From Bacteroidales bacterium (GTDB lineage: Bacteria > Bacteroidota > Bacteroidia > Bacteroidales > Paludibacteraceae), in contig JALFYY010000024.1 of the NCBI GenBank assembly GCA_022783865.1, positions 55,229 to 119,228 of the forward strand: 64,000 nucleotides of DNA, read 5' to 3'. Below, piece after piece: positions 1 through 64,000 of the stretch (its first letter is position 1; every line of letters begins with the position of its first letter). Both the position numbers and the translations under genes were made by a program. Below the pieces are notes generated by a model that saw only the letters and a program-made list of their open reading frames with translations, was not told the DNA's origin and did no database searches.

Positions 1-3000
1 CAACACATCGTAGCGTTCGCCGTCACGAATAATAATGACACGCTGATTTTCTATCACTTTTTTCGGCAGCGGTGCTTGCTCTTCGTAAACTTCCGGCACG
101 AAACCGCAAGTAGTGAGCCATACACCCGAAGGCAATTGCACATTCACTTGGTATTCTGCCGTGAGATCGAGTTTCTCCTCGGCATAGTAGTACGATTTGG
201 TTGCACCCGATATCGGTTCACCGTTTTTGAGCCATTGATATGCCGTGAAAGTATATCCGCCATTATAGTCAGGACCTTTCACTGAAAGCACATCGTCCCA
301 ACGCTGGAAGAGCAAATCGGAAGAGAAGTGCAACGGCAGTTCTACCTCCAACACCCAATCGCCACAACGCGGCAAGAAATTGTGCAACAGAAGTTGGGCA
401 TGATAGCGGTTGGGCTGTAAGCCTGCCGGTATAGGGATTCTGACTACCGGATTGTCATTGTTAATGGGTTGCAGCAGTATATCCGTGCACCCTGCCACAT
501 GCGCTTCGTCGTCATAAAGCAAAGAGTAGTTAGTCAGAATGCCGGAATCCAATACCAACGGCACTATCCACTCGGCATCACCTTGGCAAACAAAGTTCAC
601 TTCACCCAATACTCCACCCAAGCACTCGAAGCCCATTGTATCGGAGCGCAAAACGGAGCAACCGAAATCGTTGAAAAACTCGAAATCGAATATACCGCCA
701 TTGAAGCCAGTAAGGTAAGTTTCGGAAGCATCGTAACGTTCGCCGTTGAGATAGAAATAGTCGTAGCCCGTTCCACCCAAGGTGACAGAACCTGTACCCA
801 ATTCGTTTTCCGGCTCTTTTACAACAATCGTCGGCAAAATGGAATCCTGCATATTGACATGTATCCAAATAGTGGAATCGCAACCATACTGATTGCGCCG
901 GAAACGTACGAAATCACCGGATGAGGTATGTTTATAGCATTCTCCGTCGATGCACAAAGGTTCTTCGGCACAGACGGTAGTATCTTTCAAAACGGTTTTA
1001 TCCACAGGGTTTACTTTCAAACGAAGGGTAATAACACTGTCGCAACCCGCAAAGCTTACCAACGAATCGCTGTACGAACCCTGCTGAGCAGCATAGTATT
1101 TGCCAAACTGCACATAACTTCCATCGCATATCGTGCTGTCCACAAACTGTTCGGTATCACCTATCTTCGGGACTGTGATATAAATCGTTGTATCCTTATC
1201 GCAAGCACCATTTGCAATCATTGCACGCAAGGTAACAGGGAAAGTACCACCCGTTTGCGGGAATGGATAAACGGGATTTACATCTCCACTCGTTTCTCCG
1301 TTCGGGAAAATCCATTCGTATTCTTCGCAACGCTCTTCGTAGTGATGCACCGTATCGTTGTTGAACACGGTCATCACGTGACTTTTGTTGATAAAAACGA
1401 CTCTATTCTCACAATTCGACGGCTGATACTTATAGTTGAATTCCGCAATCGGGAAACGAGGATAGATTTGCGAATAGAGATTAAAATCGCACTCTTCGTT
1501 TTCCAGATAAATCAGACGGCACCGATAAGTGGTTGTATCCGAGGGCTCCACTTCCAGGCGTTTGCTATCCGATACTTTCTCGCCATACTTGTTGTACCAC
1601 TCATAGCGGAAACCTTCAGGGGCTTCCACTGCAAGCGACGATTCGTTACCACAACTTGTGCCATATAGTTTGGCAGCTGCACAGCCCAATGTAAAATAAG
1701 CATAACCGAAGTGACCTGACCATCCACAATCAACAGTAGTCAATCTGATAGTAAGTACATCTCCTGTCTTCACCCCCTGTTCTGCCAAGTTCAGACCGAT
1801 GGTAGTCCATTCTTTCCAAGAAATAGGATAGGCATACCCCGGTACGTTATGGCATGCGTGCCAGCCACCGTCTTGTCGGTTGGCATCTGCATAGAAATCA
1901 GCAGCACCACAAGTAGGTGAAAGCAAATCGCCATATTCATCTAAAATCTCCAACTTAAAACGAGGTTGAATTTTTTCATCGTGATTCGGGTCCTCCAACA
2001 CGATAGCATATTTTAGCAACAAGATGGCAGCATTCTCTATATCCGCCACATATCGATACTCTATGCACTCACCTTCCGCACCATTATTCCAGTTTCCCAA
2101 GCGCACACTCGCCAATTCACCTTCCGGCACAAGCGGCAACTGATTGCATGTACGCTTGTCGTAAACATCAGGTTCCCAATTGACTGTATGGCGATAGTAT
2201 TTTTCATTTATACCAGTATCAACAACCGCTACCGTTGTACGGGGATCCGAGAAAGTACCTGTATAGCACGTTACATTTTCAGCATCGTGCAAATCTACAT
2301 AGTTGATACAATGTTTTTCCGGGCAGAACAATGTGAACGAATGCTGATAAGTATAAGCACTGGTATCCACATCGTTGCAAATACCCCGTACTCGGAAATC
2401 GTACAACCCCTCTTCTGCATTCTCAATATAGCAAGACTCTTTGTTGTAGGTAGTAGGAGCCGACCAAGCCCGTCCACGACGACGATACTGGAAACTATAT
2501 TTCTCACTCGTACCTACCCACTCCACCAAAATAGAGTCACACGACACAGCAGTCGCCGTAATTGATTTGGGTTTTGCACAATTGGCAGAACAAATTTGCA
2601 CATTATCGATACAAGCACCCAAAGGGTTTACAATGGTAGTATCTTGGTTAGAAGAAGCCCAAACAAAAAACAAACGGTAAGTAGTTTTGCCATTCGAACT
2701 AACCCGTACTGAACTATTTTTCCAACTGCCACTTCCACTCAATGCGCCTAAATCTTTGCACCAACCAACAATTGCATCCGGAATATTAGCAGAAGTATTG
2801 TCCGCATTCATCAGGTTTGATACGCCCGATGTCCAAGCAATACCCACTTTTAAGAATGCATTAGAATTTCCCATACATGCCCAATCGAAAGAAACTTCGT
2901 ATTGTCCGGCAGGTATCGTAAAATCACGGTAGGCATACTGCACGTTCTTTGCCACTCCAAAAGCAGCATTTGCGCCACCATCGGAGGAGATATACAAACT

Positions 3001-3219
3001 TCGCCTGCCTTCGTTATGAACAGCATCACCCACTACCCATTTGTCGGGACATTGATCAGCCAACGGACCGGGATTCAACACCCATTCCGACAACTCCACA
3101 GCATCCGACTCCTCGAAGCCCAAAAAATAGGGAGCGGAAACGCCCGATTGCGCATAAGTATTCTGAGTGAAAAATCCTAAGCAGACTAACAGACACAGAT
3201 ATGTAACAATTCTCTTCAT
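1..3219 (-). CDS. Very large secreted multidomain surface protein, C-terminus cut by window edge
   Basis: The ORF track misses this gene because it has no stop inside the window; I translated the minus strand by hand and it stays open for 1073 codons. It starts with a signal peptide (MKRIVTYLCLLVCLGFF, ending TYAQ); an in-frame ATG two codons upstream is an alternative. After it come a choice-of-anchor-like region (GFEESDAVELSEWVLNPG), a fibronectin type III-like stretch (KSITATAVSCDSILVEW), a PKD-like stretch (YEWIFPNGETSG) and Cys-containing repeats of the form STICDG..Y/GCDSVITLRL. The visible end, KVIENQRVIIIRDGERYDVL, matches the C-terminal tail of the gene fossil at 45.8 kb, so the stop is probably only a few codons beyond base 1. 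Likely exported and surface-attached; substrate unknown. The plus-strand ORFs here are shadows. Confidence 0.85.
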   Translation of the reverse strand, partial: MKRIVTYLCLLVCLGFFTQNTYAQSGVSAPYFLGFEESDAVELSEWVLNPGPLADQCPDKWVVGDAVHNEGRRSLYISSDGGANAAFGVAKNVQYAYRDFTIPAGQYEVSFDWACMGNSNAFLKVGIAWTSGVSNLMNADNTSANIPDAIVGWCKDLGALSGSGSWKNSSVRVSSNGKTTYRLFFVWASSNQDTTIVNPLGACIDNVQICSANCAKPKSITATAVSCDSILVEWVGTSEKYSFQYRRRGRAWSAPTTYNKESCYIENAEEGLYDFRVRGICNDVDTSAYTYQHSFTLFCPEKHCINYVDLHDAENVTCYTGTFSDPRTTVAVVDTGINEKYYRHTVNWEPDVYDKRTCNQLPLVPEGELASVRLGNWNNGAEGECIEYRYVADIENAAILLLKYAIVLEDPNHDEKIQPRFKLEILDEYGDLLSPTCGAADFYADANRQDGGWHACHNVPGYAYPISWKEWTTIGLNLAEQGVKTGDVLTIRLTTVDCGWSGHFGYAYFTLGCAAAKLYGTSCGNESSLAVEAPEGFRYEWYNKYGEKVSDSKRLEVEPSDTTTYRCRLIYLENEECDFNLYSQIYPRFPIAEFNYKYQPSNCENRVVFINKSHVMTVFNNDTVHHYEERCEEYEWIFPNGETSGDVNPVYPFPQTGGTFPVTLRAMIANGACDKDTTIYITVPKIGDTEQFVDSTICDGSYVQFGKYYAAQQGSYSDSLVSFAGCDSVITLRLKVNPVDKTVLKDTTVCAEEPLCIDGECYKHTSSGDFVRFRRNQYGCDSTIWIHVNMQDSILPTIVVKEPENELGTGSVTLGGTGYDYFYLNGERYDASETYLTGFNGGIFDFEFFNDFGCSVLRSDTMGFECLGGVLGEVNFVCQGDAEWIVPLVLDSGILTNYSLLYDDEAHVAGCTDILLQPINNDNPVVRIPIPAGLQPNRYHAQLLLHNFLPRCGDWVLEVELPLHFSSDLLFQRWDDVLSVKGPDYNGGYTFTAYQWLKNGEPISGATKSYYYAEEKLDLTAEYQVNVQLPSGVWLTTCGFVPEVYEEQAPLPKKVIENQRVIIIRDGERYDVL

Positions 3220-3366
3220 TAGCATAGTAATTTAATTGTTTCAAAACAAATCTTTTAATACCCGTACCCTCGCTATCATGTTGCCTAATCCCAGACAAGA
3301 ACACCACAACATCAATTGCACCGGCACTTTTTGTACACTTGTTCGCTTTTACGCCAAAAATAAGGG

Positions 3367-3397
3367 CAAAGGTACACTTTTTCATCGGTACTCGCAA
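3367..3397 (-). promoter_or_regulatory. Promoter of the large secreted protein gene
   Basis: On the minus strand TTG, 20 nt, then TACCTTTG fits the Bacteroidetes -33/-7 pattern. It predicts a leader of about 140 nt before the ATG at 3219. Confidence 0.6.
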
Positions 3398-3733
3398 CAT
3401 TTTGACAGAAAAAAAGTGATTTTTCTTACAATTTTGTCTATCAATATTCATCCTATTCAATTCCCCATAGTCAGGTATTCAACAAAACACCACTGACTAT
3501 TAACACTTTAACCTATCTTAATATGCCCTGTTTTCGGAACAATAGTTTTACAGCAGACCATCAGCAGACCTTGCGCACCCCTACGATAGCGGGCAGAGAC
3601 CTAATTGAGGAGTTGAAGAGATGAGGAGATGAAGAGATGAGGGGTTGTTTCATAGTTTAGGTATATTGGTTAATCATATTATTAGTTTGCGGAAACTTAC
3701 CAAGCATACGCCGGGCGTGTCTCGCACACCTTT

Positions 3734-3759
3734 CAGACGATTGGCACATCGTCTCTACA
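3734..3759 (+). repeat. REP-like palindrome, GACGAT core
   Basis: GACGAT, a short loop with ACA, ATCGTC, then TCTACA. It belongs to the palindrome family with the TCTCTACA edge found at about ten other places in the window. Confidence 0.6.
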
Positions 3760-3872
3760 AGCCCCCTTATTATCCTTCGCCATTTGACTCTGCTTCGGTT
3801 TCCAGGATTCGCTGCCAAAACGACAACACATACCCCATAAAACGGGCTTTTGCGCAGAAATGTTTCCGTATG

Positions 3873-3903
3873 CAAATATACTACAAGAAAACGCCTTTGT
3901 CAA
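3873..3903 (-). promoter_or_regulatory. Orphan promoter-like sequence
   Basis: On the minus strand TTG, 20 nt, TATATTTG. The nearest minus-strand gene starts about 650 bp downstream and has its own promoter, so this may drive a small RNA or be chance. Confidence 0.35.
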
Positions 3904-4150
3904 TACCAAATATTAAGAAAAAGTTTACGTTTGTTAAGATTCGGAAAAATGCATTTTTATCACATTTTCATATATTTTTTGACTCCACCAAATTCAGAAT
4001 AGCACTTTTGTCGATTTCCACCAAATTTGACTTATAAATGCTCTATATAAGCAGGAGTCCCCCCCTCAGACAGCGGACGGATTCCTGATTGAGGAACCAA
4101 GAAATGGAAGAACTGAAAAATGTATAACTAAATACAATAGGCATACAACA

Positions 4151-4184
4151 AACAAGAGTTACCGATTTGGTAACTCTTGTTTTT
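4151..4184 (-). terminator. Hairpin downstream of tRNA-Phe
   Basis: A perfect 13-bp inverted repeat (AACAAGAGTTACC / GGTAACTCTTGTT) with a 5-nt loop lies directly after the tRNA 3' end. The minus-strand exit is TTTGTTGT, so it probably terminates the tRNA transcript. Confidence 0.75.
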
Positions 4185-4185
4185 G

Positions 4186-4258
4186 TGGTGCCAACGGGAA
4201 TCGAACCAGTGACACAAGGATTTTCAGTCCTTTGCTCTACCAACTGAGCTATGGCACC
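4186..4258 (-). tRNA. tRNA-Phe (GAA)
   Basis: The minus strand gives a 73-nt cloverleaf: acceptor GGTGCCA/TGGCACC, D-arm GCTC...GAGC, anticodon loop CTGAAAA with anticodon GAA, and T-loop TTCGATT. The CCA end is not encoded; CAAAAA follows the discriminator A. The middle pair of the T-stem (ACTGG/CCCGT) is a T-C mismatch, unusual but compatible with function. Confidence 0.93.
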
Positions 4259-4423
4259 ATCGTGCTTCGTTTGCCATTCGGCGGAAAAGCGGTGCAAAAG
4301 TACTACCTTTTTTTGAATCTCGCAAGAGGTAGCAAGTTTTTTTTCGAAAAAAGTTGCTATCCGTTGCCTGTTTGCTCCGATTTGTTCCGGGAAACGCAAA
4401 ATTTCACCCCTCTATGCTATCGC

Positions 4424-4456
4424 TATCCCTAAAGTATCCATAAAGTATCCCTAAAG
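4424..4456 (+). repeat. 11-bp array, TATCCCTAAAG family, three units
   Basis: TATCCCTAAAG, TATCCATAAAG, TATCCCTAAAG, followed by GAAAA. The same array followed by GGAAA occurs at 23.45 kb, and inverted at 44.02 and 61.48 kb. Confidence 0.8.
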
Positions 4457-4530
4457 GAAAACACAGGAGAAACTAACGAGATGAAAGCATGGAGACAGTT
4501 GCAAGGTATCCATCGAAAAAGCAGAAGATA

Positions 4531-4596
4531 TATAGAAAGCCTATGCAAAGCCCATACAAGTCCCATAGTGCTACGGGGATGCTACGGTATGCTATG
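4531..4596 (+). repeat. Drifting 11-bp repeat with outer palindrome
   Basis: Six consecutive 11-mers in register: TATAGAAAGCC, TATGCAAAGCC, CATACAAGTCC, CATAGTGCTAC, GGGGATGCTAC, GGTATGCTATG. Neighbours resemble each other and distant units do not. GTCCCATAG (4560) and CTATGGGAC (4592) also form a 9-bp inverted repeat. A related array lies at 59.11 kb. The rest of the 4259-4732 gap shows nothing else clear. Confidence 0.65.
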
Positions 4597-4732
4597 GGAC
4601 TTGGTTGCTCTTTGATACATCGCTCTATGCATATTATGCACTAACAGTTCATTACAAGTCGGAAAACAGTTTGGCACATTATTTGGATTATCTTTATCAT
4701 TAAAAACATATAAACCCTAACACTTTACTATT

Positions 4733-5332
4733 ATGAAAACACACCCCACAAACGGCAAATTCGTATTGCCAGTTCTCAGTTATGCTCCCGATGCATTGGC
4801 ACCCGTTATCAGCGCAGAAACCATCGGTTATCACTATGGCAAACACCTGCAAACGTACATCAACAACCTGAATGCCGCCCTGCCGGGCAGCAAGTACGAG
4901 GGAATGGCATTGGAAGAAATCGTGACAGACAGCGAAGGCGGCGTATATAACAACGCCGGACAAACGCTCAATCATACTCTTTATTTCCTGCAGTTCCGCT
5001 CACCCAAAGCAGACAACCGCCCTACCGGACGTATCGGCAAAGCCATTGACGAACAATTCGGTTCGTTTGCAGCCTTCCAAGAAGCCTTTGTCAAAGCAGG
5101 CACTACCCTGTTCGGTTCGGGTTGGGTGTGGCTCTCTGCAGACAAAGACGGGCAACTCGTCATCACACAAGAAAAAAATGCCGATAACCCCATTTGCAAA
5201 GGTCTGCGCCCGCTACTCACTTTCGATGTTTGGGAACACGCCTATTACATTGATTACCAAAACCGCCGTCAGGACCATCTGAACGCCTTGTGGCAGATAG
5301 TGGATTGGGAGGTGATCGAACAAAGGATGTAG
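4733..5332 (+). CDS. sodB: Superoxide dismutase, Fe/Mn family
   Basis: This 199-residue cytoplasmic enzyme dismutates superoxide to hydrogen peroxide and oxygen. Metal ligands are visible: the first His in the helix YHYGKHLQTYINNLN, the second in NHTLYFLQF, and Asp and His in TFDVWEHAYYIDYQNRRQDH. Length is normal for the family. The NHTLYF and WEHAYY signatures resemble the metal-flexible SOD of Porphyromonas, so use of iron, manganese or both cannot be decided here. It stands alone; the preceding 470 bp carry repeats and no clear consensus promoter. Confidence 0.96.
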   Translation: MKTHPTNGKFVLPVLSYAPDALAPVISAETIGYHYGKHLQTYINNLNAALPGSKYEGMALEEIVTDSEGGVYNNAGQTLNHTLYFLQFRSPKADNRPTGRIGKAIDEQFGSFAAFQEAFVKAGTTLFGSGWVWLSADKDGQLVITQEKNADNPICKGLRPLLTFDVWEHAYYIDYQNRRQDHLNALWQIVDWEVIEQRM

Positions 5333-5380
5333 TAATTGACGATTGGACGATTTACAATTTACGATTGGTTCTCCGTCAAT

Positions 5381-5457
5381 CCGTATAATATTGTATAATT
5401 GATTATTAACGGTTCGTTAACAGCCATTAACGGACCGTTAATAGCATTATCGGGCAG
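5381..5457 (+). repeat. 11-bp phased repeat, TTAACGG type
   Basis: Seven 11-mers in register: CCGTATAATAT, TGTATAATTGA, TTATTAACGGT, TCGTTAACAGC, CATTAACGGAC, CGTTAATAGCA, TTATCGGGCAG. Similarity passes gradually from unit to unit. It lies between the convergent sodB and porin genes. Confidence 0.55.
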
Positions 5458-5560
5458 CGAGGGCTCAACCGCCTACGTAGCGACAAACATTATCAAATGA
5501 ATCAGACGGGGCACGACACGGCTCTACACGGAACTATCGGATACGAAAGACGAGCTACAA

Positions 5561-5584
5561 GACGATGTACACATCGTCTCTACA
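5561..5584 (+). repeat. REP-like palindrome, GACGATGT core
   Basis: GACGATGT-AC-ACATCGTC followed by TCTACA. It lies just beyond the porin stop and could also end that transcript. Confidence 0.7.
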
Positions 5585-5611
5585 CACTATAGCATATTAT
5601 TTCTGAATCAT

Positions 5612-6742
5612 TTAGAAGCGCCCGACCAGTTCGATGACCAGCTTGTCCTGCTCATCGGGTGAAGCAACCGACCAGTCAGAGTAAAAGTACTTCTCGTAAT
5701 TGATGCGCAATTCCGCCAATACGGGTTTGGCAATCGAAAGCGTGATGCCCGCAGTAAGGCGTTGGCGTGCATAGTCGGTAATCTCATATACCTTTTGCTC
5801 ATCGATGAGCGTGTATTGCCCGCGATTGTTGTTGCTCATCATGTCGTAGCGAAGACCAAAGCGGATTTTATGGAAGACTTTGGGCAAAAGCAGGTCGTAA
5901 GCGACAAAGGCGTTAGCCCCATAGGAAGGTGCGAATTGGTTTTTGTCATAGATTTTATACAACCCTTCGGCTTCGAGATGCACGCCATAGAAATCAGCTA
6001 TCATGCCTATGTCGAAGAGGTTCATGCGCAGTTCGGCGGGTTGGATGGATTGCCAGTTCAGACTGAACGAGAAATACTTTACGGGCGTCATTGTGAAACG
6101 TGCGGAATAGTCCATGTGCTTTTGCCATTCCGTCTGTGCCGTCAAACCGGAGCCGTTGAAAACTCCTGCCGATATTTCCATTGGAAACCAAGCTTTTGCA
6201 TCGTAGGCAACGGTGAAGCCGACATCACGGAATCCGCTGACCTGTTTGGTGATAAAGGAACGGTTGGCAAAGTACAGAAGATGCGGCGAACGCAGGTTGT
6301 CGGTAGAAAAAGGCACTTTCATCTGTCCCAACGTAAGCGCCAATCCTTTCACGGGAAAGACACGCACATAAGCATCGAGCATTTTGATAGTACCACGGTC
6401 GGACAAGTCGATTTCCGCCTTGTACGCCACGATGGGATGCACATTGCCCGTAATGGAAAGACGTGCATTCCGCACTTGGAAACGGCTTTCGTTGAGTTGG
6501 GGACAATACTCGTATTTGGCACGGATAGTACCATGGATTTCGGGAATATAATCAAGCCCTTCCATTTTTTTCTTCTCCAGCGGCTTGCCTTCTTCATCGA
6601 TTTCATGATCACCGGAAAAGAAACGCTTTGCCACCTGTTGCCCGATTGAAAGTGTATCTGTTGCAGTTGCTGCTTTGTCTTGCGCAGCAACAAAAGCAAC
6701 CATCATCACAGAAAGCAACAAAGAAGAAATAGTTCGTTTCAT
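5612..6742 (-). CDS. Outer-membrane porin of the phosphate-selective porin O/P type
   Basis: About 376 residues from the MKRTISSLLL start (the track start at 6754 adds four residues). The signal peptide ends near FVAAQ. The rest is alternating beta-strand sequence: IPEIHGTIRAKYEY, a central AYVRVFPVKGLALTLGQMKV, then FSTDNLRSPHLLYFANRSF, and a terminal strand ending in Phe (LVIELVGRF), typical of BAM-assembled barrels. The GQMKVPFS and RSPHLLYFANRS signatures are those of Bacteroidetes OprP-type porins. Substrate cannot be read from sequence, and no phosphate genes are nearby. A promoter lies 30-60 bp upstream. Confidence 0.85.
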   Translation of the reverse strand: MKRTISSLLLSVMMVAFVAAQDKAATATDTLSIGQQVAKRFFSGDHEIDEEGKPLEKKKMEGLDYIPEIHGTIRAKYEYCPQLNESRFQVRNARLSITGNVHPIVAYKAEIDLSDRGTIKMLDAYVRVFPVKGLALTLGQMKVPFSTDNLRSPHLLYFANRSFITKQVSGFRDVGFTVAYDAKAWFPMEISAGVFNGSGLTAQTEWQKHMDYSARFTMTPVKYFSFSLNWQSIQPAELRMNLFDIGMIADFYGVHLEAEGLYKIYDKNQFAPSYGANAFVAYDLLLPKVFHKIRFGLRYDMMSNNNRGQYTLIDEQKVYEITDYARQRLTAGITLSIAKPVLAELRINYEKYFYSDWSVASPDEQDKLVIELVGRF

Positions 6743-6774
6743 ATAATCCGCCATAGTATTCCGTAAATTCCGTA

Positions 6775-6806
6775 CAAAGGTAGTGATTAGTTTTCAGTTA
6801 CGCAAA
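6775..6806 (-). promoter_or_regulatory. Porin promoter
   Basis: TTTG, 20 nt, TACCTTTG on the minus strand, an exact consensus match. Predicted transcription start is about 15 nt before the 6754 ATG and about 25 nt before the 6742 ATG. Confidence 0.7.
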
Positions 6807-6836
6807 TATATTGACTAACGGGACACAATACAAAGC

Positions 6837-8237
6837 TCAGAACAAAGGTGCGAACAAGCGGGCAAACGACTCTACCAACCGTTCCCAAAACGAACGATGG
6901 CGCCACGTGGCGAGGTCCAGTTCGTGACACTCGAGCATATCGTGTTCAAAGATAGCACGTTGCCGGAGCGCAATATCTTCGTCATAGATGAAAGCATTGA
7001 TTTCGAAAGAGAGTTTGAGGCTGCGAGGGTCGATATTCACACTGCCGATGGTGCTCACACGATTGTCCGTTACAATGGTTTTGGCGTGCATATAGCCTGC
7101 GTCATAGAGAAACACCCGGATGCCTGCCGACAGTGCACGATCGAGATACGAGAAAGTGGCTTTGGGCACCAAAATACCCTTGTCACCTTGTGCGGGCAAC
7201 ATAATGCGTACGTCTTTCCCCGCCAATGCAACAGAGCACAAAGTATTCATTATCACATCGGTAGGAATAAAATAGGGAGACTGCAGCCAAATATAGTCTT
7301 TGGTTTGCGCAATAAGCAACGCCAAAGAGTGCTCCATCACGTTCCACTGATCGGCAGGATTGGAAGTAACAATCTGAATCTTAGCACCTTCTATGGTCTG
7401 CTCTTCAGGCAAACCAGGGAAATAGCGTTGTGCCGACAAAAACTGCTTAGAGGCGAAATACCAGTCCGACAAAAAGGCGATCTGCATTTCTTCGACAGCC
7501 GGACCGACAATGCGGAAATGCGTATCACGCCAAATGCCGGTGCGGATGCCCTTGAGATAGCGCTCCGCAATATTCATACCGCCCATATACCCCACCTTGC
7601 CATCGATGACCACCACTTTCCGATGGTTGCGATAGTTGGAAAACGAGGTCAGAAACGGCAATATCTTGTTGAAAGGCTGCACTTCTACACCATTGTCCTT
7701 CAGTTGACGATAGAAAGCAATCGAGATGTTCCAATTGGCAGCCGCATCGTAGATAACACGCACCTCAACACCCTGACGGACTTTTTCGACAAGCAAATTG
7801 CTGATATGCCTGCCCAACTCATCGTCTTCGAACTTAAAGAACTGAAAATGAATATGGTCGGTAGCCGCCTCTATATCTTTGAGCAAATGCTGCAACATAT
7901 CTCTGAACGACGTATAAAGGTCCAACCGGTTGCCATCAGTGAGATATGCGTGATTATTGTTATGCAGGAAGCCGATGAGCGTCGTATAGTCGTCTTTCTC
8001 TGAAACGGGACTTGCAAGCGGCTCCACATTGGTTTTCAGCGTTGCCAAATCATCGGCTTTCATCAACGGGCGAATTGCCCGTTTGCCGAAGAAGAAATAG
8101 AGCAGGAGCCCCACAAAAGGCAAACATAGCAAGACAGACAGCCATGCCAAAGTGTCGGCAGGACGACGATTCTCCATCACTATCACCACTGCGGCGTTGA
8201 CAGCGAAAAGAACAACAATCAAGTTGAACCAATTCAT
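6837..8237 (-). CDS. cls: Cardiolipin synthase, phospholipase D superfamily
   Basis: At 466 residues it has the full-length bacterial Cls layout. Two N-terminal transmembrane segments (NLIVVLFAVNAAVVIVM and AWLSVLLCLPFVGLLLYFFF) precede two catalytic HxKxxxxD motifs: HRKVVVIDG near residue 215 and HAKTIVTDN near residue 390, the latter followed by GSVNIDPRSL. It joins two phosphatidylglycerol molecules into cardiolipin plus glycerol at the inner membrane. It lies downstream of serS on the same strand, separated by about 140 bp with a hairpin, so it is probably transcribed separately. Confidence 0.95.
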   Translation of the reverse strand: MNWFNLIVVLFAVNAAVVIVMENRRPADTLAWLSVLLCLPFVGLLLYFFFGKRAIRPLMKADDLATLKTNVEPLASPVSEKDDYTTLIGFLHNNNHAYLTDGNRLDLYTSFRDMLQHLLKDIEAATDHIHFQFFKFEDDELGRHISNLLVEKVRQGVEVRVIYDAAANWNISIAFYRQLKDNGVEVQPFNKILPFLTSFSNYRNHRKVVVIDGKVGYMGGMNIAERYLKGIRTGIWRDTHFRIVGPAVEEMQIAFLSDWYFASKQFLSAQRYFPGLPEEQTIEGAKIQIVTSNPADQWNVMEHSLALLIAQTKDYIWLQSPYFIPTDVIMNTLCSVALAGKDVRIMLPAQGDKGILVPKATFSYLDRALSAGIRVFLYDAGYMHAKTIVTDNRVSTIGSVNIDPRSLKLSFEINAFIYDEDIALRQRAIFEHDMLECHELDLATWRHRSFWERLVESFARLFAPLF

Positions 8238-8326
8238 AACACTGCTTACTAAAGATTTACTTGATAACTATATAACAAAAACATTGCCAATCTTGGTCGT
8301 CCGCAGAAAAATATGCCGATAACAGC

Positions 8327-8354
8327 AATGCCACCCGACAAGTCGGATGGCATT
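8327..8354 (-). terminator. Hairpin after serS
   Basis: Inverted repeat AATGCCACCCGAC / GTCGGATGGCATT with a 2-nt loop, 24 bp past the serS stop. There is no U-tract on the minus side, so termination may be weak. Confidence 0.55.
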
Positions 8355-8378
8355 GTATATACGTAGAAATGTATCGTA

Positions 8379-9743
8379 TCAATCAATCCACTCAAATCCC
8401 GTATAGGGTTGCAAAGCAGCCGGGATATGAATGCCACGCTCGGTTTGATTGTTTTCGAGCAAGGCTGCCACGATACGGGGCAATGCCAATGCCGAACCGT
8501 TGAGCGTATGGCAAAGGTTGATTTTCTTGTTCTGGTCACGATAGCGGCAATGCAAGCGGTTGGCTTGATAGGTATCGAAATTAGAAGTGGAAGACACTTC
8601 CAACCAGCGATGCTGCGCTTCGGAATAGACCTCAAAATCGTAGCAAAGTGCCGCCGTAAACGACATATCGCCACCACTCAGGCGCAACACACGATAAGGC
8701 AGTTCCAATTTCTGCAACAGCCCCTCAACATGCGCCAACATTTCTTTGTGACTTTCGTCGCTATGTTCGGGCTTGTCGATACGCACAATTTCAATCTTGG
8801 AGAACTCATGCAGACGGTTCAAACCACGCACGTCTTTGCCGTAGGAACCTGCTTCACGGCGGAAACATTCGGTATAAGCACAATTCTTAATCGGAAGGTC
8901 TTTCTCATCGAGAATGACATCACGGTAGATATTCGTCACAGGCACTTCGGCAGTCGGAATGAGATAGAGGTCATCAACCTCACAATGATACATTTGTCCC
9001 TCTTTGTCAGGCAATTGCCCTGTTCCGTAACCGCTGGCTTGATTCACTACCGTAGGCGGCATAATTTCGGTATAACCCGCCTTGTTCGCCTCTGCAAGGA
9101 AAAAGTTGATAAGTGCACGCTGCAATTGTGCGCCCTTGCCGATATATACAGGGAATCCTGCTCCCGAAATCTTTACGCCCAAGTCGAAATCGATGAGGTT
9201 GTATTTCTTCGCCAATTCCCAATGAGGCAGTTTTTCGCTCTGGGCAATACGCTCGGCAGCAATGGCTTCGTCGGCTTCTGCAGGCCAGTTTTTCAGTGCG
9301 ACGGGCTTTCCTGCAGCCAAACTGTCGATAACGGCTTGGTTGGGCCAATTGCCCATCTTCACTGCCAGGTTGTCGTCAGCACCCGTTCCTTCGGGAACAA
9401 TGTCGTAGGGGATATTCGGAATGGTGAGCAATATATTGGTCATCTCCGTCTCGAACCCTTGCATGGCTGTTTCGTATTGCGCAATCTGTGCTTTCAATTC
9501 GCCCGTTTGCGCTTTGGCTGCATTTGCTTCGGCTTGTTTGCCTTGTTGGAAAAGTTGCCCGATTTGCTTGGAGAGCCGGTTCATTTCGGCTTGTGCCGCA
9601 TCTTTGAGTTGCTGATTGGCTTTGCGCTGTTTGTCCAAATCCAACACTTTGGCTACCACAGCGGCAGCATCATTGAAATGCTTTTTTTGCAGTCCGGCTA
9701 TCACACGGTCGGTCTGCTCGGTTATTTGTTTGAGTGTTAACAT
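8379..9743 (-). CDS. serS: Serine--tRNA ligase
   Basis: Charges tRNA-Ser with serine in the cytoplasm. The N-terminal 110 residues form the long coiled-coil tRNA-binding arm (Lys/Gln/Ala rich), and the class II catalytic core follows. Motif 2 is seen as CFRREAGSYGKDVRGLNR and motif 3 as LNGSALALPRIVAALLE; TAEVPVTNIYRD is the family signature. At 454 residues it is slightly longer than the usual ~425. The first ATG agrees with the conserved MLTLKQI beginning. It follows the rplU-rpmA pair but is separated from it by a strong terminator. Confidence 0.97.
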   Translation of the reverse strand: MLTLKQITEQTDRVIAGLQKKHFNDAAAVVAKVLDLDKQRKANQQLKDAAQAEMNRLSKQIGQLFQQGKQAEANAAKAQTGELKAQIAQYETAMQGFETEMTNILLTIPNIPYDIVPEGTGADDNLAVKMGNWPNQAVIDSLAAGKPVALKNWPAEADEAIAAERIAQSEKLPHWELAKKYNLIDFDLGVKISGAGFPVYIGKGAQLQRALINFFLAEANKAGYTEIMPPTVVNQASGYGTGQLPDKEGQMYHCEVDDLYLIPTAEVPVTNIYRDVILDEKDLPIKNCAYTECFRREAGSYGKDVRGLNRLHEFSKIEIVRIDKPEHSDESHKEMLAHVEGLLQKLELPYRVLRLSGGDMSFTAALCYDFEVYSEAQHRWLEVSSTSNFDTYQANRLHCRYRDQNKKINLCHTLNGSALALPRIVAALLENNQTERGIHIPAALQPYTGFEWID

Positions 9744-9754
9744 AGTTGATTACA

Positions 9755-9802
9755 AATAAAAACTCTCTCACCGATAGGAGTTGCCTCCTGCCGCCGAGAG
9801 AG
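9755..9802 (-). terminator. Intrinsic terminator of rplU-rpmA
   Basis: On the minus strand CTCTCTC...GAGAGAG encloses an inner AGGAG/CTCCT stem and is followed by TTTTTATTTG. It separates the ribosomal protein pair from serS. Confidence 0.85.
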
Positions 9803-9841
9803 TAGATAAAGAAATAAGTTTGTGCTTATTTCGTTGTCCTG

Positions 9842-10111
9842 TTAAGCCTCAGCGTTTGCTATAGGCTCAATGGAGACATAGGATTTGTTGTTTCTTTTCT
9901 TGCGGAAAGTTACGATACCGTCCACAAGCGCATAGAGCGTATGGTCAGAGCCCATACCCATGTTTTCACCGGGGTTATGAACCGTACCACGTTGACGGAC
10001 AATGATATTGCCGGCTTTAGCGAATTGTCCGCCCCAAATCTTTACACCCAATCGTTTACTTTCTGATTCACGACCGTTCTTCGAACTACCAACACCTTTC
10101 TTATGTGCCAT
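9842..10111 (-). CDS. rpmA: 50S ribosomal protein L27 (bL27)
   Basis: An 89-residue protein starting [20 protein letters not shown], the conserved N-terminus that reaches the peptidyl-transferase centre. There is no Firmicutes-type cleaved extension. [17 protein letters not shown] and [14 protein letters not shown] are family signatures. It lies 12 bp downstream of rplU in the standard two-gene operon. Confidence 0.98.
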
Positions 10112-10123
10112 AATGTCTGATTT

Positions 10124-10441
10124 TTAAGCGTTAACAATTTCTTTTACCAATACTTGTGTGAAATCCTGACGGTGACCGTTCAGTTTCTTGTAGCCTTTGC
10201 GGCGTTTCTTGTGGAAAACGAGCACTTTTTCGCCACGAACGGTGTTGTCCAACACTTCACATACTACTTTTGCGCCTTCAATAACGGGAGCACCAACGGT
10301 GACAGCCCCTTCGTTGTCGAGCAGCAATACTTTACCAAATTCCACCTGGGCACCTACTTCGGCGTCCATACGATGGACGAACAACTTCTTTCCGGCTTCC
10401 ACCTTGAATTGTTGTCCTTGCATTTCTACAATTGCGTACAT
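10124..10441 (-). CDS. rplU: 50S ribosomal protein L21 (bL21)
   Basis: A 105-residue protein starting [19 protein letters not shown], with the L21 signature [20 protein letters not shown] binding 23S rRNA. It is the first gene of the rplU-rpmA operon. Its predicted transcript has a leader of about 175 nt, long enough for feedback control. Confidence 0.98.
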
Positions 10442-10618
10442 TGAATATAATGTTTTATTAAGTTATATCGGTCAGGCGAACTGCACAATGCGATGCGGTT
10501 GCCGGCTCTCGCCGTCTTTGCTGACGTACCCTGTCCTGCGTTCACTGTCAATAGTTACTGACTTTCAGGTTGTTGCCACACACCCTTATGCACGTTTCTT
10601 TGGAGCCTACTCCGAAAG
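10442..10618 (-). promoter_or_regulatory. Long 5' leader of rplU
   Basis: The consensus promoter at 10625 predicts about 175 untranslated nt before rplU. The leader holds several short complementary segments such as GACAGGGTACGTCAGC. Ribosomal protein operons are often autoregulated through leaders, but I do not recognise a named element. Confidence 0.35.
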
Positions 10619-10624
10619 CGGGTG

Positions 10625-10656
10625 CAAAGATACGACATTTTTCTTATTCCGCCAAA
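10625..10656 (-). promoter_or_regulatory. rplU-rpmA promoter
   Basis: TTTG, 20 nt, TATCTTTG on the minus strand, an exact consensus match. Confidence 0.75.
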
Positions 10657-10853
10657 CCTTTCCGCTCTTTTTTGTTATTTATTTGCATTTACTTGGTTTA
10701 GAAAGCGTTTATTTGAGGACCTAATCTTCCTTTAGATTTCCATCTCTCGGAAATTGCCACTTTTTACCCGCCCAAGAATTGTTTCTTTATTTGGATTTCG
10801 CTACGCGTATAACCACTTGATAACGAAACCAAAGCGAAAAGGACCAACATGAA

Positions 10854-10886
10854 TTTGGTCATATCAGACGCTAAGTACTACCTTTG
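10854..10886 (+). promoter_or_regulatory. Promoter of the lipoprotein-DUF456 pair
   Basis: TTTG, 21 nt, TACCTTTG. An inverted repeat GACCAA...TTGGTC (10842-10860) overlaps the -33 box and could be an operator. The leader is about 95 nt. Confidence 0.55.
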
Positions 10887-10987
10887 CAATGTCGAAACGC
10901 ACCTACGGAGTTATCCGATAGCCAAGTGGAAGCTGAAAGTACAATTATTAATAACCTTATTATAAACATCAAAATCCAAAATTCATT

Positions 10988-11662
10988 ATGGTAAGAAAAA
11001 GTATCAACACAATGTTGTGTGCACTATGCTGCACAACAATGCTCGTTGCCTGCGGCAGCAAGTCCGACTCAAACAAAGAGTCAAACGAAGCCCCGAAAGA
11101 GGCGGTCATCAAAGTGAGCCCCGAAAGTACCACCATCGGAGGAAAATTCGGCAAAGCGTTCAGCTTCGCGGACAAGGAATACACCCTAAAACTCGAAGAC
11201 AGTTACACGAACGACTATCAGGTCAATTTGAATATCACAATGACCCGCAACTCCGTGAAGCCCTCCGTCAATCTCAATGACATTGCCGGTTCGCACGGTG
11301 CGGGCAAAAAGTATGTAGGCGATCTTGAAGCCGAGTTCCTCGACGAGAACGACGATGTCGTATTTACCTCACGCGTAGGTGTGAGCCATTATTCGGACAT
11401 CGACAAACTGCTTACCCTGGAAGAAGGCGACAAAACCACCGTCACATTCACTTCGCATCAATCGAAAGCTGAGGTAAACAGTGTCAAAAAGTTCCGCGTG
11501 ACAAGTACATTGGAGAACAACAGCCGCGCCAAGAAGTCAGGCAGCGATATGGATGAAATCGACGATGCCTTACAAACACTCGACGACGTATCCGATGCGC
11601 TCGGAGCCATGTTCGGTGCTACCTCAAAAGCCATAGATGCGGCTAATAAATTAAGTAAATAA
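10988..11662 (+). CDS. Predicted lipoprotein of unknown function
   Basis: A 224-residue protein with a signal peptide ending in a clear lipobox (MLVAC), followed by a Ser/Asn/Lys/Glu-rich linker. The body looks like one beta-sandwich of about 130 residues (EYTLKLEDSYTNDYQVNLNI, VVFTSRVGVSHYSDI), then an acidic helical tail with DDALQTLDDVSDALGAMFG. Membrane-anchored, facing the periplasm or outside. I do not recognise the family. It is followed after 33 bp by a DUF456 membrane protein and probably co-transcribed with it. Confidence 0.8.
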   Translation: MVRKSINTMLCALCCTTMLVACGSKSDSNKESNEAPKEAVIKVSPESTTIGGKFGKAFSFADKEYTLKLEDSYTNDYQVNLNITMTRNSVKPSVNLNDIAGSHGAGKKYVGDLEAEFLDENDDVVFTSRVGVSHYSDIDKLLTLEEGDKTTVTFTSHQSKAEVNSVKKFRVTSTLENNSRAKKSGSDMDEIDDALQTLDDVSDALGAMFGATSKAIDAANKLSK

Positions 11663-11695
11663 TATAATCATTAACAATTTAATACACATAAAATT

Positions 11696-12205
11696 ATGGA
11701 AATATTCATTTGGATAGTAGTAGGCTTAATGCTTTGTTTGGGTTTCCTCGGTTGCTTTATCAACAAGATTCCCGGACCGATTTTCCTTTTGATTGGCGTA
11801 GTAGTAGCACAATTCGGATTGGACATACCGGGTTGGGGTCCTGTAGCTATCGTTGGCGTTATCGCCGTAGCGGCATTCATCCTCTCGAAGGTGATGACTC
11901 GTGTGGGCAAAAAACTGCAAGAGTATAGCAAAGGAGCAAGTCTTGCCACCACTATAGCCTCCTTGATTGCTTTAGGTCTGGTAGTAGCATGCCAAGAAGC
12001 AAGCTCAGTAGTAGTGATTCTTGTCTTCCTTTTGGGATTTGTCGTACTGCCCTTCCTCTTCGCCTTTGCCGTAGAGAGTATCCGTCAGAAAAACGCGACC
12101 GCAGGAGCAAAAAGTGCACTGGCAGCTACCATAGTTTATCTATGCGACACAGCCCTGAAGCTTGCCGCTTTTGCCTACGCAATTTACGCCATGTTTATGC
12201 AATAA
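11696..12205 (+). CDS. DUF456-like inner-membrane protein
   Basis: A 169-residue, very hydrophobic protein with five to six transmembrane helices. It has the DUF456 hallmark of a short loop INKIPGPIFLLIG between the first two helices, then a second similar hairpin. A basic Lys-rich loop (RVGKKLQEYSKG) is probably cytoplasmic. Function is unknown. Second gene of the pair with the lipoprotein. Confidence 0.75.
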   Translation: MEIFIWIVVGLMLCLGFLGCFINKIPGPIFLLIGVVVAQFGLDIPGWGPVAIVGVIAVAAFILSKVMTRVGKKLQEYSKGASLATTIASLIALGLVVACQEASSVVVILVFLLGFVVLPFLFAFAVESIRQKNATAGAKSALAATIVYLCDTALKLAAFAYAIYAMFMQ

Positions 12206-12230
12206 TCCAATTGGGGTTGATAACAAACGA

Positions 12231-12266
12231 GGCTGTATCAGGAATTTGATACAGCCTTCTTTGTTT
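12231..12266 (+). terminator. Terminator between convergent genes
   Basis: GGCTGTATCA / TGATACAGCC with a 6-nt loop, followed by TTCTTTGTTT. It sits between the converging DUF456 and HAD-HD genes and may serve both. Confidence 0.8.
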
Positions 12267-12289
12267 CCGGCGAATGGCGAGCACCGCTC

Positions 12290-13555
12290 TCAACGGCTTG
12301 CCGTTTCTTCCGCGTAATAGCGCAAACAGATCGAGCGCAGCAGTTCCCTGTCTGCAATGATTTCCCGCAAATGCCGCAAGCCTTCCTCGTTGCGCTTCGA
12401 GTGTAACCACAAGCGTATATAGCCCCCTTCGGCATATTTGTTGAGCATATGTTCGTATGCCCGCTCAAAATGCTCTTCCGCACTGAGTTCGGGATAGTTC
12501 TTCAGTCCGTATTGTATGGTTCGGCACAGAATGGTTTCAGGCGAAATATCACGGTCGGCTTCCGCCACAATCTTGCCATAGATAGAACGGGGCTCCGATT
12601 TGGCACTGGCACGATGGTCTTCCGCCGCTTGCGCCATGATTTCTATCTGTTCGGGAGTAAACCATTGCCTGAGCGCATCATCTTCCCGTATATAGGCACC
12701 TGAATACAAATGGTGCTCTGCACGATTGACACGCAACCCCAAGTCGTGATAAGCCGCTATGGTATAAGCCATTATGCCGTCCGCATCATATTGCCGTGCC
12801 AGAACAAGGCTCTCATCAATCACCTTCCGCACATGTTCCATATTATGCCCTTTGTCGAAAGTGCTGTAATACGGGAAAACGTTTTTCCCGATATGCGCCA
12901 TCACCCGGAAGAACACGAGCAACTGCTCCATATTGTCCAATATCAGATCCGCCCCGACCGACTGAAAATCTTTGCGTTCCAATATGCCCGTATTCACAGC
13001 CACCGTGAACAATCCTGCAGCCTTGGCGGACACCACTCCCAATGGCGCATTCTCCACCACTATACATTCTTCTTTCCTGAGTCCCGAACGCTCCCAAGCC
13101 TTCAGATATGGCTCCGGATCAGGCTTTCCGTGTTCCACATCGTAAGCAGTTATCATTCTTTCACGGACAAACGAACCGGGAAAACAATGGTCCAAATGCG
13201 CAAAAAGCGTATCTTGTGCAGAACCGGTGACTACCCATGCAGATATTCCTTGCCGTTGCAATTCTTGCAGCACTTCAGCAACACCCTCTATCGGATAAGT
13301 CTCTCCACGGTGTGCAAAAGCCTCAGTCTTCTCTTTATAGAGACTCCACACCCAATCTTTGTCCGGCGCCACACCATATTTGCGCTTGTAACATTCCGTT
13401 ATCACATCCGGTCCGGTACGTCCTTCTTGCAGATAGACGTCCTTTGCCGTAAAATCGAACTGATAACGCTTCATTACTTCCTCCCAAGCCTGGGCATGAT
13501 GGGGCATCGAGTCAAAAAGCGTCCCATCCATATCAAAGAAAACAGACTGAATCAT
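12290..13555 (-). CDS. HAD-family phosphatase fused to an HD phosphohydrolase domain
   Basis: A 421-residue two-domain protein. Residues 1-215 are a HAD hydrolase of the beta-phosphoglucomutase type: motif I DMDGTLFDS, motif II VVTGSA, motif III Lys in HGKPDPEPY, motif IV region VVENAPLGVVSAKAAG. Residues 230-400 form an HD domain with GHNMEHVRKV, the YHDLG metal pair, and further candidate ligands in EDHRAS and EADRD. Both halves have intact active-site residues, so this appears to be a bifunctional phosphatase; substrates are unknown. It stands alone, convergent with the DUF456 gene. Confidence 0.85.
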   Translation of the reverse strand: MIQSVFFDMDGTLFDSMPHHAQAWEEVMKRYQFDFTAKDVYLQEGRTGPDVITECYKRKYGVAPDKDWVWSLYKEKTEAFAHRGETYPIEGVAEVLQELQRQGISAWVVTGSAQDTLFAHLDHCFPGSFVRERMITAYDVEHGKPDPEPYLKAWERSGLRKEECIVVENAPLGVVSAKAAGLFTVAVNTGILERKDFQSVGADLILDNMEQLLVFFRVMAHIGKNVFPYYSTFDKGHNMEHVRKVIDESLVLARQYDADGIMAYTIAAYHDLGLRVNRAEHHLYSGAYIREDDALRQWFTPEQIEIMAQAAEDHRASAKSEPRSIYGKIVAEADRDISPETILCRTIQYGLKNYPELSAEEHFERAYEHMLNKYAEGGYIRLWLHSKRNEEGLRHLREIIADRELLRSICLRYYAEETASR

Positions 13556-13643
13556 ATTGTTTTACACCCTTGAACCTTTACTTTTTAATCGTCATATCAC
13601 ACAATTGTCCTGCTGTCAAATAGCCGATTGCTCCAATCTTTAT

Positions 13644-13797
13644 AGCTTCCGTCCCCGTACCATTCCCGTACGATTGCCGTACCATTGCCGTACCATTGCC
13701 GTACCATAAAGCGTAGCATTATAGCACATCATCCTACTCCATACATGCCTTTAAGCATCCTTCCCCGTACAATTCCCGTACAATTAAGCACCCCTTG
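13644..13797 (+). repeat. 11-bp phased array, CCGTACCATTG type
   Basis: From 13655 the units are CCGTACCATTC, CCGTACGATTG, CCGTACCATTG twice, CCGTACCATAA, then diverged units AGCGTAGCATT, ATAGCACATCA, TCCTACTCCAT, ACATGCCTTTA, AGCATCCTTCC, and again CCGTACAATTC, CCGTACAATTA. The 11-bp register holds for at least 12 units. It fills most of the gap between the HAD-HD and DUF4301 genes. Confidence 0.8.
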
Positions 13798-13814
13798 CCG
13801 AGATGCAAAACTGT

Positions 13815-15275
13815 TTATTGGTGTTGCGGACGAAGCAGGTCGTTGACCGTCTTCACAGGATTAAACGTCTCCACCGGTACTTCCACAAACACGGTATTCC
13901 AGTCTGCCATAGCGCCGTTCCATAGGCCGGGCAACTCCAATGCTTGCAAATCGCGACCGTCTTTCGATTTCTGCGAAATGAAGCCCGTAAGCGGATCCAC
14001 ATAGTGCGGAAGGTCGAACGCAACGCCCTTATAATCACGCAATGCGCATACCAAATCAACAGGATTGAAGTGCGTAGCTTTCTCCATAAGGCTCTTGTCG
14101 GCAATCTGCGAGCTTTCCAAAATCTGACACTGCACACTGCCGTCTTTGGCGTCACGCACCAGGAACGGGCCTCCACCCGGTTCGCCTTCGTTCCGCACCA
14201 TACCGCATACACGCAACGGACGGTTCAGCTTCTCACGCAGAACGCTTTGCAATTCCTCCGTATCGGCAATACGGCAGCAAAGGTCGTTCTCCAAGAACCG
14301 GCGAATCACCTGCAAACGCTCTGTCGGCAACGGCTGTTCCAACTCACGCAAATAACCGAACACCTTTTCCTGCAAACTTACCAACACGCCAGCCAAAAGC
14401 CGTTTATAAAGCACTGTAGGTTCTTTCTGATTGTCGGGCACCACATTGTCGATGTTCTTGATAAATACCACATCGGCTTGTTGTTCGTTGAGGTTCTCTA
14501 TCAGAGCGCCGTGTCCGCCCGGACGGAAGACAAGCCGACCGTCTTTGTCACGGAAAGGCTCACATTCCGCAGTAGCAGCCAAAGTGTCGGTTGACGGTTT
14601 CTGTTCCGAGAAAGAGATGTTGTATTTCACTCCGTAACGCTGTCCGTAATCAGCCGCATGATTCAAAATATGCTCTTTGAAAAGTTGCAGATGCTCATGC
14701 GACACCGTGAAATGCAGATTCACTTCCTGCTTGGTATTTTTCGCATAGAGTGCCCCTTCTACCATGTGTTCCAACACCGGAGTACGCAGTTCTGTCGCAT
14801 ATTTATGGAAAAGCAAAAGCCCTTTGGGCAACTTGCCGTATTGCATATCTTCGAGCAGCACACGGATTTGTTCCCGTTTGTCGGTAACACCTTTGGCATT
14901 GATGCGCTCTTGCCATTCCTTTGCGAAAGCGAACTTGCCGGCATTGCTGAAAAACTCCCGGATAAAAGCCGTCTCTTCACCGCCGTCCATATATTCGAAC
15001 AGATTCTTGAACATGCGGCTTGCCGCACCGGAAGCTGGTACAAATTTCAGGATAGTATGGTCGCATTGCAGATAACGCTCCCACGCAGAGAGATATTGTT
15101 CCTGTTCTTGTGCAGTAGGACGGAGAATACCGTTGTTGATACCGGCAGCCTGCTCAATATCCAATGCAGGGAAACCCTCTTTGAACATTTGCAACTGCTT
15201 TTCTGCCACAGCTAAAGATATCCCTCTTTGCTGCAATTGTTGAAGATCGGATGAAGTAAACATAGTATTGTGCAT
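13815..15275 (-). CDS. DUF4301 family protein, possible nucleotidyltransferase-like fold
   Basis: A 486-residue soluble protein without signal peptide; a second ATG four codons in is possible. I recognise the Bacteroidetes DUF4301 family. Three motifs recall UDP-sugar pyrophosphorylases: a Gly/Ala-rich loop FVPASGAASRMFKNL (residues 78-92), RPGGHGALIENLN near 250, and VFIKNIDNV near 275, similar to the GGHG...NxDN signatures. This is an inference from motif shape, not an assignment. Also conserved-looking is RNEGEPGGGPF near 375. Single gene with its own consensus promoter. Confidence 0.8.
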   Translation of the reverse strand: MHNTMFTSSDLQQLQQRGISLAVAEKQLQMFKEGFPALDIEQAAGINNGILRPTAQEQEQYLSAWERYLQCDHTILKFVPASGAASRMFKNLFEYMDGGEETAFIREFFSNAGKFAFAKEWQERINAKGVTDKREQIRVLLEDMQYGKLPKGLLLFHKYATELRTPVLEHMVEGALYAKNTKQEVNLHFTVSHEHLQLFKEHILNHAADYGQRYGVKYNISFSEQKPSTDTLAATAECEPFRDKDGRLVFRPGGHGALIENLNEQQADVVFIKNIDNVVPDNQKEPTVLYKRLLAGVLVSLQEKVFGYLRELEQPLPTERLQVIRRFLENDLCCRIADTEELQSVLREKLNRPLRVCGMVRNEGEPGGGPFLVRDAKDGSVQCQILESSQIADKSLMEKATHFNPVDLVCALRDYKGVAFDLPHYVDPLTGFISQKSKDGRDLQALELPGLWNGAMADWNTVFVEVPVETFNPVKTVNDLLRPQHQ

Positions 15276-15306
15276 TATATGATTTTGGCTAAGTTATTAC
15301 GGTTTA

Positions 15307-15338
15307 CAAAGATACTGCTTTCTTGGCAATGAAACAAA
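15307..15338 (-). promoter_or_regulatory. DUF4301 gene promoter
   Basis: TTTG, 20 nt, TATCTTTG on the minus strand, an exact consensus match. Confidence 0.7.
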
Positions 15339-15383
15339 TAATATTTGCATTTGTCGCAGAAAGCCGCCATACAACTAACAAAT

Positions 15384-15415
15384 AAATCCTCCTCTCGGGT
15401 CAGAGAGGAGGATTT
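15384..15415 (-). terminator. Terminator of the GLUG-repeat T9SS cargo gene
   Basis: AAATCCTCCTCTC / GAGAGGAGGATTT, a 13-bp perfect stem with a 6-nt loop, 44 bp past the stop at 15459. ATTTG follows on the minus strand. Confidence 0.8.
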
Positions 15416-15458
15416 GCCAAGCCGTAAAAGGATATATTTGTGAATTCCGATATATCGC

Positions 15459-18400
15459 TTAACGCAAAGCCACTTTCAGAGAAGAGGTTGCACCGTTGGC
15501 AGTAGTGGCAGTGATGATATAGACACCGGCAGAGAGTCGGTTCAAATCAACAATGCTGTATCCTTCCATCAAACGGGCGCCCAACAACGAATAGACACGG
15601 ATTGTACAATCTTGTGCCGTAGCAATGCGGTCGGCAATGGTGATGTGTGTACCCTCGGCAACTACATTATCCACTGCTGTGCCTTTGGGCAATACCGTTA
15701 CAGCAATAGTAGCCGTTTTGCCATTCAAGCCGATGGCGACAGTAGTATTACCTACCTTCAAAGCATTGAAAGTAAGCAAAACAACGCCATCAGTGAAAGA
15801 TTTGTCTGTTAATGCGATAATAGTTTCATCAGCAACAGCAAGCGTCATACCACCGAACATTTCTTCTGTGATTTGGTCACCCGCCAAAAAGACTTCGATT
15901 GCAAACTCATCGCCTTCATTGACCGTTGTTTCCACAGGTTGCGTAACGATAATACCGCCCTCAAACCAGAGTGCAGGATGTGCTTCGTCGCTCAATACTG
16001 CCCAAGGTTGGGCAACCTCAGTGCCATATTTCCAACCAAGCCCTTCGAAGAAAGCCTTGTCTGTATCGGCAACTGCAAGCGATTTACCCTCGGTGGTAGT
16101 GGCGGCATCCTCGATATCGGCATCAACCTTTGCCAATGTAACCACGGCATAGTTGTCCACCAATCCGGGTTCTACTGCTACAGGATTGCCATAGACAGGA
16201 TTATCATCGGCATCATAGCCGATAATCTCGGGTTCGTTGTTTATACTGGATCGGCCGACAATACGGTGCATCGTATTGTTCTGTCCCGCCCATGCTTCTT
16301 CTGCCAATTCACCTGTGAAAGTGAGAGAAGCAAGATTGACATAGCAACCCTTGATGACAGCCGCATGGTCAACAATCTCGCTACCGTCTTCAGGCGTAAC
16401 CTCTGGATAAAGGTCACCTACAATACCACCGAGCATCGGTCCTCCACCCCAGCGAGATGAAGAGGTAGCGCAAAGCGCACCTTCGACGTGACAGTTCTGA
16501 ATAAGCGGTCGTCTGGATTCTCCGGCAATACCGCCAATAGTATAAGCACCGGTGATATTCGCAGCAACGTGACAATCGGAAATGATACCGGCATTATTCA
16601 TTATAGACGACACGATACCACCTACCAACGAACCGCCTTTGATTGTACCACTCACGGCACAAGCATTGATAGTGGACGATGTGTGGATTGTACCGGCAAT
16701 ACCGGCAGCACCTTCATCTGTGGTACAAACAACCTCGCCATCGAAAGAGCACTCGGATACAGCAGTATAGAGCGAAGCTTTACCTACCAATCCGGCAATG
16801 CTTTCAGCAGAAGACACCTTGCCGCCATAGACATGGATATTGCTCAACGTAGCACCGGTGGCATTACCGATAAGCATACCCTGGTTAGAACCCGTCGCAT
16901 TATAAACAGGATTAATGAAATTGATATTGCGTACAATACCGGTGGTAGCTTCTACAGAAGTTCCACCTGTAGAATTTACGAAAGGCAACAGAGGACGTCC
17001 TGCCAACTTCAAATTAGCTACAATATGATTCTGTCCGTCTAACGTACCGGTGAAGTTGAAAGTTTTGGTACGGTTGATTTCGTAACCACCTGCATCAAAG
17101 TCGCAACCGATAATATAATGCGCTGTGGGGTCTGCCTTGATTTGTTCCAAACCTCCTACAGAGGTGATAACATAAGGATTAGCCGCCGAGCCGTCGCCCT
17201 GTTCGTAGAGCACAAAAGGCAACGAGTAGAGCACAGAAGTCATCATATATTCATCATTGATATATATGACACAGAGCTTAGGATTATCATTATCCGTGTT
17301 GAGCAAAGCGATGTTTGCCAAAGTTCCCCATGTCTCATCGGGAGTCAGTTGCAAAAGGTAGTCCTTTTCGGGATTGGACGAGATAATGAGCAACTCTTCG
17401 TGATTGCCTACTTCGCCTGATACATCGCGACGCCTTACCAATACCAGGTACTCACGTGCGTCATCAAGATTGAGAAGATAAGGGTTGTAAGCATCTACAT
17501 AAGGATAGATTTGTGCCAAGTCGATATCTTTGCCCATGTTGAGGCGGTCGATATGGTCGATAGTACCATCGGTACGCACATAAGCGACCGAAGTATAAAC
17601 ATTGCCGTCTTTGTCGCTTTCGCCACGCACCTGAGGACAATAGAGAAGATAGCCGTCAGCGGTAGCAATACGGTCGGTAGAGGTGGTAAGCGAAATATTG
17701 TTGCCAAGGTTGGACGGCAGGAAGAATTCTTCTTTACCGGTCAGCAGATTGACGAAGCTGAAAAGATAGCTTGCCGATGTTTCTTCTTTGATAAACATCA
17801 CCTGGGGCGCTTGTCCGGGAATATCGTTCATAAAATATGCGAAAGCCACATTTTGTGCAAGGTCAACGATTTTCTCACCTTCGGCAGTAGTGCCTTGAGG
17901 CGCAGCCTTGACAACGAAATAGTCATAGGAATAGTCGTCTTGGCTAGGGACAAAGTGCTCACGGGTGATAATGAGCGAAGGAGTACCGTCACTGGTATAG
18001 CGGCCAAACGAAATATCTTCCCACGAGAAAGTACCGTGATAGAGGTAATAGCAATCGTCGATGGTGGCATCGGAAGACACAATGGTCGTACTATACAGCT
18101 TTGCAGTAGTTGCCCACGAATCGGCAGTAGTATAGAGTTCGCAAATCAGTTCATTGTCGGGAGTAGGATTATCGTTGGTCTGATCAAAAGGATCCTGATA
18201 CCAACAATATTTCATACGGTTCACCGCAAAATAGGGTTTTCCATTGTAGGCAACACTGCTGAAAGGTATGGCATTTTCACCCGCGATAGTCATAGCTGGC
18301 ACACGCACAGCAAGCGCAGGATGTTCGAGATCAAGACCTGAATAGCCTGCATATTTGTAGGTCTTGAACACATAGTCAACCGTGTTCATTATACCATTGA

Positions 18401-19097
18401 TTTCAGGTGTCTCGGTTTCTTCTTCAGTAATGAAAGTAATCCAGAACTTCTCGCTCCACTCGTCGGTAGCCGTATTGACAGCTGCAACATAATAACCCTC
18501 AATAGTTGTCAAAGGAGTATTGTTGCCAATACTATAAACCTTGGTATAAGAATGGTTGACATACTTGGTGGTATTGCAAGCAATAGCCACCATCAGTTCG
18601 TAGGAATTATCGGTGTTGAAGAATTTCTTCGTCAGGAGTTTACCCACTTCCACTTGTGCCACTTTCGTTTCGTTTTCCGCCAAAACAATATCATCCTCTA
18701 TCGAACCGACTTCTTTTAACGCAGCATCGTACACCGTGACTTTGTAGCCGGAAATAAAAGTCTCCGTCCATGTGTCATGTTTGATAGTGGTTTTCTTATA
18801 CGTCATAGTATAAATCCACACTTCACCATTAGGCGCTTCCAAATAGCCTTGCACATCCGCCTGAGGCAATGCGGTAATAGCATAGTCGTAGAGAGCAGCT
18901 TCGGCTGCGGTTGTCTTGGCACGCTGCAACGCAGGCGAATCAGCACCCATCGAATGCACATTGTTTTGCTTAGGCATAAAAGCAAACGCATTACGACCAA
19001 AACGATTGACAGCAAGATTATTGCTCTCAAGAACGGGACTTGCAATAGCCGACAACGCCAAAGCGACACCCATCAAACAAGATAAAAGCTTCTTCAT
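15459..19097 (-). CDS. Large T9SS cargo protein with GLUG-like repeats
   Basis: About 1212 residues from the MKKLLSCLMGVALALS start; the track start at 19136 adds 13 residues without support. After the signal peptide comes a long region of unknown fold, then from about residue 640 to 1000 a right-handed-helix-like region. It begins with FTGTLDGQNHIVANLKL and contains repeats such as GLVGKASLYTAVSECSFDG and GGIVSSIMNNAGIISDCHV, which resemble GLUG motifs. A beta-sandwich near 1080-1150 precedes the type-A sorting domain TIRVYSLLGARLMEGYS...LSAGVYII, ending VALR. Predicted to cross the outer membrane by T9SS and be surface-attached or released. Function is unknown. Confidence 0.88.
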   Translation of the reverse strand: MKKLLSCLMGVALALSAIASPVLESNNLAVNRFGRNAFAFMPKQNNVHSMGADSPALQRAKTTAAEAALYDYAITALPQADVQGYLEAPNGEVWIYTMTYKKTTIKHDTWTETFISGYKVTVYDAALKEVGSIEDDIVLAENETKVAQVEVGKLLTKKFFNTDNSYELMVAIACNTTKYVNHSYTKVYSIGNNTPLTTIEGYYVAAVNTATDEWSEKFWITFITEEETETPEINGIMNTVDYVFKTYKYAGYSGLDLEHPALAVRVPAMTIAGENAIPFSSVAYNGKPYFAVNRMKYCWYQDPFDQTNDNPTPDNELICELYTTADSWATTAKLYSTTIVSSDATIDDCYYLYHGTFSWEDISFGRYTSDGTPSLIITREHFVPSQDDYSYDYFVVKAAPQGTTAEGEKIVDLAQNVAFAYFMNDIPGQAPQVMFIKEETSASYLFSFVNLLTGKEEFFLPSNLGNNISLTTSTDRIATADGYLLYCPQVRGESDKDGNVYTSVAYVRTDGTIDHIDRLNMGKDIDLAQIYPYVDAYNPYLLNLDDAREYLVLVRRRDVSGEVGNHEELLIISSNPEKDYLLQLTPDETWGTLANIALLNTDNDNPKLCVIYINDEYMMTSVLYSLPFVLYEQGDGSAANPYVITSVGGLEQIKADPTAHYIIGCDFDAGGYEINRTKTFNFTGTLDGQNHIVANLKLAGRPLLPFVNSTGGTSVEATTGIVRNINFINPVYNATGSNQGMLIGNATGATLSNIHVYGGKVSSAESIAGLVGKASLYTAVSECSFDGEVVCTTDEGAAGIAGTIHTSSTINACAVSGTIKGGSLVGGIVSSIMNNAGIISDCHVAANITGAYTIGGIAGESRRPLIQNCHVEGALCATSSSRWGGGPMLGGIVGDLYPEVTPEDGSEIVDHAAVIKGCYVNLASLTFTGELAEEAWAGQNNTMHRIVGRSSINNEPEIIGYDADDNPVYGNPVAVEPGLVDNYAVVTLAKVDADIEDAATTTEGKSLAVADTDKAFFEGLGWKYGTEVAQPWAVLSDEAHPALWFEGGIIVTQPVETTVNEGDEFAIEVFLAGDQITEEMFGGMTLAVADETIIALTDKSFTDGVVLLTFNALKVGNTTVAIGLNGKTATIAVTVLPKGTAVDNVVAEGTHITIADRIATAQDCTIRVYSLLGARLMEGYSIVDLNRLSAGVYIITATTANGATSSLKVALR

Positions 19098-19187
19098 AAT
19101 ACAAATAAGTTTAGTTATACACCTTAAAAACAGCAACCTTGGCTATACGGATTAAGCCTTTCGGTTGACTATCTACCTTTAAGTTTG

Positions 19188-19218
19188 CAAAGATACGAAT
19201 AATATTTGGAATATGCAA
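19188..19218 (-). promoter_or_regulatory. Promoter of the GLUG-repeat cargo gene
   Basis: TTG, 20 nt, TATCTTTG on the minus strand. The leader is about 85 nt. Confidence 0.6.
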
Positions 19219-19296
19219 GAAAAGAAATTTTTTACTAAGGAGCAAAGACAATGAACAAAAGCCTAATTAACAATGGAGGCATTTTCTACCACTCAT

Positions 19297-19319
19297 ACGA
19301 GGTACACATCGTCTCTACA
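19297..19319 (+). repeat. REP-like palindrome, GACGATGT core, one mismatch
   Basis: ACGAGGTACACATCGTC then TCTACA. It is a single-base variant of the copies at 5.56 and 48.34 kb. Confidence 0.6.
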
Positions 19320-19345
19320 CAATTATTACTCAGTTATCTAATTCC

Positions 19346-19372
19346 TCAAACGGAGCACGCTCCGTCTCTACA
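19346..19372 (+). repeat. REP-like palindrome, ACGGAGC core
   Basis: ACGGAGC-AC-GCTCCGT followed by CTCTACA. It lies 27 bp from the preceding palindrome, so the two form a pair, and its end overlaps the ybeY stop region. Confidence 0.7.
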
Positions 19373-19790
19373 GGAGGGAATGCCAACGGGCAAGGGCACG
19401 CTCTTCTTTTCCGGTCATAACGGCTTTGGTCTCCGGAGTCTTGTCGCCTTGTCCCGTAAGATGAAGTACTCCGTGAATAATAATACGCAAAAGCTCTTCA
19501 TCAAAAGAAGTACCGGCTTGTTCTGCATTGGTACGGACCGTATCCAAACTAATGAAAATATCACCCGAAAGCGTCTCACCTTGCGAATAGTCGAAAGTAA
19601 TGACATCGGTATAGTAGTCGTGCTGCAAGAATTGGCGATTGACCGCCAAAATACGCTCATCATCACAGAAGATATAAGTAATATCACCCACTTTCTTGCC
19701 ATAGTCAGCCGCTACGGCACGTATCCATGCACGGACACGCGCCTGAGAGAAAACGGGAAGAGCAATATTGTCAGTGGTGAAGGAAAGCAT
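19368..19790 (-). CDS. ybeY: Endoribonuclease YbeY, rRNA maturation and quality control
   Basis: A 140-residue protein that fits YbeY, the metal-dependent RNase needed for 16S rRNA 3' maturation and 70S quality control. Conserved ITYIFCDDERILAVN, HDYYTDVITFDY and SGDIFIS are present. The metal motif reads HGVLHLTGQGDK: the first two His are kept, but where the family has a third His this protein has GDK, so Asp may serve as ligand. Preceded by the AT-rich leader repeat; the next upstream gene is the SpmAB fusion. Confidence 0.92.
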   Translation of the reverse strand: MLSFTTDNIALPVFSQARVRAWIRAVAADYGKKVGDITYIFCDDERILAVNRQFLQHDYYTDVITFDYSQGETLSGDIFISLDTVRTNAEQAGTSFDEELLRIIIHGVLHLTGQGDKTPETKAVMTGKEERALARWHSLL

Positions 19791-19820
19791 AAACAGTTAA
19801 TAGTTAACAGTTAATATTCA
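19791..19820 (-). promoter_or_regulatory. AT-rich leader repeat before ybeY
   Basis: Immediately upstream of the ATG the minus strand reads a TTAACTGTTAACTATTAACTGTTT-type sequence. Near-identical stretches abut the Pif1-helicase start (23348) and the Nudix start (46420). Confidence 0.5.
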
Positions 19821-19833
19821 ATATTTGATATTT

Positions 19834-19859
19834 TAGACGCGATGAATCGCGTCTATACA
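19834..19859 (+). repeat. REP-like palindrome, GACGCGAT core
   Basis: GACGCGAT-GA-ATCGCGTC followed by TATACA. Same architecture as the other palindromes with a third core sequence. Confidence 0.65.
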
Positions 19860-19896
19860 ATTACTCAATTAGTCAATTATTCAATTCCTCAGTTCA

Positions 19897-21129
19897 TCAA
19901 TAAAAGAATATATACCCTATACAGATGGCAGCGATGATACCGGCAAGGTCGGCAATGAGTCCGCATACAACGGCATAACGGCTTTCTTTGATACCCACAT
20001 AACCGAAATAGACCGCCAGAATATAGAAAGTAGTGTCGGTGGAAGCCTGCAGGATAGACACCAACCGCCCTACGAACGAATCGGCACCGTATTGCGTCAT
20101 TGCATCCACCATCAGTCCACGTGCACCGCTGCCGCTCAGCGGTTTCATCAATGCCGTAGGCAATGCCGGTACGAAATCGGTATTCAGTCCTATCCATCCG
20201 AAAAAGACCGCCAACGCACGAATAAGCAAATCCATCGCACCGGAAGCACGAAACATACCCACCGCCACAAGTATGGCTATGAGATAAGGTATAATGCCCA
20301 CCGCCGTCTTGAAACCGTCTTTGGCTCCATCGATAAAAGCATCGTACACATTGACTTTTTTGACCATCGCTGTAATGATGAAACAGCATATCACCGCCAA
20401 CAGAATGACACTGGAAAGGACCGACGACCACTTGACAAGTGTGGGCTCGGGCAAACGGTTTGCCACGTATAGCAATCCGCCCACTATCAAGGTCAGACAG
20501 ACAACGGTTCCCATAATGACTTTATCGAAGATATTGATACGTTGTGCAATACAAACAGAGACAAGTCCAGCCAAAGTGGAAAAATAGGTAGCCAGCATAA
20601 TAGGCAGAAAGACATCGGTCGGATTGGCTGCACCCAACTGAGCACGATAGACCATTACACTTACGGGGATGAGTGTCAATCCAGAAGTATTCAGTACCAG
20701 GAACATAATCATGGCATTCGATGCTTTCTCCTTATGGGGATTGATTTCCTGCAGTTCCTGCATGGCTTTGAGTCCCATAGGTGTAGCAGCGTTATCGAGT
20801 CCGAGCATATTGGCGGAGATATTCATAAACATGCTGCCGAAAGCGGGATGCCCTTTGGGTACTTCGGGGAAGATACGGCTAAAGAAAGGCGCTACTGCAC
20901 GTGAGAAACCCTGCACTATTCCACCCCGTTCGCCTATCTTCATGATACCCAACCACAAAGTAAGAACACCGGTAAGTCCGAGCGAAATCTCGAATCCAGT
21001 CTTGGCAGAAGAAAAAGTGGAGTTGAGTATCTGCGTGAAAATATCGGTCTGTCCGTATGCAAAGAATTGCACGCAGCCAACCGCCACCGCTACCAAAACA
21101 AGCCCTATCCAAATATAGTTGAGTACCAT
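19897..21129 (-). CDS. SpmA-SpmB fusion, nucleoside-recognition Gate domain membrane protein
   Basis: A 410-residue polytopic inner-membrane protein with about ten transmembrane helices. The N-terminal half contains NISANMLGLDNAATPMGLKAM, the SpmA signature. The C-terminal half has PTALMKPLSGSGARGLMVDAM and ILQASTDTTFYILAVYFG, the SpmB signatures. In Firmicutes these are separate proteins acting in spore-core dehydration; in non-sporulating Bacteroidetes the fused form is common and its role is not established. It carries two Gate-type domains, suggesting a transporter. It has its own promoter. Confidence 0.88.
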   Translation of the reverse strand: MVLNYIWIGLVLVAVAVGCVQFFAYGQTDIFTQILNSTFSSAKTGFEISLGLTGVLTLWLGIMKIGERGGIVQGFSRAVAPFFSRIFPEVPKGHPAFGSMFMNISANMLGLDNAATPMGLKAMQELQEINPHKEKASNAMIMFLVLNTSGLTLIPVSVMVYRAQLGAANPTDVFLPIMLATYFSTLAGLVSVCIAQRINIFDKVIMGTVVCLTLIVGGLLYVANRLPEPTLVKWSSVLSSVILLAVICCFIITAMVKKVNVYDAFIDGAKDGFKTAVGIIPYLIAILVAVGMFRASGAMDLLIRALAVFFGWIGLNTDFVPALPTALMKPLSGSGARGLMVDAMTQYGADSFVGRLVSILQASTDTTFYILAVYFGYVGIKESRYAVVCGLIADLAGIIAAICIGYIFFY

Positions 21130-21158
21130 CGGGAGACAATCATCATACTAACATCGTG

Positions 21159-21189
21159 CAAAGATACTACTATTTTGCGGATATGCAAA
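21159..21189 (-). promoter_or_regulatory. SpmAB-fusion promoter
   Basis: TTTG, 19 nt, TATCTTTG on the minus strand. Predicted leader is about 25 nt. Confidence 0.6.
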
Positions 21190-21226
21190 ACGGACAATCC
21201 AATATTTGATATCCAGCATTTGATAT

Positions 21227-23347
21227 TCAATATTGTGTTTTCTTAGTTTTGGCAGGCTGTTTAGGGAGAATACCCTGCTCAGCCATATAGCTGAAGACGG
21301 TTTGCAATATATCGTCGCCCCACAAGAGATATTTCTTGCTACCGAAACCCTTGATTTTCCGCAGTTCCTGCTTTGTCTGAGGCAAGCGGCCGGCTATATC
21401 CAGCAAAATAGCATTCGACGCCAATTGGAAAGCAGACAAACCGTAGTCGTCCGCCCTGAGTTTGCGCAACTGCCGCAAGGCTTTGAGCAAAAGCGGATGA
21501 GGGCAACCGGCAGTATTGAGCATCTGTTCGTTACCCCACGAAGAGAAGTGCACATCGGCAGGGTTGAATCCGGCACGCGCACGGAAATAGCAATCAATTG
21601 CCGGTTCAGCGGGAATGGCATTCATTATTATCCGTTTGCGTTCCAAATCTTGCAAGAACTCTTCTGCCAAAGCATCGAAGAAGCGTGCATCCGCCCTGTT
21701 GCCGGTAGTGACAGGCGCCTGCTGCCACCGGGTCAGGATATCCTGCAAGCGAGGCGAGAAATACTCGGCTGCAGCCTGTAAGCGTGTCTTCAGAAAAGCA
21801 TCGTCAGGCGCAGCGGCAGAGAGAATCTTGCGCAGTTGCTCCTGAAAGCGTCCGCCCACTCCGGTCAGGTTTTCCAACACGGGTTGCAATTGCAAAAGAA
21901 ACTGTGCAACAGCATCGGAATAGGACGGATGTTTGGCAACAAAAGTGCGCATCGCTGCTAATTGCTGCAAGGCAGGACGGAAATCGAAAAGCGAGCAACA
22001 GAGCGCAATCCAATAGTCTTTCGCCGCTCCCTGATAACGGTTCTGCACTTCGTCGATAGGCGGTTGGCTATCGGTAAACGCCAGTACAGCAGCATCGTTG
22101 GTAAGGGCGTTATCCGGTATAGGATTGAGCAGGACAATGCCCTCCAAGGTACGGCAACGGGACAAAGCGACATAGATTTGTCCGCAGGCAAAAGCATCCG
22201 CCGCATCAATTACGACATGGTCGAAAGTAAGCCCTTGCGCCTTGTGGATAGTGACAGCCCACGCCAAACGCAAAGGAAAGTGAGAGAAGGTGCCGACAAT
22301 TTCGGTTTTAATCTCATCCGACTCATTATCCGTGATATAACGTACATTTTCCCAAGTCATGGCAGGGACATCAATGGTTTCGCCATCGCCACAGTCAACC
22401 CAAACGTGTTCGTCTTCAAGTGTCGTAACAATGCCCAATTTGCCATTGTAGAACTGCTTTTCGGGACGGATATCATTACGGGTAAACATCACTCTTGCTC
22501 CCGCTTTGAGCGTGAGTTCCCTATCCATCGGATAAGCAGATTCGGGGAAAGTGCCCGTAACAACGGCTTTATAGGTATAAGACGGTTCGGCAATACGGTC
22601 CAATTCCCTCTGATTGACTTGGTCCACCTTGTAGTTGTGGGTGGAAAGGATGATATGGTAGTCGGTGTCATCGTTTTGAAAATCCTTCTGATAACAGGCA
22701 TTCAGCCGTTGCCGGTTCTCAGCAGTGAGACAATTGTTCCTCACCTGGTTGAGGATAGCAATAAAGTGCGAATCGTGCTGGCGGAAGATATGGTCAAACT
22801 CTATATAGACAGGGTTGAGGGTCTGCATAACCCGGCTTTGGAAGAAATAAGGACCGGCATAGTATTCGCGCAGCATTTGCCAATCATCGTCCCTCACTAC
22901 GGGCGAGAGCTGGAACAAGTCGCCGATAAACAGGACCTGTACACCGCCAAAGGGCAGATCGGGTTGGTGCTTGAAATGCCGTAGCACCGCATCGACAGTA
23001 TCGAGCAAATCGGAGCGCACCATACTGATTTCGTCAATGACAAGAAGTTCGAGATTATGAATCACCTTCCGTTTCTGTCCGCGCATCTGCATCTCCGCAA
23101 AAAGTGTCCGCCGGGCAGAGGGAGTGGGAAGAAAGACTTGCGGCGGGAGTTGGAAAAAGGAATGGATAGTGACTCCTTCAGCATTGATAGCCGCCACACC
23201 CGTAGGCGCTACCACCGCCATCCGCTTTGATGTCTGCATCTGCAGACTACGGAGAAAAGTGGTCTTTCCCGTACCGGCTTTTCCGGTAATGAAAAGGCAA
23301 CGGTTGGTATTGCGTATGTATTGCCCGGCTAACTGATAGGCGTCCAT
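21227..23347 (-). CDS. Pif1-like superfamily 1 DNA helicase with C-terminal HRDC domain
   Basis: A 706-residue cytoplasmic helicase. Walker A ITGKAGTGKTTFLRSL lies at residues 19-34, followed by APTGVAAINAEGVTIHSFF (motif Ia region), Walker B ELLVIDEISMVRSD, GDLFQLSPVV (motif III), and the UvrD-like C-terminal motif WAVTIHKAQGLTFDHVVID with YVALSRCRTLEGI. The last ~80 residues (LLKALRQLRKLRADDYG, KIKGFGSKKYLLWG) form an HRDC nucleic-acid-binding domain. Pif1 helicases unwind 5'-3' and resolve G-quadruplexes and forks in studied members. The AT-rich leader repeat abuts the start codon. Confidence 0.9.
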   Translation of the reverse strand: MDAYQLAGQYIRNTNRCLFITGKAGTGKTTFLRSLQMQTSKRMAVVAPTGVAAINAEGVTIHSFFQLPPQVFLPTPSARRTLFAEMQMRGQKRKVIHNLELLVIDEISMVRSDLLDTVDAVLRHFKHQPDLPFGGVQVLFIGDLFQLSPVVRDDDWQMLREYYAGPYFFQSRVMQTLNPVYIEFDHIFRQHDSHFIAILNQVRNNCLTAENRQRLNACYQKDFQNDDTDYHIILSTHNYKVDQVNQRELDRIAEPSYTYKAVVTGTFPESAYPMDRELTLKAGARVMFTRNDIRPEKQFYNGKLGIVTTLEDEHVWVDCGDGETIDVPAMTWENVRYITDNESDEIKTEIVGTFSHFPLRLAWAVTIHKAQGLTFDHVVIDAADAFACGQIYVALSRCRTLEGIVLLNPIPDNALTNDAAVLAFTDSQPPIDEVQNRYQGAAKDYWIALCCSLFDFRPALQQLAAMRTFVAKHPSYSDAVAQFLLQLQPVLENLTGVGGRFQEQLRKILSAAAPDDAFLKTRLQAAAEYFSPRLQDILTRWQQAPVTTGNRADARFFDALAEEFLQDLERKRIIMNAIPAEPAIDCYFRARAGFNPADVHFSSWGNEQMLNTAGCPHPLLLKALRQLRKLRADDYGLSAFQLASNAILLDIAGRLPQTKQELRKIKGFGSKKYLLWGDDILQTVFSYMAEQGILPKQPAKTKKTQY

Positions 23348-23383
23348 AAACAGTTAATAGTTAATAATTAATAGTTAATATTG
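23348..23383 (-). promoter_or_regulatory. AT-rich leader repeat before the Pif1-like gene
   Basis: The plus strand reads AAACAGTTAATAGTTAATAA and continues with ATTAATAGTTAATATT, directly adjacent to the start codon. Same element as at 19791 and 46420. Confidence 0.5.
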
Positions 23384-23446
23384 CATTAACGAGTGATGTA
23401 CGACAAATATTAATATTTATAATAGACAAAGTAGATTCCGTTGTTA

Positions 23447-23490
23447 TATCCATATAGTATCCCTAAAGTATCCCTAAGGTATCCCTAAAG
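23447..23490 (+). repeat. 11-bp array, TATCCCTAAAG family, four units
   Basis: TATCCATATAG, TATCCCTAAAG, TATCCCTAAGG, TATCCCTAAAG, then GAAACC. It lies in the gap between the efflux operon and the helicase gene. Confidence 0.8.
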
Positions 23491-23563
23491 GAAACCTTAA
23501 CATACAGTGGCTACCTGAAAGCTACATAGGATTAAGATATATTAACAATTATAGTCAACCACA

Positions 23564-25006
23564 CTATTTGTCCTTTTTGCGCTTGGGGGTTTTGGCTTTG
23601 TTGTCCGCCGGGACAGATTGCTCATCGGGGACTTGCCAGCCGCCACCGAGACTCTTATAGAGTTGCACAACCGCCAACAGTTCGTCGCGTATGGCATTGC
23701 TCAGTCCGATCTGCGCATCGAAATAACCACGCTGGGCATCCAGAACATCCATGTAGTTGATTACCCCGTTGATATACTGCAACTGCGCCAAGTCAAGATA
23801 GCTCCGTGCAGAGTTCTCCAAGCTGACACGCATCTCATATATTTCCTGCATCTTATTGTAGTTGACAATGGCGTTGTGGGTCTCCTTGAAGGCATTGAGC
23901 ACCGCTTTTTCGTAGGCATACGTCTCGGCTTCGTAGGCAGCTTTCGAGGCTTTCCAAGCTGCACGGAGTTTGCCCCAGTTGAAGATAGGGGTCAGCAGCG
24001 AGGCAGCCACCGTTTCGTAGGGCGAACGGAAGAAAGCCGCCATATCGAGGGTTTCGACACCTGCACCCGCCGTGAGCCGAATGCGCGGGAACATATCGGT
24101 GTATGCCACCCCCATCTGCGCATGGATTGCAACAAGGCGTTGCTCCGCCTGACGGATATCGGGACGGCGTTCGAGCAAATCAGAGGGCAAACCTACAGGG
24201 AGGTTGTCGGGCAAAGTGAAGTCGGTGAGCAGTTTGCCCCGTTCAACCGCCCGGGGATAGTCACCCGTAAGGAAAGCTATATCGCTCTCTTTGAGAGCAA
24301 TACGCCGTTCGAGGTCCGGCACCAGCGCCGCCGTGCGTGCATGCTCGACCACTGCCTGACGATAGGAGGTTTCGGATGTGAGTCCGCCTTCGAAACGTAT
24401 CTTTGCCAGTTGCAAGCCCTCTTCACGGGCTTTGAGCGTTTGCCGGACAATCTCAAGTTCGGTATCAAGTGCCACGAGCTCGTAGTAGGCTTGCGCCACC
24501 TCGGAAACGATGGTCATCTGCAAGGCACGCTGCGCTTCGACCGTCTGCAAGTACTGTGCGACGCTCGCCGTTCTGCCCCACCTGAGATTGCCCCAGAGGT
24601 CAATCTCCCACGAGAAGAGGAGTTGGACATCGAAAGTATTGACGGCTTTGAGGGCATCGCCGCCATGGTTTTCGCGCTCGTAGTTATCGTTGACCCTGCC
24701 ACTGATATTCGGAATCAAAGCCGCCGTGGAAATGCGTTTGCGCTCTGCCATTTCACGGATTCGGGCTGAGGCTATGAGCATGTCTTTGTTGTAGTCCAAC
24801 GCTTGATTGATAATCTGCATTAGGGACGAGTCGGCATATACCTGCCACCACTGCATGTCGCCCATACTCACAGAGTCCTGCCCCGCTATGATGCTGTCAG
24901 GCAGTTGCAAGTCGGGACGGGCATAAGGTTTACCCACCTTGCACGAGGAGAGCCCCACGAAGCCAATCAGGAGCAACAAACAGATATACAGGTATTTCGT
25001 TTTCAT
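23564..25006 (-). CDS. RND efflux outer-membrane factor, TolC/OprM (NodT) lipoprotein
   Basis: A 480-residue protein with a lipoprotein signal ending LSSC and two repeats of the outer-membrane efflux protein family. Landmarks are the IDLWGNLRWGR region, GLTSETSYRQAVVEHART, DLLERRPDIRQAEQRLVA and TPIFNWGKLRAAWKASKAAYE. It ends in a strongly basic tail (KAKTPKRKKDK). It forms the trimeric exit duct through the outer membrane for the adjacent pump. Last gene of the three-gene operon; its ATG overlaps the pump stop codon by 4 nt, so it is probably translationally coupled. Confidence 0.95.
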   Translation of the reverse strand: MKTKYLYICLLLLIGFVGLSSCKVGKPYARPDLQLPDSIIAGQDSVSMGDMQWWQVYADSSLMQIINQALDYNKDMLIASARIREMAERKRISTAALIPNISGRVNDNYERENHGGDALKAVNTFDVQLLFSWEIDLWGNLRWGRTASVAQYLQTVEAQRALQMTIVSEVAQAYYELVALDTELEIVRQTLKAREEGLQLAKIRFEGGLTSETSYRQAVVEHARTAALVPDLERRIALKESDIAFLTGDYPRAVERGKLLTDFTLPDNLPVGLPSDLLERRPDIRQAEQRLVAIHAQMGVAYTDMFPRIRLTAGAGVETLDMAAFFRSPYETVAASLLTPIFNWGKLRAAWKASKAAYEAETYAYEKAVLNAFKETHNAIVNYNKMQEIYEMRVSLENSARSYLDLAQLQYINGVINYMDVLDAQRGYFDAQIGLSNAIRDELLAVVQLYKSLGGGWQVPDEQSVPADNKAKTPKRKKDK

Positions 25007-28000
25007 GACTGTTTCTTATTCAACTTGTTGACAAGCGGCATTTGCCTGAGCATCTGTTTGGGAGAACGCAAGCGGGCTGTCAGTTTATAGACCCAAACGA
25101 AGAAGAAAGGCACCAAGATGATGCCAAAGACGATGGCGAAAATCATACCGAAGAACACACCTACACCGATGGCTTGCCTGCTGGCAGAGCCCGGTCCGCT
25201 TGCCAAAACCATCGGCAACATGCCCAAGACGAACGCCAAAGAGGTCATAAGAATCGGGCGGAAACGCAAGCGAGCCGCTTCGGTCGCCGCATGAACAAGG
25301 TTATCGCCCGCATCGACACGGACCTTGGCGAACTCCACAATCAGTATGGCATTCTTAGCCGCCAAGCCCATGAGCATGACGAGTCCGATTTGGAAATAAG
25401 CATTGTTTTCGAGCCCACAGACAAGTATGCCCAAGTAAGCTCCGAGCACCGCAACCGGCAACGAAAGCAATACCGCAACGGGCAACGTCCAACTCTCGTA
25501 TTGCGCCGCCAAGAAGAGGAAAACGAAAAGGAAGACGAGCCCGAGGACGAGCCCCGTTTGCCCACCTGCCTGCTTTTCCTGGAAGGAGAGTCCGCTCCAT
25601 TCGAGACTGATATTGTCGGGCAGGCGGTCTGCTACTATTTGTTCCATAATCTGCATTGCCTGACCTGAACTATAGCCCTGCGCCGCCGCTCCACGGATAA
25701 CCGACGAAGTGAACATGTTGAAACGCTTGATACTGCCCGGTCCGGTGGTATAGGCGGCATTGCCCAAAGCGGTGAGCGGCACCATCGTACCATCGGAGGA
25801 ACGGACAAAGTAGAGGTTGATATTCTCCTTGTGTTCACGATAGGGACTATCGGCTTGAATATAAACACGATAGATACGGTTGAACATATTGAAGTCGTTC
25901 ACATAGACGGAACCTGTATAGGCTTTCATGGTAGAGAACACGTCCGCCATAGGTATGCCGAGCATCTTTACACGGTCGCGGTCCACATCGAAATAGAGCT
26001 GGGGTATGTCGGCTTGCAGAGAGGAGGACAATCCTGCCAGCTCTTTGTGCTGCGAAGCATAGAAAAGGAGCGTGTCGGTGGCTTGTACAAGGTCGTCGAA
26101 AGTGGCATCACCACGGGCTTGAAGCTGCAATTCGAAACCGCCCGAGGAGCCCAAACCGGGAATAACAGGCGGCGTAGAGAGATAGACACGGCATTCGGGA
26201 TAGAGGTCGAATTCCCGGCGGACATCTGCCATAATAGCGTCGATGGTAGTCTGTTTGCGCTCTTCCCATGGCTTGAGAATAACCGTCAGTTCGGCACGCG
26301 CCTGATTGCTGCCCACACGGGGACTGCTACCCGTAACATTCTGCACATATTCGACATAGGGGTTCTGCATCAAATAGCCGACAGCCCTGTCGGTGACCAA
26401 TCGGGTGCGCTCAAGTGTCGCCCCTTCCGGCAGTTCGAGCTCGACCTTGAAGTAGCCTTGATCCTCCATGGGCAAGAAGCCCGAAGGCATGAAACGGTTC
26501 AGCAGGAAGACAGCCACGAGCATTATTCCGAAAGCCGCCATAACACGACGGGGCTGACGGATAACCCGCGCAATGATATCCACATAGCGGCTATTGCCTT
26601 TTGCCACCCACCCGTTGATTTTGCGGAAGACAATGTTCTTCGGTTCACCGCTGTTCGGGCGCAAGATGATGGCACAAAGAGCAGGACTCAACGTGAGTGC
26701 TACAACGGTAGAGATGAGTACCGAAACGGCAATGGTGATAGTGAATTGACGATAGAGCAATCCGGTGATACCGCTCAGAAAACTGACCGGCACAAATACG
26801 GCACAGAGCACCAAAGAGGTAGCAATAATAGCACCCGTGAGATTACCCATTGCTTTTTTGGTTGCCTCGTAGGGCGACAGATGCTCCGTCTCCATAATCT
26901 GTTCGACGGCTTCCACCACAACTATCGCATCGTCCACCACAATACCGATGGCAAGCACTAATCCCAAAAGGGTCAGTATGTTCAATGAGAAACCGAAGAC
27001 GAGCATAAAGCCGAAAGTGCCAATCAACGAGATGGGCACCGCTATCATTGGTATAAGCGTTGCACGCCAACTTTGCAGCGACAGGAACACCACCAAAACC
27101 ACCAAAAGCAGGGCTTCGAAAAGAGTCTTATAGACCTCGTGGATTGACTCCGAGATATAAGTGGTCATGTCGAACGGTATCTCATAATGCAGTCCCTCGG
27201 GGAAATTACGGCTGATTTCTTCCATTGCCTGCTTGACATCTTTCGCCACTTGGATAGCATTGGCACCCGGCAATGTATAGATGCCCAATACGGCCGCATT
27301 CCCGCCATTCAGTCCGCTTTCGGTATTATACGAAGCCGCCTCCAACGACACTCTTGCCACGTCTTTCAAACGAATGATAGAGCCATTGGTATTGGCACGG
27401 ATAACGATGTCCTCGAACTGGTTGACCGACGAGAGACGGCCTTGTGCGGTAATAGGAATGGTGATGTCAACCGACTGAACAGGTTGCTGCCCCATGACGC
27501 CGGCTGCCGATTCGCGGTTCTGGTCCTTCAAGGCATTCTGTACGTCCTGCACGGTAATGCCGAAGTTGGCCATCTTGTCGGGCTGCACCCAGATCTGCAT
27601 AGCGTAGTAGCGACTACCGATATTGGACACACGCCCTACGCCGGGGATACGCCGCAAGACATCCAACACATTGATGGTGGCAAAGTTACTGAGATATATC
27701 TCATCGAACTTCGCATCGGAAGACATAAGGCAAAGCGTCATCAACTGACTTGAAGCCTGCTTGGAAACGGAAAGTCCGTTTTGCACCACCTCCACCGGCA
27801 GACGGCTTTCCGCCAGTTTTACACGGTTCTGTATTTCAACCGCCGCCAAGTCAGGGTCGGTGGAAATATCGAAAGTAACCGTAGCCGTGAAGCCGCCCGA
27901 ATTGGAACTGCTCGACTCCATATAGAGCATACCGGGCGTGCCGTTGAGTTCCTGCTCGATGGGCGTTGCCACAGCCTGCGATACGGTAAGCGCACTGGCT

Positions 28001-28155
28001 CCGGGATAGGAGGCACTGATTTGCACAACAGGCGGCGTAATCTGCGGATACTGGTCGATAGGCAACATCGTCAGCCCGATGATACCTACCAGCACAATCA
28101 GTATCGACAAGACAGAAGAAAAGACCGGTCTATCTATAAAGAAATTGACTTTCAT
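25003..28155 (-). CDS. RND multidrug efflux pump, HAE1 (AcrB) type
   Basis: A 1050-residue inner-membrane antiporter that exports hydrophobic compounds using proton influx. It shows the usual 12 transmembrane helices with two large periplasmic loops. The proton-relay Asp pair is in GIVVDDAIVVVEAVEQ (TM4) and the relay Lys in MGLAAKNAILIVEF (TM10). The N-terminus MKVNFFIDRPVFSSVLSILI is typical of HAE1 pumps. Its start directly abuts the stop of the adaptor gene. Substrates cannot be inferred, and no TetR or AraC regulator lies beside it. Confidence 0.97.
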   Translation of the reverse strand: MKVNFFIDRPVFSSVLSILIVLVGIIGLTMLPIDQYPQITPPVVQISASYPGASALTVSQAVATPIEQELNGTPGMLYMESSSSNSGGFTATVTFDISTDPDLAAVEIQNRVKLAESRLPVEVVQNGLSVSKQASSQLMTLCLMSSDAKFDEIYLSNFATINVLDVLRRIPGVGRVSNIGSRYYAMQIWVQPDKMANFGITVQDVQNALKDQNRESAAGVMGQQPVQSVDITIPITAQGRLSSVNQFEDIVIRANTNGSIIRLKDVARVSLEAASYNTESGLNGGNAAVLGIYTLPGANAIQVAKDVKQAMEEISRNFPEGLHYEIPFDMTTYISESIHEVYKTLFEALLLVVLVVFLSLQSWRATLIPMIAVPISLIGTFGFMLVFGFSLNILTLLGLVLAIGIVVDDAIVVVEAVEQIMETEHLSPYEATKKAMGNLTGAIIATSLVLCAVFVPVSFLSGITGLLYRQFTITIAVSVLISTVVALTLSPALCAIILRPNSGEPKNIVFRKINGWVAKGNSRYVDIIARVIRQPRRVMAAFGIMLVAVFLLNRFMPSGFLPMEDQGYFKVELELPEGATLERTRLVTDRAVGYLMQNPYVEYVQNVTGSSPRVGSNQARAELTVILKPWEERKQTTIDAIMADVRREFDLYPECRVYLSTPPVIPGLGSSGGFELQLQARGDATFDDLVQATDTLLFYASQHKELAGLSSSLQADIPQLYFDVDRDRVKMLGIPMADVFSTMKAYTGSVYVNDFNMFNRIYRVYIQADSPYREHKENINLYFVRSSDGTMVPLTALGNAAYTTGPGSIKRFNMFTSSVIRGAAAQGYSSGQAMQIMEQIVADRLPDNISLEWSGLSFQEKQAGGQTGLVLGLVFLFVFLFLAAQYESWTLPVAVLLSLPVAVLGAYLGILVCGLENNAYFQIGLVMLMGLAAKNAILIVEFAKVRVDAGDNLVHAATEAARLRFRPILMTSLAFVLGMLPMVLASGPGSASRQAIGVGVFFGMIFAIVFGIILVPFFFVWVYKLTARLRSPKQMLRQMPLVNKLNKKQS

Positions 28156-29376
28156 TTACTCTTCCTCCACCTGCTTCTGCCCGGCTTCTGCAGCCAGCAT
28201 TTCCCAGTAACGCTGCATATCGATAGGGCGCACTTTCTGCCCCACATTCAGCTTATGAAAGCCTTCGACAATGATTTTCTCGCCTGCCAACAAACCACGT
28301 TCCACTACCACATTGTTCCCTACATCGGGACCCAACTCGATGAAGCGCCGTTCGGCTGTAGAGTCACGCCGCATGGTATAGATATAGGCACCGCCCTTTT
28401 CGATGGTCACGGCACGCATAGGTATTACAACAGCGTTCTGACGCACGTCCAGCAACAGACGCACTTTGGTAAACTGCCCCGGCAAAAGAACCTGGTGAGG
28501 ATTGGGCATCTCAGCACGTACCGAGAAAGTACCCGTCTTGGGATCGACCTGCGGCTCGGCAAAATCGACATACCCCTTGTACGGATAAATGGTGTTATCC
28601 GCCAAAGTGATAGTTATATTGGGTTGCCACGAACGGGTGGAGTCTTGCTGTCCGAGATTGACATTGCGCTCTTTGCTGCGCAAATAGTCCAAAGCGGTCA
28701 TACTGAAATCAACCAAAACCGTATCACGCTTCACCACCGTTGCCAGCAAGGATTTGCTTCCGGGAGCAACCAAAGTTCCCAAATCGACATTGCGCTCACT
28801 GATATAGCCCGAGATAGGTGCCGTAACCGAAGTGTATCCCAACTCCAATTCGGCTTGTGCCAAATCGGACTGGCTCATTCCTACCGTGGCGAGTGCGCTC
28901 TCGTAGGCAGCTTGGGCATTATCCAAGTCCAACTGACTGGCGGCATTGCGCTCGTACAACGGACGGATACGCTCCAAGTCGCGCTGTGCTTTCAGGGCTT
29001 GCGCCTCATCTTTTTTGAGTTGTGCCCGAGCCTTGTCCACTTGGGCTTTGTATTGGTCACGATTGATAACGAAAAGCAATTGGTTCTTGCGCACATACGT
29101 GCCTTCGGCAAAGAACATCTGTTCCAAATAGCCTTCGACACGGGCATGCACTTCCACCGATTGCTGCGCACGAATGCGGCCCACATATTCGCCATACAAC
29201 TCCACATCGTCGGTCAAGACAGTCTGTGCCACCACTACGGGATAGAATGGTTCCACTCGCTTCGGCCGCACCAATAACCATATCAACACACCCAGCAAAA
29301 CCGCTGCTACGCAACCAATGACAATCCACCACTGCCTGGTAATCTTATGAGTCAAGTTCTTAAAAAACGTATTCAT
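28156..29376 (-). CDS. RND efflux periplasmic adaptor (membrane fusion protein)
   Basis: About 406 residues from the MNTFFKNL start; the track start at 29397 is a GTG adding seven residues. A single N-terminal transmembrane anchor (WWIVIGCVAAVLLGVLIWLL) precedes the biotinyl-lipoyl domain (VHARVEGYLEQMFFAEGTYV), the alpha-helical hairpin of residues ~105-165, and beta-barrel and membrane-proximal domains (VRAEMPNPHQVLLPGQFTKV). It bridges pump and outer-membrane factor. First gene of the adaptor-pump-duct operon with a promoter 36 bp upstream. Confidence 0.94.
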   Translation of the reverse strand: MNTFFKNLTHKITRQWWIVIGCVAAVLLGVLIWLLVRPKRVEPFYPVVVAQTVLTDDVELYGEYVGRIRAQQSVEVHARVEGYLEQMFFAEGTYVRKNQLLFVINRDQYKAQVDKARAQLKKDEAQALKAQRDLERIRPLYERNAASQLDLDNAQAAYESALATVGMSQSDLAQAELELGYTSVTAPISGYISERNVDLGTLVAPGSKSLLATVVKRDTVLVDFSMTALDYLRSKERNVNLGQQDSTRSWQPNITITLADNTIYPYKGYVDFAEPQVDPKTGTFSVRAEMPNPHQVLLPGQFTKVRLLLDVRQNAVVIPMRAVTIEKGGAYIYTMRRDSTAERRFIELGPDVGNNVVVERGLLAGEKIIVEGFHKLNVGQKVRPIDMQRYWEMLAAEAGQKQVEEE

Positions 29377-29411
29377 AGCAACATTGATTTCTAACACAAT
29401 CTATTAATGTG

Positions 29412-29441
29412 CAAAGATACTATATTTTGCAAAACAACAAA
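29412..29441 (-). promoter_or_regulatory. Efflux operon promoter
   Basis: TTTG, 18 nt, TATCTTTG on the minus strand; the spacer is slightly short. The palindrome TTTTGCAAAA lies inside the spacer and could bind a regulator. Confidence 0.5.
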
Positions 29442-29528
29442 TACCGGCAAGTTTCTGCATATTAGTCCCCCGCTCTGCCATGCTATCCGGCATCCAAGCA
29501 CTATCACCGCTTTTCTTCCTTCGTATCC

Positions 29529-30995
29529 TTATCGCACAACCACTTTCTGTGTCCTGCGTCCCGCTGAAGAAATCGTTTGTACGAAATATACGCCCTCAGG
29601 GCAGGCAATCGTCATTTCCTGTTCTGCGGAAGTAACCGAAGCATACAACGCACCGGTAACTGAATACACTTTCACGGCAGTAACTGTATCAGGCGATTGC
29701 ACTATAATAGCCCCATTGCCGTTATCGTACACAAGCACACCGGCATCAGGCATATTTTCCACAGCAGAAGAATAACTCCACTGCCCAAACAGCCAATTGA
29801 TACGGTTCGTAAGATACCGCTTGAATGCCTTTTTCTGTGCATTGACATCCGCATTGCCATATTGTTGCCAACGGGCATAATTGCACTTCGATGCCGCCTC
29901 TATTTCCGCAATGAAATCATCGATAAACTCACTCAAACCGGCATAGTAATGCTGATAGAAGTCGCTCCAAACAGCTCTCACCTCTTGCTGGAAACGGGGA
30001 AATTTGGCTATCTCCTCTATCCACGACTGTCCCCAAGGCGGACTGACATATATAAACTGCTGCGAATCACGATGATACGAAGAACCGAAATCCCATACCG
30101 GTCCGAATAACCATTTGCCCTCGCCTTGTTCCTTATATAAATAGCAACTGCCGTGGAACGATTCCGAATCATCCAGTATCTCCTGCACCACATAATACCG
30201 TGCCAGCACATTGATATCGATATATTCTTCCCATTTGCGGGACGATTTGTCCTTTGCATAAATAGCATCATCCATCGCTTCCACTTGTTGGCGCAAATAT
30301 TGTTCCTGCTCCGCCGAAAGTACTTCGGGCGTCTTATGCGTAAAACGGAGCAGTTCGCCATTGCCTTCCGTAATCTGTATTTGTGCAGGGTCATCATAAT
30401 TATCAATCTCCAATAGCCAACCGCCTGTGATACTGTCCGGATGAGTTGTCAGATCGGGTTGCTCCACTATATTCACACGGTCTTTGTCCACACGGATGGT
30501 TTCCGTCAGGAAATACAAACCGATATAATCGCCGTTCAGTACCAGTTCCACCGGCTCTTGTGCAGGAGTCCAAGCCAGTCCCAAACGGCGGCTCAGTTCA
30601 AATCCGACGGTGTTTCTCAGGAATGCCAAGTCATCGTCAGCATGCGCCAGAAGCGCGAAATGCTTGCTCGACTTCATGCCCATCAGTTTTTGCTTTGTTC
30701 CCAACTTAATACGGTAAGGCTTTTTGTCGAAACCCGACCACGAATAATTGCCCCGTCCGCGAATCTGCATTTCCAATGGAGCTTCTGCCGAACCAATCGA
30801 TTCAAAAGAAGCATTTCCCATATTGTCAAGATAATAAGTAGCCGGCAGATAAGTTTCTTTCGATACAATAGGGGCATTGCCCTCCGTATTGACAAACAGC
30901 ACGGGCAATGTGCCCGAATACTTCGGTTGTGCCGTCATCCAGCCGCAAACAAGCAGCAATGCCGACAGAAAATAATAACGTTTCATATGCTTCAA
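29529..30995 (-). CDS. CotH-family protein with T9SS sorting domain
   Basis: A 488-residue secreted protein; the likely start is the second Met (MKRYYFLSALLLVCGWMTAQ). Residues ~70-400 match the CotH family: IRGRGNYSWSGFDKKPYRIK, VELVLNGDYIGLYFLTE, DITGG-like DSITGGWLLEIDNYD, and LFGPVWDFGSSYHRDS. The type-A sorting tail runs VKVYSVTGALYASV...CPEGVYFVQTI, ending KVVVR. Family members studied in Bacillus are atypical protein kinases; here the position occupied by DFD in the second CotH protein of this window (59.3 kb) reads DFG. Third gene of the glycosyltransferase-hydrolase-CotH operon. Confidence 0.88.
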   Translation of the reverse strand: MKHMKRYYFLSALLLVCGWMTAQPKYSGTLPVLFVNTEGNAPIVSKETYLPATYYLDNMGNASFESIGSAEAPLEMQIRGRGNYSWSGFDKKPYRIKLGTKQKLMGMKSSKHFALLAHADDDLAFLRNTVGFELSRRLGLAWTPAQEPVELVLNGDYIGLYFLTETIRVDKDRVNIVEQPDLTTHPDSITGGWLLEIDNYDDPAQIQITEGNGELLRFTHKTPEVLSAEQEQYLRQQVEAMDDAIYAKDKSSRKWEEYIDINVLARYYVVQEILDDSESFHGSCYLYKEQGEGKWLFGPVWDFGSSYHRDSQQFIYVSPPWGQSWIEEIAKFPRFQQEVRAVWSDFYQHYYAGLSEFIDDFIAEIEAASKCNYARWQQYGNADVNAQKKAFKRYLTNRINWLFGQWSYSSAVENMPDAGVLVYDNGNGAIIVQSPDTVTAVKVYSVTGALYASVTSAEQEMTIACPEGVYFVQTISSAGRRTQKVVVR

Positions 30996-31001
30996 GTAAT
31001 A

Positions 31002-31952
31002 TCAAATCCAACTCTTCAAGAGCGAGCACATGTCCTCATACACTTGCTCTTTGCCTTTTTCATGCAGAATCTCGTGACGCAAATGCGGATAAAGACGATA
31101 TGTCACATCCCGATACCCCACTCGCCGCATAAAGTCCACGGCAGAAAGGAATTTCTTCGTATTCCCGATACAAGGGTCGTCCTCACCGGCAAAGAAACCC
31201 ACCGGCATATCAGGCTTCGCCATTGCCCAGTGTTTCGGGTCGTAAGTGTATAGCATCAAGCTGTACAGGTTATAGAATCCGTTGTTCGTAAAGACGAAAT
31301 TGCACAGCGGATCGGCATCATAGGCTTCCACAACCTCAGGGTCCGAACAAACCCACGAATGGGGCGAAGTCGCATCCTCAAACTTGGCATTGAACTTCCC
31401 GAAAGTAATCTTTTGCAGGAAAGCACTCCGCTTTCTGTCACCTTGCAGTTTGATAATCAATCGCGCCAGGAGTTGTCCTATCTTGCCGGCGGGATTGTAG
31501 CTCGGACTTCCGCATACAATCAGTCCGTTGATATATTCATCATAGCGTTTCGTATAGGCGCGCACCGCCATCGAACCCATGCTGTGGCCGAAAAGGAAAC
31601 AAGGCAAATCCTTATACTGCTCTTTCGCCCATTTCGTCACCACCAATATGTCATCTATCATCGCCTCATAGCCGCCCGTATAGAAATATCCCAAATCCTC
31701 TGACTGATGCACTGTCTTTCCGTGTCCTCGGTGGTCGTGAATAACACAGATAAATCCCTGGTTGCTAAGATATTCCATAAACGGGATATAGCGCTCTTTA
31801 TATTCGCACATACCATGTACGAGTTGCACAATGCCAATCGGTGTAACACCTTCTTGAGGACTTACGGTCAATACGCTCAGCGGTAACGAATCAGCGGTGG
31901 CGGACAAGGTAAAGGATACAACCCTGTCTTTGATAGGAAAGGTACTTTTCAT
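31002..31952 (-). CDS. Alpha/beta hydrolase, monoacylglycerol-lipase type
   Basis: A 316-residue soluble enzyme without signal peptide. The nucleophile elbow is GHSMG (FLFGHSMGSMAVRAY); the oxyanion region QLVHGMCEYKERYIPF and HDHRGHGKT are typical of the Hydrolase_4/lysophospholipase group. The acid is likely Asp in FFAGEDDPCIGN and the catalytic His in PHLRHEILHE. Probably cleaves acyl esters of lipids. It lies 6 bp upstream of the CotH gene and 26 bp downstream of the glycosyltransferase, so one operon is likely. Confidence 0.88.
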   Translation of the reverse strand: MKSTFPIKDRVVSFTLSATADSLPLSVLTVSPQEGVTPIGIVQLVHGMCEYKERYIPFMEYLSNQGFICVIHDHRGHGKTVHQSEDLGYFYTGGYEAMIDDILVVTKWAKEQYKDLPCFLFGHSMGSMAVRAYTKRYDEYINGLIVCGSPSYNPAGKIGQLLARLIIKLQGDRKRSAFLQKITFGKFNAKFEDATSPHSWVCSDPEVVEAYDADPLCNFVFTNNGFYNLYSLMLYTYDPKHWAMAKPDMPVGFFAGEDDPCIGNTKKFLSAVDFMRRVGYRDVTYRLYPHLRHEILHEKGKEQVYEDMCSLLKSWI

Positions 31953-31978
31953 AGTATAATGGTATTTGTGCCTCCTTC

Positions 31979-32791
31979 TTATTTCCGAAGGAGACGTTTA
32001 TATATAAAGGTTCTCACCGATGGTGGGGTCAAGCGCACGGTCACACGGATAATCACATTATACACCAACAGAGGCAGGGAGATAAAGCCCATCTTATAGA
32101 AATCCAGTTCCGAACGTACATCGGCTTTGGCGTACCACCATCCTCCTCTGCGTTGGATCAGTTCCTGCGAAAACCGGCAATAATACAGGCTCTCCTGCAG
32201 ATTATAGCACTTGGCGCCGGCAAGCAGCATCTTCACCCAAAGATAGTAGTCTTCCGGAAAACCGCTGTATCCGCCGGCTTTCAATACGGCTTCTTTGCGA
32301 TAAACCGCCACTGCGTGATTGATAGGCGACCGGTATTTGGCATAGCGCATAATTTCCTCATGGGTTTCAGGCACTTTCTTGATAGAATGTACATGTGCCG
32401 TATCCGTCTCAAACTCTTCTATCCAGGCACTGCACACATCCACTTCCGGATGTTCCGCCATAAAACGTATCTGTTTCTCAAAGCGCTCCGGTTTGGAAAT
32501 GTCATCCGTATCCATACGGGCAACCAGATCGTGTGAACAATGGCGTAAACCCTCGTTCAATGCGCTCCCTAATCCCACATTCTTCTCGAGAGGCACTATC
32601 TTTATGATAGGATAGCGGGCTGTAAAATCTGCCAGTACTGCTTCCAACTCGTCTGTCAGAGGTCCGTCTTTGACGATAACCACCTCATCGGGTGGCAATG
32701 TCTGGCACAAGACGCTGTCCAAACTCTCTCGCAGATAATTTGGATACTCCTTGTGATAGACAGAGAGCAGCACAGAATACGGATATTTCAT
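31979..32791 (-). CDS. Glycosyltransferase family 2
   Basis: A 270-residue GT-A enzyme starting MKYPYSVLLSVYHKEYPNYL. The nucleotide-binding strand is VVIVKDGPLTDELEAVL, the DXD-type motif is ARMDTDDIS, and the acceptor region is YRSPINHAVAVYRKEAVLKAGGY followed by FPEDYYLWVKML. A short hydrophobic segment near the C-terminus (FISLPLLVYNVIIRVTV) may tether it to the membrane. It resembles glycosyltransferases of capsule and O-antigen synthesis. First gene of a three-gene operon with its own promoter; no polysaccharide cluster surrounds it. Confidence 0.92.
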   Translation of the reverse strand: MKYPYSVLLSVYHKEYPNYLRESLDSVLCQTLPPDEVVIVKDGPLTDELEAVLADFTARYPIIKIVPLEKNVGLGSALNEGLRHCSHDLVARMDTDDISKPERFEKQIRFMAEHPEVDVCSAWIEEFETDTAHVHSIKKVPETHEEIMRYAKYRSPINHAVAVYRKEAVLKAGGYSGFPEDYYLWVKMLLAGAKCYNLQESLYYCRFSQELIQRRGGWWYAKADVRSELDFYKMGFISLPLLVYNVIIRVTVRLTPPSVRTFIYKRLLRK

Positions 32792-32834
32792 GTATAAAAT
32801 CAGTCTTTTGTTAGTGGTCTATGTAAATCGCGGA

Positions 32835-32865
32835 CAAAAGTACGCTTTTTTTCCCGAATGACCAA
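32835..32865 (-). promoter_or_regulatory. Glycosyltransferase operon promoter
   Basis: TTG, 20 nt, TACTTTTG on the minus strand, predicting a leader of about 35 nt. Confidence 0.6.
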
Positions 32866-33029
32866 GTATATTACGCAACTTATGCTTTTTCTTTGAAAGA
32901 TTTCTGTTTTTAGGGTACTTTTATTGCCCGAAATTGCTCACTCCCCTATCCGTCGGCTATTGAACCGGCCTTTTCCTAAAACGGCTCTGTAATTGCCCTT
33001 TGTCACTATTCCGCACCTGCAACCGGATA

Positions 33030-33150
33030 ACCCTTTCTCAAGTTTCATCGGAGTTCCGGCTGGGTTTTGTCTGTGTTTGATTAAAGCTTTCTCGAAGTTC
33101 TGCCGGAGTTTCATCGGAGTTTTGTCTGTGCTTTGTCTATCCTGTTGTGT
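33030..33150 (+). repeat. 11-bp phased array, AGTTTCATCGG type
   Basis: Ten units from 33041: AGTTTCATCGG, AGTTCCGGCTG, GGTTTTGTCTG, TGTTTGATTAA, AGCTTTCTCGA, AGTTCTGCCGG, AGTTTCATCGG, AGTTTTGTCTG, TGCTTTGTCTA, TCCTGTTGTGT. The minus-strand 75-residue ORF over it is a by-product of the array. Confidence 0.75.
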
Positions 33151-33170
33151 AGCCGTCACCAACATTTAAA

Positions 33171-33214
33171 TACTGGGTGATAACTGGGTGATTACTGGGT
33201 GATTACTGGGTGAT
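33171..33214 (-). repeat. 11-bp array, TCACCCAGTWA family, four units
   Basis: TACTGGGTGAT, AACTGGGTGAT, TACTGGGTGAT twice on the plus strand. The same array occurs inverted at 49.62 kb, next to the same flanking sequence. Confidence 0.85.
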
Positions 33215-33285
33215 TCATGTATAATACGTATGCTTTCAAGCACTTATGACCATATTTTTGTAGAGACGGAGCGTGCTCCGTCTGA
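33215..33285 (-). repeat. Composite repeat: spacer plus ACGGAGC palindrome, copy 1
   Basis: On the minus strand: TCAGACGGAGC-AC-GCTCCGTCT with CTACA, then a ~45-bp spacer containing AAGTGCTTGAAAGCATACG, then the 11-bp array. It matches 49552-49622 in opposite orientation with only a few differences. Confidence 0.85.
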
Positions 33286-33303
33286 ATTGTCCATTAATGC
33301 CCC

Positions 33304-33329
33304 GTAGAGACGGAGCGTGCTCCGTCTGA
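33304..33329 (-). repeat. REP-like palindrome, ACGGAGC core
   Basis: GTAGAGACGGAGC-GT-GCTCCGTCTGA, the second copy 19 bp after the first. From here to the pnp promoter the sequence is low-complexity (AATCGTAAATCGTAAA type) without a gene. Confidence 0.75.
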
Positions 33330-33431
33330 AAAGTCAAATCGTAAATCGTAAAAACTATTAAGTCTTTGTTCCTTCGCCCTTGTTCCTTGCTCCAATCGTC
33401 CAATCGTGAAATTGTCAAATCGTCAAATAAA

Positions 33432-33463
33432 TTTGTCCATACCGAAGAATTGTTGTACCTTTG
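33432..33463 (+). promoter_or_regulatory. pnp promoter
   Basis: TTTG, 20 nt, TACCTTTG, an exact consensus match. Predicted start of transcription is near 33470. Confidence 0.75.
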
Positions 33464-33489
33464 CACCAAATTTAGTGTCTAAAACTTTT

Positions 33490-33508
33490 GGAGTGTGCAT
33501 CGCACTCC
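33490..33508 (+). promoter_or_regulatory. Hairpin in the pnp leader
   Basis: GGAGTG / CACTCC with a 7-nt loop lies about 20 nt upstream of the pnp ATG. PNPase genes in enterobacteria are autoregulated through a leader stem cut by RNase III; whether this hairpin plays a comparable part is inference. Confidence 0.4.
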
Positions 33509-33527
33509 GCTAAAACTAACAAAAACA

Positions 33528-35777
33528 ATGAATATAGTAAGAAAAACTATCGCATTGCCTGATGGTCGCGAAATCACGCTTGAGACCGGCAAACTCGCCA
33601 AACAAGCTGACGGAGCCGTTATGGCAACGCTTGGCAACACTATGGTTCTCGCCACAGTTTGTTCCGCCAAAGACGCAGTTCCCGGTACCGACTTCATGCC
33701 GCTTACCGTTGAGTACAAAGAGAAATTTTCCGCAAACGGACGCTTCCCCGGCGGTTTCACCCGTCGCGAAGGTAAGGCTTCTGACTACGAAATCCTGATT
33801 GCACGTCTCATCGACCGTGCCCTTCGTCCGCTTTTCCCTGCCGATTATCACGCAGAAACTTTCGTAAACGTTACCCTCTATAGTGCCGATGGCGTTGATA
33901 TGCCGGAGTCGATTGCCGGTTTGGCTGCCAGTGCGGCATTGGCTTGCTCTGATATACCTTTCGAAGGACCTATCTCTGAGGTCCGTGTTGCCCGTGTGGA
34001 CGGCGAAATGGTCATCAACCCGACTTTCGAGCAATGCGAAAGAGCCGATATCGAATTGATGGTTGCCGCTACGCTCGACAATATCATGATGGTCGAAGGC
34101 GAAATGAAAGAGGTTTCCGAAGCCGAAATGCTCGAAGCCATCAAGGCTGCCCACGAAGCAATCAAACCGCAATGTCAGGCACAAATCGAAATGATGGAAG
34201 CATACGGCAAAACCGTAAAACGCGAATATTGCCACGAGGAGAACGACGACGAACTCCGTCAGAAGGTACACGATGAGTGCTACGCAAAAGCATATGCACA
34301 AGCCACTGCCGCTGACACAGACAAGCACCATCGTGAAGCTGTATTCACACAAATCCGTGAAGACTTCAAGGCACAATATACCGAAGAAGAATTGGAAACC
34401 AAGGGCGCACTTATCGACCGTTACTATCACGATGTCGAAAAAGAAGCCATGCGCCGTGCCGTTTTGGACGAAGGCAAACGCCTCGATGGCCGTAAAACCA
34501 CCGAAATCCGCCCCATCTGGTGCGAAGTAAGCCCGCTGCCCGGACCTCACGGATCGAGCATCTTCACCCGTGGTGAAACACAATCGCTCTCTACCGTTAC
34601 CCTCGGCACAAAGCGCGATGAGAAGATTATCGACGAGGCTTTGATTCAAGGTACCGAGCGCTTCCTCCTCCACTATAATTTCCCGCCGTTCTCTACCGGC
34701 GAAGCCCGTGCACAACGTGGCGTAGGACGTCGGGAGATTGGTCACGGCAACTTGGCATGCCGCGCTCTGAAAACCATGGTTCCGAAAGATTTCCCCTATT
34801 GCGTTCGCGTAGTGAGCGATATCCTCGAATCCAACGGTTCTTCTTCTATGGCGACCGTTTGTGCCGGTACTTTGGCATTGATGGATGCAGGTGTACCTAT
34901 CAAGAAGCCGGTTTCGGGTATAGCTATGGGACTGATTTCCGAGAACAAAGGTACCAACTACGCCATCTTGAGCGACATCCTGGGTGATGAAGACCACTTG
35001 GGCGATATGGACTTCAAAACAACCGGTACGGTAGATGGTCTTACAGCTTGCCAGATGGATATCAAGGTTGACGGACTGAGCTACGAGATTCTCGAAAACG
35101 CTCTCGCACAGGCACACGAAGGACGTATGCACATACTCGGCAAGATGCTGGAGGTAATGCCTGCTCCACGCGAAGACCTCAAACCTCATGCACCGCGTAT
35201 CGTATCTTTCATCATACCGAAAGAGATGATTGGAGCAGTTATTGGCCCTGGCGGAAAGATTATCCAAGGCATTCAAGCCGATACCAATACCGTTATTTCC
35301 ATTGACGAAACCGAAGAAGGCGGACACGTAGAAATAGCTTCAGCCAACAAAGAAGATTTGGATGCAGCAGTTGCAATGGTGAAAGCCATTGTGTCGCTCC
35401 CGGAAGTAGGCGAAATCTACCAAGCCACTGTCAAATCCATTATGCCGTACGGCTGTTTCGTTGAGTTCATGCCGGGCAAAGAAGGCTTGCTCCATATCTC
35501 CGAAATCGATTGGCAACGCTTCGAAACAATGGAAGAAACCGGAATCCGTGAAGGCGACAAGATTACGGTTAAGTTGCTCGAAATCGACGAGAAGACGGGC
35601 AAGTTCAAACTCTCTGCCAAAGTATTGAAAGAGAAACCCGAAGGCTATGTAGAACCCGAGCGCCGTCCGCGTCCCGAACGTACTCAGCGTTCCGACAACC
35701 GTTTCCCTCGTCGTGAGGAACGTGCACCACGCACACCCCGTGACCCCGAAGCCGACGGATGCCGTTTGCGCAAATAA
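33528..35777 (+). CDS. pnp: Polynucleotide phosphorylase
   Basis: A 749-residue phosphorolytic 3'-5' exoribonuclease, core of RNA turnover. The start is ATG 33528 ([20 protein letters not shown]), the conserved N-terminus; the track start at 33495 is a GTG inside the leader hairpin. Order: first RNase PH domain ([20 protein letters not shown]), helical linker, second RNase PH domain ([16 protein letters not shown]), KH domain with [16 protein letters not shown] near residue 560, S1 domain with [18 protein letters not shown] near 640, and a basic Arg/Pro-rich tail. Trimeric, cytoplasmic. Single gene with promoter, leader hairpin and strong terminator. Confidence 0.98.
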
Positions 35778-35811
35778 ATAGCCGTATCTGACAAAACGGA
35801 TAACGATACTA

Positions 35812-35853
35812 AAGTCCGCCTCTGATTGACAAAAATCAGGGGCGGACTTTTTT
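35812..35853 (+). terminator. pnp intrinsic terminator
   Basis: AAGTCCGCCTCTGAT pairs with ATCAGGGGCGGACTT and is followed by TTTTAT, a textbook rho-independent terminator. Confidence 0.92.
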
Positions 35854-35866
35854 ATTTGCTAATTTG

Positions 35867-35898
35867 TTTGGAGTTATGACAAATAATGCGTACTTTTG
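35867..35898 (+). promoter_or_regulatory. tamB-yifB-uvrB promoter, overlapping the track start codon
   Basis: TTTG, exactly 20 nt, TACTTTTG. The -7 element lies downstream of the ATG at 35886, so that ATG cannot be translated from this promoter; the next in-frame ATG, 35910, is only a few nt after the expected transcription start. Confidence 0.7.
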
Positions 35899-35909
35899 CA
35901 AGGAAATGT

Positions 35910-38900
35910 ATGCTATACATTCAGCACAACAATTTGAAACGGTTTCTGTACATATTGACCATCGTACTGAGCTGCACGATACTCCTCGTGGGCGCATTGT
36001 TTATGCTTGTCCGCAACAGCAAAATACAGACGGCTGCCGTTCAAGTGGTCGTACAGCAATTGTCGCGCGGATTGCAGGCTGACATCGAAATAGGCAAAGT
36101 GGAATACCGCCCCTTCAACCGGCTGCAGATAACCGGTATTCAACTCATGGACCGGCAAGGAGAGATATTGCTGGGGATAGATACTCTCAATGCCCGGTTC
36201 GACTTTTTCGGTTTCTTCAAGCAACGCATCAGTTTCCAGAAAGTGGAGTTGCTGCATGTCAACAGCAATATCTATGAATTGCCCGGCGGACAGATGAACT
36301 ACGGCTTCCTTCTGAATGCCTTCCAAAGCGACAATGCTGCTACATTCAACTCAACGGTCGAGGTAAACGATATCCGGCTTAGCGATACACGTTTGCGCTA
36401 CAATGGCATTCTCATCACCGGTCTCAATGCTTCTCTGGCACTCAACCACCTGTCGCAAGACTCTCTCGATGCACAAATCAAGCAACTCTCTTTCCGGGAG
36501 CAGAGCGGTTTCACGCTGTCCAATATCGAAGCACATCTCATCGCCACACCCAAAGGTGCCTATATGCCCCGCCTGATGATAGCCTTGCCACATTCCGGTT
36601 TCGAGGCTTCGGTAGTTGAAATGGCGTTTCCTGATGACAAAACCGAACTCCTCTCACAAACCGGGATTGCCCTCCGGGTGAACCATGCCCGTATCACCCC
36701 GAGCGATTTGAGCGGCATTGTTCCCGCACTGAAAAATATGGACGGCATAGTGGACTTCTCATGCGACATATCAGGACGCCCCGACAGTTTGCTGCTGAAA
36801 GGTTTGGCATTGGACTACAAACAATATCAGATACTCCGTGGCAACATTACTTGTTTCGGATTGCCGGATATTGAAAAAGCTTATATCCATGCCAATCTGC
36901 AAGACTTGCGCATCGACCATGCTTTGCTTCAGGATGTATTGTCCGATTTGCACAATAAGCCCTTCCAACTATCACGCAACATCAGACAATTGGGCGTAAT
37001 GCACTACAAAGGCGATTTGGCTGGACGCATCGATAGTATGCAGTTGCACGGCATCTTCACCTCGAAACTGGGATCTATTACCACTATCGGACAACTCCAC
37101 GCATACGACTCTCTGCAGAACTGGTTCTTCAAAGGGCGTGTTTATACCAGGCGCTTTGCACTCGGACGGATATTGGGACAAGCAAAATTGGGCGATATTA
37201 CTTTCGATGCCACCATCGATGCCAAAATGGGAAAAGATATCATGCCGCAAGCCCGGCTCTATGCCAAAATATCCAAAATCGCATTCAACGGTTATACCTA
37301 TCGCAACATTCATATCGACGGCAATTATGCTGAAAACAAATACGAAGGAAAAGTCACTGTCAACGACCCTAACTTGTCCGCATCGTTCGATGGTTTGATC
37401 GACCTGACCAAACATCTGCCCGTCTTCAATGCGACATTGGGCATTCACCGTTTCCGTGCCGGTGATTTACACCTCACGGAACGCTACCCTGATTCCAATC
37501 TCCGCACACGCATCAGTATCAATGCAACCGGCAACCGTTTGGATAACATCAACGGCTATATCAATATCGATACACTGACATTTGTCAATGGTCAGAAAGA
37601 GTTTCGTATGGACGAGTTCCGTGTCATTGCACAAACGGGAGACAGCAAGAAAACCCAGTTTAAAATACAGTCCGACTACCTCACTGCCAACTTCTCCGGT
37701 GACTATACATATAGTACACTGCCTACTACCGTTATGCGTTTGGCAGCACAATATACCCCTCGTATGCTCTCTGCGGAACATCGCAAAGAACTACTTTCAT
37801 CCACACATCAGAACCAAATAGAATACTATCTCTATTTCCGTGATTTGGACTCGCTTTTCAATGCGCTGGACTTGCCGGTTCGTATTTCCGGCATATCCAT
37901 ACTGAAAGGGGCTGTCAACGAAAAAGAGAATACTTTTACCTGTCAGCTTCTCTCACCTGTAATCAACTATTCCAAATTCCGTGTGCGCGATCTGACGGTG
38001 AACTTGGATAACCTTGACGAACAAATCAACTTCTCGGCGTCGTTCCTCAACAAAGCCAACAAAACCACTGCCGGACAAATGTTGGGCGATTTGGCTTTCC
38101 GTATCAACACTACTGCCCGCCGTGACTCATTGTTGCTCAATTTCAACTTCACCAACAAAGACAGCGTCCACAATGCCGGCTCGTTGCGAACTTGCGTGCA
38201 TTTCTCCCAATATGCCTCTGAGCCGCTCATCGAAGCACATATTTCCCCTACCGAAATTCTGTTGGCGGATACCACATGGAGAATCAATGAATCCAGCATC
38301 GTGTATTCGGTTGCCGATACTACCCTGCAGGTCAACAATTTCCGCTTTGGCAGTGCTACACAATATGTCTATGCCGACGGATTGGCAAGTAAAAAAGAGA
38401 CCGACTCTATCAATCTCGACCTCAAAGGCATTTCCTTGGACTACATTCTCGCTTTCACCGATGCCAAAGAGGTTATCTCTTTCGGTGGCGACCTGACAGG
38501 CTGGGGAACCGTCTATAGTCTGTTCAACGAACCGAAGTTCGAAGCCGACCTCTCAATGACCAATGCCACCATCAACGGTTCGCCTGTCGGTGATGCTACT
38601 GCCGTTGCCCGTTGGAACAGAGAAGCCAAAACCGTCGATATTCTGGGGAATATAGTGGAAAACAGCGATACGGTTGCCAATGTAACAGGTGTTGTAACAC
38701 CGCGTCAGAAACGTTGGGACTTGTTCATTGCTGCCGACTCAGTCAACTTGGGCTTTATCAACCGATGGACCGAGGGGATATTGGAAGACGTATCCGGACG
38801 GGGATTCGGCGATGTACATGTATATGGCATTGAGAAGAAAACCAAAGTAGAAGGCAAGGCATTGGCACAAAACGGCGGTGTGGGAGTAAGCTACTTAGGC

Positions 38901-40382
38901 ACCAAATACTTCTTCACCGACACCGTCTATATGGATTCCGACAAGATTCGTTTCGAACATATTCAGTGCCGCGACCAAGAAGGCAATCCTCTGTTGCTCG
39001 ATGGTGTACTCAATCACAACGGATACTTCAAGGATTTCCGTTTCGACTTCCGGATACAATGCCAACATGCCATGGTACTCAACTTGCAGCAAACAGGGCA
39101 AGATATGTTCTATGGCAAAGTATATGCTACCGGTGACGCCTCTATCCGTGGCAACGAATTGGAAACAAAGATCAGTGCCAATGCACGAACCGACCGGAAT
39201 ACCGACTTCTATCTCTCTATTGCGACCGCTTCTTCTGTAGCAGAAAACAACTTCATCACTTTTGTTAATCACGAACAACCTGCACAGAAAGACGACGATG
39301 ACGATCTATTGCCTCTTGTCACCAAGCGCGAGAATCACCTTGTGCTTGACCTGCAGATAGAAGCCACTCCCGATGCCAACGTAACCATTATCATTGACCC
39401 TCGTACCGGTGACCGGCTCCGTGCACAAGGCTCCGGCAATCTGAAACTGACATACGATGTACTTACCGAAGATATCAAACTCTTGGGCACATACGCATTG
39501 GAGAGTGGTCTGTTCAACTTTACCTTCCAGAACGTAATCCGCAAAGATTTCACCATTCGCCCCGACAGCCGTGTCATCTGGTCGGGGGCACCCGAGAACC
39601 CGCAGATTGACGCTTCGGCATATTACGCTACCACGGCTTCGCTCCGCGATTTGTTCGGTACTGACTATCAGCAACTCAACACCAACCGCACTTCCGTACC
39701 CGTCAATTGTATTCTGTATCTCAAAGACGAACTGATGAACCCGACTATCTCTTTCGGACTGGAACTGCCGCAATCCGATGAGAGTGTGGCAAGTCAGGTG
39801 CGCTCTGTCATCTCCACTGACGAAATGATGATGCGCCAAATACTCTATCTGCTTGTATTCAACCGGTTCTACACACCCGAATACTTGCAGAATACCACCA
39901 ATACCACCGGTCTGAACGAGACCTACTCACTGATTTCATCCACCGTTACCGGACAAATCAACAATTGGTTGAGCCGCCTCACCAACGACTTTACCGTGGG
40001 CTTCAACGTTCGCTCCGAAGGTGTAGGAGCCGATGCCATGCAGGAATACGAAACGCAGTTCCAGTTCCAACCCAACAACCGTATTCTTATCAACGGCAAC
40101 TTCGGTTACCGCTACAACGATATATCCAACCAACCGCTGTTCGGTAACCTCGATGTGGAGTATCTGCTCAGTTCCAACGGTCATTGGCGCGCAAAAGCCT
40201 ATACCCATACGGTTGACAAATATTCGATTCGTGAGGCACAGACCGTACAAGGCTTGGGCTTTATGTTCAAATACGACTTCGGCAATGTTGATAAGAAAAA
40301 GAAGCAAAAAAAGGATAAAACCGCAACCCGGCTGCCGACCGATTCTGTGGCAATACCTCTTGATTCACTTAAAACCGAATAA
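35910..40382 (+). CDS. tamB: TamB-like translocation and assembly module protein (DUF490)
   Basis: About 1490 residues from ATG 35910, chosen because the track start (35886) lies inside the promoter. One N-terminal transmembrane helix (FLYILTIVLSCTILLVGALFML) is followed by a very long beta-rich periplasmic region (AsmA/TamB type), ending in the conserved C-terminal domain with FQNVIRKDFTIRPDSRVIW, NPTISFGLELPQSDESV and the barrel-like FQFQPNNRILINGNFGYRY. TamB proteins span the periplasm and act in outer-membrane protein assembly or phospholipid transport. A Lys-rich segment precedes the C-terminus. First gene of an apparent operon, 3 bp before yifB. No TamA partner is seen. Confidence 0.9.
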   Translation: MLYIQHNNLKRFLYILTIVLSCTILLVGALFMLVRNSKIQTAAVQVVVQQLSRGLQADIEIGKVEYRPFNRLQITGIQLMDRQGEILLGIDTLNARFDFFGFFKQRISFQKVELLHVNSNIYELPGGQMNYGFLLNAFQSDNAATFNSTVEVNDIRLSDTRLRYNGILITGLNASLALNHLSQDSLDAQIKQLSFREQSGFTLSNIEAHLIATPKGAYMPRLMIALPHSGFEASVVEMAFPDDKTELLSQTGIALRVNHARITPSDLSGIVPALKNMDGIVDFSCDISGRPDSLLLKGLALDYKQYQILRGNITCFGLPDIEKAYIHANLQDLRIDHALLQDVLSDLHNKPFQLSRNIRQLGVMHYKGDLAGRIDSMQLHGIFTSKLGSITTIGQLHAYDSLQNWFFKGRVYTRRFALGRILGQAKLGDITFDATIDAKMGKDIMPQARLYAKISKIAFNGYTYRNIHIDGNYAENKYEGKVTVNDPNLSASFDGLIDLTKHLPVFNATLGIHRFRAGDLHLTERYPDSNLRTRISINATGNRLDNINGYINIDTLTFVNGQKEFRMDEFRVIAQTGDSKKTQFKIQSDYLTANFSGDYTYSTLPTTVMRLAAQYTPRMLSAEHRKELLSSTHQNQIEYYLYFRDLDSLFNALDLPVRISGISILKGAVNEKENTFTCQLLSPVINYSKFRVRDLTVNLDNLDEQINFSASFLNKANKTTAGQMLGDLAFRINTTARRDSLLLNFNFTNKDSVHNAGSLRTCVHFSQYASEPLIEAHISPTEILLADTTWRINESSIVYSVADTTLQVNNFRFGSATQYVYADGLASKKETDSINLDLKGISLDYILAFTDAKEVISFGGDLTGWGTVYSLFNEPKFEADLSMTNATINGSPVGDATAVARWNREAKTVDILGNIVENSDTVANVTGVVTPRQKRWDLFIAADSVNLGFINRWTEGILEDVSGRGFGDVHVYGIEKKTKVEGKALAQNGGVGVSYLGTKYFFTDTVYMDSDKIRFEHIQCRDQEGNPLLLDGVLNHNGYFKDFRFDFRIQCQHAMVLNLQQTGQDMFYGKVYATGDASIRGNELETKISANARTDRNTDFYLSIATASSVAENNFITFVNHEQPAQKDDDDDLLPLVTKRENHLVLDLQIEATPDANVTIIIDPRTGDRLRAQGSGNLKLTYDVLTEDIKLLGTYALESGLFNFTFQNVIRKDFTIRPDSRVIWSGAPENPQIDASAYYATTASLRDLFGTDYQQLNTNRTSVPVNCILYLKDELMNPTISFGLELPQSDESVASQVRSVISTDEMMMRQILYLLVFNRFYTPEYLQNTTNTTGLNETYSLISSTVTGQINNWLSRLTNDFTVGFNVRSEGVGADAMQEYETQFQFQPNNRILINGNFGYRYNDISNQPLFGNLDVEYLLSSNGHWRAKAYTHTVDKYSIREAQTVQGLGFMFKYDFGNVDKKKKQKKDKTATRLPTDSVAIPLDSLKTE

Positions 40383-40385
40383 CTT

Positions 40386-41924
40386 ATGCTCATCAAGACT
40401 TATGGTGCTGCCGTACAAGGTATCAACGCCGTTGTAATAACCATCGAAGTACACCTCACACAAGGCTATCATTTCTGCCTTGTGGGGCTGCCGGACAATG
40501 CTGTTCGCGAAAGCAACGAGCGTATCCGTTCCGCTCTCACGGTAAACGGATATCACATACCCCATAAGCAAGTCACTATCAATATGGCGCCTGCCGATAT
40601 CAAGAAAGAGGGGGCTGCCTACGACCTGCCTTTGGCGATTGGCATGTTGGCTGCCGACGAGCAGATTGCCTGTGCCGACCTCTCGAAATACCTCATTATG
40701 GGAGAACTCTCGTTAGACGGCACACTGCAAGCCATTCGGGGTGCACTCCCTATGGCACTGCAAGCCCGGGAAGCTGGTTTCCAAGGCATCATTCTGCCCG
40801 AAGCCAATGCCAGGGAAGCCGCTGTGGTGGAAGGATTGCAGGTGTATGGTATGAACAACATTCTGGAAGTGGTGCGTTTCCTGAACGGCACGGAAGTCCG
40901 CGAACCGCTTCATTTGGATATGCAGACGGTGTTCAACCGCCCTTCCGAACTGACAGAGGTTGATTTTGCCGATGTACGTGGACAAGAGAATGTGAAACGC
41001 GCTTTGGAAGTAGCAGCCGCAGGCGGGCACAACTTGTTGATGATTGGTCCTCCCGGCGCAGGTAAAAGTATGATGGCAAAGCGCCTGCCGGGTATTTTGC
41101 CACCCCTCACCTTGGAAGAGGCGTTAGAAACCACCAAGATACATTCTGTGGCAGGTACTATCGACAAAGGCGTGTCACTCATTACCCGTCGTCCGTTCCG
41201 CAGTCCGCACCATACGGTGAGCGATGTAGCATTGGTGGGAGGAGGCGTCAATCCTATGCCGGGCGAGATATCCTTGGCACACAACGGCGTACTCTTCTTG
41301 GACGAACTGCCCGAATACAAACGCAGTGTGCTCGAAGTAATGCGTCAGCCCCTCGAAGACAGGAAGATATGTATCTCCCGTGCCAAGATGAGTGTGGAGT
41401 ATCCTGCCGGATTTATGCTCGTAGCGGCAATGAATCCTTGTCCTTGCGGACATTACAACGACCCCACGCACGCCTGCACCTGTGGTCCGGGCATGGTGCA
41501 TAAATACCTGAGCCGCATCTCCGGTCCGTTGCTCGACCGCATTGATATACAGGTAGAAATCATCCCCGTACCCTTCGACAAACTGTCCAACACACAGGAA
41601 GCGGAACGTTCTTCTGCCATTCGTGAACGCGTAGTGCGTGCCCGGCAAATACAAGCGGAACGCTTCAAAGACGTTCCCGGCATTCATTGCAATGCCCAAA
41701 TGACGAGCAAGATGATGCGGCGTTATTGTGCCGTTGACGAAGCCGGCAACCGCCTCTTGAGCTACGCCATCGACAAACTCGGTCTTTCCGCCCGTGCCTA
41801 CGACCGTATCCTGAAAGTAGCACGCACCATTGCCGACCTCGAAGGTGCTCCCGATATCACCGTCAAGCACCTCTCCGAAGCCATCGGCTACCGCAATCTC
41901 GACCGTTCAGGCTGGGCAGGATAA
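40386..41924 (+). CDS. YifB/ComM family Mg-chelatase-like AAA+ ATPase
   Basis: A 512-residue cytoplasmic ATPase. The N-terminal ChlI-like domain (VVITIEVHLTQGYHFCLVGL, APADIKKEGAAYDLPLAIGM) is followed by the AAA+ core with Walker A IGPPGAGKSMMAKRLPG and Walker B GVLFLDELPEYKRSVLE. A Cys-rich insert NPCPCGHYNDPTHACTCGPG suggests a zinc site. ComM homologues promote branch migration during natural transformation; the role in Bacteroidetes is not settled. It follows tamB by 3 bp and precedes uvrB by 18 bp. Confidence 0.94.
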   Translation: MLIKTYGAAVQGINAVVITIEVHLTQGYHFCLVGLPDNAVRESNERIRSALTVNGYHIPHKQVTINMAPADIKKEGAAYDLPLAIGMLAADEQIACADLSKYLIMGELSLDGTLQAIRGALPMALQAREAGFQGIILPEANAREAAVVEGLQVYGMNNILEVVRFLNGTEVREPLHLDMQTVFNRPSELTEVDFADVRGQENVKRALEVAAAGGHNLLMIGPPGAGKSMMAKRLPGILPPLTLEEALETTKIHSVAGTIDKGVSLITRRPFRSPHHTVSDVALVGGGVNPMPGEISLAHNGVLFLDELPEYKRSVLEVMRQPLEDRKICISRAKMSVEYPAGFMLVAAMNPCPCGHYNDPTHACTCGPGMVHKYLSRISGPLLDRIDIQVEIIPVPFDKLSNTQEAERSSAIRERVVRARQIQAERFKDVPGIHCNAQMTSKMMRRYCAVDEAGNRLLSYAIDKLGLSARAYDRILKVARTIADLEGAPDITVKHLSEAIGYRNLDRSGWAG

Positions 41925-41942
41925 CACACAGCAACACTACCG

Positions 41943-43958
41943 ATGGTCAATCAGTTCCACATATCGTCCCCTTACAAGCCGACAGGCGACCAGCCGGAAG
42001 CTATCCGCCAATTGGTGGATGGTGTCCGTCAGGGCTTGCCGGCACAAGTGCTGCTCGGTGTGACGGGCTCAGGCAAGACGTTCACCGTTGCCAACGTAAT
42101 AGAGCAGATCGGACGTCCAACCCTTATACTCTCGCACAACAAGACCCTGGCGGCGCAGCTCTATACCGAGATGAAGTCGTTCTTTCCCGACAATGCGGTA
42201 GAGTACTTTGTCTCTTACTACGACTACTATCAGCCCGAAGCGTACATTCCTTCCACCGACACCTATATAGAAAAAGACCTCTCTATCAATCAGGAGATCG
42301 ACAAACTCCGCTTGCGTGCCACAGCCGCATTGCTTTCGGGGCGCAAAGATGTGATTGTCGTATCATCGGTGAGTTGTCTCTATGGTATCGGCAGTCCGCA
42401 GAACTTCACCGACAACGTGATGCACATCGAGACGGGCAAAACCTTGGTGCGCGATAATTTCCTGCTGCAATTGGTCGGAGCGCAATATGTGCGCAACGAG
42501 CTGGAACTCAACCGTGGCAATTTCCGTGTGAAAGGCGATACAGTCGATGTCTTCCTCGCCTATGCCGACTATGTGGTGCGCATCGTCTTCTGGGGTAACG
42601 AGGTGGACGAAATCTATACCTACGAACCGATTACTAACGAGGTACTCGACCGCTTCGAGGAGTTCAACATCTATCCTGCCACCATCTTCAATACCACCAA
42701 AGAGAGCATCGAACGCGCCATCAAGGAAATACAAGTGGACTTGGAGAAGCAGGTGGCATATTTCCAAAACACGGGGCGTCCCTTGGAGGCAAAGCGGATC
42801 GATGAACGTGTGCGCTACGACATAGAGATGATACGCGAACTGGGCTACTGCTCCGGCGTGGAAAACTACTCCCGCTATTTCGACGGGCGCGCACCCGGCA
42901 CACCGCCCTATTGTTTGCTCGATTATTTTCCGAAGGACCTCCTGCTCGTCATCGATGAGAGCCATGTCACCGTTCCGCAGATTCACGCCATGTACGGCGG
43001 CGATGCAGCCCGCAAAACCAACTTGGTGGAATACGGTTTCCGTTTGCCGGCGGCACGCGATAACCGTCCGCTCAAATTCGAGGAGTTCGAAGCCAAGACG
43101 CCGCAAACCATCTACGTCAGTGCCACGCCGGCGGAATACGAACTCCGCAAGTCGGGCGGTGTCTGTATCGACCAGTTGATTCGCCCTACGGGATTGCTGG
43201 ACCCCGAAATCGATGTACGTCCGTCGCTCCATCAGGTTGACGACTTGATGGAAGAAATAGCCGTTCGGGTAGAGCACGACGAGCGGGTATTGATAACGAC
43301 GCTCACCAAGCGGATGGCGGAAGAGTTGGACGATTATCTCAGGCAAGCCGGTATCCGTTGCGCCTACATCCATTCCGATGTCGATACGCTCGACAGGGTG
43401 CAGATTATGGAGGACCTGCGCAAAGGATTGTACGATGTGTTGGTGGGCGTCAATCTGTTGCGTGAGGGACTTGACTTGCCCGAAGTGAGTCTGGTGGTCA
43501 TTCTGGACGCCGACAAAGAAGGTTTCTTGCGCGACCATCGCAGTCTGACGCAGACGGCGGGACGGGCGGCACGCCACGTGAACGGCAAAGTCATCATGTA
43601 TGCCGACAAGATCACGCAAAGCATGCAACTCACCATCGACGAGACCAACCGTCGTCGCGCCAAGCAGATTGCCTACAACGAGGCGCACGGCATCACGCCG
43701 CAAGCCATCCGCAAGTCGCTCGACAATCCGTTGGCGGGATTGATGCAGCAACCCGAAAAGGAATACACTGTCACGAAGATTTATGATGCCGTATTGGAGC
43801 CTGTAATCGGCAATATGACCGACAAGCAGTTGAAGAAGGCTATCGAGAAGACGCGCAAAGACATGTTGCAGGCGGCGAAAGACCTCGACTTCATGGAAGC
43901 CGCCCGTCTGCGCGACGAGATGCTGCACATGCAGGACGTCTTGGACAAACGGCAATAA
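41943..43958 (+). CDS. uvrB: Excinuclease ABC subunit B
   Basis: A 671-residue damage-verification subunit of nucleotide excision repair. Walker A is GVTGSGKTFTVANVIEQ; the beta-hairpin that grips DNA is YYDYYQPEAYIPSTDTYIEK; helicase motifs include LLVIDESHVTVPQ and VGVNLLREGLDLPEVSLV; the C-terminal UVR motif that contacts UvrA and UvrC is DFMEAARLRDEMLHMQ. Length is normal. Third gene of the tamB-yifB-uvrB unit. Confidence 0.98.
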   Translation: MVNQFHISSPYKPTGDQPEAIRQLVDGVRQGLPAQVLLGVTGSGKTFTVANVIEQIGRPTLILSHNKTLAAQLYTEMKSFFPDNAVEYFVSYYDYYQPEAYIPSTDTYIEKDLSINQEIDKLRLRATAALLSGRKDVIVVSSVSCLYGIGSPQNFTDNVMHIETGKTLVRDNFLLQLVGAQYVRNELELNRGNFRVKGDTVDVFLAYADYVVRIVFWGNEVDEIYTYEPITNEVLDRFEEFNIYPATIFNTTKESIERAIKEIQVDLEKQVAYFQNTGRPLEAKRIDERVRYDIEMIRELGYCSGVENYSRYFDGRAPGTPPYCLLDYFPKDLLLVIDESHVTVPQIHAMYGGDAARKTNLVEYGFRLPAARDNRPLKFEEFEAKTPQTIYVSATPAEYELRKSGGVCIDQLIRPTGLLDPEIDVRPSLHQVDDLMEEIAVRVEHDERVLITTLTKRMAEELDDYLRQAGIRCAYIHSDVDTLDRVQIMEDLRKGLYDVLVGVNLLREGLDLPEVSLVVILDADKEGFLRDHRSLTQTAGRAARHVNGKVIMYADKITQSMQLTIDETNRRRAKQIAYNEAHGITPQAIRKSLDNPLAGLMQQPEKEYTVTKIYDAVLEPVIGNMTDKQLKKAIEKTRKDMLQAAKDLDFMEAARLRDEMLHMQDVLDKRQ

Positions 43959-44018
43959 AGCCTGCCTTGCAGCAAGCCGCCGGATTGCGTTTTCCAAGCC
44001 GTCGACTCATATGTTTTC

Positions 44019-44051
44019 CTTTAAGGATACTTTAGGGATACCTTAGGGATA
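44019..44051 (-). repeat. 11-bp array, TATCCCTAAAG family, three units
   Basis: CTTTAAGGATA, CTTTAGGGATA, CCTTAGGGATA on the plus strand, i.e. the inverted orientation of the 4.4 and 23.4 kb arrays. It lies 60 bp past the uvrB stop. Confidence 0.8.
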
Positions 44052-44196
44052 GCGAACCGGTATTTTTCCGGAACAGACGGAAAAACCTCCCGTACATTGC
44101 ACAAAAGTTTTCCGTTCCGGTATTTTTGGCTCATCGTTACTGCCGGCACAGCAGAAGAATAATCCGGCGGATGTTCGCCGTATAAGAAATTCTTTG

Positions 44197-44204
44197 TATC
44201 TTTG
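44197..44204 (+). promoter_or_regulatory. -7 element of the response regulator promoter
   Basis: TATCTTTG fits the -7 box; the -33 box is poor (TTCG at 19 nt). The predicted transcription start near 44211 excludes the GTG at 44207 as start codon. Confidence 0.4.
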
Positions 44205-44245
44205 CAGTGGGATATAATAAGTTCCGGACAAAAGCACAAAAGATT

Positions 44246-45397
44246 ATGGCAAAGATACTTGTAATCGACGACGAGCGCAGCATACGCAGTACGCTCAAAG
44301 ACATATTGGAATTCGAAGGCTATGCAGTAGAGACGGCAGAGAACGGCAAACAGGGCTTGGAAAAAGCCGTTGCGGGCTCGTACGACCTTATCTATTCCGA
44401 CATCAAGATGCCCGAGATGGATGGCATTGAACTACTGACGCAGCTCCACGAGAACGAAATAGAGACTCCCATTGTGATGATTTCGGGACACGGGAACATC
44501 GAAACGGCGGTAACCTGCATCCGGCAAGGGGCTTTCGATTTCATAGAGAAGCCCATCGAACTCAACCGCCTGCTCATCACCACCAAGAACGCTCTCGACA
44601 AAAAGAACTTGGTACAGGAAACCAAAGTGCTCAAGAAGAAAGTATCGGGTAAGTACCAAATGATAGGCGAGAGCGAATCGGTATGCCGTCTGCGTGATAT
44701 GATTGCGCGAGTTGCGCCCACCGATGCCCGCGTGATGATTACCGGCGAGAACGGTACGGGAAAGGAAGTGGTTGCCCGCCTGATACATGCCCAAAGCCAG
44801 AGAGCCGCTTTCCCGTTGGTGGAAGTCAACTGTGCGGCTATCCCGTCCGAACTGATTGAAAGCGAATTGTTCGGTCATGAGAAAGGCGCCTTCACCTCTG
44901 CCATCAAGCAGCGTATCGGCAAGTTCGAGCAAGCCGATGGCGGAACATTGTTCTTGGACGAGATAGGCGATATGAGCCTTTCGGCACAGACCAAAGTGCT
45001 CCGTGCCTTGCAGGAGAACGAGATATGCCGTGTGGGATCGGATAAATCGATACACGTCAACGTGCGCATATTGGCGGCTACCAATAAGGACCTGAAGAAA
45101 GAGATAGCGGAAGGGCGTTTCCGTGAGGACTTGTTCCACCGCCTGAACGTCATTCCTATCCATGTACCGACCTTGGACGAACGGAAGGAAGATATACCGT
45201 TGCTCGTCAACTACTTCACCGAACAGATATGTGCCGAGCAGGGATGGGCGGTCAAGACCTTTGCACAAGCGGCTATTGAGCAACTGCAGCAACGCTCATG
45301 GACGGGCAATATCCGTGAACTGCGCAACGTAGTGGAACGCCTTATCATCCTCTCCTCGAACCCGATCGAAGCCGCCGACGTAGAAGCCTTTGCCTGA
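44246..45397 (+). CDS. NtrC-like response regulator lacking the DNA-binding domain
   Basis: 383 residues from MAKILVIDDERS; the GTG at 44207 lies at the promoter. The receiver domain (residues 1-120) has the acidic pocket DDE, the phospho-acceptor in YSDIKMPEMDG and the Lys in FIEKP. The AAA+ sigma-54 activator domain has Walker A TGENGTGKEVVARLIH, Walker B GGTLFLDEIGDMS and the arginine-finger region FREDLFHRLNVIPI. The sigma-54-contacting loop reads GAFTSA rather than GAFTGA. The protein ends just after the ATPase domain (NPIEAADVEAFA), so the Fis-type helix-turn-helix is absent. It may act from solution; the NtrY-like kinase at 51.4 kb is a candidate partner. Confidence 0.88.
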   Translation: MAKILVIDDERSIRSTLKDILEFEGYAVETAENGKQGLEKAVAGSYDLIYSDIKMPEMDGIELLTQLHENEIETPIVMISGHGNIETAVTCIRQGAFDFIEKPIELNRLLITTKNALDKKNLVQETKVLKKKVSGKYQMIGESESVCRLRDMIARVAPTDARVMITGENGTGKEVVARLIHAQSQRAAFPLVEVNCAAIPSELIESELFGHEKGAFTSAIKQRIGKFEQADGGTLFLDEIGDMSLSAQTKVLRALQENEICRVGSDKSIHVNVRILAATNKDLKKEIAEGRFREDLFHRLNVIPIHVPTLDERKEDIPLLVNYFTEQICAEQGWAVKTFAQAAIEQLQQRSWTGNIRELRNVVERLIILSSNPIEAADVEAFA

Positions 45398-45766
45398 TAC
45401 CGTTTGACAACCGGACCGGGCATAGCCCTATTTTACAATTTGAAAATGAATTTTGTACATACTTATTATATGTACATACTGATTCATCAATAACATGCAT
45501 TTCTCATAGATAACAAAATGCAAGTCCGTCTGTATATAATGCATGATCTAACGCCACACGTTCGCACTCTTTCCGATACATATTTTTATAAAGGCGCGTT
45601 TATTGGTGCTTGTTTTGGCACTTTGAAACTTGGAACTTTCTTTTTACATCCAAAACAAGATAGCAATAGACACCTGCGTGGTATGATTATGCCTTGCTGT
45701 GCTTTGCATAATTACCCACGCACTGCAAGTCGCACAGGCGAATTTCAATGACTAGTAGTCTCGTAG
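45398..45766. other. Degenerate AT-rich region upstream of a gene fossil
   Basis: No recognisable gene. It contains a perfect 8-bp inverted repeat TGTACATA...TATGTACA near 45453-45475 and a plus-strand ORF (45518-45751) without family resemblance. It precedes the fossil C-terminus at 45767 and may be decayed sequence of that gene. Confidence 0.45.
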
Positions 45767-45913
45767 CAAGTTGCGACTAAAGAAGTAATTGTGCTTATAG
45801 ACAACGTTGTTGCCGCCGATGACGTTCCTGTGCGGAAGATTTTCCGTAACGGACAAGTGCTTATTCTTCGTGGCAACGAGGTTTATACGGTGTTGGGCGA
45901 AAAAGTGGAATAA
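45767..45913 (+). pseudogene. C-terminal fossil of a secreted surface protein
   Basis: After an in-frame TAG (45764) the plus strand reads 48 sense codons and a stop with no plausible start codon. The end, KIFRNGQVLILRGNEVYTVL followed by GEKVE, aligns with the visible end of the large secreted protein at 1-3219 (KVIENQRVIIIRDGERYDVL). Tails of this kind close many secreted Bacteroidales proteins. The rest of the gene is gone or beyond recognition. The minus-strand ORF over it is a shadow. Confidence 0.7.
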
Positions 45914-45937
45914 GCGTTTAGGGCAGGTTGTTTGCAA

Positions 45938-45975
45938 CTAATCTGCGGACTAATCTGCGGACTCATCTGCCGGAC
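45938..45975 (+). repeat. 12-bp tandem repeat, three units
   Basis: CTAATCTGCGGA twice, then CTCATCTGCCGG. It lies between the fossil and the Nudix gene. Confidence 0.65.
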
Positions 45976-45984
45976 TGTTTCTAT

Positions 45985-46017
45985 GGTGCTTCCTGACCGC
46001 AACGGTCAGGAAGCACT
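45985..46017 (-). terminator. Hairpin overlapping the Nudix stop codon
   Basis: GTGCTTCCTGACCG / CGGTCAGGAAGCAC, a 14-bp perfect stem with a 3-nt loop. Its minus-strand 5' arm contains the last codons and TGA stop of the Nudix gene. No U-tract follows. Confidence 0.65.
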
Positions 46018-46419
46018 TGTTTTCTGCAAGAGTTCTATCAGAGGGAGGTCGGCGGCGACCCAAGGTAATGAAGACATGGCACAAGCCGGCAACCAGCATG
46101 CCGATATATGTTCGTTCAGGCGAAAACGGCGTGGATGCTCCGTATCGGTAGGGTGACAAAGATAGAAATGCAACGTAACGGCAAAGTCGGGGTACTCATG
46201 GTGCAAGTCACAGAGTTTGCGCTCTATCGTCACAGGATAGTCCATCTCCTCCAATAGTTCACGCAACAAAGCATGCTCCTCTGTTTCACCCTGCTCCACT
46301 TTTCCGCCCGGGAACTCATATTTATACGCCGTATAACCGTAACGCGTCTGTCCGCGTTGCACACAGAGATATTCACCCGCATCACATACTACGGCGGCTA
46401 CTACATTATAGGATTTCAC
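46006..46419 (-). CDS. Nudix hydrolase, MutT-like (deoxy)nucleoside triphosphate pyrophosphohydrolase
   Basis: A 137-residue protein with an intact Nudix box, GGKVEQGETEEHALLRELLE followed by EMDY. Start and end features (VVAAVVCDAGEYLCVQRG, YKYEFPGGK) resemble MutT-type enzymes that clean oxidised nucleotides. The start is GTG, directly preceded by the AT-rich leader repeat. The substrate cannot be fixed from sequence. Transcription ends in a hairpin that overlaps the stop codon. Confidence 0.9.
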   Translation of the reverse strand: MKSYNVVAAVVCDAGEYLCVQRGQTRYGYTAYKYEFPGGKVEQGETEEHALLRELLEEMDYPVTIERKLCDLHHEYPDFAVTLHFYLCHPTDTEHPRRFRLNEHISACWLPACAMSSLPWVAADLPLIELLQKTSAS

Positions 46420-46454
46420 AACAGTTAACAGTTAATAATTAATAGTTAATATCT
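46420..46454 (-). promoter_or_regulatory. AT-rich leader repeat before the Nudix gene
   Basis: The plus strand reads AACAGTTAACAGTTAATAAT and continues with TAATAGTTAATAT, directly against the start codon, as before ybeY and the Pif1-like gene. Confidence 0.5.
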
Positions 46455-46491
46455 TAGATGCGATCGGACAAGTCCTAATCGCGTCTCTACA
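46455..46491 (+). repeat. REP-like palindrome, GATGCGAT core with inner hairpin
   Basis: GATGCGAT pairs with ATCGCGTC (one G-T pair) around an inner GGAC-AA-GTCC hairpin, followed by TCTACA. It is a longer member of the family. Confidence 0.6.
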
Positions 46492-46515
46492 GGGCAAGGG
46501 AAAACCATTTTACAA

Positions 46516-46545
46516 CAGACGGATACCTGTCGGGGTATCCGTCTG
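46516..46545 (-). terminator. Terminator of the NifU-like/GGGtGRT operon
   Basis: CAGACGGATACC / GGTATCCGTCTG, a 12-bp perfect stem with a 6-nt loop, 28 bp past the stop codon; TTGTAAAA follows on the minus strand. Confidence 0.75.
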
Positions 46546-46572
46546 AGGGTTGTATTGGAATACAAGTATCTC

Positions 46573-47583
46573 TTATTTGTTCAACGCGAGTGCTACATTG
46601 ACAGCACAAGCCACGGTGCAACCTACCATCGGGTTGTTACCGATACCGAGGAAGCCCATCATCTCAACGTGAGCAGGAACAGAAGAAGAACCTGCAAACT
46701 GAGCATCAGAGTGCATACGTCCCATGGTGTCGGTCATACCGTAAGAAGCAGGTCCGGCAGCCATATTATCGGGGTGCAACGTACGACCCGTACCACCACC
46801 GGAAGCCACAGAGAAATAAGGCTTGCCTGCCAAGATACGTTCTTTCTTATACGTACCTGCTACAGGGTGTTGGAAACGTGTCGGGTTGGTAGAGTTACCC
46901 GTGATACTTACATCCACATTCTCATGCCAGAGGATAGCAACGCCTTCGCGAACGTCGTCAGCACCGTAGCATTTCACTTTTGCACGGGGACCGTTGGAAT
47001 AAGGTTTCTCTTTGATAACCTTCAGTTCGCTTGTGAAATAGTCGAACTCGGTTTGAACATAGGTAAAACCATTGATACGGCTGATAATCATAGCGGCATC
47101 CTTGCCCAAGCCGTTGAGGATAATACGCAAAGGTTTCTGGCGTACTTTGTTTGCCATTTCGGCAATCTTGATGGCACCTTCGGCAGCGGCAAAGCTTTCG
47201 TGACCTGCCAAGAAAGCAAAGCACTCGGTTTCTTCACGGAGCAGACGGGCTGCCAAGTTACCGTGTCCGATACCCACTTTGCGGTCGTCAGCCACAGAGC
47301 CGGGAATACAGAACGATTGCAAACCGATACCGATAGCTTCGGCAGCGTCAGCAGCATTCTTGCAACCTTTCTTGATAGCGATAGCCGAACCTACAACGTA
47401 AGCCCACTTGGCGTTCTCGAAGCATATCATCTGGGTTTCTTCACAAGTTTTGTAAGGATCGAGTCCGTATTGCTCACAAATCTGATTAGCCTCTTCGATA
47501 GAAGCGATACCGTTTGCGTTCAACGCCGCAAGGATTTGTTTCTCTCTGCGGTCTTGCGATTCAAAGTTTACTTCACGTATCAT
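46573..47583 (-). CDS. GGGtGRT protein
   Basis: A 336-residue cytoplasmic protein of the GGGtGRT family, named after the motif seen here as SVASGGGTGRTLHPDN. Other highly regular stretches are GIGHGNLAARLLREETECFA, FLAGHESFAAAEGAIKIAEM and a Gly-rich C-terminus GFLGIGNNPMVGCTVACAV. It has several Cys (residues ~36, 45, 54, 74, 92) that could bind metal or an Fe-S cluster. The biochemical role is unknown. The gene follows a NifU-like scaffold gene by 3 bp, an arrangement I know from other anaerobes, which suggests an Fe-S related job. Confidence 0.88.
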   Translation of the reverse strand: MIREVNFESQDRREKQILAALNANGIASIEEANQICEQYGLDPYKTCEETQMICFENAKWAYVVGSAIAIKKGCKNAADAAEAIGIGLQSFCIPGSVADDRKVGIGHGNLAARLLREETECFAFLAGHESFAAAEGAIKIAEMANKVRQKPLRIILNGLGKDAAMIISRINGFTYVQTEFDYFTSELKVIKEKPYSNGPRAKVKCYGADDVREGVAILWHENVDVSITGNSTNPTRFQHPVAGTYKKERILAGKPYFSVASGGGTGRTLHPDNMAAGPASYGMTDTMGRMHSDAQFAGSSSVPAHVEMMGFLGIGNNPMVGCTVACAVNVALALNK

Positions 47584-47586
47584 AGC

Positions 47587-48288
47587 TTACTCCTTTCTTG
47601 GGTCAATAGATTTAACTGCACCTTGTTCTTTGGTTGTACGGCCGTATGTGCCGGTTACCTGTTTGAGAGCGTCTTCGGCAGGAACGCCTTTCTTGACGGC
47701 ATCCATGAACTTGCCCATGTGTACGAACTCATAACCGCAAACTTCGTCGTCGGCATCGAGATACATCTTGGTGATGTAGCCTTCGGTGAGCTGGAGGTAA
47801 CGGGGACCTTTCACTTTGGTAGAATAGAGCGTACCTGTTTGGCTGATAAGACCCTTACCAAGGTCTTCCAAGCCTGCGCCTATAGCCAAGCCTCCTTCGG
47901 AGAAAGCAGACTGTGTACGTCCGTAAACAATCTGGAGGAACAACTCGCGCATAGCGGTATTGATAGCATCGCAAACGAGGTCGGTATTGAGGGCTTCCAA
48001 CAAGGTTTTGCCTGGAAGAATCTCGGCAGCCATAGCGGCAGAGTGCGTCATACCCGAGCAACCGATAGTTTCAACCAAGGCTTCCTCGATGATACCGTCT
48101 TTCACGTTCAAACTCAGTTTGCAGGCTCCCTGTTGCGGAGCGCACCAACCGATACCGTGTGTCATACCCGAGATATCCTTAATCTCTTTGGCTTTTACCC
48201 ATTTACCTTCTTCAGGTATCGGGGCTGGTCCGTGATGAGGACCTTTTGCAACACAACACATGTTGCTTACTTCTTTTGAATAAATCAT
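47587..48288 (-). CDS. Iron-sulfur cluster assembly scaffold-like protein (NifU N-terminal type)
   Basis: A 233-residue protein with a NifU/IscU-like core: GIGWCAPQQGACKLSLNVKD, VETIGCSGMTHSAAMAAEIL and DLVCDAINTAMRELFLQIVYG carry the three Cys expected of a scaffold, at different spacing from classical IscU. An extra N-terminal CC pair (MCCVAKGPHHGP) and a C-terminal extension (YEFVHMGKFMDAVKKGVPAEDALKQ) are specific to the GGGtGRT-linked group. It does not belong to a standard suf or isc cluster. First gene of the pair; promoter region near 48480. Confidence 0.85.
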   Translation of the reverse strand: MIYSKEVSNMCCVAKGPHHGPAPIPEEGKWVKAKEIKDISGMTHGIGWCAPQQGACKLSLNVKDGIIEEALVETIGCSGMTHSAAMAAEILPGKTLLEALNTDLVCDAINTAMRELFLQIVYGRTQSAFSEGGLAIGAGLEDLGKGLISQTGTLYSTKVKGPRYLQLTEGYITKMYLDADDEVCGYEFVHMGKFMDAVKKGVPAEDALKQVTGTYGRTTKEQGAVKSIDPRKE

Positions 48289-48337
48289 AGTTTCTACGTT
48301 TATTTATAGTGTTTCGTTATGTCAGCTGCTTTTTATG

Positions 48338-48363
48338 GAGACGATGTACACATCGTCTCTACA
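48338..48363 (+). repeat. REP-like palindrome, GAGACGATGT core
   Basis: GAGACGATGT-AC-ACATCGTCTC followed by TACA. It forms a pair with the copy at 48381, both inside the probable leader of the NifU-like gene. Confidence 0.7.
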
Positions 48364-48380
48364 TTGCATTATCGGGTTGT

Positions 48381-48407
48381 TCAGACGGAGCACGCCCCGT
48401 CTCTACA
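48381..48407 (+). repeat. REP-like palindrome, ACGGAGC core, one mismatch
   Basis: TCAGACGGAGC-AC-GCCCCGTCTCTACA. The right arm has C where other copies have T. Confidence 0.7.
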
Positions 48408-48475
48408 CTGCATTGCATTGTCGTTGTATGCGGGCGAGGACGCCCACATCCCGACAAGATTCGGGTTTCAATGCG

Positions 48476-48507
48476 CTTGCAAAGTTACAACATTTTTTCT
48501 AATTTTG
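48476..48507. promoter_or_regulatory. Overlapping divergent promoter region
   Basis: Plus strand: TTG, 20 nt, TAATTTTG, pointing to the DMT transporter. Minus strand: TAACTTTG (rc of 48480-48487), pointing to the NifU-like gene, with a weaker -33. The minus -7 overlaps the plus -33, as in the clearer case at 51.37 kb. Confidence 0.5.
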
Positions 48508-48615
48508 CATGGTTTTTCGTATGGAATAAAGAAATTTTTCCCTTATTCCGTTATGAGACACTTGCAACAGAGCGCCAACAAGACACTGAAACACTACTAT
48601 TTTATTCATAATCAA

Positions 48616-49491
48616 ATGAAAAAAGCGCTTCCTTATATCGCTATCGTGGTAGCAATGCTATTCTGGAGCACCTCTACTATCGCCACAAAAATAGGTCTGA
48701 AAACATTTGCGCCGTTGACATTGGTCACACTGCGCTTCGGTATGGCTGTAGTATTGATGCTGGCAGCAGGATTGCTTTCGGGGCAGTTGCAGAAAGTAAG
48801 GCGAAAAGATATCCCGCTCTTCCTTCTGGCAGGGTTTGCACAACCGTTCTGCTACTTTGTTTTGGAGTCGTACGGAATCCAATCGGTGAGTTCGCCGACC
48901 ATGGCGGAAGTGATACTGAGCACTTCTCCACTGTTCGCCCCCTTGTTCGCTTTCGTGCTTATCAGAGAACGCGTTACGTGGCAGAACATTGTGGGAATAC
49001 TGATATCGACAGCCGGTGTGGTGATGATGATTGTATCCCGCGGAAGTGATATGGCTATCGGATCGGTACGGGGATTGGCACTACTCTTGGGAGCAGTGTT
49101 TACGGCAGTGATTTATACCATTCTGCTACGCAAAATACCCGGGCACTACAACAGCCTTTCGATAGTATTCTATGTGCAACTTTCGGGTTTGCTGTTCTTT
49201 ATACCTACGTTCTGCATGGTTGACCTGCCCCATATCGGAACAACGGTTTTCTCATGGCAAGCCTTGGCGGCAGCAGGCTATCTGGCTTTGTTTCCATCGG
49301 TAGTCTGTTTTATCCTCTTTTGCTATACCGTCAGGCAAATCGGCGTTACACGAGCCAATGCCTTCAACAATCTCAGACCCGTATTCACGGCACTCTTCAT
49401 GCTCTGTTTCTTCGGTGAACACCTTCCGTTAGCCAAATGGATAGCCATCGGTATCGTGATTGCCGGACTCTTTATCGCACAACGCAAATAA
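48616..49491 (+). CDS. EamA/DMT superfamily transporter
   Basis: 291 residues from MKKALPYIAIVVAMLFWSTS; the track start at 48319 would begin inside a REP palindrome and upstream of the promoter. Ten transmembrane helices form two EamA repeats; signatures are ATKIGLKTFAPLTLVTLRF and TVRQIGVTRANAFNNLRPVF. Such permeases export amino acids or other metabolites across the inner membrane. The substrate is unknown. Single gene. Confidence 0.92.
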   Translation: MKKALPYIAIVVAMLFWSTSTIATKIGLKTFAPLTLVTLRFGMAVVLMLAAGLLSGQLQKVRRKDIPLFLLAGFAQPFCYFVLESYGIQSVSSPTMAEVILSTSPLFAPLFAFVLIRERVTWQNIVGILISTAGVVMMIVSRGSDMAIGSVRGLALLLGAVFTAVIYTILLRKIPGHYNSLSIVFYVQLSGLLFFIPTFCMVDLPHIGTTVFSWQALAAAGYLALFPSVVCFILFCYTVRQIGVTRANAFNNLRPVFTALFMLCFFGEHLPLAKWIAIGIVIAGLFIAQRK

Positions 49492-49551
49492 TTATTTACG
49501 ATTGGACCGGACGAGCCCTATTTACGATTTGACGATTTAGTACTTGACTTT

Positions 49552-49622
49552 TCAGACGGAGCACGCTCCGTCTCTACACAGATATGGTCACAAGTGCTTG
49601 AAAGCATACGTATTATACATGA
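49552..49622 (+). repeat. Composite repeat: ACGGAGC palindrome plus spacer, copy 2
   Basis: TCAGACGGAGC-AC-GCTCCGTCTCTACA followed by the spacer with AAGTGCTTGAAAGCATACG. It is the inverted counterpart of 33215-33285, 16.3 kb away. Confidence 0.85.
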
Positions 49623-49688
49623 ATCACCCAGTTATCACCCAGTAATCACCCAGTTATCACCCAGTAATCACCCAGTTATCACCAAGTA
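49623..49688 (+). repeat. 11-bp array, TCACCCAGTWA family, six units
   Basis: ATCACCCAGTT and ATCACCCAGTA alternate for five units, then ATCACCAAGTA. The alternation implies a 22-bp higher-order unit. Bases 49689-49810 continue as low-complexity sequence without a gene. Confidence 0.88.
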
Positions 49689-49810
49689 ACAGAAGCCAAG
49701 TGTACCCTAACTGTAAGTTACATAAATACCCATAGAACAACACCTGATTATACCGGGGATACTACATAACAGGACAAGGGGATTACAAAAGAATTACAAT
49801 GGAAGCAGGA

Positions 49811-50524
49811 TCAGAGGTAGAAATCCTCTGTCAGACGGGCATATTCAGGGGTACGGTGATTGGGTTGCGATTCCAAAACCAGGTGCGAGGATTCTACTGC
49901 CCCGGATATTGCATCTTTGGCGAAATGGAGCAACATGCGTTTGGCGGGCTTGGCGGGAGTGCCATGCACATAACAGATTTGCTGCAAAAAGAGGGCGGGA
50001 CAGCCGCCCACTATCTGCCTGACAACCTGTTCGGCATCAGCAGGCAGGACGAGGAAAAGATGACCATGCGAAGCAAGCAGCCGTTCGCTATAAAGAAAAA
50101 GTTCGTCATAAGACAAAGTATCGGTATGGCGAGCCGCAGAACGAAGCCGCTCGGGTGCACGGAGACTATTATTGAAATAAGGCGGGTTGCTTACGACGAT
50201 ATCAAAAGGTCCGGCAGCGTTACAGGATTGCAAGGGGACAGCAACGGCACTGAGCCGATTGCCCCACGGAGAGGCGGCAAAATTGGCATTTGCCTGCCCA
50301 ACGGCTTCGGGCGAGATGTCGATACCGAGGATATCCGCTCCGGTGTATTGCTGCGCCAACATCAGTGCCACCAAGCCACTGCCCGTACCGATATCCAAGA
50401 TACGGCACGGCTCGCCTAAAAGGGATTCCACCCTGCTCCATGCCCCGAGCAAAACACCATCGGTGCCCACTTTCATGGCACAGCGGTCGTCGGCTACGAA
50501 GAATTGTTTGAAACGGAAAGCCAT
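49811..50524 (-). CDS. trmN6: tRNA1(Val) A37 N6-methyltransferase
   Basis: A 237-residue SAM-dependent methyltransferase. It starts MAFRFKQFFVADDRCAMKVG and has the conserved KVGTDGVLLGAW, the SAM loop ILDIGTGSGLVALMLAQ, and the catalytic NPPY motif (DIVVSNPPYFNNSL) that marks N6-adenine methyltransferases. Length and motif order match YfiC/TrmN6. It lies 3 bp downstream of the CcdA-like gene and is probably co-transcribed with it. Confidence 0.92.
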   Translation of the reverse strand: MAFRFKQFFVADDRCAMKVGTDGVLLGAWSRVESLLGEPCRILDIGTGSGLVALMLAQQYTGADILGIDISPEAVGQANANFAASPWGNRLSAVAVPLQSCNAAGPFDIVVSNPPYFNNSLRAPERLRSAARHTDTLSYDELFLYSERLLASHGHLFLVLPADAEQVVRQIVGGCPALFLQQICYVHGTPAKPAKRMLLHFAKDAISGAVESSHLVLESQPNHRTPEYARLTEDFYL

Positions 50525-50527
50525 GGG

Positions 50528-51325
50528 TTAATGCGTATGACCTTCGACGCACTCTACGACTTCGGAATGACGGTCGTGGTCGTGATGATGATGTCCGCCG
50601 AAGATAGCGACACAGAGATAAATACCCATACCGATGAAGAGGACGGCGCAGACGGTGCGGAGCCATACTTCAATCTGACGGATACGGTTGTTCAGCTTTC
50701 CGATACCCATCATCGAATACGACAGAATCCAGGCAATAATGATGACGGGCAGCCCCGTTCCCAAGCCGAACAGCACGGGCATGAGCCAGCTCCATGCGAG
50801 AGGTTGCGCCATGGTGAGCGGAACGAGCATTCCGAAAAACATCACGCCGCTATACGGGCAGAAAGCCAACGAGAAGACGACACCCAACACGAATGCCCAC
50901 AGCCAATCGGGGACACGACGGGAGGTAGTTGCCAAATGCTCTATTTTGTGTGCAAGCCCGTGATTATGTTCGTGGTCGTGATGCTGCTCATGATGTCCGC
51001 CAATGAGCATGAAAAGTCCGCAGACAATAAGGAAAGGTCCCAAGACAGGTTCGCCGTAGGTTTCGAAGAAATGCTGCACCCCTTCGATTTGTGCGCCCAA
51101 AAGGAAGATGAGACTCAAAACGGTGTACACCACCATCTTGCCCACGACATACATAAAGCCGTTGAGAAGGACAGCGCGACGGTTGCTCACGTCTTTGCCG
51201 ATAAAGCCGATGGCTGTAATGTTAGAACAGAAGGGGCAAGGGCTGAAGATGGTCATCAAACCTAAGAGGAATGCCGTAAGGAGCGGCATGGTGGAATTGT
51301 GCAAAAGGGTATCGAGGAAGGGCAT
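50528..51325 (-). CDS. CcdA-like six-helix permease with His-rich segments (ArsG-like)
   Basis: A 265-residue inner-membrane protein of the DsbD/CcdA superfamily. TM1 carries SPCPFCSNITAIGFIGK and a second half has SLAFCPYSGVMFFGML, so one candidate redox Cys lies in each half. A central loop (GGHHEQHHDHEHNHG) and the C-terminus (GGHHHHDHDRHSE, EGHTH) are strongly His-rich, suggesting metal binding. Similar Bacteroidetes proteins are annotated as ArsG-type arsenical permeases or cytochrome c biogenesis proteins; the substrate is open. No arsenic resistance genes are adjacent. Confidence 0.78.
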   Translation of the reverse strand: MPFLDTLLHNSTMPLLTAFLLGLMTIFSPCPFCSNITAIGFIGKDVSNRRAVLLNGFMYVVGKMVVYTVLSLIFLLGAQIEGVQHFFETYGEPVLGPFLIVCGLFMLIGGHHEQHHDHEHNHGLAHKIEHLATTSRRVPDWLWAFVLGVVFSLAFCPYSGVMFFGMLVPLTMAQPLAWSWLMPVLFGLGTGLPVIIIAWILSYSMMGIGKLNNRIRQIEVWLRTVCAVLFIGMGIYLCVAIFGGHHHHDHDRHSEVVECVEGHTH

Positions 51326-51369
51326 ATTGCTAATGTTTCGCTGATTATTTCCGATAGTTTACCAAAAGG

Positions 51370-51405
51370 CTTGCAAAGGTACAATTTTTGTCGTAACTTT
51401 GCAAA
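51370..51405. promoter_or_regulatory. Face-to-face divergent promoters sharing one 36-bp site
   Basis: Plus: TTG (51371), 20 nt, TAACTTTG (51394-51401). Minus: TTTG (rc of 51402-51405), 20 nt, TACCTTTG (rc of 51374-51381). Each -7 box lies directly beside the other promoter's -33 box, so polymerase can hold only one at a time. Confidence 0.7.
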
Positions 51406-51409
51406 TGAT

Positions 51410-53596
51410 ATGCTGAGAAAGTTACGACATATAGAATTTTGGGCATTGCTACTCGCCTTTGTGACGGCGGGTTGCCACAATATAGACAAAGACGCCCAGC
51501 GTATAGAGGCGACTATTCACCAACAAGAAACAGTTGCTGCCGCCATTACCGACCAACTGATAGCAGGATTGCAGCAGAACTCGTTCGACAGCGTATGGAA
51601 CATCGCCAAAAGCACCGACGAAGTACTGATTTATATCTTCAACCGGCAGGGCTTAGTATTCTGGTCGAACAACTGGCTCGCCGGCAAAGAGGTGACACTA
51701 CTCTACTACGACCGATGGTATTATCATCACTTCGAGAATGCACACGCCATTTGCCGATGGCGAAACGCGGGACAATACAACATTCTGACCGTCATTCCCG
51801 TGAAATACGCATACCCGTTTGAGAACCAGCAACTTCACAATGAATTCATACATCCCTTCAAGGGCGATGATTCGTATGAAATAACCACCGAACAGAAGCC
51901 GGAGCACCATGCCGTTTATGCAGCGGACGGACACTATTTGTTTTCGTTGTGCCATTGTCAGGAGATTGCACCGGCACCTAAAAAAGAAAGTACCATCATC
52001 GAAACCTTTTCGTATCAGACCATTCTGACAGAGAAAGCACCGCCATTAGCCAAACGTTTGCCTTCGTTCTTGAAGACACGGCTGTATTTCCTGATAGACA
52101 TACTGATTTTCGGGCTGATATTTCTGGTCGGACTGATTGGTCTGATTCATAGTCACGGCATACAGAATATGCGGCTGCGCACGAAATATATGTACTTCAT
52201 GACCGCCCTCCTGATGTTGGTTTCGATATATATGTTCACCGTGTCGGGTCTGCACGTAAGACAACGCTACGAAAAACAGCAAAAACACGACTTGGAACGC
52301 ACTACGGCCTATATACAGAAATCGCTGCAGGAGATATATTTCTGGAACATGGGTATCGGTCCGGAACACCGGCAAGGTCTGAATATCGACTTGCGCGACT
52401 TGGCATTTACCTATAAAACCGACATTCACGTATATGACTTGAACGGCAATATCCTGGGCAGTTCCACTCCGGAGCTTTTCGACCAAGGCTTGGTATCAAC
52501 CCACATTGCACCCGAACCTTTTTTCTCGAACGCTTCAACGCTGATACAATACGAGCATATCGGCGACATGCGTTATCTGGCAGGCTATACAGAACTGTTG
52601 AACGGCAGTTATCTGCGAATCGGCTACATAGCTGTGCCGATGTTCCTCAGTGCGGACGAACTGAATGCCGCCACCGATGCGTTCTCCGCCAAACTATTGC
52701 CGCCTATCTTAATCGCATTGCTATGTGCCATCTTACTGAGTGCTATCATTTCACGGGAGTTGACGCAGTCGCTGGTAGGTTTGTCGGAAAAGATGAAGCA
52801 CTTCAAAATCGGGCGACGCGACAACAGATTGGTTTATGAATACAAGGACGAAATCGGACAACTGGTACAGCATTACAATGAAATGGTAGATGAACTGGAA
52901 CGCTCTGCCGAACTGCTTGCCAAATCAGAACGTGAAGGAGCCTGGAAGACCATGGCACGGCAGATTGCCCACGAAATCAACAATCCGCTGACCCCCATGA
53001 AACTCACCTTGCAGCAACTGCAACGCATGAAGCAGAAAGGCGGAGAACAGTTTGACGAGTATTTCAACAAATCGACCTTACTACTGATAGAGCAAATCGA
53101 CCAACTCTCGCATATTGCACAATCGTTCTCGAGTTTCGCCAAAATGCCGGAAGTATGCACCACCGAAGTGGATATTGCACAGAAACTGAGTTCGGTGATT
53201 TCGCTTTTCCGCAACAATCAGGAAGAAGTACCCATCCGGTATATCGGACCGGACAACGGCATCATGACATACGCTGACGAAGAGCAGATATCGCAGGTGT
53301 TCAACAACCTCATCAAGAACGCCTTGCAAGCCATTGAGAAGAAAGAAGACGGCGACATCATCATCATCATGAAAGAACTGTCACACACCATCATGATCAG
53401 CGTTTCGGACAACGGATGCGGCATTCCGGAGGATATGCAGGATAAGGTTTTCCGCCCGAATTTCACCACCAAATCAACCGGTATGGGACTCGGGCTGCCT
53501 ATTTCGAAGAACATTGTAGAAGGCTCGGGCGGCACTATCCGATTTGTGACATCAGAAAAAGGCACTACTTTCTTTGTGGAACTGAGGAAAGTGTAG
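51410..53596 (+). CDS. Sensor histidine kinase, NtrY-like
   Basis: 728 residues from ATG 51410; the track start (GTG 51299) lies upstream of the promoter. The N-terminal helix ends in a lipobox-like TAGC. An extracytoplasmic region follows, then two helices (FLIDILIFGLIFLVGLIGLI, YMYFMTALLMLVSIYMF), a second sensor region of about 170 residues, a helix (LPPILIALLCAILLSAIIS), HAMP, HisKA with phospho-acceptor His in RQIAHEINNPLTPMKL, and HATPase with N box NNLIKNALQAIEKKEDG, DNGCGIPEDM and GMGLGLPISK. The HEINNPLTP sequence is typical of the NtrB/NtrY class, which partners sigma-54 regulators. No regulator gene is adjacent. Confidence 0.92.
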   Translation: MLRKLRHIEFWALLLAFVTAGCHNIDKDAQRIEATIHQQETVAAAITDQLIAGLQQNSFDSVWNIAKSTDEVLIYIFNRQGLVFWSNNWLAGKEVTLLYYDRWYYHHFENAHAICRWRNAGQYNILTVIPVKYAYPFENQQLHNEFIHPFKGDDSYEITTEQKPEHHAVYAADGHYLFSLCHCQEIAPAPKKESTIIETFSYQTILTEKAPPLAKRLPSFLKTRLYFLIDILIFGLIFLVGLIGLIHSHGIQNMRLRTKYMYFMTALLMLVSIYMFTVSGLHVRQRYEKQQKHDLERTTAYIQKSLQEIYFWNMGIGPEHRQGLNIDLRDLAFTYKTDIHVYDLNGNILGSSTPELFDQGLVSTHIAPEPFFSNASTLIQYEHIGDMRYLAGYTELLNGSYLRIGYIAVPMFLSADELNAATDAFSAKLLPPILIALLCAILLSAIISRELTQSLVGLSEKMKHFKIGRRDNRLVYEYKDEIGQLVQHYNEMVDELERSAELLAKSEREGAWKTMARQIAHEINNPLTPMKLTLQQLQRMKQKGGEQFDEYFNKSTLLLIEQIDQLSHIAQSFSSFAKMPEVCTTEVDIAQKLSSVISLFRNNQEEVPIRYIGPDNGIMTYADEEQISQVFNNLIKNALQAIEKKEDGDIIIIMKELSHTIMISVSDNGCGIPEDMQDKVFRPNFTTKSTGMGLGLPISKNIVEGSGGTIRFVTSEKGTTFFVELRKV

Positions 53597-53835
53597 AAAT
53601 TTGACGCTCTGACAATCTGACAATTGAACAAAGATAAAGGATAAAGAACAAAAGCCAAAACGGTTAACCGTTGATTTGCAGGCGAGATGTACATATTCCG
53701 ACAGATAATAGTTCTCTACTACACTATTTATCAGACAGCAATCATCAGCCATTTGTCCGTTTTGGCAGCAGAAAAGCAGATTTATTATCAAAATGGCAGT
53801 TTCTCTGCACTTTTTCTAACTTTTTGCCACTGAAG
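53597..53835. other. Gene-free upstream region
   Basis: AT-rich, with short AAAGATAAAGGATAAAGAAC-type repeats near 53625. No gene or strong structure seen. Confidence 0.5.
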
Positions 53836-53867
53836 TTTGCATAATTCAAATCATTTGTATATCTTTG
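53836..53867 (+). promoter_or_regulatory. Promoter of the T9SS cargo cluster
   Basis: TTTG, 20 nt, TATCTTTG, an exact consensus match. Leader is about 45 nt. Confidence 0.75.
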
Positions 53868-53916
53868 CACACTCAAAAGACAGAACAAAATATTAACAAC
53901 ATAATTGATTAAAGGT

Positions 53917-56748
53917 ATGAAAAAATCTAACTTGTTACAAAGTCTGTTTGTAGCGTTCTTGTTGGTATTCACGACACTGAACGCACATGCAGAACTGCTT
54001 CTCACAGAGAATTTCAACTATTCGACCGGAAATCTGTATGGTCAAGGTACATCAATCGACCCCACAGGGTTAGGATGGATTCGATATGGTTCGCACACAG
54101 CGAATGTAATTCAAGTCGTTGATGGCGCACTCTCATATGCCGGCTATCAAGAAACCGCTACAGGCAAGGCTGCAAGAATCACCAACGGAGGCACTACCGA
54201 CGAAGATTTGCAATTTGCATTTTCGAAAGACCCTATTACATCGGGCAGTTTCTATGCATCTATGTTAGTCAACATCACCGATGCAGGACAAGGTGACAAG
54301 CCTGCTTATTTTATTGCTTTCACCGGTAAGACATCAAAAGGTTGGGTCGATGGAGTGAATGCCACTGAATATGGTCGTATATTCTCTATCAAAAGCGGCG
54401 AAGGTAAATTTCAATTAGGCATCAGCAAAAATAACGCAGCCCCCTCAGTAACGACCGAGGATTTGGATTTAGGCAAAACCTATCTGCTTGTGCTCAAATA
54501 TGAGTTTATTGATGGTTCAAACAATGACATCACCTCTCTTTGGGTAAATCCTGCCGATTTCAAAAATGAACCTACCACCACATTGATTGGTACAATTAGT
54601 CAGGGAGATGCTTCTGCCACTAATGGTTTACAAGGTATTGAAATCCGACAAGGACAGAATTTTGAAAGACTGACTCCTACTGCTACTATTGATGCTATCC
54701 GTGTGGCTACCACATGGGCTGAGTTGTTCAATCAAACAGCCGGTGGCGAAGACCAGGATCCCGTGCCTGCTATCAGCGTAAATACCACTTCGATAGAATT
54801 CGAAGGAACTATGTTTGTAGGAGGTCCTGCCGTTACGAAGACTGTCAACGTAAAGGCTACCGATTTGACTGCTGACATCACCATTACCACCACTTCCGCT
54901 AACCTTACGGTTGAACCTGCCACTATCACCAAAGAGGCTGCTATGAGCGAAACGGGTGCCAATGTAGTTGTTACTTTCACACCCAACTCTATTGAGACCG
55001 GTTTCCCGAATGTAGTATTCGCTTCGGAAGGTGCAACTGAAGTAAAAGTACCAGTTAGCGTTTATGTAGTAAATGCCGTAGCGAACTTAGGCGAAATGGT
55101 TGCAAAAGCAAAAGAAGAAGGTTACTACTATGGCGCTATCAGCGGTGAGATTGCTGTAACACACAGCTATACACAAAGCGGTCAAAACTGCCTGTATATC
55201 CAAGACGCTACTGCCGCTTTCTTAGTGTATGACACCTACGAGAACATGGGTGACTTGAAGGCAGGTGACCGCTTCACGGGTGCAAGTGTTTACTATGGCG
55301 GCGGTGAGTTCTATATCGAATCAATCGGCAAGAAAGGCGAAAACAAAGCAGTAGAGCCCGAAGACGTAACTTTGGCTGAATTGGCAACCAACGAGGGCAA
55401 AGCCAAATATGCTTTCCGTTTGGTACGCGTAAGCAATGTTAAGTTCAGTGCAACCGGTAAGTTTGAAAGTCAACAATATGATATTACACAAGGTGGAACA
55501 ACTGCCAAGATGAGTTTCTTTACCGGTTCGGAGATTATCGGTACGGACATTCCCGGCAGAGCTGACATAGTTGGCGTAGTGCGTAATGCCAACGGCAACC
55601 TTATAAGTCCCCGTACCACAGCAGATATCTCTGCCATAGCCGCTACACCTACTATCAGCGTATCGCAGACTGCAGTTGATTTCGGAGAGACCATCTTCGT
55701 TTTGGGCGGAACTTCGGCTACAACCAAAATCACCGTAAAGGGTGCTGATTTGACAGGTGATATCACCATCACTTCCTCATCTCAGAACCTTACCGCTACA
55801 CCCACGACCATTGCCAAAGCTGATGCTATGACAGAAGCAGGCGTGGAAGTAACGCTCACATTCACTCCTTTGGCAGTAGAATGGGACGACCCGTATATCA
55901 CAATCCGTTCGGAAGGCGCAACGCAAGTACAAGTGCAAGTAGCTGCCTTTGTGAATGACGCTGTAGCCGATTTGGCAGCTATGAAAGCTAAAATCGAGAC
56001 AGAAGGCTTCTTTATGGGATACATCACCGGCGAGATTGCCGTTTCGCAAGCATACGATTTTAACGGTTTGCCCTATTTCTATGTGCAAGACGCAACCGCT
56101 GCTCTGATGATGACCGGCGAAGCAGAAGTGGTTGGCGATTTGGTTGCAGGCGACCGCTTGACAATGATAGGAGCATACTACGAAGGCGGAACAACCTTCT
56201 CAATAGCATCTATTGGTACCAAAGGTGAGAACAAAGCAGTTGAGCCGGATGTAGTTACCTTGACAGAATTGACAAGCAACGCTGCTCAATATGCTTTCCG
56301 TTTGGTACGCATAAACGATATTACTTTCTCGCAGACGGGCGACTTTGCATTCGGAACGCAGTACGATATCGCACAAGGCGAAGCCGTTGCCAAGTTGAGC
56401 CTCTTTGCCGAATCTGACATCATCGGTACACAATTGCCAAGCAAAGCCGATGTAATCGGTATTGTCCGCAATGCCACCGGCAAACTTATCAGTCCCCGTA
56501 CAACAGAAGATATTATCGACAAGAGTATCAACACATCGTTAGCAGATGCTTACGCCGCTCAAGTTTATACCGAAACCGGTATGCTCTGCATTGTCAGCGA
56601 AGCAGAAACGGCTGTGTCGGTATATACGATGCTCGGTGCCGAGATTGCAACCGTGCGTGCAACAACAGGAACCACACGCATTGCATTGGAACAAGGTATC
56701 TATATCGTACGCATCAACGGCAAAGCCACCAAAGTGATTGTGAAATAA
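53917..56748 (+). CDS. T9SS cargo protein with a tandem duplication of about 295 residues
   Basis: 943 residues from MKKSNLLQSLFVAFLLVF (TTG 53905 rejected). After the signal peptide, residues ~30-270 form an N-terminal domain beginning LLLTENFNYSTGNLYGQGTS. Two homologous units follow (track residues ~288-578 and ~579-872). Each has an Ig-like part (LTADITITTTSANLTVEPAT vs LTGDITITSSSQNLTATPTT) and an OB/DUF5689-like part (GEIAVTHSYTQSGQN, SIGKKGENKAVEPEDVTL, GNLISPRTT). The type-A sorting domain VSVYTMLGAEIATVRA...LEQGIYIVRI ends KVIVK. Predicted surface or released protein; possibly nucleic-acid or carbohydrate binding by fold analogy only. First of three cargo genes. Confidence 0.88.
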   Translation: MKKSNLLQSLFVAFLLVFTTLNAHAELLLTENFNYSTGNLYGQGTSIDPTGLGWIRYGSHTANVIQVVDGALSYAGYQETATGKAARITNGGTTDEDLQFAFSKDPITSGSFYASMLVNITDAGQGDKPAYFIAFTGKTSKGWVDGVNATEYGRIFSIKSGEGKFQLGISKNNAAPSVTTEDLDLGKTYLLVLKYEFIDGSNNDITSLWVNPADFKNEPTTTLIGTISQGDASATNGLQGIEIRQGQNFERLTPTATIDAIRVATTWAELFNQTAGGEDQDPVPAISVNTTSIEFEGTMFVGGPAVTKTVNVKATDLTADITITTTSANLTVEPATITKEAAMSETGANVVVTFTPNSIETGFPNVVFASEGATEVKVPVSVYVVNAVANLGEMVAKAKEEGYYYGAISGEIAVTHSYTQSGQNCLYIQDATAAFLVYDTYENMGDLKAGDRFTGASVYYGGGEFYIESIGKKGENKAVEPEDVTLAELATNEGKAKYAFRLVRVSNVKFSATGKFESQQYDITQGGTTAKMSFFTGSEIIGTDIPGRADIVGVVRNANGNLISPRTTADISAIAATPTISVSQTAVDFGETIFVLGGTSATTKITVKGADLTGDITITSSSQNLTATPTTIAKADAMTEAGVEVTLTFTPLAVEWDDPYITIRSEGATQVQVQVAAFVNDAVADLAAMKAKIETEGFFMGYITGEIAVSQAYDFNGLPYFYVQDATAALMMTGEAEVVGDLVAGDRLTMIGAYYEGGTTFSIASIGTKGENKAVEPDVVTLTELTSNAAQYAFRLVRINDITFSQTGDFAFGTQYDIAQGEAVAKLSLFAESDIIGTQLPSKADVIGIVRNATGKLISPRTTEDIIDKSINTSLADAYAAQVYTETGMLCIVSEAETAVSVYTMLGAEIATVRATTGTTRIALEQGIYIVRINGKATKVIVK

Positions 56749-56760
56749 CAAGTATTACAC

Positions 56761-56814
56761 AACAAGGGTGCGTCTCTCTGCTATGAGGAACTGCACCCTT
56801 GTTCTATTTTTTTT
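56761..56814 (+). terminator. Terminator after the duplicated cargo gene
   Basis: AACAAGGGTGC / GCACCCTTGTT, 11-bp perfect stem, followed by TCTATTTTTTTT. The next gene starts only 7 bp later, so it must depend on readthrough or a promoter inside this region. Confidence 0.85.
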
Positions 56815-56820
56815 GACGAT

Positions 56821-59103
56821 ATGAAACGATTCAGTCTTTTTCTTATGTTATGCTGTGCCGTTGCGTTGCAGGCACAGACCACCGACTACCCCGAACTCCT
56901 TTCCAACCCGGGTTTTGAAGAATCAAGCATAAGTCCGTTCGGCGGCGTGACTACCTTTGAAGACTGGACATTGCCTTTGGGAGCTGCTGTGGCAGAAACG
57001 GCAGACAAGCAAGAGGGTGAACAGGCAATGAAAATCAACCAAGCAACACAGAAAGTGAACCACCTTGACCAAGAGGTGTTTGACTACGCCACCCAACCTG
57101 AAGAAGGAGCCGCCTACGAAATGCGTATCCGATACAAAGTGCTCGCTTCGCAAGCTGGGGAAGACATCAAGTTGATGTATCTCTGGAGCAGTTCACGCGA
57201 CGGAGAACTCACAAAAGACTCCACCTCCTGGCTCACCGGCAACGAATGGAAGACACAGATATTGCGCACTGTTTGCCCGGCAGGAGCTTCACGCTTTCTT
57301 TTCCGTGTAAAGTTTAGCAAAGGGGTAGAGGTACTGTTCGACGACTTCAGTTTCCGCAAGGTGGATGACGAACCTGTTCCGGCAGAACCTTCACTCACTA
57401 TCACCCCTGCGAAAATGCCGGCTGCAGAAACCACACTCGGTACTCCTGCTGAGTTGCCCGTTATTACCGTTGTGCAAAACAACTTTACGGCTCCAATGAC
57501 GTTTGACATCATCGGCAAAGGACGTGCTGCATTCTCTTTTACCACAACCGCCAAGAGCGAGACCGCAACAGAAGTGCAGATTACTTACAATCCTGCCGAA
57601 GCCGCTATGCACGATGCGATGCTGATAATTGATGTTCCTTCGAAGCCCGAGCTTTCTGAGACCTACTCGCTGCATGGCATCTGCATTGACCCGAAGAATC
57701 CGCCTGTAGTAACGATTACACCGGAGTCGCTGCCCACTTTCGAAACAACGGCACGACAAGAACAGAAGGCGACCCTGAAACTCAACAGCACCGGCTGTAT
57801 CGACTATGTATATGCCGGAATGCGCCATATCGACAATGCTGGATTCGTAGTCAATTCCACCACGTTTATCAAGAACATGCCGCAGGATGTAACCGTCACT
57901 TTCCGTCCCACCAAGGCGGGTTACTACCGTTCGCAGCTCCGCTTCTGGTCGTTGAAATCCGACACGGTCACTGTCACTTTGATAGGTAATGCCAAACCGG
58001 CTACCGAAGACCCGAACACATTCACCACGGCATTCAGTTGGCATTTGGAAAACCCGCAATCGTTGCTCGTCGAGGACTTCAACCTTGTGGAACACAACTA
58101 CGATTTGCAATTGGAGGGCTGGCAGAACGTAGTGCTCGGCGGCGAACGCCCGTGGTGGGGCTACTATCACCGTGACGCACAACTGAATATCTTGGAAAAG
58201 ACTGCCAAAGCCACAGGCTACCAGTATCAGGTGCCGGCAGAAGAACGCAGCGAGATGTGGATGGTAACGCCTGCTTTGGACTATAAGAATGCCAAAGGAC
58301 GCACCTTCACGCTCCGTGTGATGGGCGACTTTATGTTCGAAGGACACGATACTGAACTCTCCGTATGGCTCATCGACTCCGTTCCGGGCGACCGGCTCTA
58401 TTTCCGTAAGATAGACGGTATGGGTATTCCTACGGCTCCCGACTACAACGGCGAGTGGATGGAGTATCACGTCAACCTCGACGGACAAGAGATTGAAGAT
58501 GTGTTCTTTATCGGTTTCAAGTACGACGGTCTGTTCGGACAGGAGAATGCCGTAACCTACTACATTGACGATGTCTCGTGGGGACGCACCGACTTGCCTG
58601 CTATCCAAGCTGACTCTGCACAGGTCGTTATGACAGCGGCATTGGGCAAAGATGCCGCCTCGGGTATGATTACTGTCAAGACTTCCAATCTGACAGAACC
58701 TGTAACATTGTCGTTGGGCGGCAACAACAAGAGCAAATTCCAACTTTCTGCCAACACTTTGCCTGTCGAAGGCGGAACGTTCCAAGTACTCTTCAATAGC
58801 GACCAGGAAGGCGTTCACGAAGCGTATGTGAAACTCTCCTCGCGTGGGGCTGCCGACCTCTATATCCCGATGGCAGTGCTTTGCAAGACGGGTACGGCTG
58901 TCGAAAATCCGGGTGCAGAAGCGTTGCGTATCTTCACTGCCGGCAGAGAGTTGCACGTGACGAATGCCGCTGCAGACTACACCGTTTACGACACCACGGG
59001 GCGCACAATCTATACCGGTAATGCCGCACATATTACGTTGCCTACGGCAGGTGTGTACGTAGTGCGTTGCGCGGCTGAAGCCAAGAAAGTGACGGTACTC
59101 TAA
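56821..59103 (+). CDS. T9SS cargo protein, multidomain beta-sandwich
   Basis: A 760-residue secreted protein with signal peptide MKRFSLFLMLCCAVALQAQ. Residues 25-185 form a carbohydrate-binding-like domain (LLSNPGFEESSISPFGGVTT...VLFDDFSF). Two Ig-like repeats follow (LTITPAKMPAAETTLGTPAE and VTITPESLPTFETTARQEQK). Residues ~400-595 resemble the choice-of-anchor J type (PQSLLVEDFNL, MVTPALDYKNAKGRTFTLRV, YYIDDVSW). A further Ig-like unit precedes the type-A sorting tail YTVYDTTGRTIYTG...AGVYVVRC, ending KVTVL. Role unknown. It starts right behind a strong terminator. Confidence 0.87.
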   Translation: MKRFSLFLMLCCAVALQAQTTDYPELLSNPGFEESSISPFGGVTTFEDWTLPLGAAVAETADKQEGEQAMKINQATQKVNHLDQEVFDYATQPEEGAAYEMRIRYKVLASQAGEDIKLMYLWSSSRDGELTKDSTSWLTGNEWKTQILRTVCPAGASRFLFRVKFSKGVEVLFDDFSFRKVDDEPVPAEPSLTITPAKMPAAETTLGTPAELPVITVVQNNFTAPMTFDIIGKGRAAFSFTTTAKSETATEVQITYNPAEAAMHDAMLIIDVPSKPELSETYSLHGICIDPKNPPVVTITPESLPTFETTARQEQKATLKLNSTGCIDYVYAGMRHIDNAGFVVNSTTFIKNMPQDVTVTFRPTKAGYYRSQLRFWSLKSDTVTVTLIGNAKPATEDPNTFTTAFSWHLENPQSLLVEDFNLVEHNYDLQLEGWQNVVLGGERPWWGYYHRDAQLNILEKTAKATGYQYQVPAEERSEMWMVTPALDYKNAKGRTFTLRVMGDFMFEGHDTELSVWLIDSVPGDRLYFRKIDGMGIPTAPDYNGEWMEYHVNLDGQEIEDVFFIGFKYDGLFGQENAVTYYIDDVSWGRTDLPAIQADSAQVVMTAALGKDAASGMITVKTSNLTEPVTLSLGGNNKSKFQLSANTLPVEGGTFQVLFNSDQEGVHEAYVKLSSRGAADLYIPMAVLCKTGTAVENPGAEALRIFTAGRELHVTNAAADYTVYDTTGRTIYTGNAAHITLPTAGVYVVRCAAEAKKVTVL

Positions 59104-59109
59104 CGTAAC

Positions 59110-59164
59110 ACCCATACAAAGCCCATGCAGGGCTCATACGGGTCCCATAGTGCTACGGTAGTTG
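59110..59164 (+). repeat. 11-bp phased repeat related to 4.53 kb
   Basis: ACCCATACAAA, GCCCATGCAGG, GCTCATACGGG, TCCCATAGTGC, TACGGTAGTTG. It shares GTCCCATAGTGCTACGG with the array at 4531-4596. Confidence 0.65.
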
Positions 59165-59218
59165 AAAGCTCCGTGGTTGCTGAGGGCACTTTGGCAACAT
59201 ACAAAACGCAAAATACAG

Positions 59219-59256
59219 AGAATGTGTCAATTAGGTTATTGGCACATTCTTTATTT
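59219..59256 (+). terminator. Terminator of the 760-residue cargo gene
   Basis: AGAATGTGTCAA pairs with TTGGCACATTCT (one mismatch) and is followed by TTATTTCT. Confidence 0.75.
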
Positions 59257-59267
59257 CTATATGCGGC

Positions 59268-59298
59268 TTGCGCATGTGTTAGATTTTGCGTAACTTTG
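59268..59298 (+). promoter_or_regulatory. Promoter of the discoidin-CotH gene
   Basis: TTG, 20 nt, TAACTTTG. Leader is about 45 nt. Confidence 0.6.
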
Positions 59299-59350
59299 TC
59301 GCTCCTTAAAGGTACAGAATAGTTACTATAAAAAACATATTATTTTATCA

Positions 59351-61300
59351 ATGAAAGCACAACATCTTTTCCTTGCTATGGCAGCCATGGCGCTCGCAAC
59401 GGCAATGCCTGCAAAAGCAGCCGGCAAACTAACAGGAACCGTTATCGGTACGGAGCTGTCGGTGGATTACAGCAACAACAGCGCTTCCACCACTGTCAAC
59501 ACGGCGGCAATGGCGCACGACGGCGACCTCTCAACCTATTTCGCTTCCTACGACCGGCAATACACATGGACGGGGCTCGACCTGGGCAGTCAGTTCGTTA
59601 TCACCAAAGTGGGATGGTCGCCCCGCAACGACAGCAAAGGCGAAGAGCGCGTTGTGCTCGGTATGTTCGAAGGCGCTAACCAAGCGGATTTCATGGATGC
59701 CGTGCCGCTCTATCTCATCACAGAGAAAGGCAAGATCGGGCAGATTTCGTATGCCGATGTCAATTGCTCCCGCGGCTTCCGTTACGTACGCTATGTTGGT
59801 CCGGAAAATGCCCGCTGCAACATCGCCGAAGTGGAATTCTACGGCAATCCAGGTGCCGGCGACGACTCGCACCTGTGGCAAATAACCAACCTGCCTACCG
59901 TCATCATCAATACCCGGAACGCCGAAGCACCCTACGACAAAGAGCACGACATCGTGTCGAACATCATCGTCATCTCAGAGAACGGCAGCAACATATTGGA
60001 GAAGACCGGCACATCGCGCCTGCGTGGCAATGCATCGATGCAATTCCCCAAAAAGCCCTACCGCATCAAGTTCGACAAGAAGCAGCAACTGCTCAACGCA
60101 CCTGCAACTGCCAAGAAGTGGACACTCATCAACAACTACGGCGATAAGTCGCTCATGCGCAACATCGTGGCTTTCGAGGCGAGCCGCCGAAGCGGATTGG
60201 AGTACACTCCGTTCTGCCAATCGGTTGACGTGGTGCTCAACGGCGAATACAAGGGCAACTACCAGTTGTGCGACCAGGTGGAAGTGAACGCCAACCGTGT
60301 GCCCATTATCGAAATGGAGCCTACCGACATCGCCAACGAAGCCCTTACAGGAGGTTATTTCATCGAAGTGGACGGATATGCCGACCAGGAAATCTCGTGG
60401 TTCAACTCGGCACGCGGCATTCCTGTCACCATCAAATCACCGGACGAAGACGCAATTGCGCCCATGCAAAAAAACTACATCACCGGCTATTTCAACAAGA
60501 TGGAAAACCTGGTGTACATCACGCAGGGCAACACTTCGGAGACCTATTCCGACATTGTGGATATCCCCTCGTTCCTCAAACTGTTCCTCGTGGGCGAGTT
60601 CTCGGGTAACACCGATACCTATTGGAGCACCTATATCTACAAACACCGCTCCGACCCGAAGATGTATTTCGGTCCGGTATGGGATTTCGACATCGCCTTC
60701 GACAACGACAACCGCACCTATCCCATCCTCAGCAAACCCGACTATGTCTATCGTTCAGGAGGCTCGTCGGCTGGCTCGATGAACACTTTCGTGACGCTGC
60801 TCATCAACCGCCCGGAAGTGAAAGCGCAGTTGGAGAAAGAATGGCAGACAATGCGCGACAAGCAAAACTTCACGGCAGAGAGCATGTGCGCCTACATCGA
60901 CAGCATTGCAGACGATCTGGACGCTTCGCAACGCCTCAATTTCCTGCGTTGGCCCATCTTGGCGCAATATGTTCACATGAACCCTGTTGCATTCCGTACC
61001 TACGGGGAATATATCAATACGCTGAAGAACTATGTGACAGGACGGATCCAATGGCTGGACAAGAAACTCAATTATGTGCCTGCCCCGTCGGGCCTTGAAA
61101 CTACGGCAACCGCTGCCGTCTCGGTCTTTGCACAAGCCGATGGCACATTGGTCATCAACGGAAGCGACAAGGCTTATGATGTGTACGACGCTTCGGGCAG
61201 ACGTTGCCTGACCGGTTCTTCAGAGTCGCCTGCACGCTTGGCAATGCACGGCATGTACATCGTGCGCATTGAAGGACAAAACATCAAGATTGTATTCTGA
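59351..61300 (+). CDS. Discoidin-like/CotH-family protein with T9SS sorting domain
   Basis: A 649-residue protein with signal peptide ending AKAAG. Residues 30-165 resemble an F5/8 type C (discoidin) domain (AAMAHDGDLSTYFASYD, TWTGLDLGSQFVITKVGW, RYVRYVGPENARCNIAEVEF). Residues ~180-560 are CotH: TSRLRGNASMQFPKKPYRIK, VDVVLNGEYKGNYQLCDQVE, ALTGGYFIEVDGYAD and MYFGPVWDFDIAFDNDNR, keeping the DFD that the first CotH protein lacks. The sorting tail YDVYDASGRRCLTG...MHGMYIVRI ends IKIVF. Possibly a carbohydrate-targeted atypical kinase at the cell surface; that is inference. Third gene of the cargo cluster. Confidence 0.88.
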   Translation: MKAQHLFLAMAAMALATAMPAKAAGKLTGTVIGTELSVDYSNNSASTTVNTAAMAHDGDLSTYFASYDRQYTWTGLDLGSQFVITKVGWSPRNDSKGEERVVLGMFEGANQADFMDAVPLYLITEKGKIGQISYADVNCSRGFRYVRYVGPENARCNIAEVEFYGNPGAGDDSHLWQITNLPTVIINTRNAEAPYDKEHDIVSNIIVISENGSNILEKTGTSRLRGNASMQFPKKPYRIKFDKKQQLLNAPATAKKWTLINNYGDKSLMRNIVAFEASRRSGLEYTPFCQSVDVVLNGEYKGNYQLCDQVEVNANRVPIIEMEPTDIANEALTGGYFIEVDGYADQEISWFNSARGIPVTIKSPDEDAIAPMQKNYITGYFNKMENLVYITQGNTSETYSDIVDIPSFLKLFLVGEFSGNTDTYWSTYIYKHRSDPKMYFGPVWDFDIAFDNDNRTYPILSKPDYVYRSGGSSAGSMNTFVTLLINRPEVKAQLEKEWQTMRDKQNFTAESMCAYIDSIADDLDASQRLNFLRWPILAQYVHMNPVAFRTYGEYINTLKNYVTGRIQWLDKKLNYVPAPSGLETTATAAVSVFAQADGTLVINGSDKAYDVYDASGRRCLTGSSESPARLAMHGMYIVRIEGQNIKIVF

Positions 61301-61335
61301 CAACACGCTTTCCGGCACATCTTGTGCAAGAACAA

Positions 61336-61371
61336 GAGGATATATGCCCACCGGTGTATATCCTCTTTTTT
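61336..61371 (+). terminator. Terminator of the discoidin-CotH gene
   Basis: GAGGATATA / TATATCCTC with a 12-nt loop followed by TTTTTTA. Confidence 0.88.
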
Positions 61372-61459
61372 ATGGTGCCGGTTCACCTGTTCCACTCCCA
61401 CAAATCCCGGTGCTTTCCAACAGCCTTCATACCAAAAATTGCCGCCTTATTTTACCGAA

Positions 61460-61575
61460 GGTTTCCTTTTGGTTTCCTTTAAGGATACCTTAGGGATACT
61501 TTAGGGATAGCCTGCCTATACCGCTCCATTTCTACAACCCTTGTACAATCCTTCTATAACCCTTGTACAATCCCT
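61460..61575. repeat. Long 11-bp register joining two repeat families
   Basis: GGTTTCCTTTT and GGTTTCCTTTA lead in. Then, from 61477, CTTTAAGGATA, CCTTAGGGATA, CTTTAGGGATA (inverted TATCCCTAAAG family), GCCTGCCTATA, CCGCTCCATTT, CTACAACCCTT, GTACAATCCTT, CTATAACCCTT, GTACAATCCCT stay in one 11-bp phase. The remaining gap to 61703 shows no gene. Confidence 0.75.
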
Positions 61576-61703
61576 CACTCGTTATGCAAGACTATGCTGT
61601 TGCAAAAACAAACCATTTATCAGGTTTCTCACAAGAAGACTTATAAATATCATAGCAAGATTTGCCTTTGGCTGTGCAGTCAACTATGAATGAATAGTTT
61701 CCT

Positions 61704-62174
61704 CTATTCATGATGATACGGTTCGCCACGCAGAATAGTGCACGCACGATAGATTTGCTCCACAAAAAGCAGACGGATCATCTGGTGCGAGAATGTCATT
61801 TGCGAGAGCGATATCTTGCTTTCCGCACGGCTGTACACATCTTCTGAAAAACCGTACGGACCGCCTACCACGAATATCAGATTCCGACCCGCCGACATCC
61901 ACTTGTTCAACTGCGCCGCAAAGTCAACACTGCGGTATTCCTTGCCGTGCTCGTCCAGCAAAATCAGCCTGCTACCGGCATCCGCCATCGCAAGAATCTG
62001 TTCGCCTTCCCGCTGCTTCTGCTCGTCCATCGACAGGTTCTTCGCATTACGGAGCTCGGGAATCACCTTCAGTTCAAACGGCACATAGTGTACCAAACGC
62101 TTCTGATACTCCTCTATCAACGCCTGCAAACGCGCATCCGTTGTTTTGCCTACCACTAACAAACTTATCTTCAT
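61704..62174 (-). CDS. rlmH: 23S rRNA pseudouridine-1915 N3-methyltransferase
   Basis: A 156-residue SPOUT-class methyltransferase that modifies position 1915 in helix 69 of 23S rRNA. It begins MKISLLVVGKTTDARLQ, has FVVGGPYGFSEDVYSRA as the SAM-binding knot region, and ends LLFVEQIYRACTILRGEPYH followed by HE, the conserved C-terminus. It overlaps the upstream DUF389 gene by 4 nt, suggesting translational coupling. Confidence 0.97.
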   Translation of the reverse strand: MKISLLVVGKTTDARLQALIEEYQKRLVHYVPFELKVIPELRNAKNLSMDEQKQREGEQILAMADAGSRLILLDEHGKEYRSVDFAAQLNKWMSAGRNLIFVVGGPYGFSEDVYSRAESKISLSQMTFSHQMIRLLFVEQIYRACTILRGEPYHHE

Positions 62175-63538
62175 TCCGTCAGTACCAAAACGTTGTCATT
62201 ATCCAAACGGACACGCAGCCACTGCTGCAAACGCACCATATCCACCGATTTCAGATCCGCATCATCTGACGGATGCAGCACTATTACCACCTGCGTCGTC
62301 AGTTCACCCGTATCCGCAGGTACCAATCGTCCGCGGGCAATAGTAACATCCTGTATGGCAGGATATTGCGAACGCATCTCTTGCGCAATCTGTGCAAACG
62401 GCAAGCGGTTGTCCTCGTAAGCCGTAATCTGTTCTTCCAGTTCTTTGATACGTTCGTCACGCTGACGCAACTGCTGCTCGTTGTTTTCGAAAATATCTTT
62501 GATAATCTCCTGCTCGTTAATCGGTTTCACTTCCATCACGGCATCCTCGCGCAGCACTATCTGATTCTGACGGAAACCGTATTCTTCGGCACGTTCCAAC
62601 AGACTCTGACGCTCGCTATCCGACAGTTTGTCACCGGCAAGAAACAACTCTATATTGGCGTTTTTGCCCTTGTTATTGATATGCGACTCATAGACATAGG
62701 TCTTGCCGATGGTACGGTTGGCTGTGATAAAGCGATTTGCATTCCTGCGGAAGTTATTGTCTTTCACCACCGTATAAGCCGTATAGACACTCGGTATAAT
62801 CATGATAATGATAGCGATAGTGATGTATCGTGTACGGCGGCGCTGACTTGCCTCATCATCGACTTTCACAATCGGAAAACGCATGTATTTGACCATCAGG
62901 AATGTTGCCAAAGCGATGAAAACGCTGTTGATAAAGAAGAGGTAAAGCGCACCGACAGTATATTGCAGATTGAGTTGGGAGATACCGTAGCCCACCGTAC
63001 AGAGTGGCGGCATCAAGGCGGTAGCAATCGCCACACCCGACATAACCGTACCCTTGTCTTTACGCGATATTTCCAATATGCCCGCTATACCGCCGAAAAG
63101 GGCAATCAGCACATCGTAGATAGTAGGGTTCGTGCGTGCCAGCAATTCCGTTGGCGATTCCATATCCAACGGCGAAAGCACGAAATAGACCGTTGCCACC
63201 AAAATACTGATTGCCACCATCACCGCCCAGTTCTTTAGCGAAGAGCGCAACAGATCCACATCGTTCGTACCCAGACTGAGCCCTATGCCGATAATAGGTC
63301 CCATGAGCGGTGAAATCAACATAGCACCGATGATGACTGCTGTGGAGTTGACGTTCAAGCCGAGCGAAGCGATGAAGATAGCGCACATCAGGATGACCAC
63401 ATTGGGGCCGCGGAACGGGATATTTTGCCGGATATTGTCGGTTGCGGCAGCGATATTGATATGGTCGGATATATTCACCAGTGCTTTCAGATAATCCAAC
63501 AAATTGTGCATTTGTTGCTTGAATTTACTCATCGCCAT
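62171..63538 (-). CDS. DUF389 family membrane protein
   Basis: A 455-residue protein. About six transmembrane helices in residues 45-260 carry the DUF389 signatures STAVIIGAMLISPLMGPIIG, GVAIATALMPPLCTVGYG and LYLFFINSVFIALATFLMV. A cytoplasmic or periplasmic tail follows, with a coiled-coil segment (NNEQQLRQRDERIKELEEQI) and a final alpha/beta part (QVVIVLHPSDDADLKSVDMV). The function of the family is unknown. The start may be the second Met of MAMSKF. First gene of a pair with rlmH. Confidence 0.9.
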   Translation of the reverse strand: MAMSKFKQQMHNLLDYLKALVNISDHINIAAATDNIRQNIPFRGPNVVILMCAIFIASLGLNVNSTAVIIGAMLISPLMGPIIGIGLSLGTNDVDLLRSSLKNWAVMVAISILVATVYFVLSPLDMESPTELLARTNPTIYDVLIALFGGIAGILEISRKDKGTVMSGVAIATALMPPLCTVGYGISQLNLQYTVGALYLFFINSVFIALATFLMVKYMRFPIVKVDDEASQRRRTRYITIAIIIMIIPSVYTAYTVVKDNNFRRNANRFITANRTIGKTYVYESHINNKGKNANIELFLAGDKLSDSERQSLLERAEEYGFRQNQIVLREDAVMEVKPINEQEIIKDIFENNEQQLRQRDERIKELEEQITAYEDNRLPFAQIAQEMRSQYPAIQDVTIARGRLVPADTGELTTQVVIVLHPSDDADLKSVDMVRLQQWLRVRLDNDNVLVLTE

Positions 63539-63539
63539 A

Positions 63540-63627
63540 GTTCTTTTTGAGCTGTTTTTGAGGTTGTTATTAAATCGTTATTGAGTTGTTTTTGAGTCGT
63601 TATTTGAGTTCTTATTTGTTGTCCTAA
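63540..63627 (+). repeat. 11-bp phased repeat, GTTGTTTTTGA type
   Basis: GTTCTTTTTGA, GCTGTTTTTGA, GGTTGTTATTA, AATCGTTATTG, AGTTGTTTTTG, AGTCGTTATTT, GAGTTCTTATT in register. It lies immediately upstream of the DUF389 start and would be in its leader or promoter region. Confidence 0.6.
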
Positions 63628-63779
63628 CTTTGCAGCATTCCAATAATGAAGAATCCCGCTGCAAAGATACAGAAAAATTAACAAATACCATACCAAGCAT
63701 GTATTTCCTAACAACATTTGCCTTATCCTTATACCGAATCTTTCTATTACAGAAATTCTCTGTTACCAACACAAATAAA

Positions 63780-63811
63780 TTTGGATACATAGTAAAAAAC
63801 ACGTATCTTTG
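63780..63811 (+). promoter_or_regulatory. Strong promoter reading out of the window
   Basis: TTTG, 20 nt, TATCTTTG, an exact consensus match. The gene it serves is beyond the right edge or is the mini-ORF at 63833. Confidence 0.65.
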
Positions 63812-63832
63812 CAAATAAATTTCAAACATTAT

Positions 63833-63865
63833 ATGTCAGAACAAAAGGCTACTAATAATCAATAG
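63833..63865 (+). other. Ten-codon ORF behind a strong promoter
   Basis: ATG, nine more codons (MSEQKATNNQ) and TAG, about 15 nt after the expected transcription start. It could be a leader peptide or the broken beginning of a gene. The remaining 135 bp contain a small CGGAC...GTCCG hairpin near 63900 and nothing else I recognise. Confidence 0.3.
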
Positions 63866-64000
63866 TCCGTTAAAAATTTGACTTTATATATGTTGCTAAG
63901 CGGACGCTTTGAGTCCGTAAAGCAAGAGATCTTTGAAATAGTGTGCTTTTAGCCCTTGATTTTTGTGCACGTTCGGTAAATTGCCAAACATGGATAAAAA

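Follow-up and report, generated by a model that had tools for sequence, protein, structure and literature searches.

Intergenic arrays of 11-bp units that keep register across diverged DNA in a genome of the Paludibacteraceae

That heptamers are in excess in the intergenic DNA of bacteria is long established, and sporadic repeats of 5-11 nt have also been described (PMC4679880, PMC4692102; survey PMC12699852), with no agreement as yet on the cause. Polymerase contact length has been proposed as the cause of the heptamers, and Calothrix has been reported to have several different ones (PMC4679880, PMC4692102). In E. coli the gyrase motif, of about 130 bp, has G+C with a 10.75-bp period in its arms and BIME-2 elements are enriched for it (PMC6379681), and the intergenic DNA has an A/T periodicity of about 11 bp (PMC516772). 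We describe here an intergenic element, from an uncultured gut bacterium of a genus of Paludibacteraceae whose close relatives are largely ruminant-gut assemblies, that is quantised in steps of 11 bp, holds its register over diverged DNA, is dispersed in the genome, has units specific to the species and has no bias in orientation to the genes. A sequence-only reading of this DNA knew of no earlier account in Bacteroidales, and in the open-access literature we likewise did not find an 11-bp class described there.

The window, that is the whole stretch of DNA analysed, is 64,000 nucleotides long, and the element is at 13644-13797 within the intergenic gap at 13556-13814. The gap separates a HAD/HD-domain gene (12290-13555) from a DUF4301 gene (13815-15275), both on the minus strand and both assigned from their open reading frames and Pfam domains, and the gene pair is kept in relatives. 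The element is 14 x 11 bp in length and all of its parts are read on the plus strand. The leader unit, AGCTTCCGTCC, at 13644-13654 has an AGC in phase with array A, which occupies 13655-13709 and comprises five CCGTACCATTG-type 11-mers, starting at 13655 (CCGTACCATTC), 13666 (CCGTACGATTG), 13677 and 13688 (CCGTACCATTG in both cases) and 13699 (CCGTACCATAA). The middle module at 13710-13764, which is conserved among dispersed copies, comprises five degenerate 11-mers (AGCGTAGCATT, ATAGCACATCA, TCCTACTCCAT, ACATGCCTTTA and AGCATCCTTCC). It is followed by array B at 13765-13786, with two CCGTACAATT-type 11-mers starting at 13765 (CCGTACAATTC) and 13776 (CCGTACAATTA), and by the end unit AGCACCCCTTG at 13787-13797, which is common to the copies on contigs C17 and C26 and has a variant form on C15. 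Both arrays are defined by TRF and by comparison with paralogues.

Recognisable units at both ends, with the two halves in phase, had been noted from the sequence alone and are confirmed: TRF calls a period of 11 for arrays A and B separately, and their first units are 110 bp or 10 x 11 apart, which is exact register. Identity across 13644-13797 is 0.50 at lag 11, 0.43 at lag 22 and 0.45 at lag 33, for a background of about 0.25. The 55-bp middle by itself has a lag-11 identity of 0.25, which is no signal, and thus this locus alone cannot show it to be five diverged 11-mers; it is the paralogous copies that prove the 11-mer make-up of the middle.

The element is dispersed and species-specific, with about 12 copies in all, of which this locus is one. 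Across the whole genome (1.92 Mb, 29 contigs) the pattern has 172 near-matches and its reversed control 65, and the close matches lie at roughly a dozen sites. The copies are composite, the order often being an AT-rich heptamer stretch, then leader, array A, middle, array B and end unit. C9 and C15 have a near-identical copy of the middle found in the window and C27 a similar one, and as it is common to these copies it was copied along with the element; the proposal that it is an old array that drifted in place is thus not upheld. The copies on C16, C17 and C26 have other middles, with 66, 88 and 44 bp respectively from the last A unit to the first B unit, all multiples of 11; with the middle of the window this distance is 66 bp. 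On C15 there are two inverted copies (201 bp, 96.5% identity) that differ by whole units, in array length and in the GC-anchored units that follow. The comparison covered one genome per species, and copy-number steps were assessed on paralogous copies within one genome, where the predicted change of length in steps of 11 is indeed seen, in middles of 44, 66 and 88 bp. The comparison of paralogous copies shows gain and loss of whole units plus dispersal.

In sister species DUF4301 is again followed by the HAD/HD gene, with gaps of 3-145 bp, and in the closest relative the orthologous gap is 13 bp and lacks the element. The unit of the element is present in only one of 178 genomes of the genus, and the whole element is a species-specific arrival in the DUF4301-HAD/HD gap. 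In one sister species the orthologous gap has an unrelated 11-mer array, AACGGTGTGGT, of about four copies (L141:7395-7445). As the closest relative has no element in this gap and units are replaced from one species to the next, no function is conserved at this locus.

With regard to the genome as a whole, autocorrelation by lag with shuffled controls, which had been suggested as a check, gives a clear intergenic excess at lag 11. Over 464 kb, identities of 9 bases at lag 11 occur at 11.0 per kb in intergenic DNA, compared with 0.01 in dinucleotide shuffles, about a thousandfold difference, and 0.09 in coding DNA, and the intergenic peaks are only at 11, 22, 33 and 44, plus small ones at 7, 8, 14, 16 and 21. 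A census of tandem arrays in 1.25 Mb of the genome, including 118.8 kb of intergenic DNA, gave 116 arrays of period 11, 46 of period 8, 31 of period 7 and three of period 12, with none of period 9, 10 or 13-15. The 7-mers (AACTATT) and 8-mers (AAATTGTC, AGATGAGG) in this sample are separate intergenic classes, and 7-mer and 11-mer arrays share gaps above expectation (OR 7.9). By their units the 11-mer arrays sort into about 15 families, many of which are not related to one another. Elsewhere in the genus, in other species, periods 7 (50 arrays), 11 (22) and 8 (11) are common, with few at 9, 10, 12 and 13; their 11-mers use unrelated units, and array numbers vary much from species to species. 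An assembly artefact is unlikely because independent genomes carry 11-mers with other units, and a universal unit motif is ruled out by the differing families and the species-specific units. A genome of another family (G060) appeared to have a 10-bp class, for which the several 10-bp arrays proved to be restricted to one gap (L109:18488-19014).

The window has further 11-mer arrays. Those of the TATCCCTAAAG family are at 4423-4458 and 23447-23492 on the plus strand and 44017-44054 on the minus strand, and an array of the AATCACCCAGT family is at 33169-33219 on the minus strand. At 61458-61556 two arrays are neighbours, of the TATCCCTAAAG and AACCCTTSTAY families. The array called by TRF at 49621-49689 on the plus strand is a dimer form of the AATCACCCAGT family in which AATCACCCAGT and TATCACCCAGT alternate with a 22-bp period, which suggests amplification of two units together. 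One of the three 12-bp arrays in the 1.25-Mb sample is also in the window, at 45937-45976 (ACTAATCTGCGG x 3).

The proposal that the 11-bp register is locked across conserved and diverged DNA holds well beyond this locus, being found throughout the 1.25 Mb sampled. All 11 pairs of adjacent arrays of the same family, 31-86 bp apart, are in exact register. Extra unit copies, defined as matches of at least 9/11, at 22-140 bp from an array number 73 in phase and four over the ten other phases combined; about three chance matches are expected as calculated from base frequencies, so the out-of-phase copies are as many as chance predicts. The same test on the 7- and 8-mers of this genome gave no phase preference, and thus register lock is not a general trait of slippage arrays. 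However, many of the in-phase cases derive from related copies that are not independent: clustered by the intervening DNA the cases reduce to six independent types, four in phase and two out, and two out of phase is about the number that chance 9/11 matches would give. A small sample from other species of the genus is in the same direction, with seven in phase within 66 bp and about four over all other phases.

With the arrays masked, intergenic lag-11 identity remains (z 15.7), as it does at lags 22 (z 9.8), 33 (z 7.5) and 44 (z 6.1), and the strongest dinucleotide signal at lag 11 is from GC pairs (z 15). Runs of at least three GC at 11-bp spacing, with the other bases unlike, number 45 compared with 5-16 at other lags, the longest being of eight units at C1:35297. 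The arrays sit amid degenerate 11-mers that share the in-phase GC dinucleotide alone, there being only weak preferences beyond it. The GC anchor was not found in the other species of the genus, so it may reflect common descent within one element family rather than a general rule.

Array orientation relative to the genes has no bias (11 same, 11 opposite). All gap types contain arrays, with enrichment in convergent gaps of 150-500 bp (OR 3.2, p 0.002), which could mean only that such gaps tolerate insertions. The RNA fold of the array is not above shuffles (z -0.78) and an Rfam search with the element matched no family. A phage or plasmid origin was dropped as searches of both found no relative, and a RAYT/Y1 transposase was dropped as the disperser because PF01797 is absent from the genome. 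These results suit a dispersed repeat that is tolerated between genes more than one that regulates particular genes. A cis-regulatory element or RNA serving the neighbouring genes would fit the position upstream of the HAD/HD gene, but with no orientation bias, every gap type used, no unusual fold or Rfam match, and a gap that is absent or unrelated in relatives, we consider it very improbable.

The reading that we favour, with a little less than even confidence, is of a mosaic intergenic repeat of 11-bp units, dispersed in the genome and specific to the species, in which register is held most likely by one contact per helical turn. Its backbone would be a run of 11-bp units that share little beyond in-phase GC once diverged, single backbone units would be amplified locally into arrays, and, as the paralogues show, whole 11-bp blocks are gained and lost and finished elements are copied into other gaps. 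Indels of other sizes would be removed or not made, and the lock would then be maintained and not merely young. As to why the step is 11, we infer as the most likely cause that a protein wraps or polymerises along the DNA and touches it once in each helical turn, with a copying process having an intrinsic 11-nt step as a close second; both helical phasing and a fixed-step mechanism were raised in the sequence-only reading and both are possible. Helical phasing explains why 11-mers alone keep register and why the GC steps are phased. However, helical phasing would be satisfied by a period of about 10.5-11, whereas the period is exactly 11 and arrays of 10 or 21 bp are absent from the genome; this counts against it, as does the non-conservation of the element. 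A broader proposition, which we judge doubtful, is that the elements are a satellite-like bacterial DNA, held in exact 11-bp register by selection for a protein contact at each helical turn but otherwise almost free to change in sequence from species to species.

Ordinary minisatellite slippage plus dispersal would account for much of this if the elements are young, with too little time for other indels and the register unselected. The species-specific units, found in one of 178 genomes, the empty orthologous gap in relatives, the balanced orientation and the inheritance of one middle length by dispersed copies all agree with it, and the relatedness of many copies leaves it some room, though we think it rather unlikely. 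It does not readily give middles too diverged to slip that differ by exactly 11 (44, 66, 88), 7- and 8-mers without a lock in the same genome, or unrelated units that are all of 11 and never of 9, 10 or 13. Copying with a fixed 11-nt step, by polymerase or nuclease geometry or by templated addition at GC microhomology, could make 11-bp blocks of any sequence, and would thus suit the exact 11, the unrelated units, the same period with different units in other species of the genus and the gain and loss of units in degenerate stretches; the heptamers offer a precedent (PMC4679880, PMC4692102). We give it a low probability, as it lacks a candidate enzyme, the Y1 transposase being absent, it has to accommodate the coexisting 7- and 8-mers, and copying alone leaves in-phase retention after divergence unexplained. 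The elements may also be candidate strong sites for wrapping by gyrase or a nucleoid protein, by analogy with BIME-2 or the Mu strong gyrase site, with phased G+C steps that set the position of the DNA on the enzyme, and with a preference for convergent gaps because positive supercoils collect there. The periodic G+C of the BIME-2-enriched E. coli motif (PMC6379681), the phasing of GC steps at 11 and the convergent-gap excess would be in keeping with this, but the period is exactly 11 and not 10.75, not all units are GC-anchored and 7- and 8-mers are present as well, and we see it as quite improbable.

In this genome a strict 11-bp class occurs alongside 7- and 8-mers, and only the 11-mers keep register across diverged DNA, so that slippage and helical phasing can be told apart by an internal control. 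Were the register under selection, the arrays would offer a simple readout of how DNA phase is sensed by a nucleoid protein or topoisomerase.

The closest described systems are the short tandemly repeated repetitive sequences (STRR) and other intergenic heptamers (Calothrix/Nostoc, Xanthomonas GGGAATC, Beggiatoaceae TAACTGA), which are alike in having many dispersed fixed-unit intergenic arrays and a sporadic distribution (PMC4692102, PMC4679880). The 116 arrays of period 11, found in 118.8 kb of intergenic DNA, are of this multi-copy, fixed-unit kind, but the unit is of 11 and not 7, the 7-mers being a separate class, and neither the register across diverged DNA between arrays nor the degenerate GC-anchored backbone is a feature of the heptamers. 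The Beggiatoaceae TAACTGA is placed at the start codon and the 11-mers are not. The enterobacterial BIME/REP elements are also dispersed multi-module intergenic mosaics, and REP-like hairpins occur in this genome (GACGGGGC..GCCCCGTC 31 copies, GACGGAGC..GCTCCGTC 10 and GACGCGAT..ATCGCGTC 11), for example near 33169 and 49621 in the window; however BIME/REP elements have a REP palindrome core with a RAYT in the genome, whereas here the core is an 11-mer array with no fold above shuffles and there is no Y1_Tnp match. In the strong gyrase site G+C recurs about every 10.75 bp within two arms, each of about 47 bp; in the present elements GC is phased at exactly 11. The A/T periodicity of E. coli (PMC516772) has the same period of about 11 bp and is likewise concentrated between genes, but it is a weak ApA/TpT bias, whereas here there are near-identical repeated units and phased GC.
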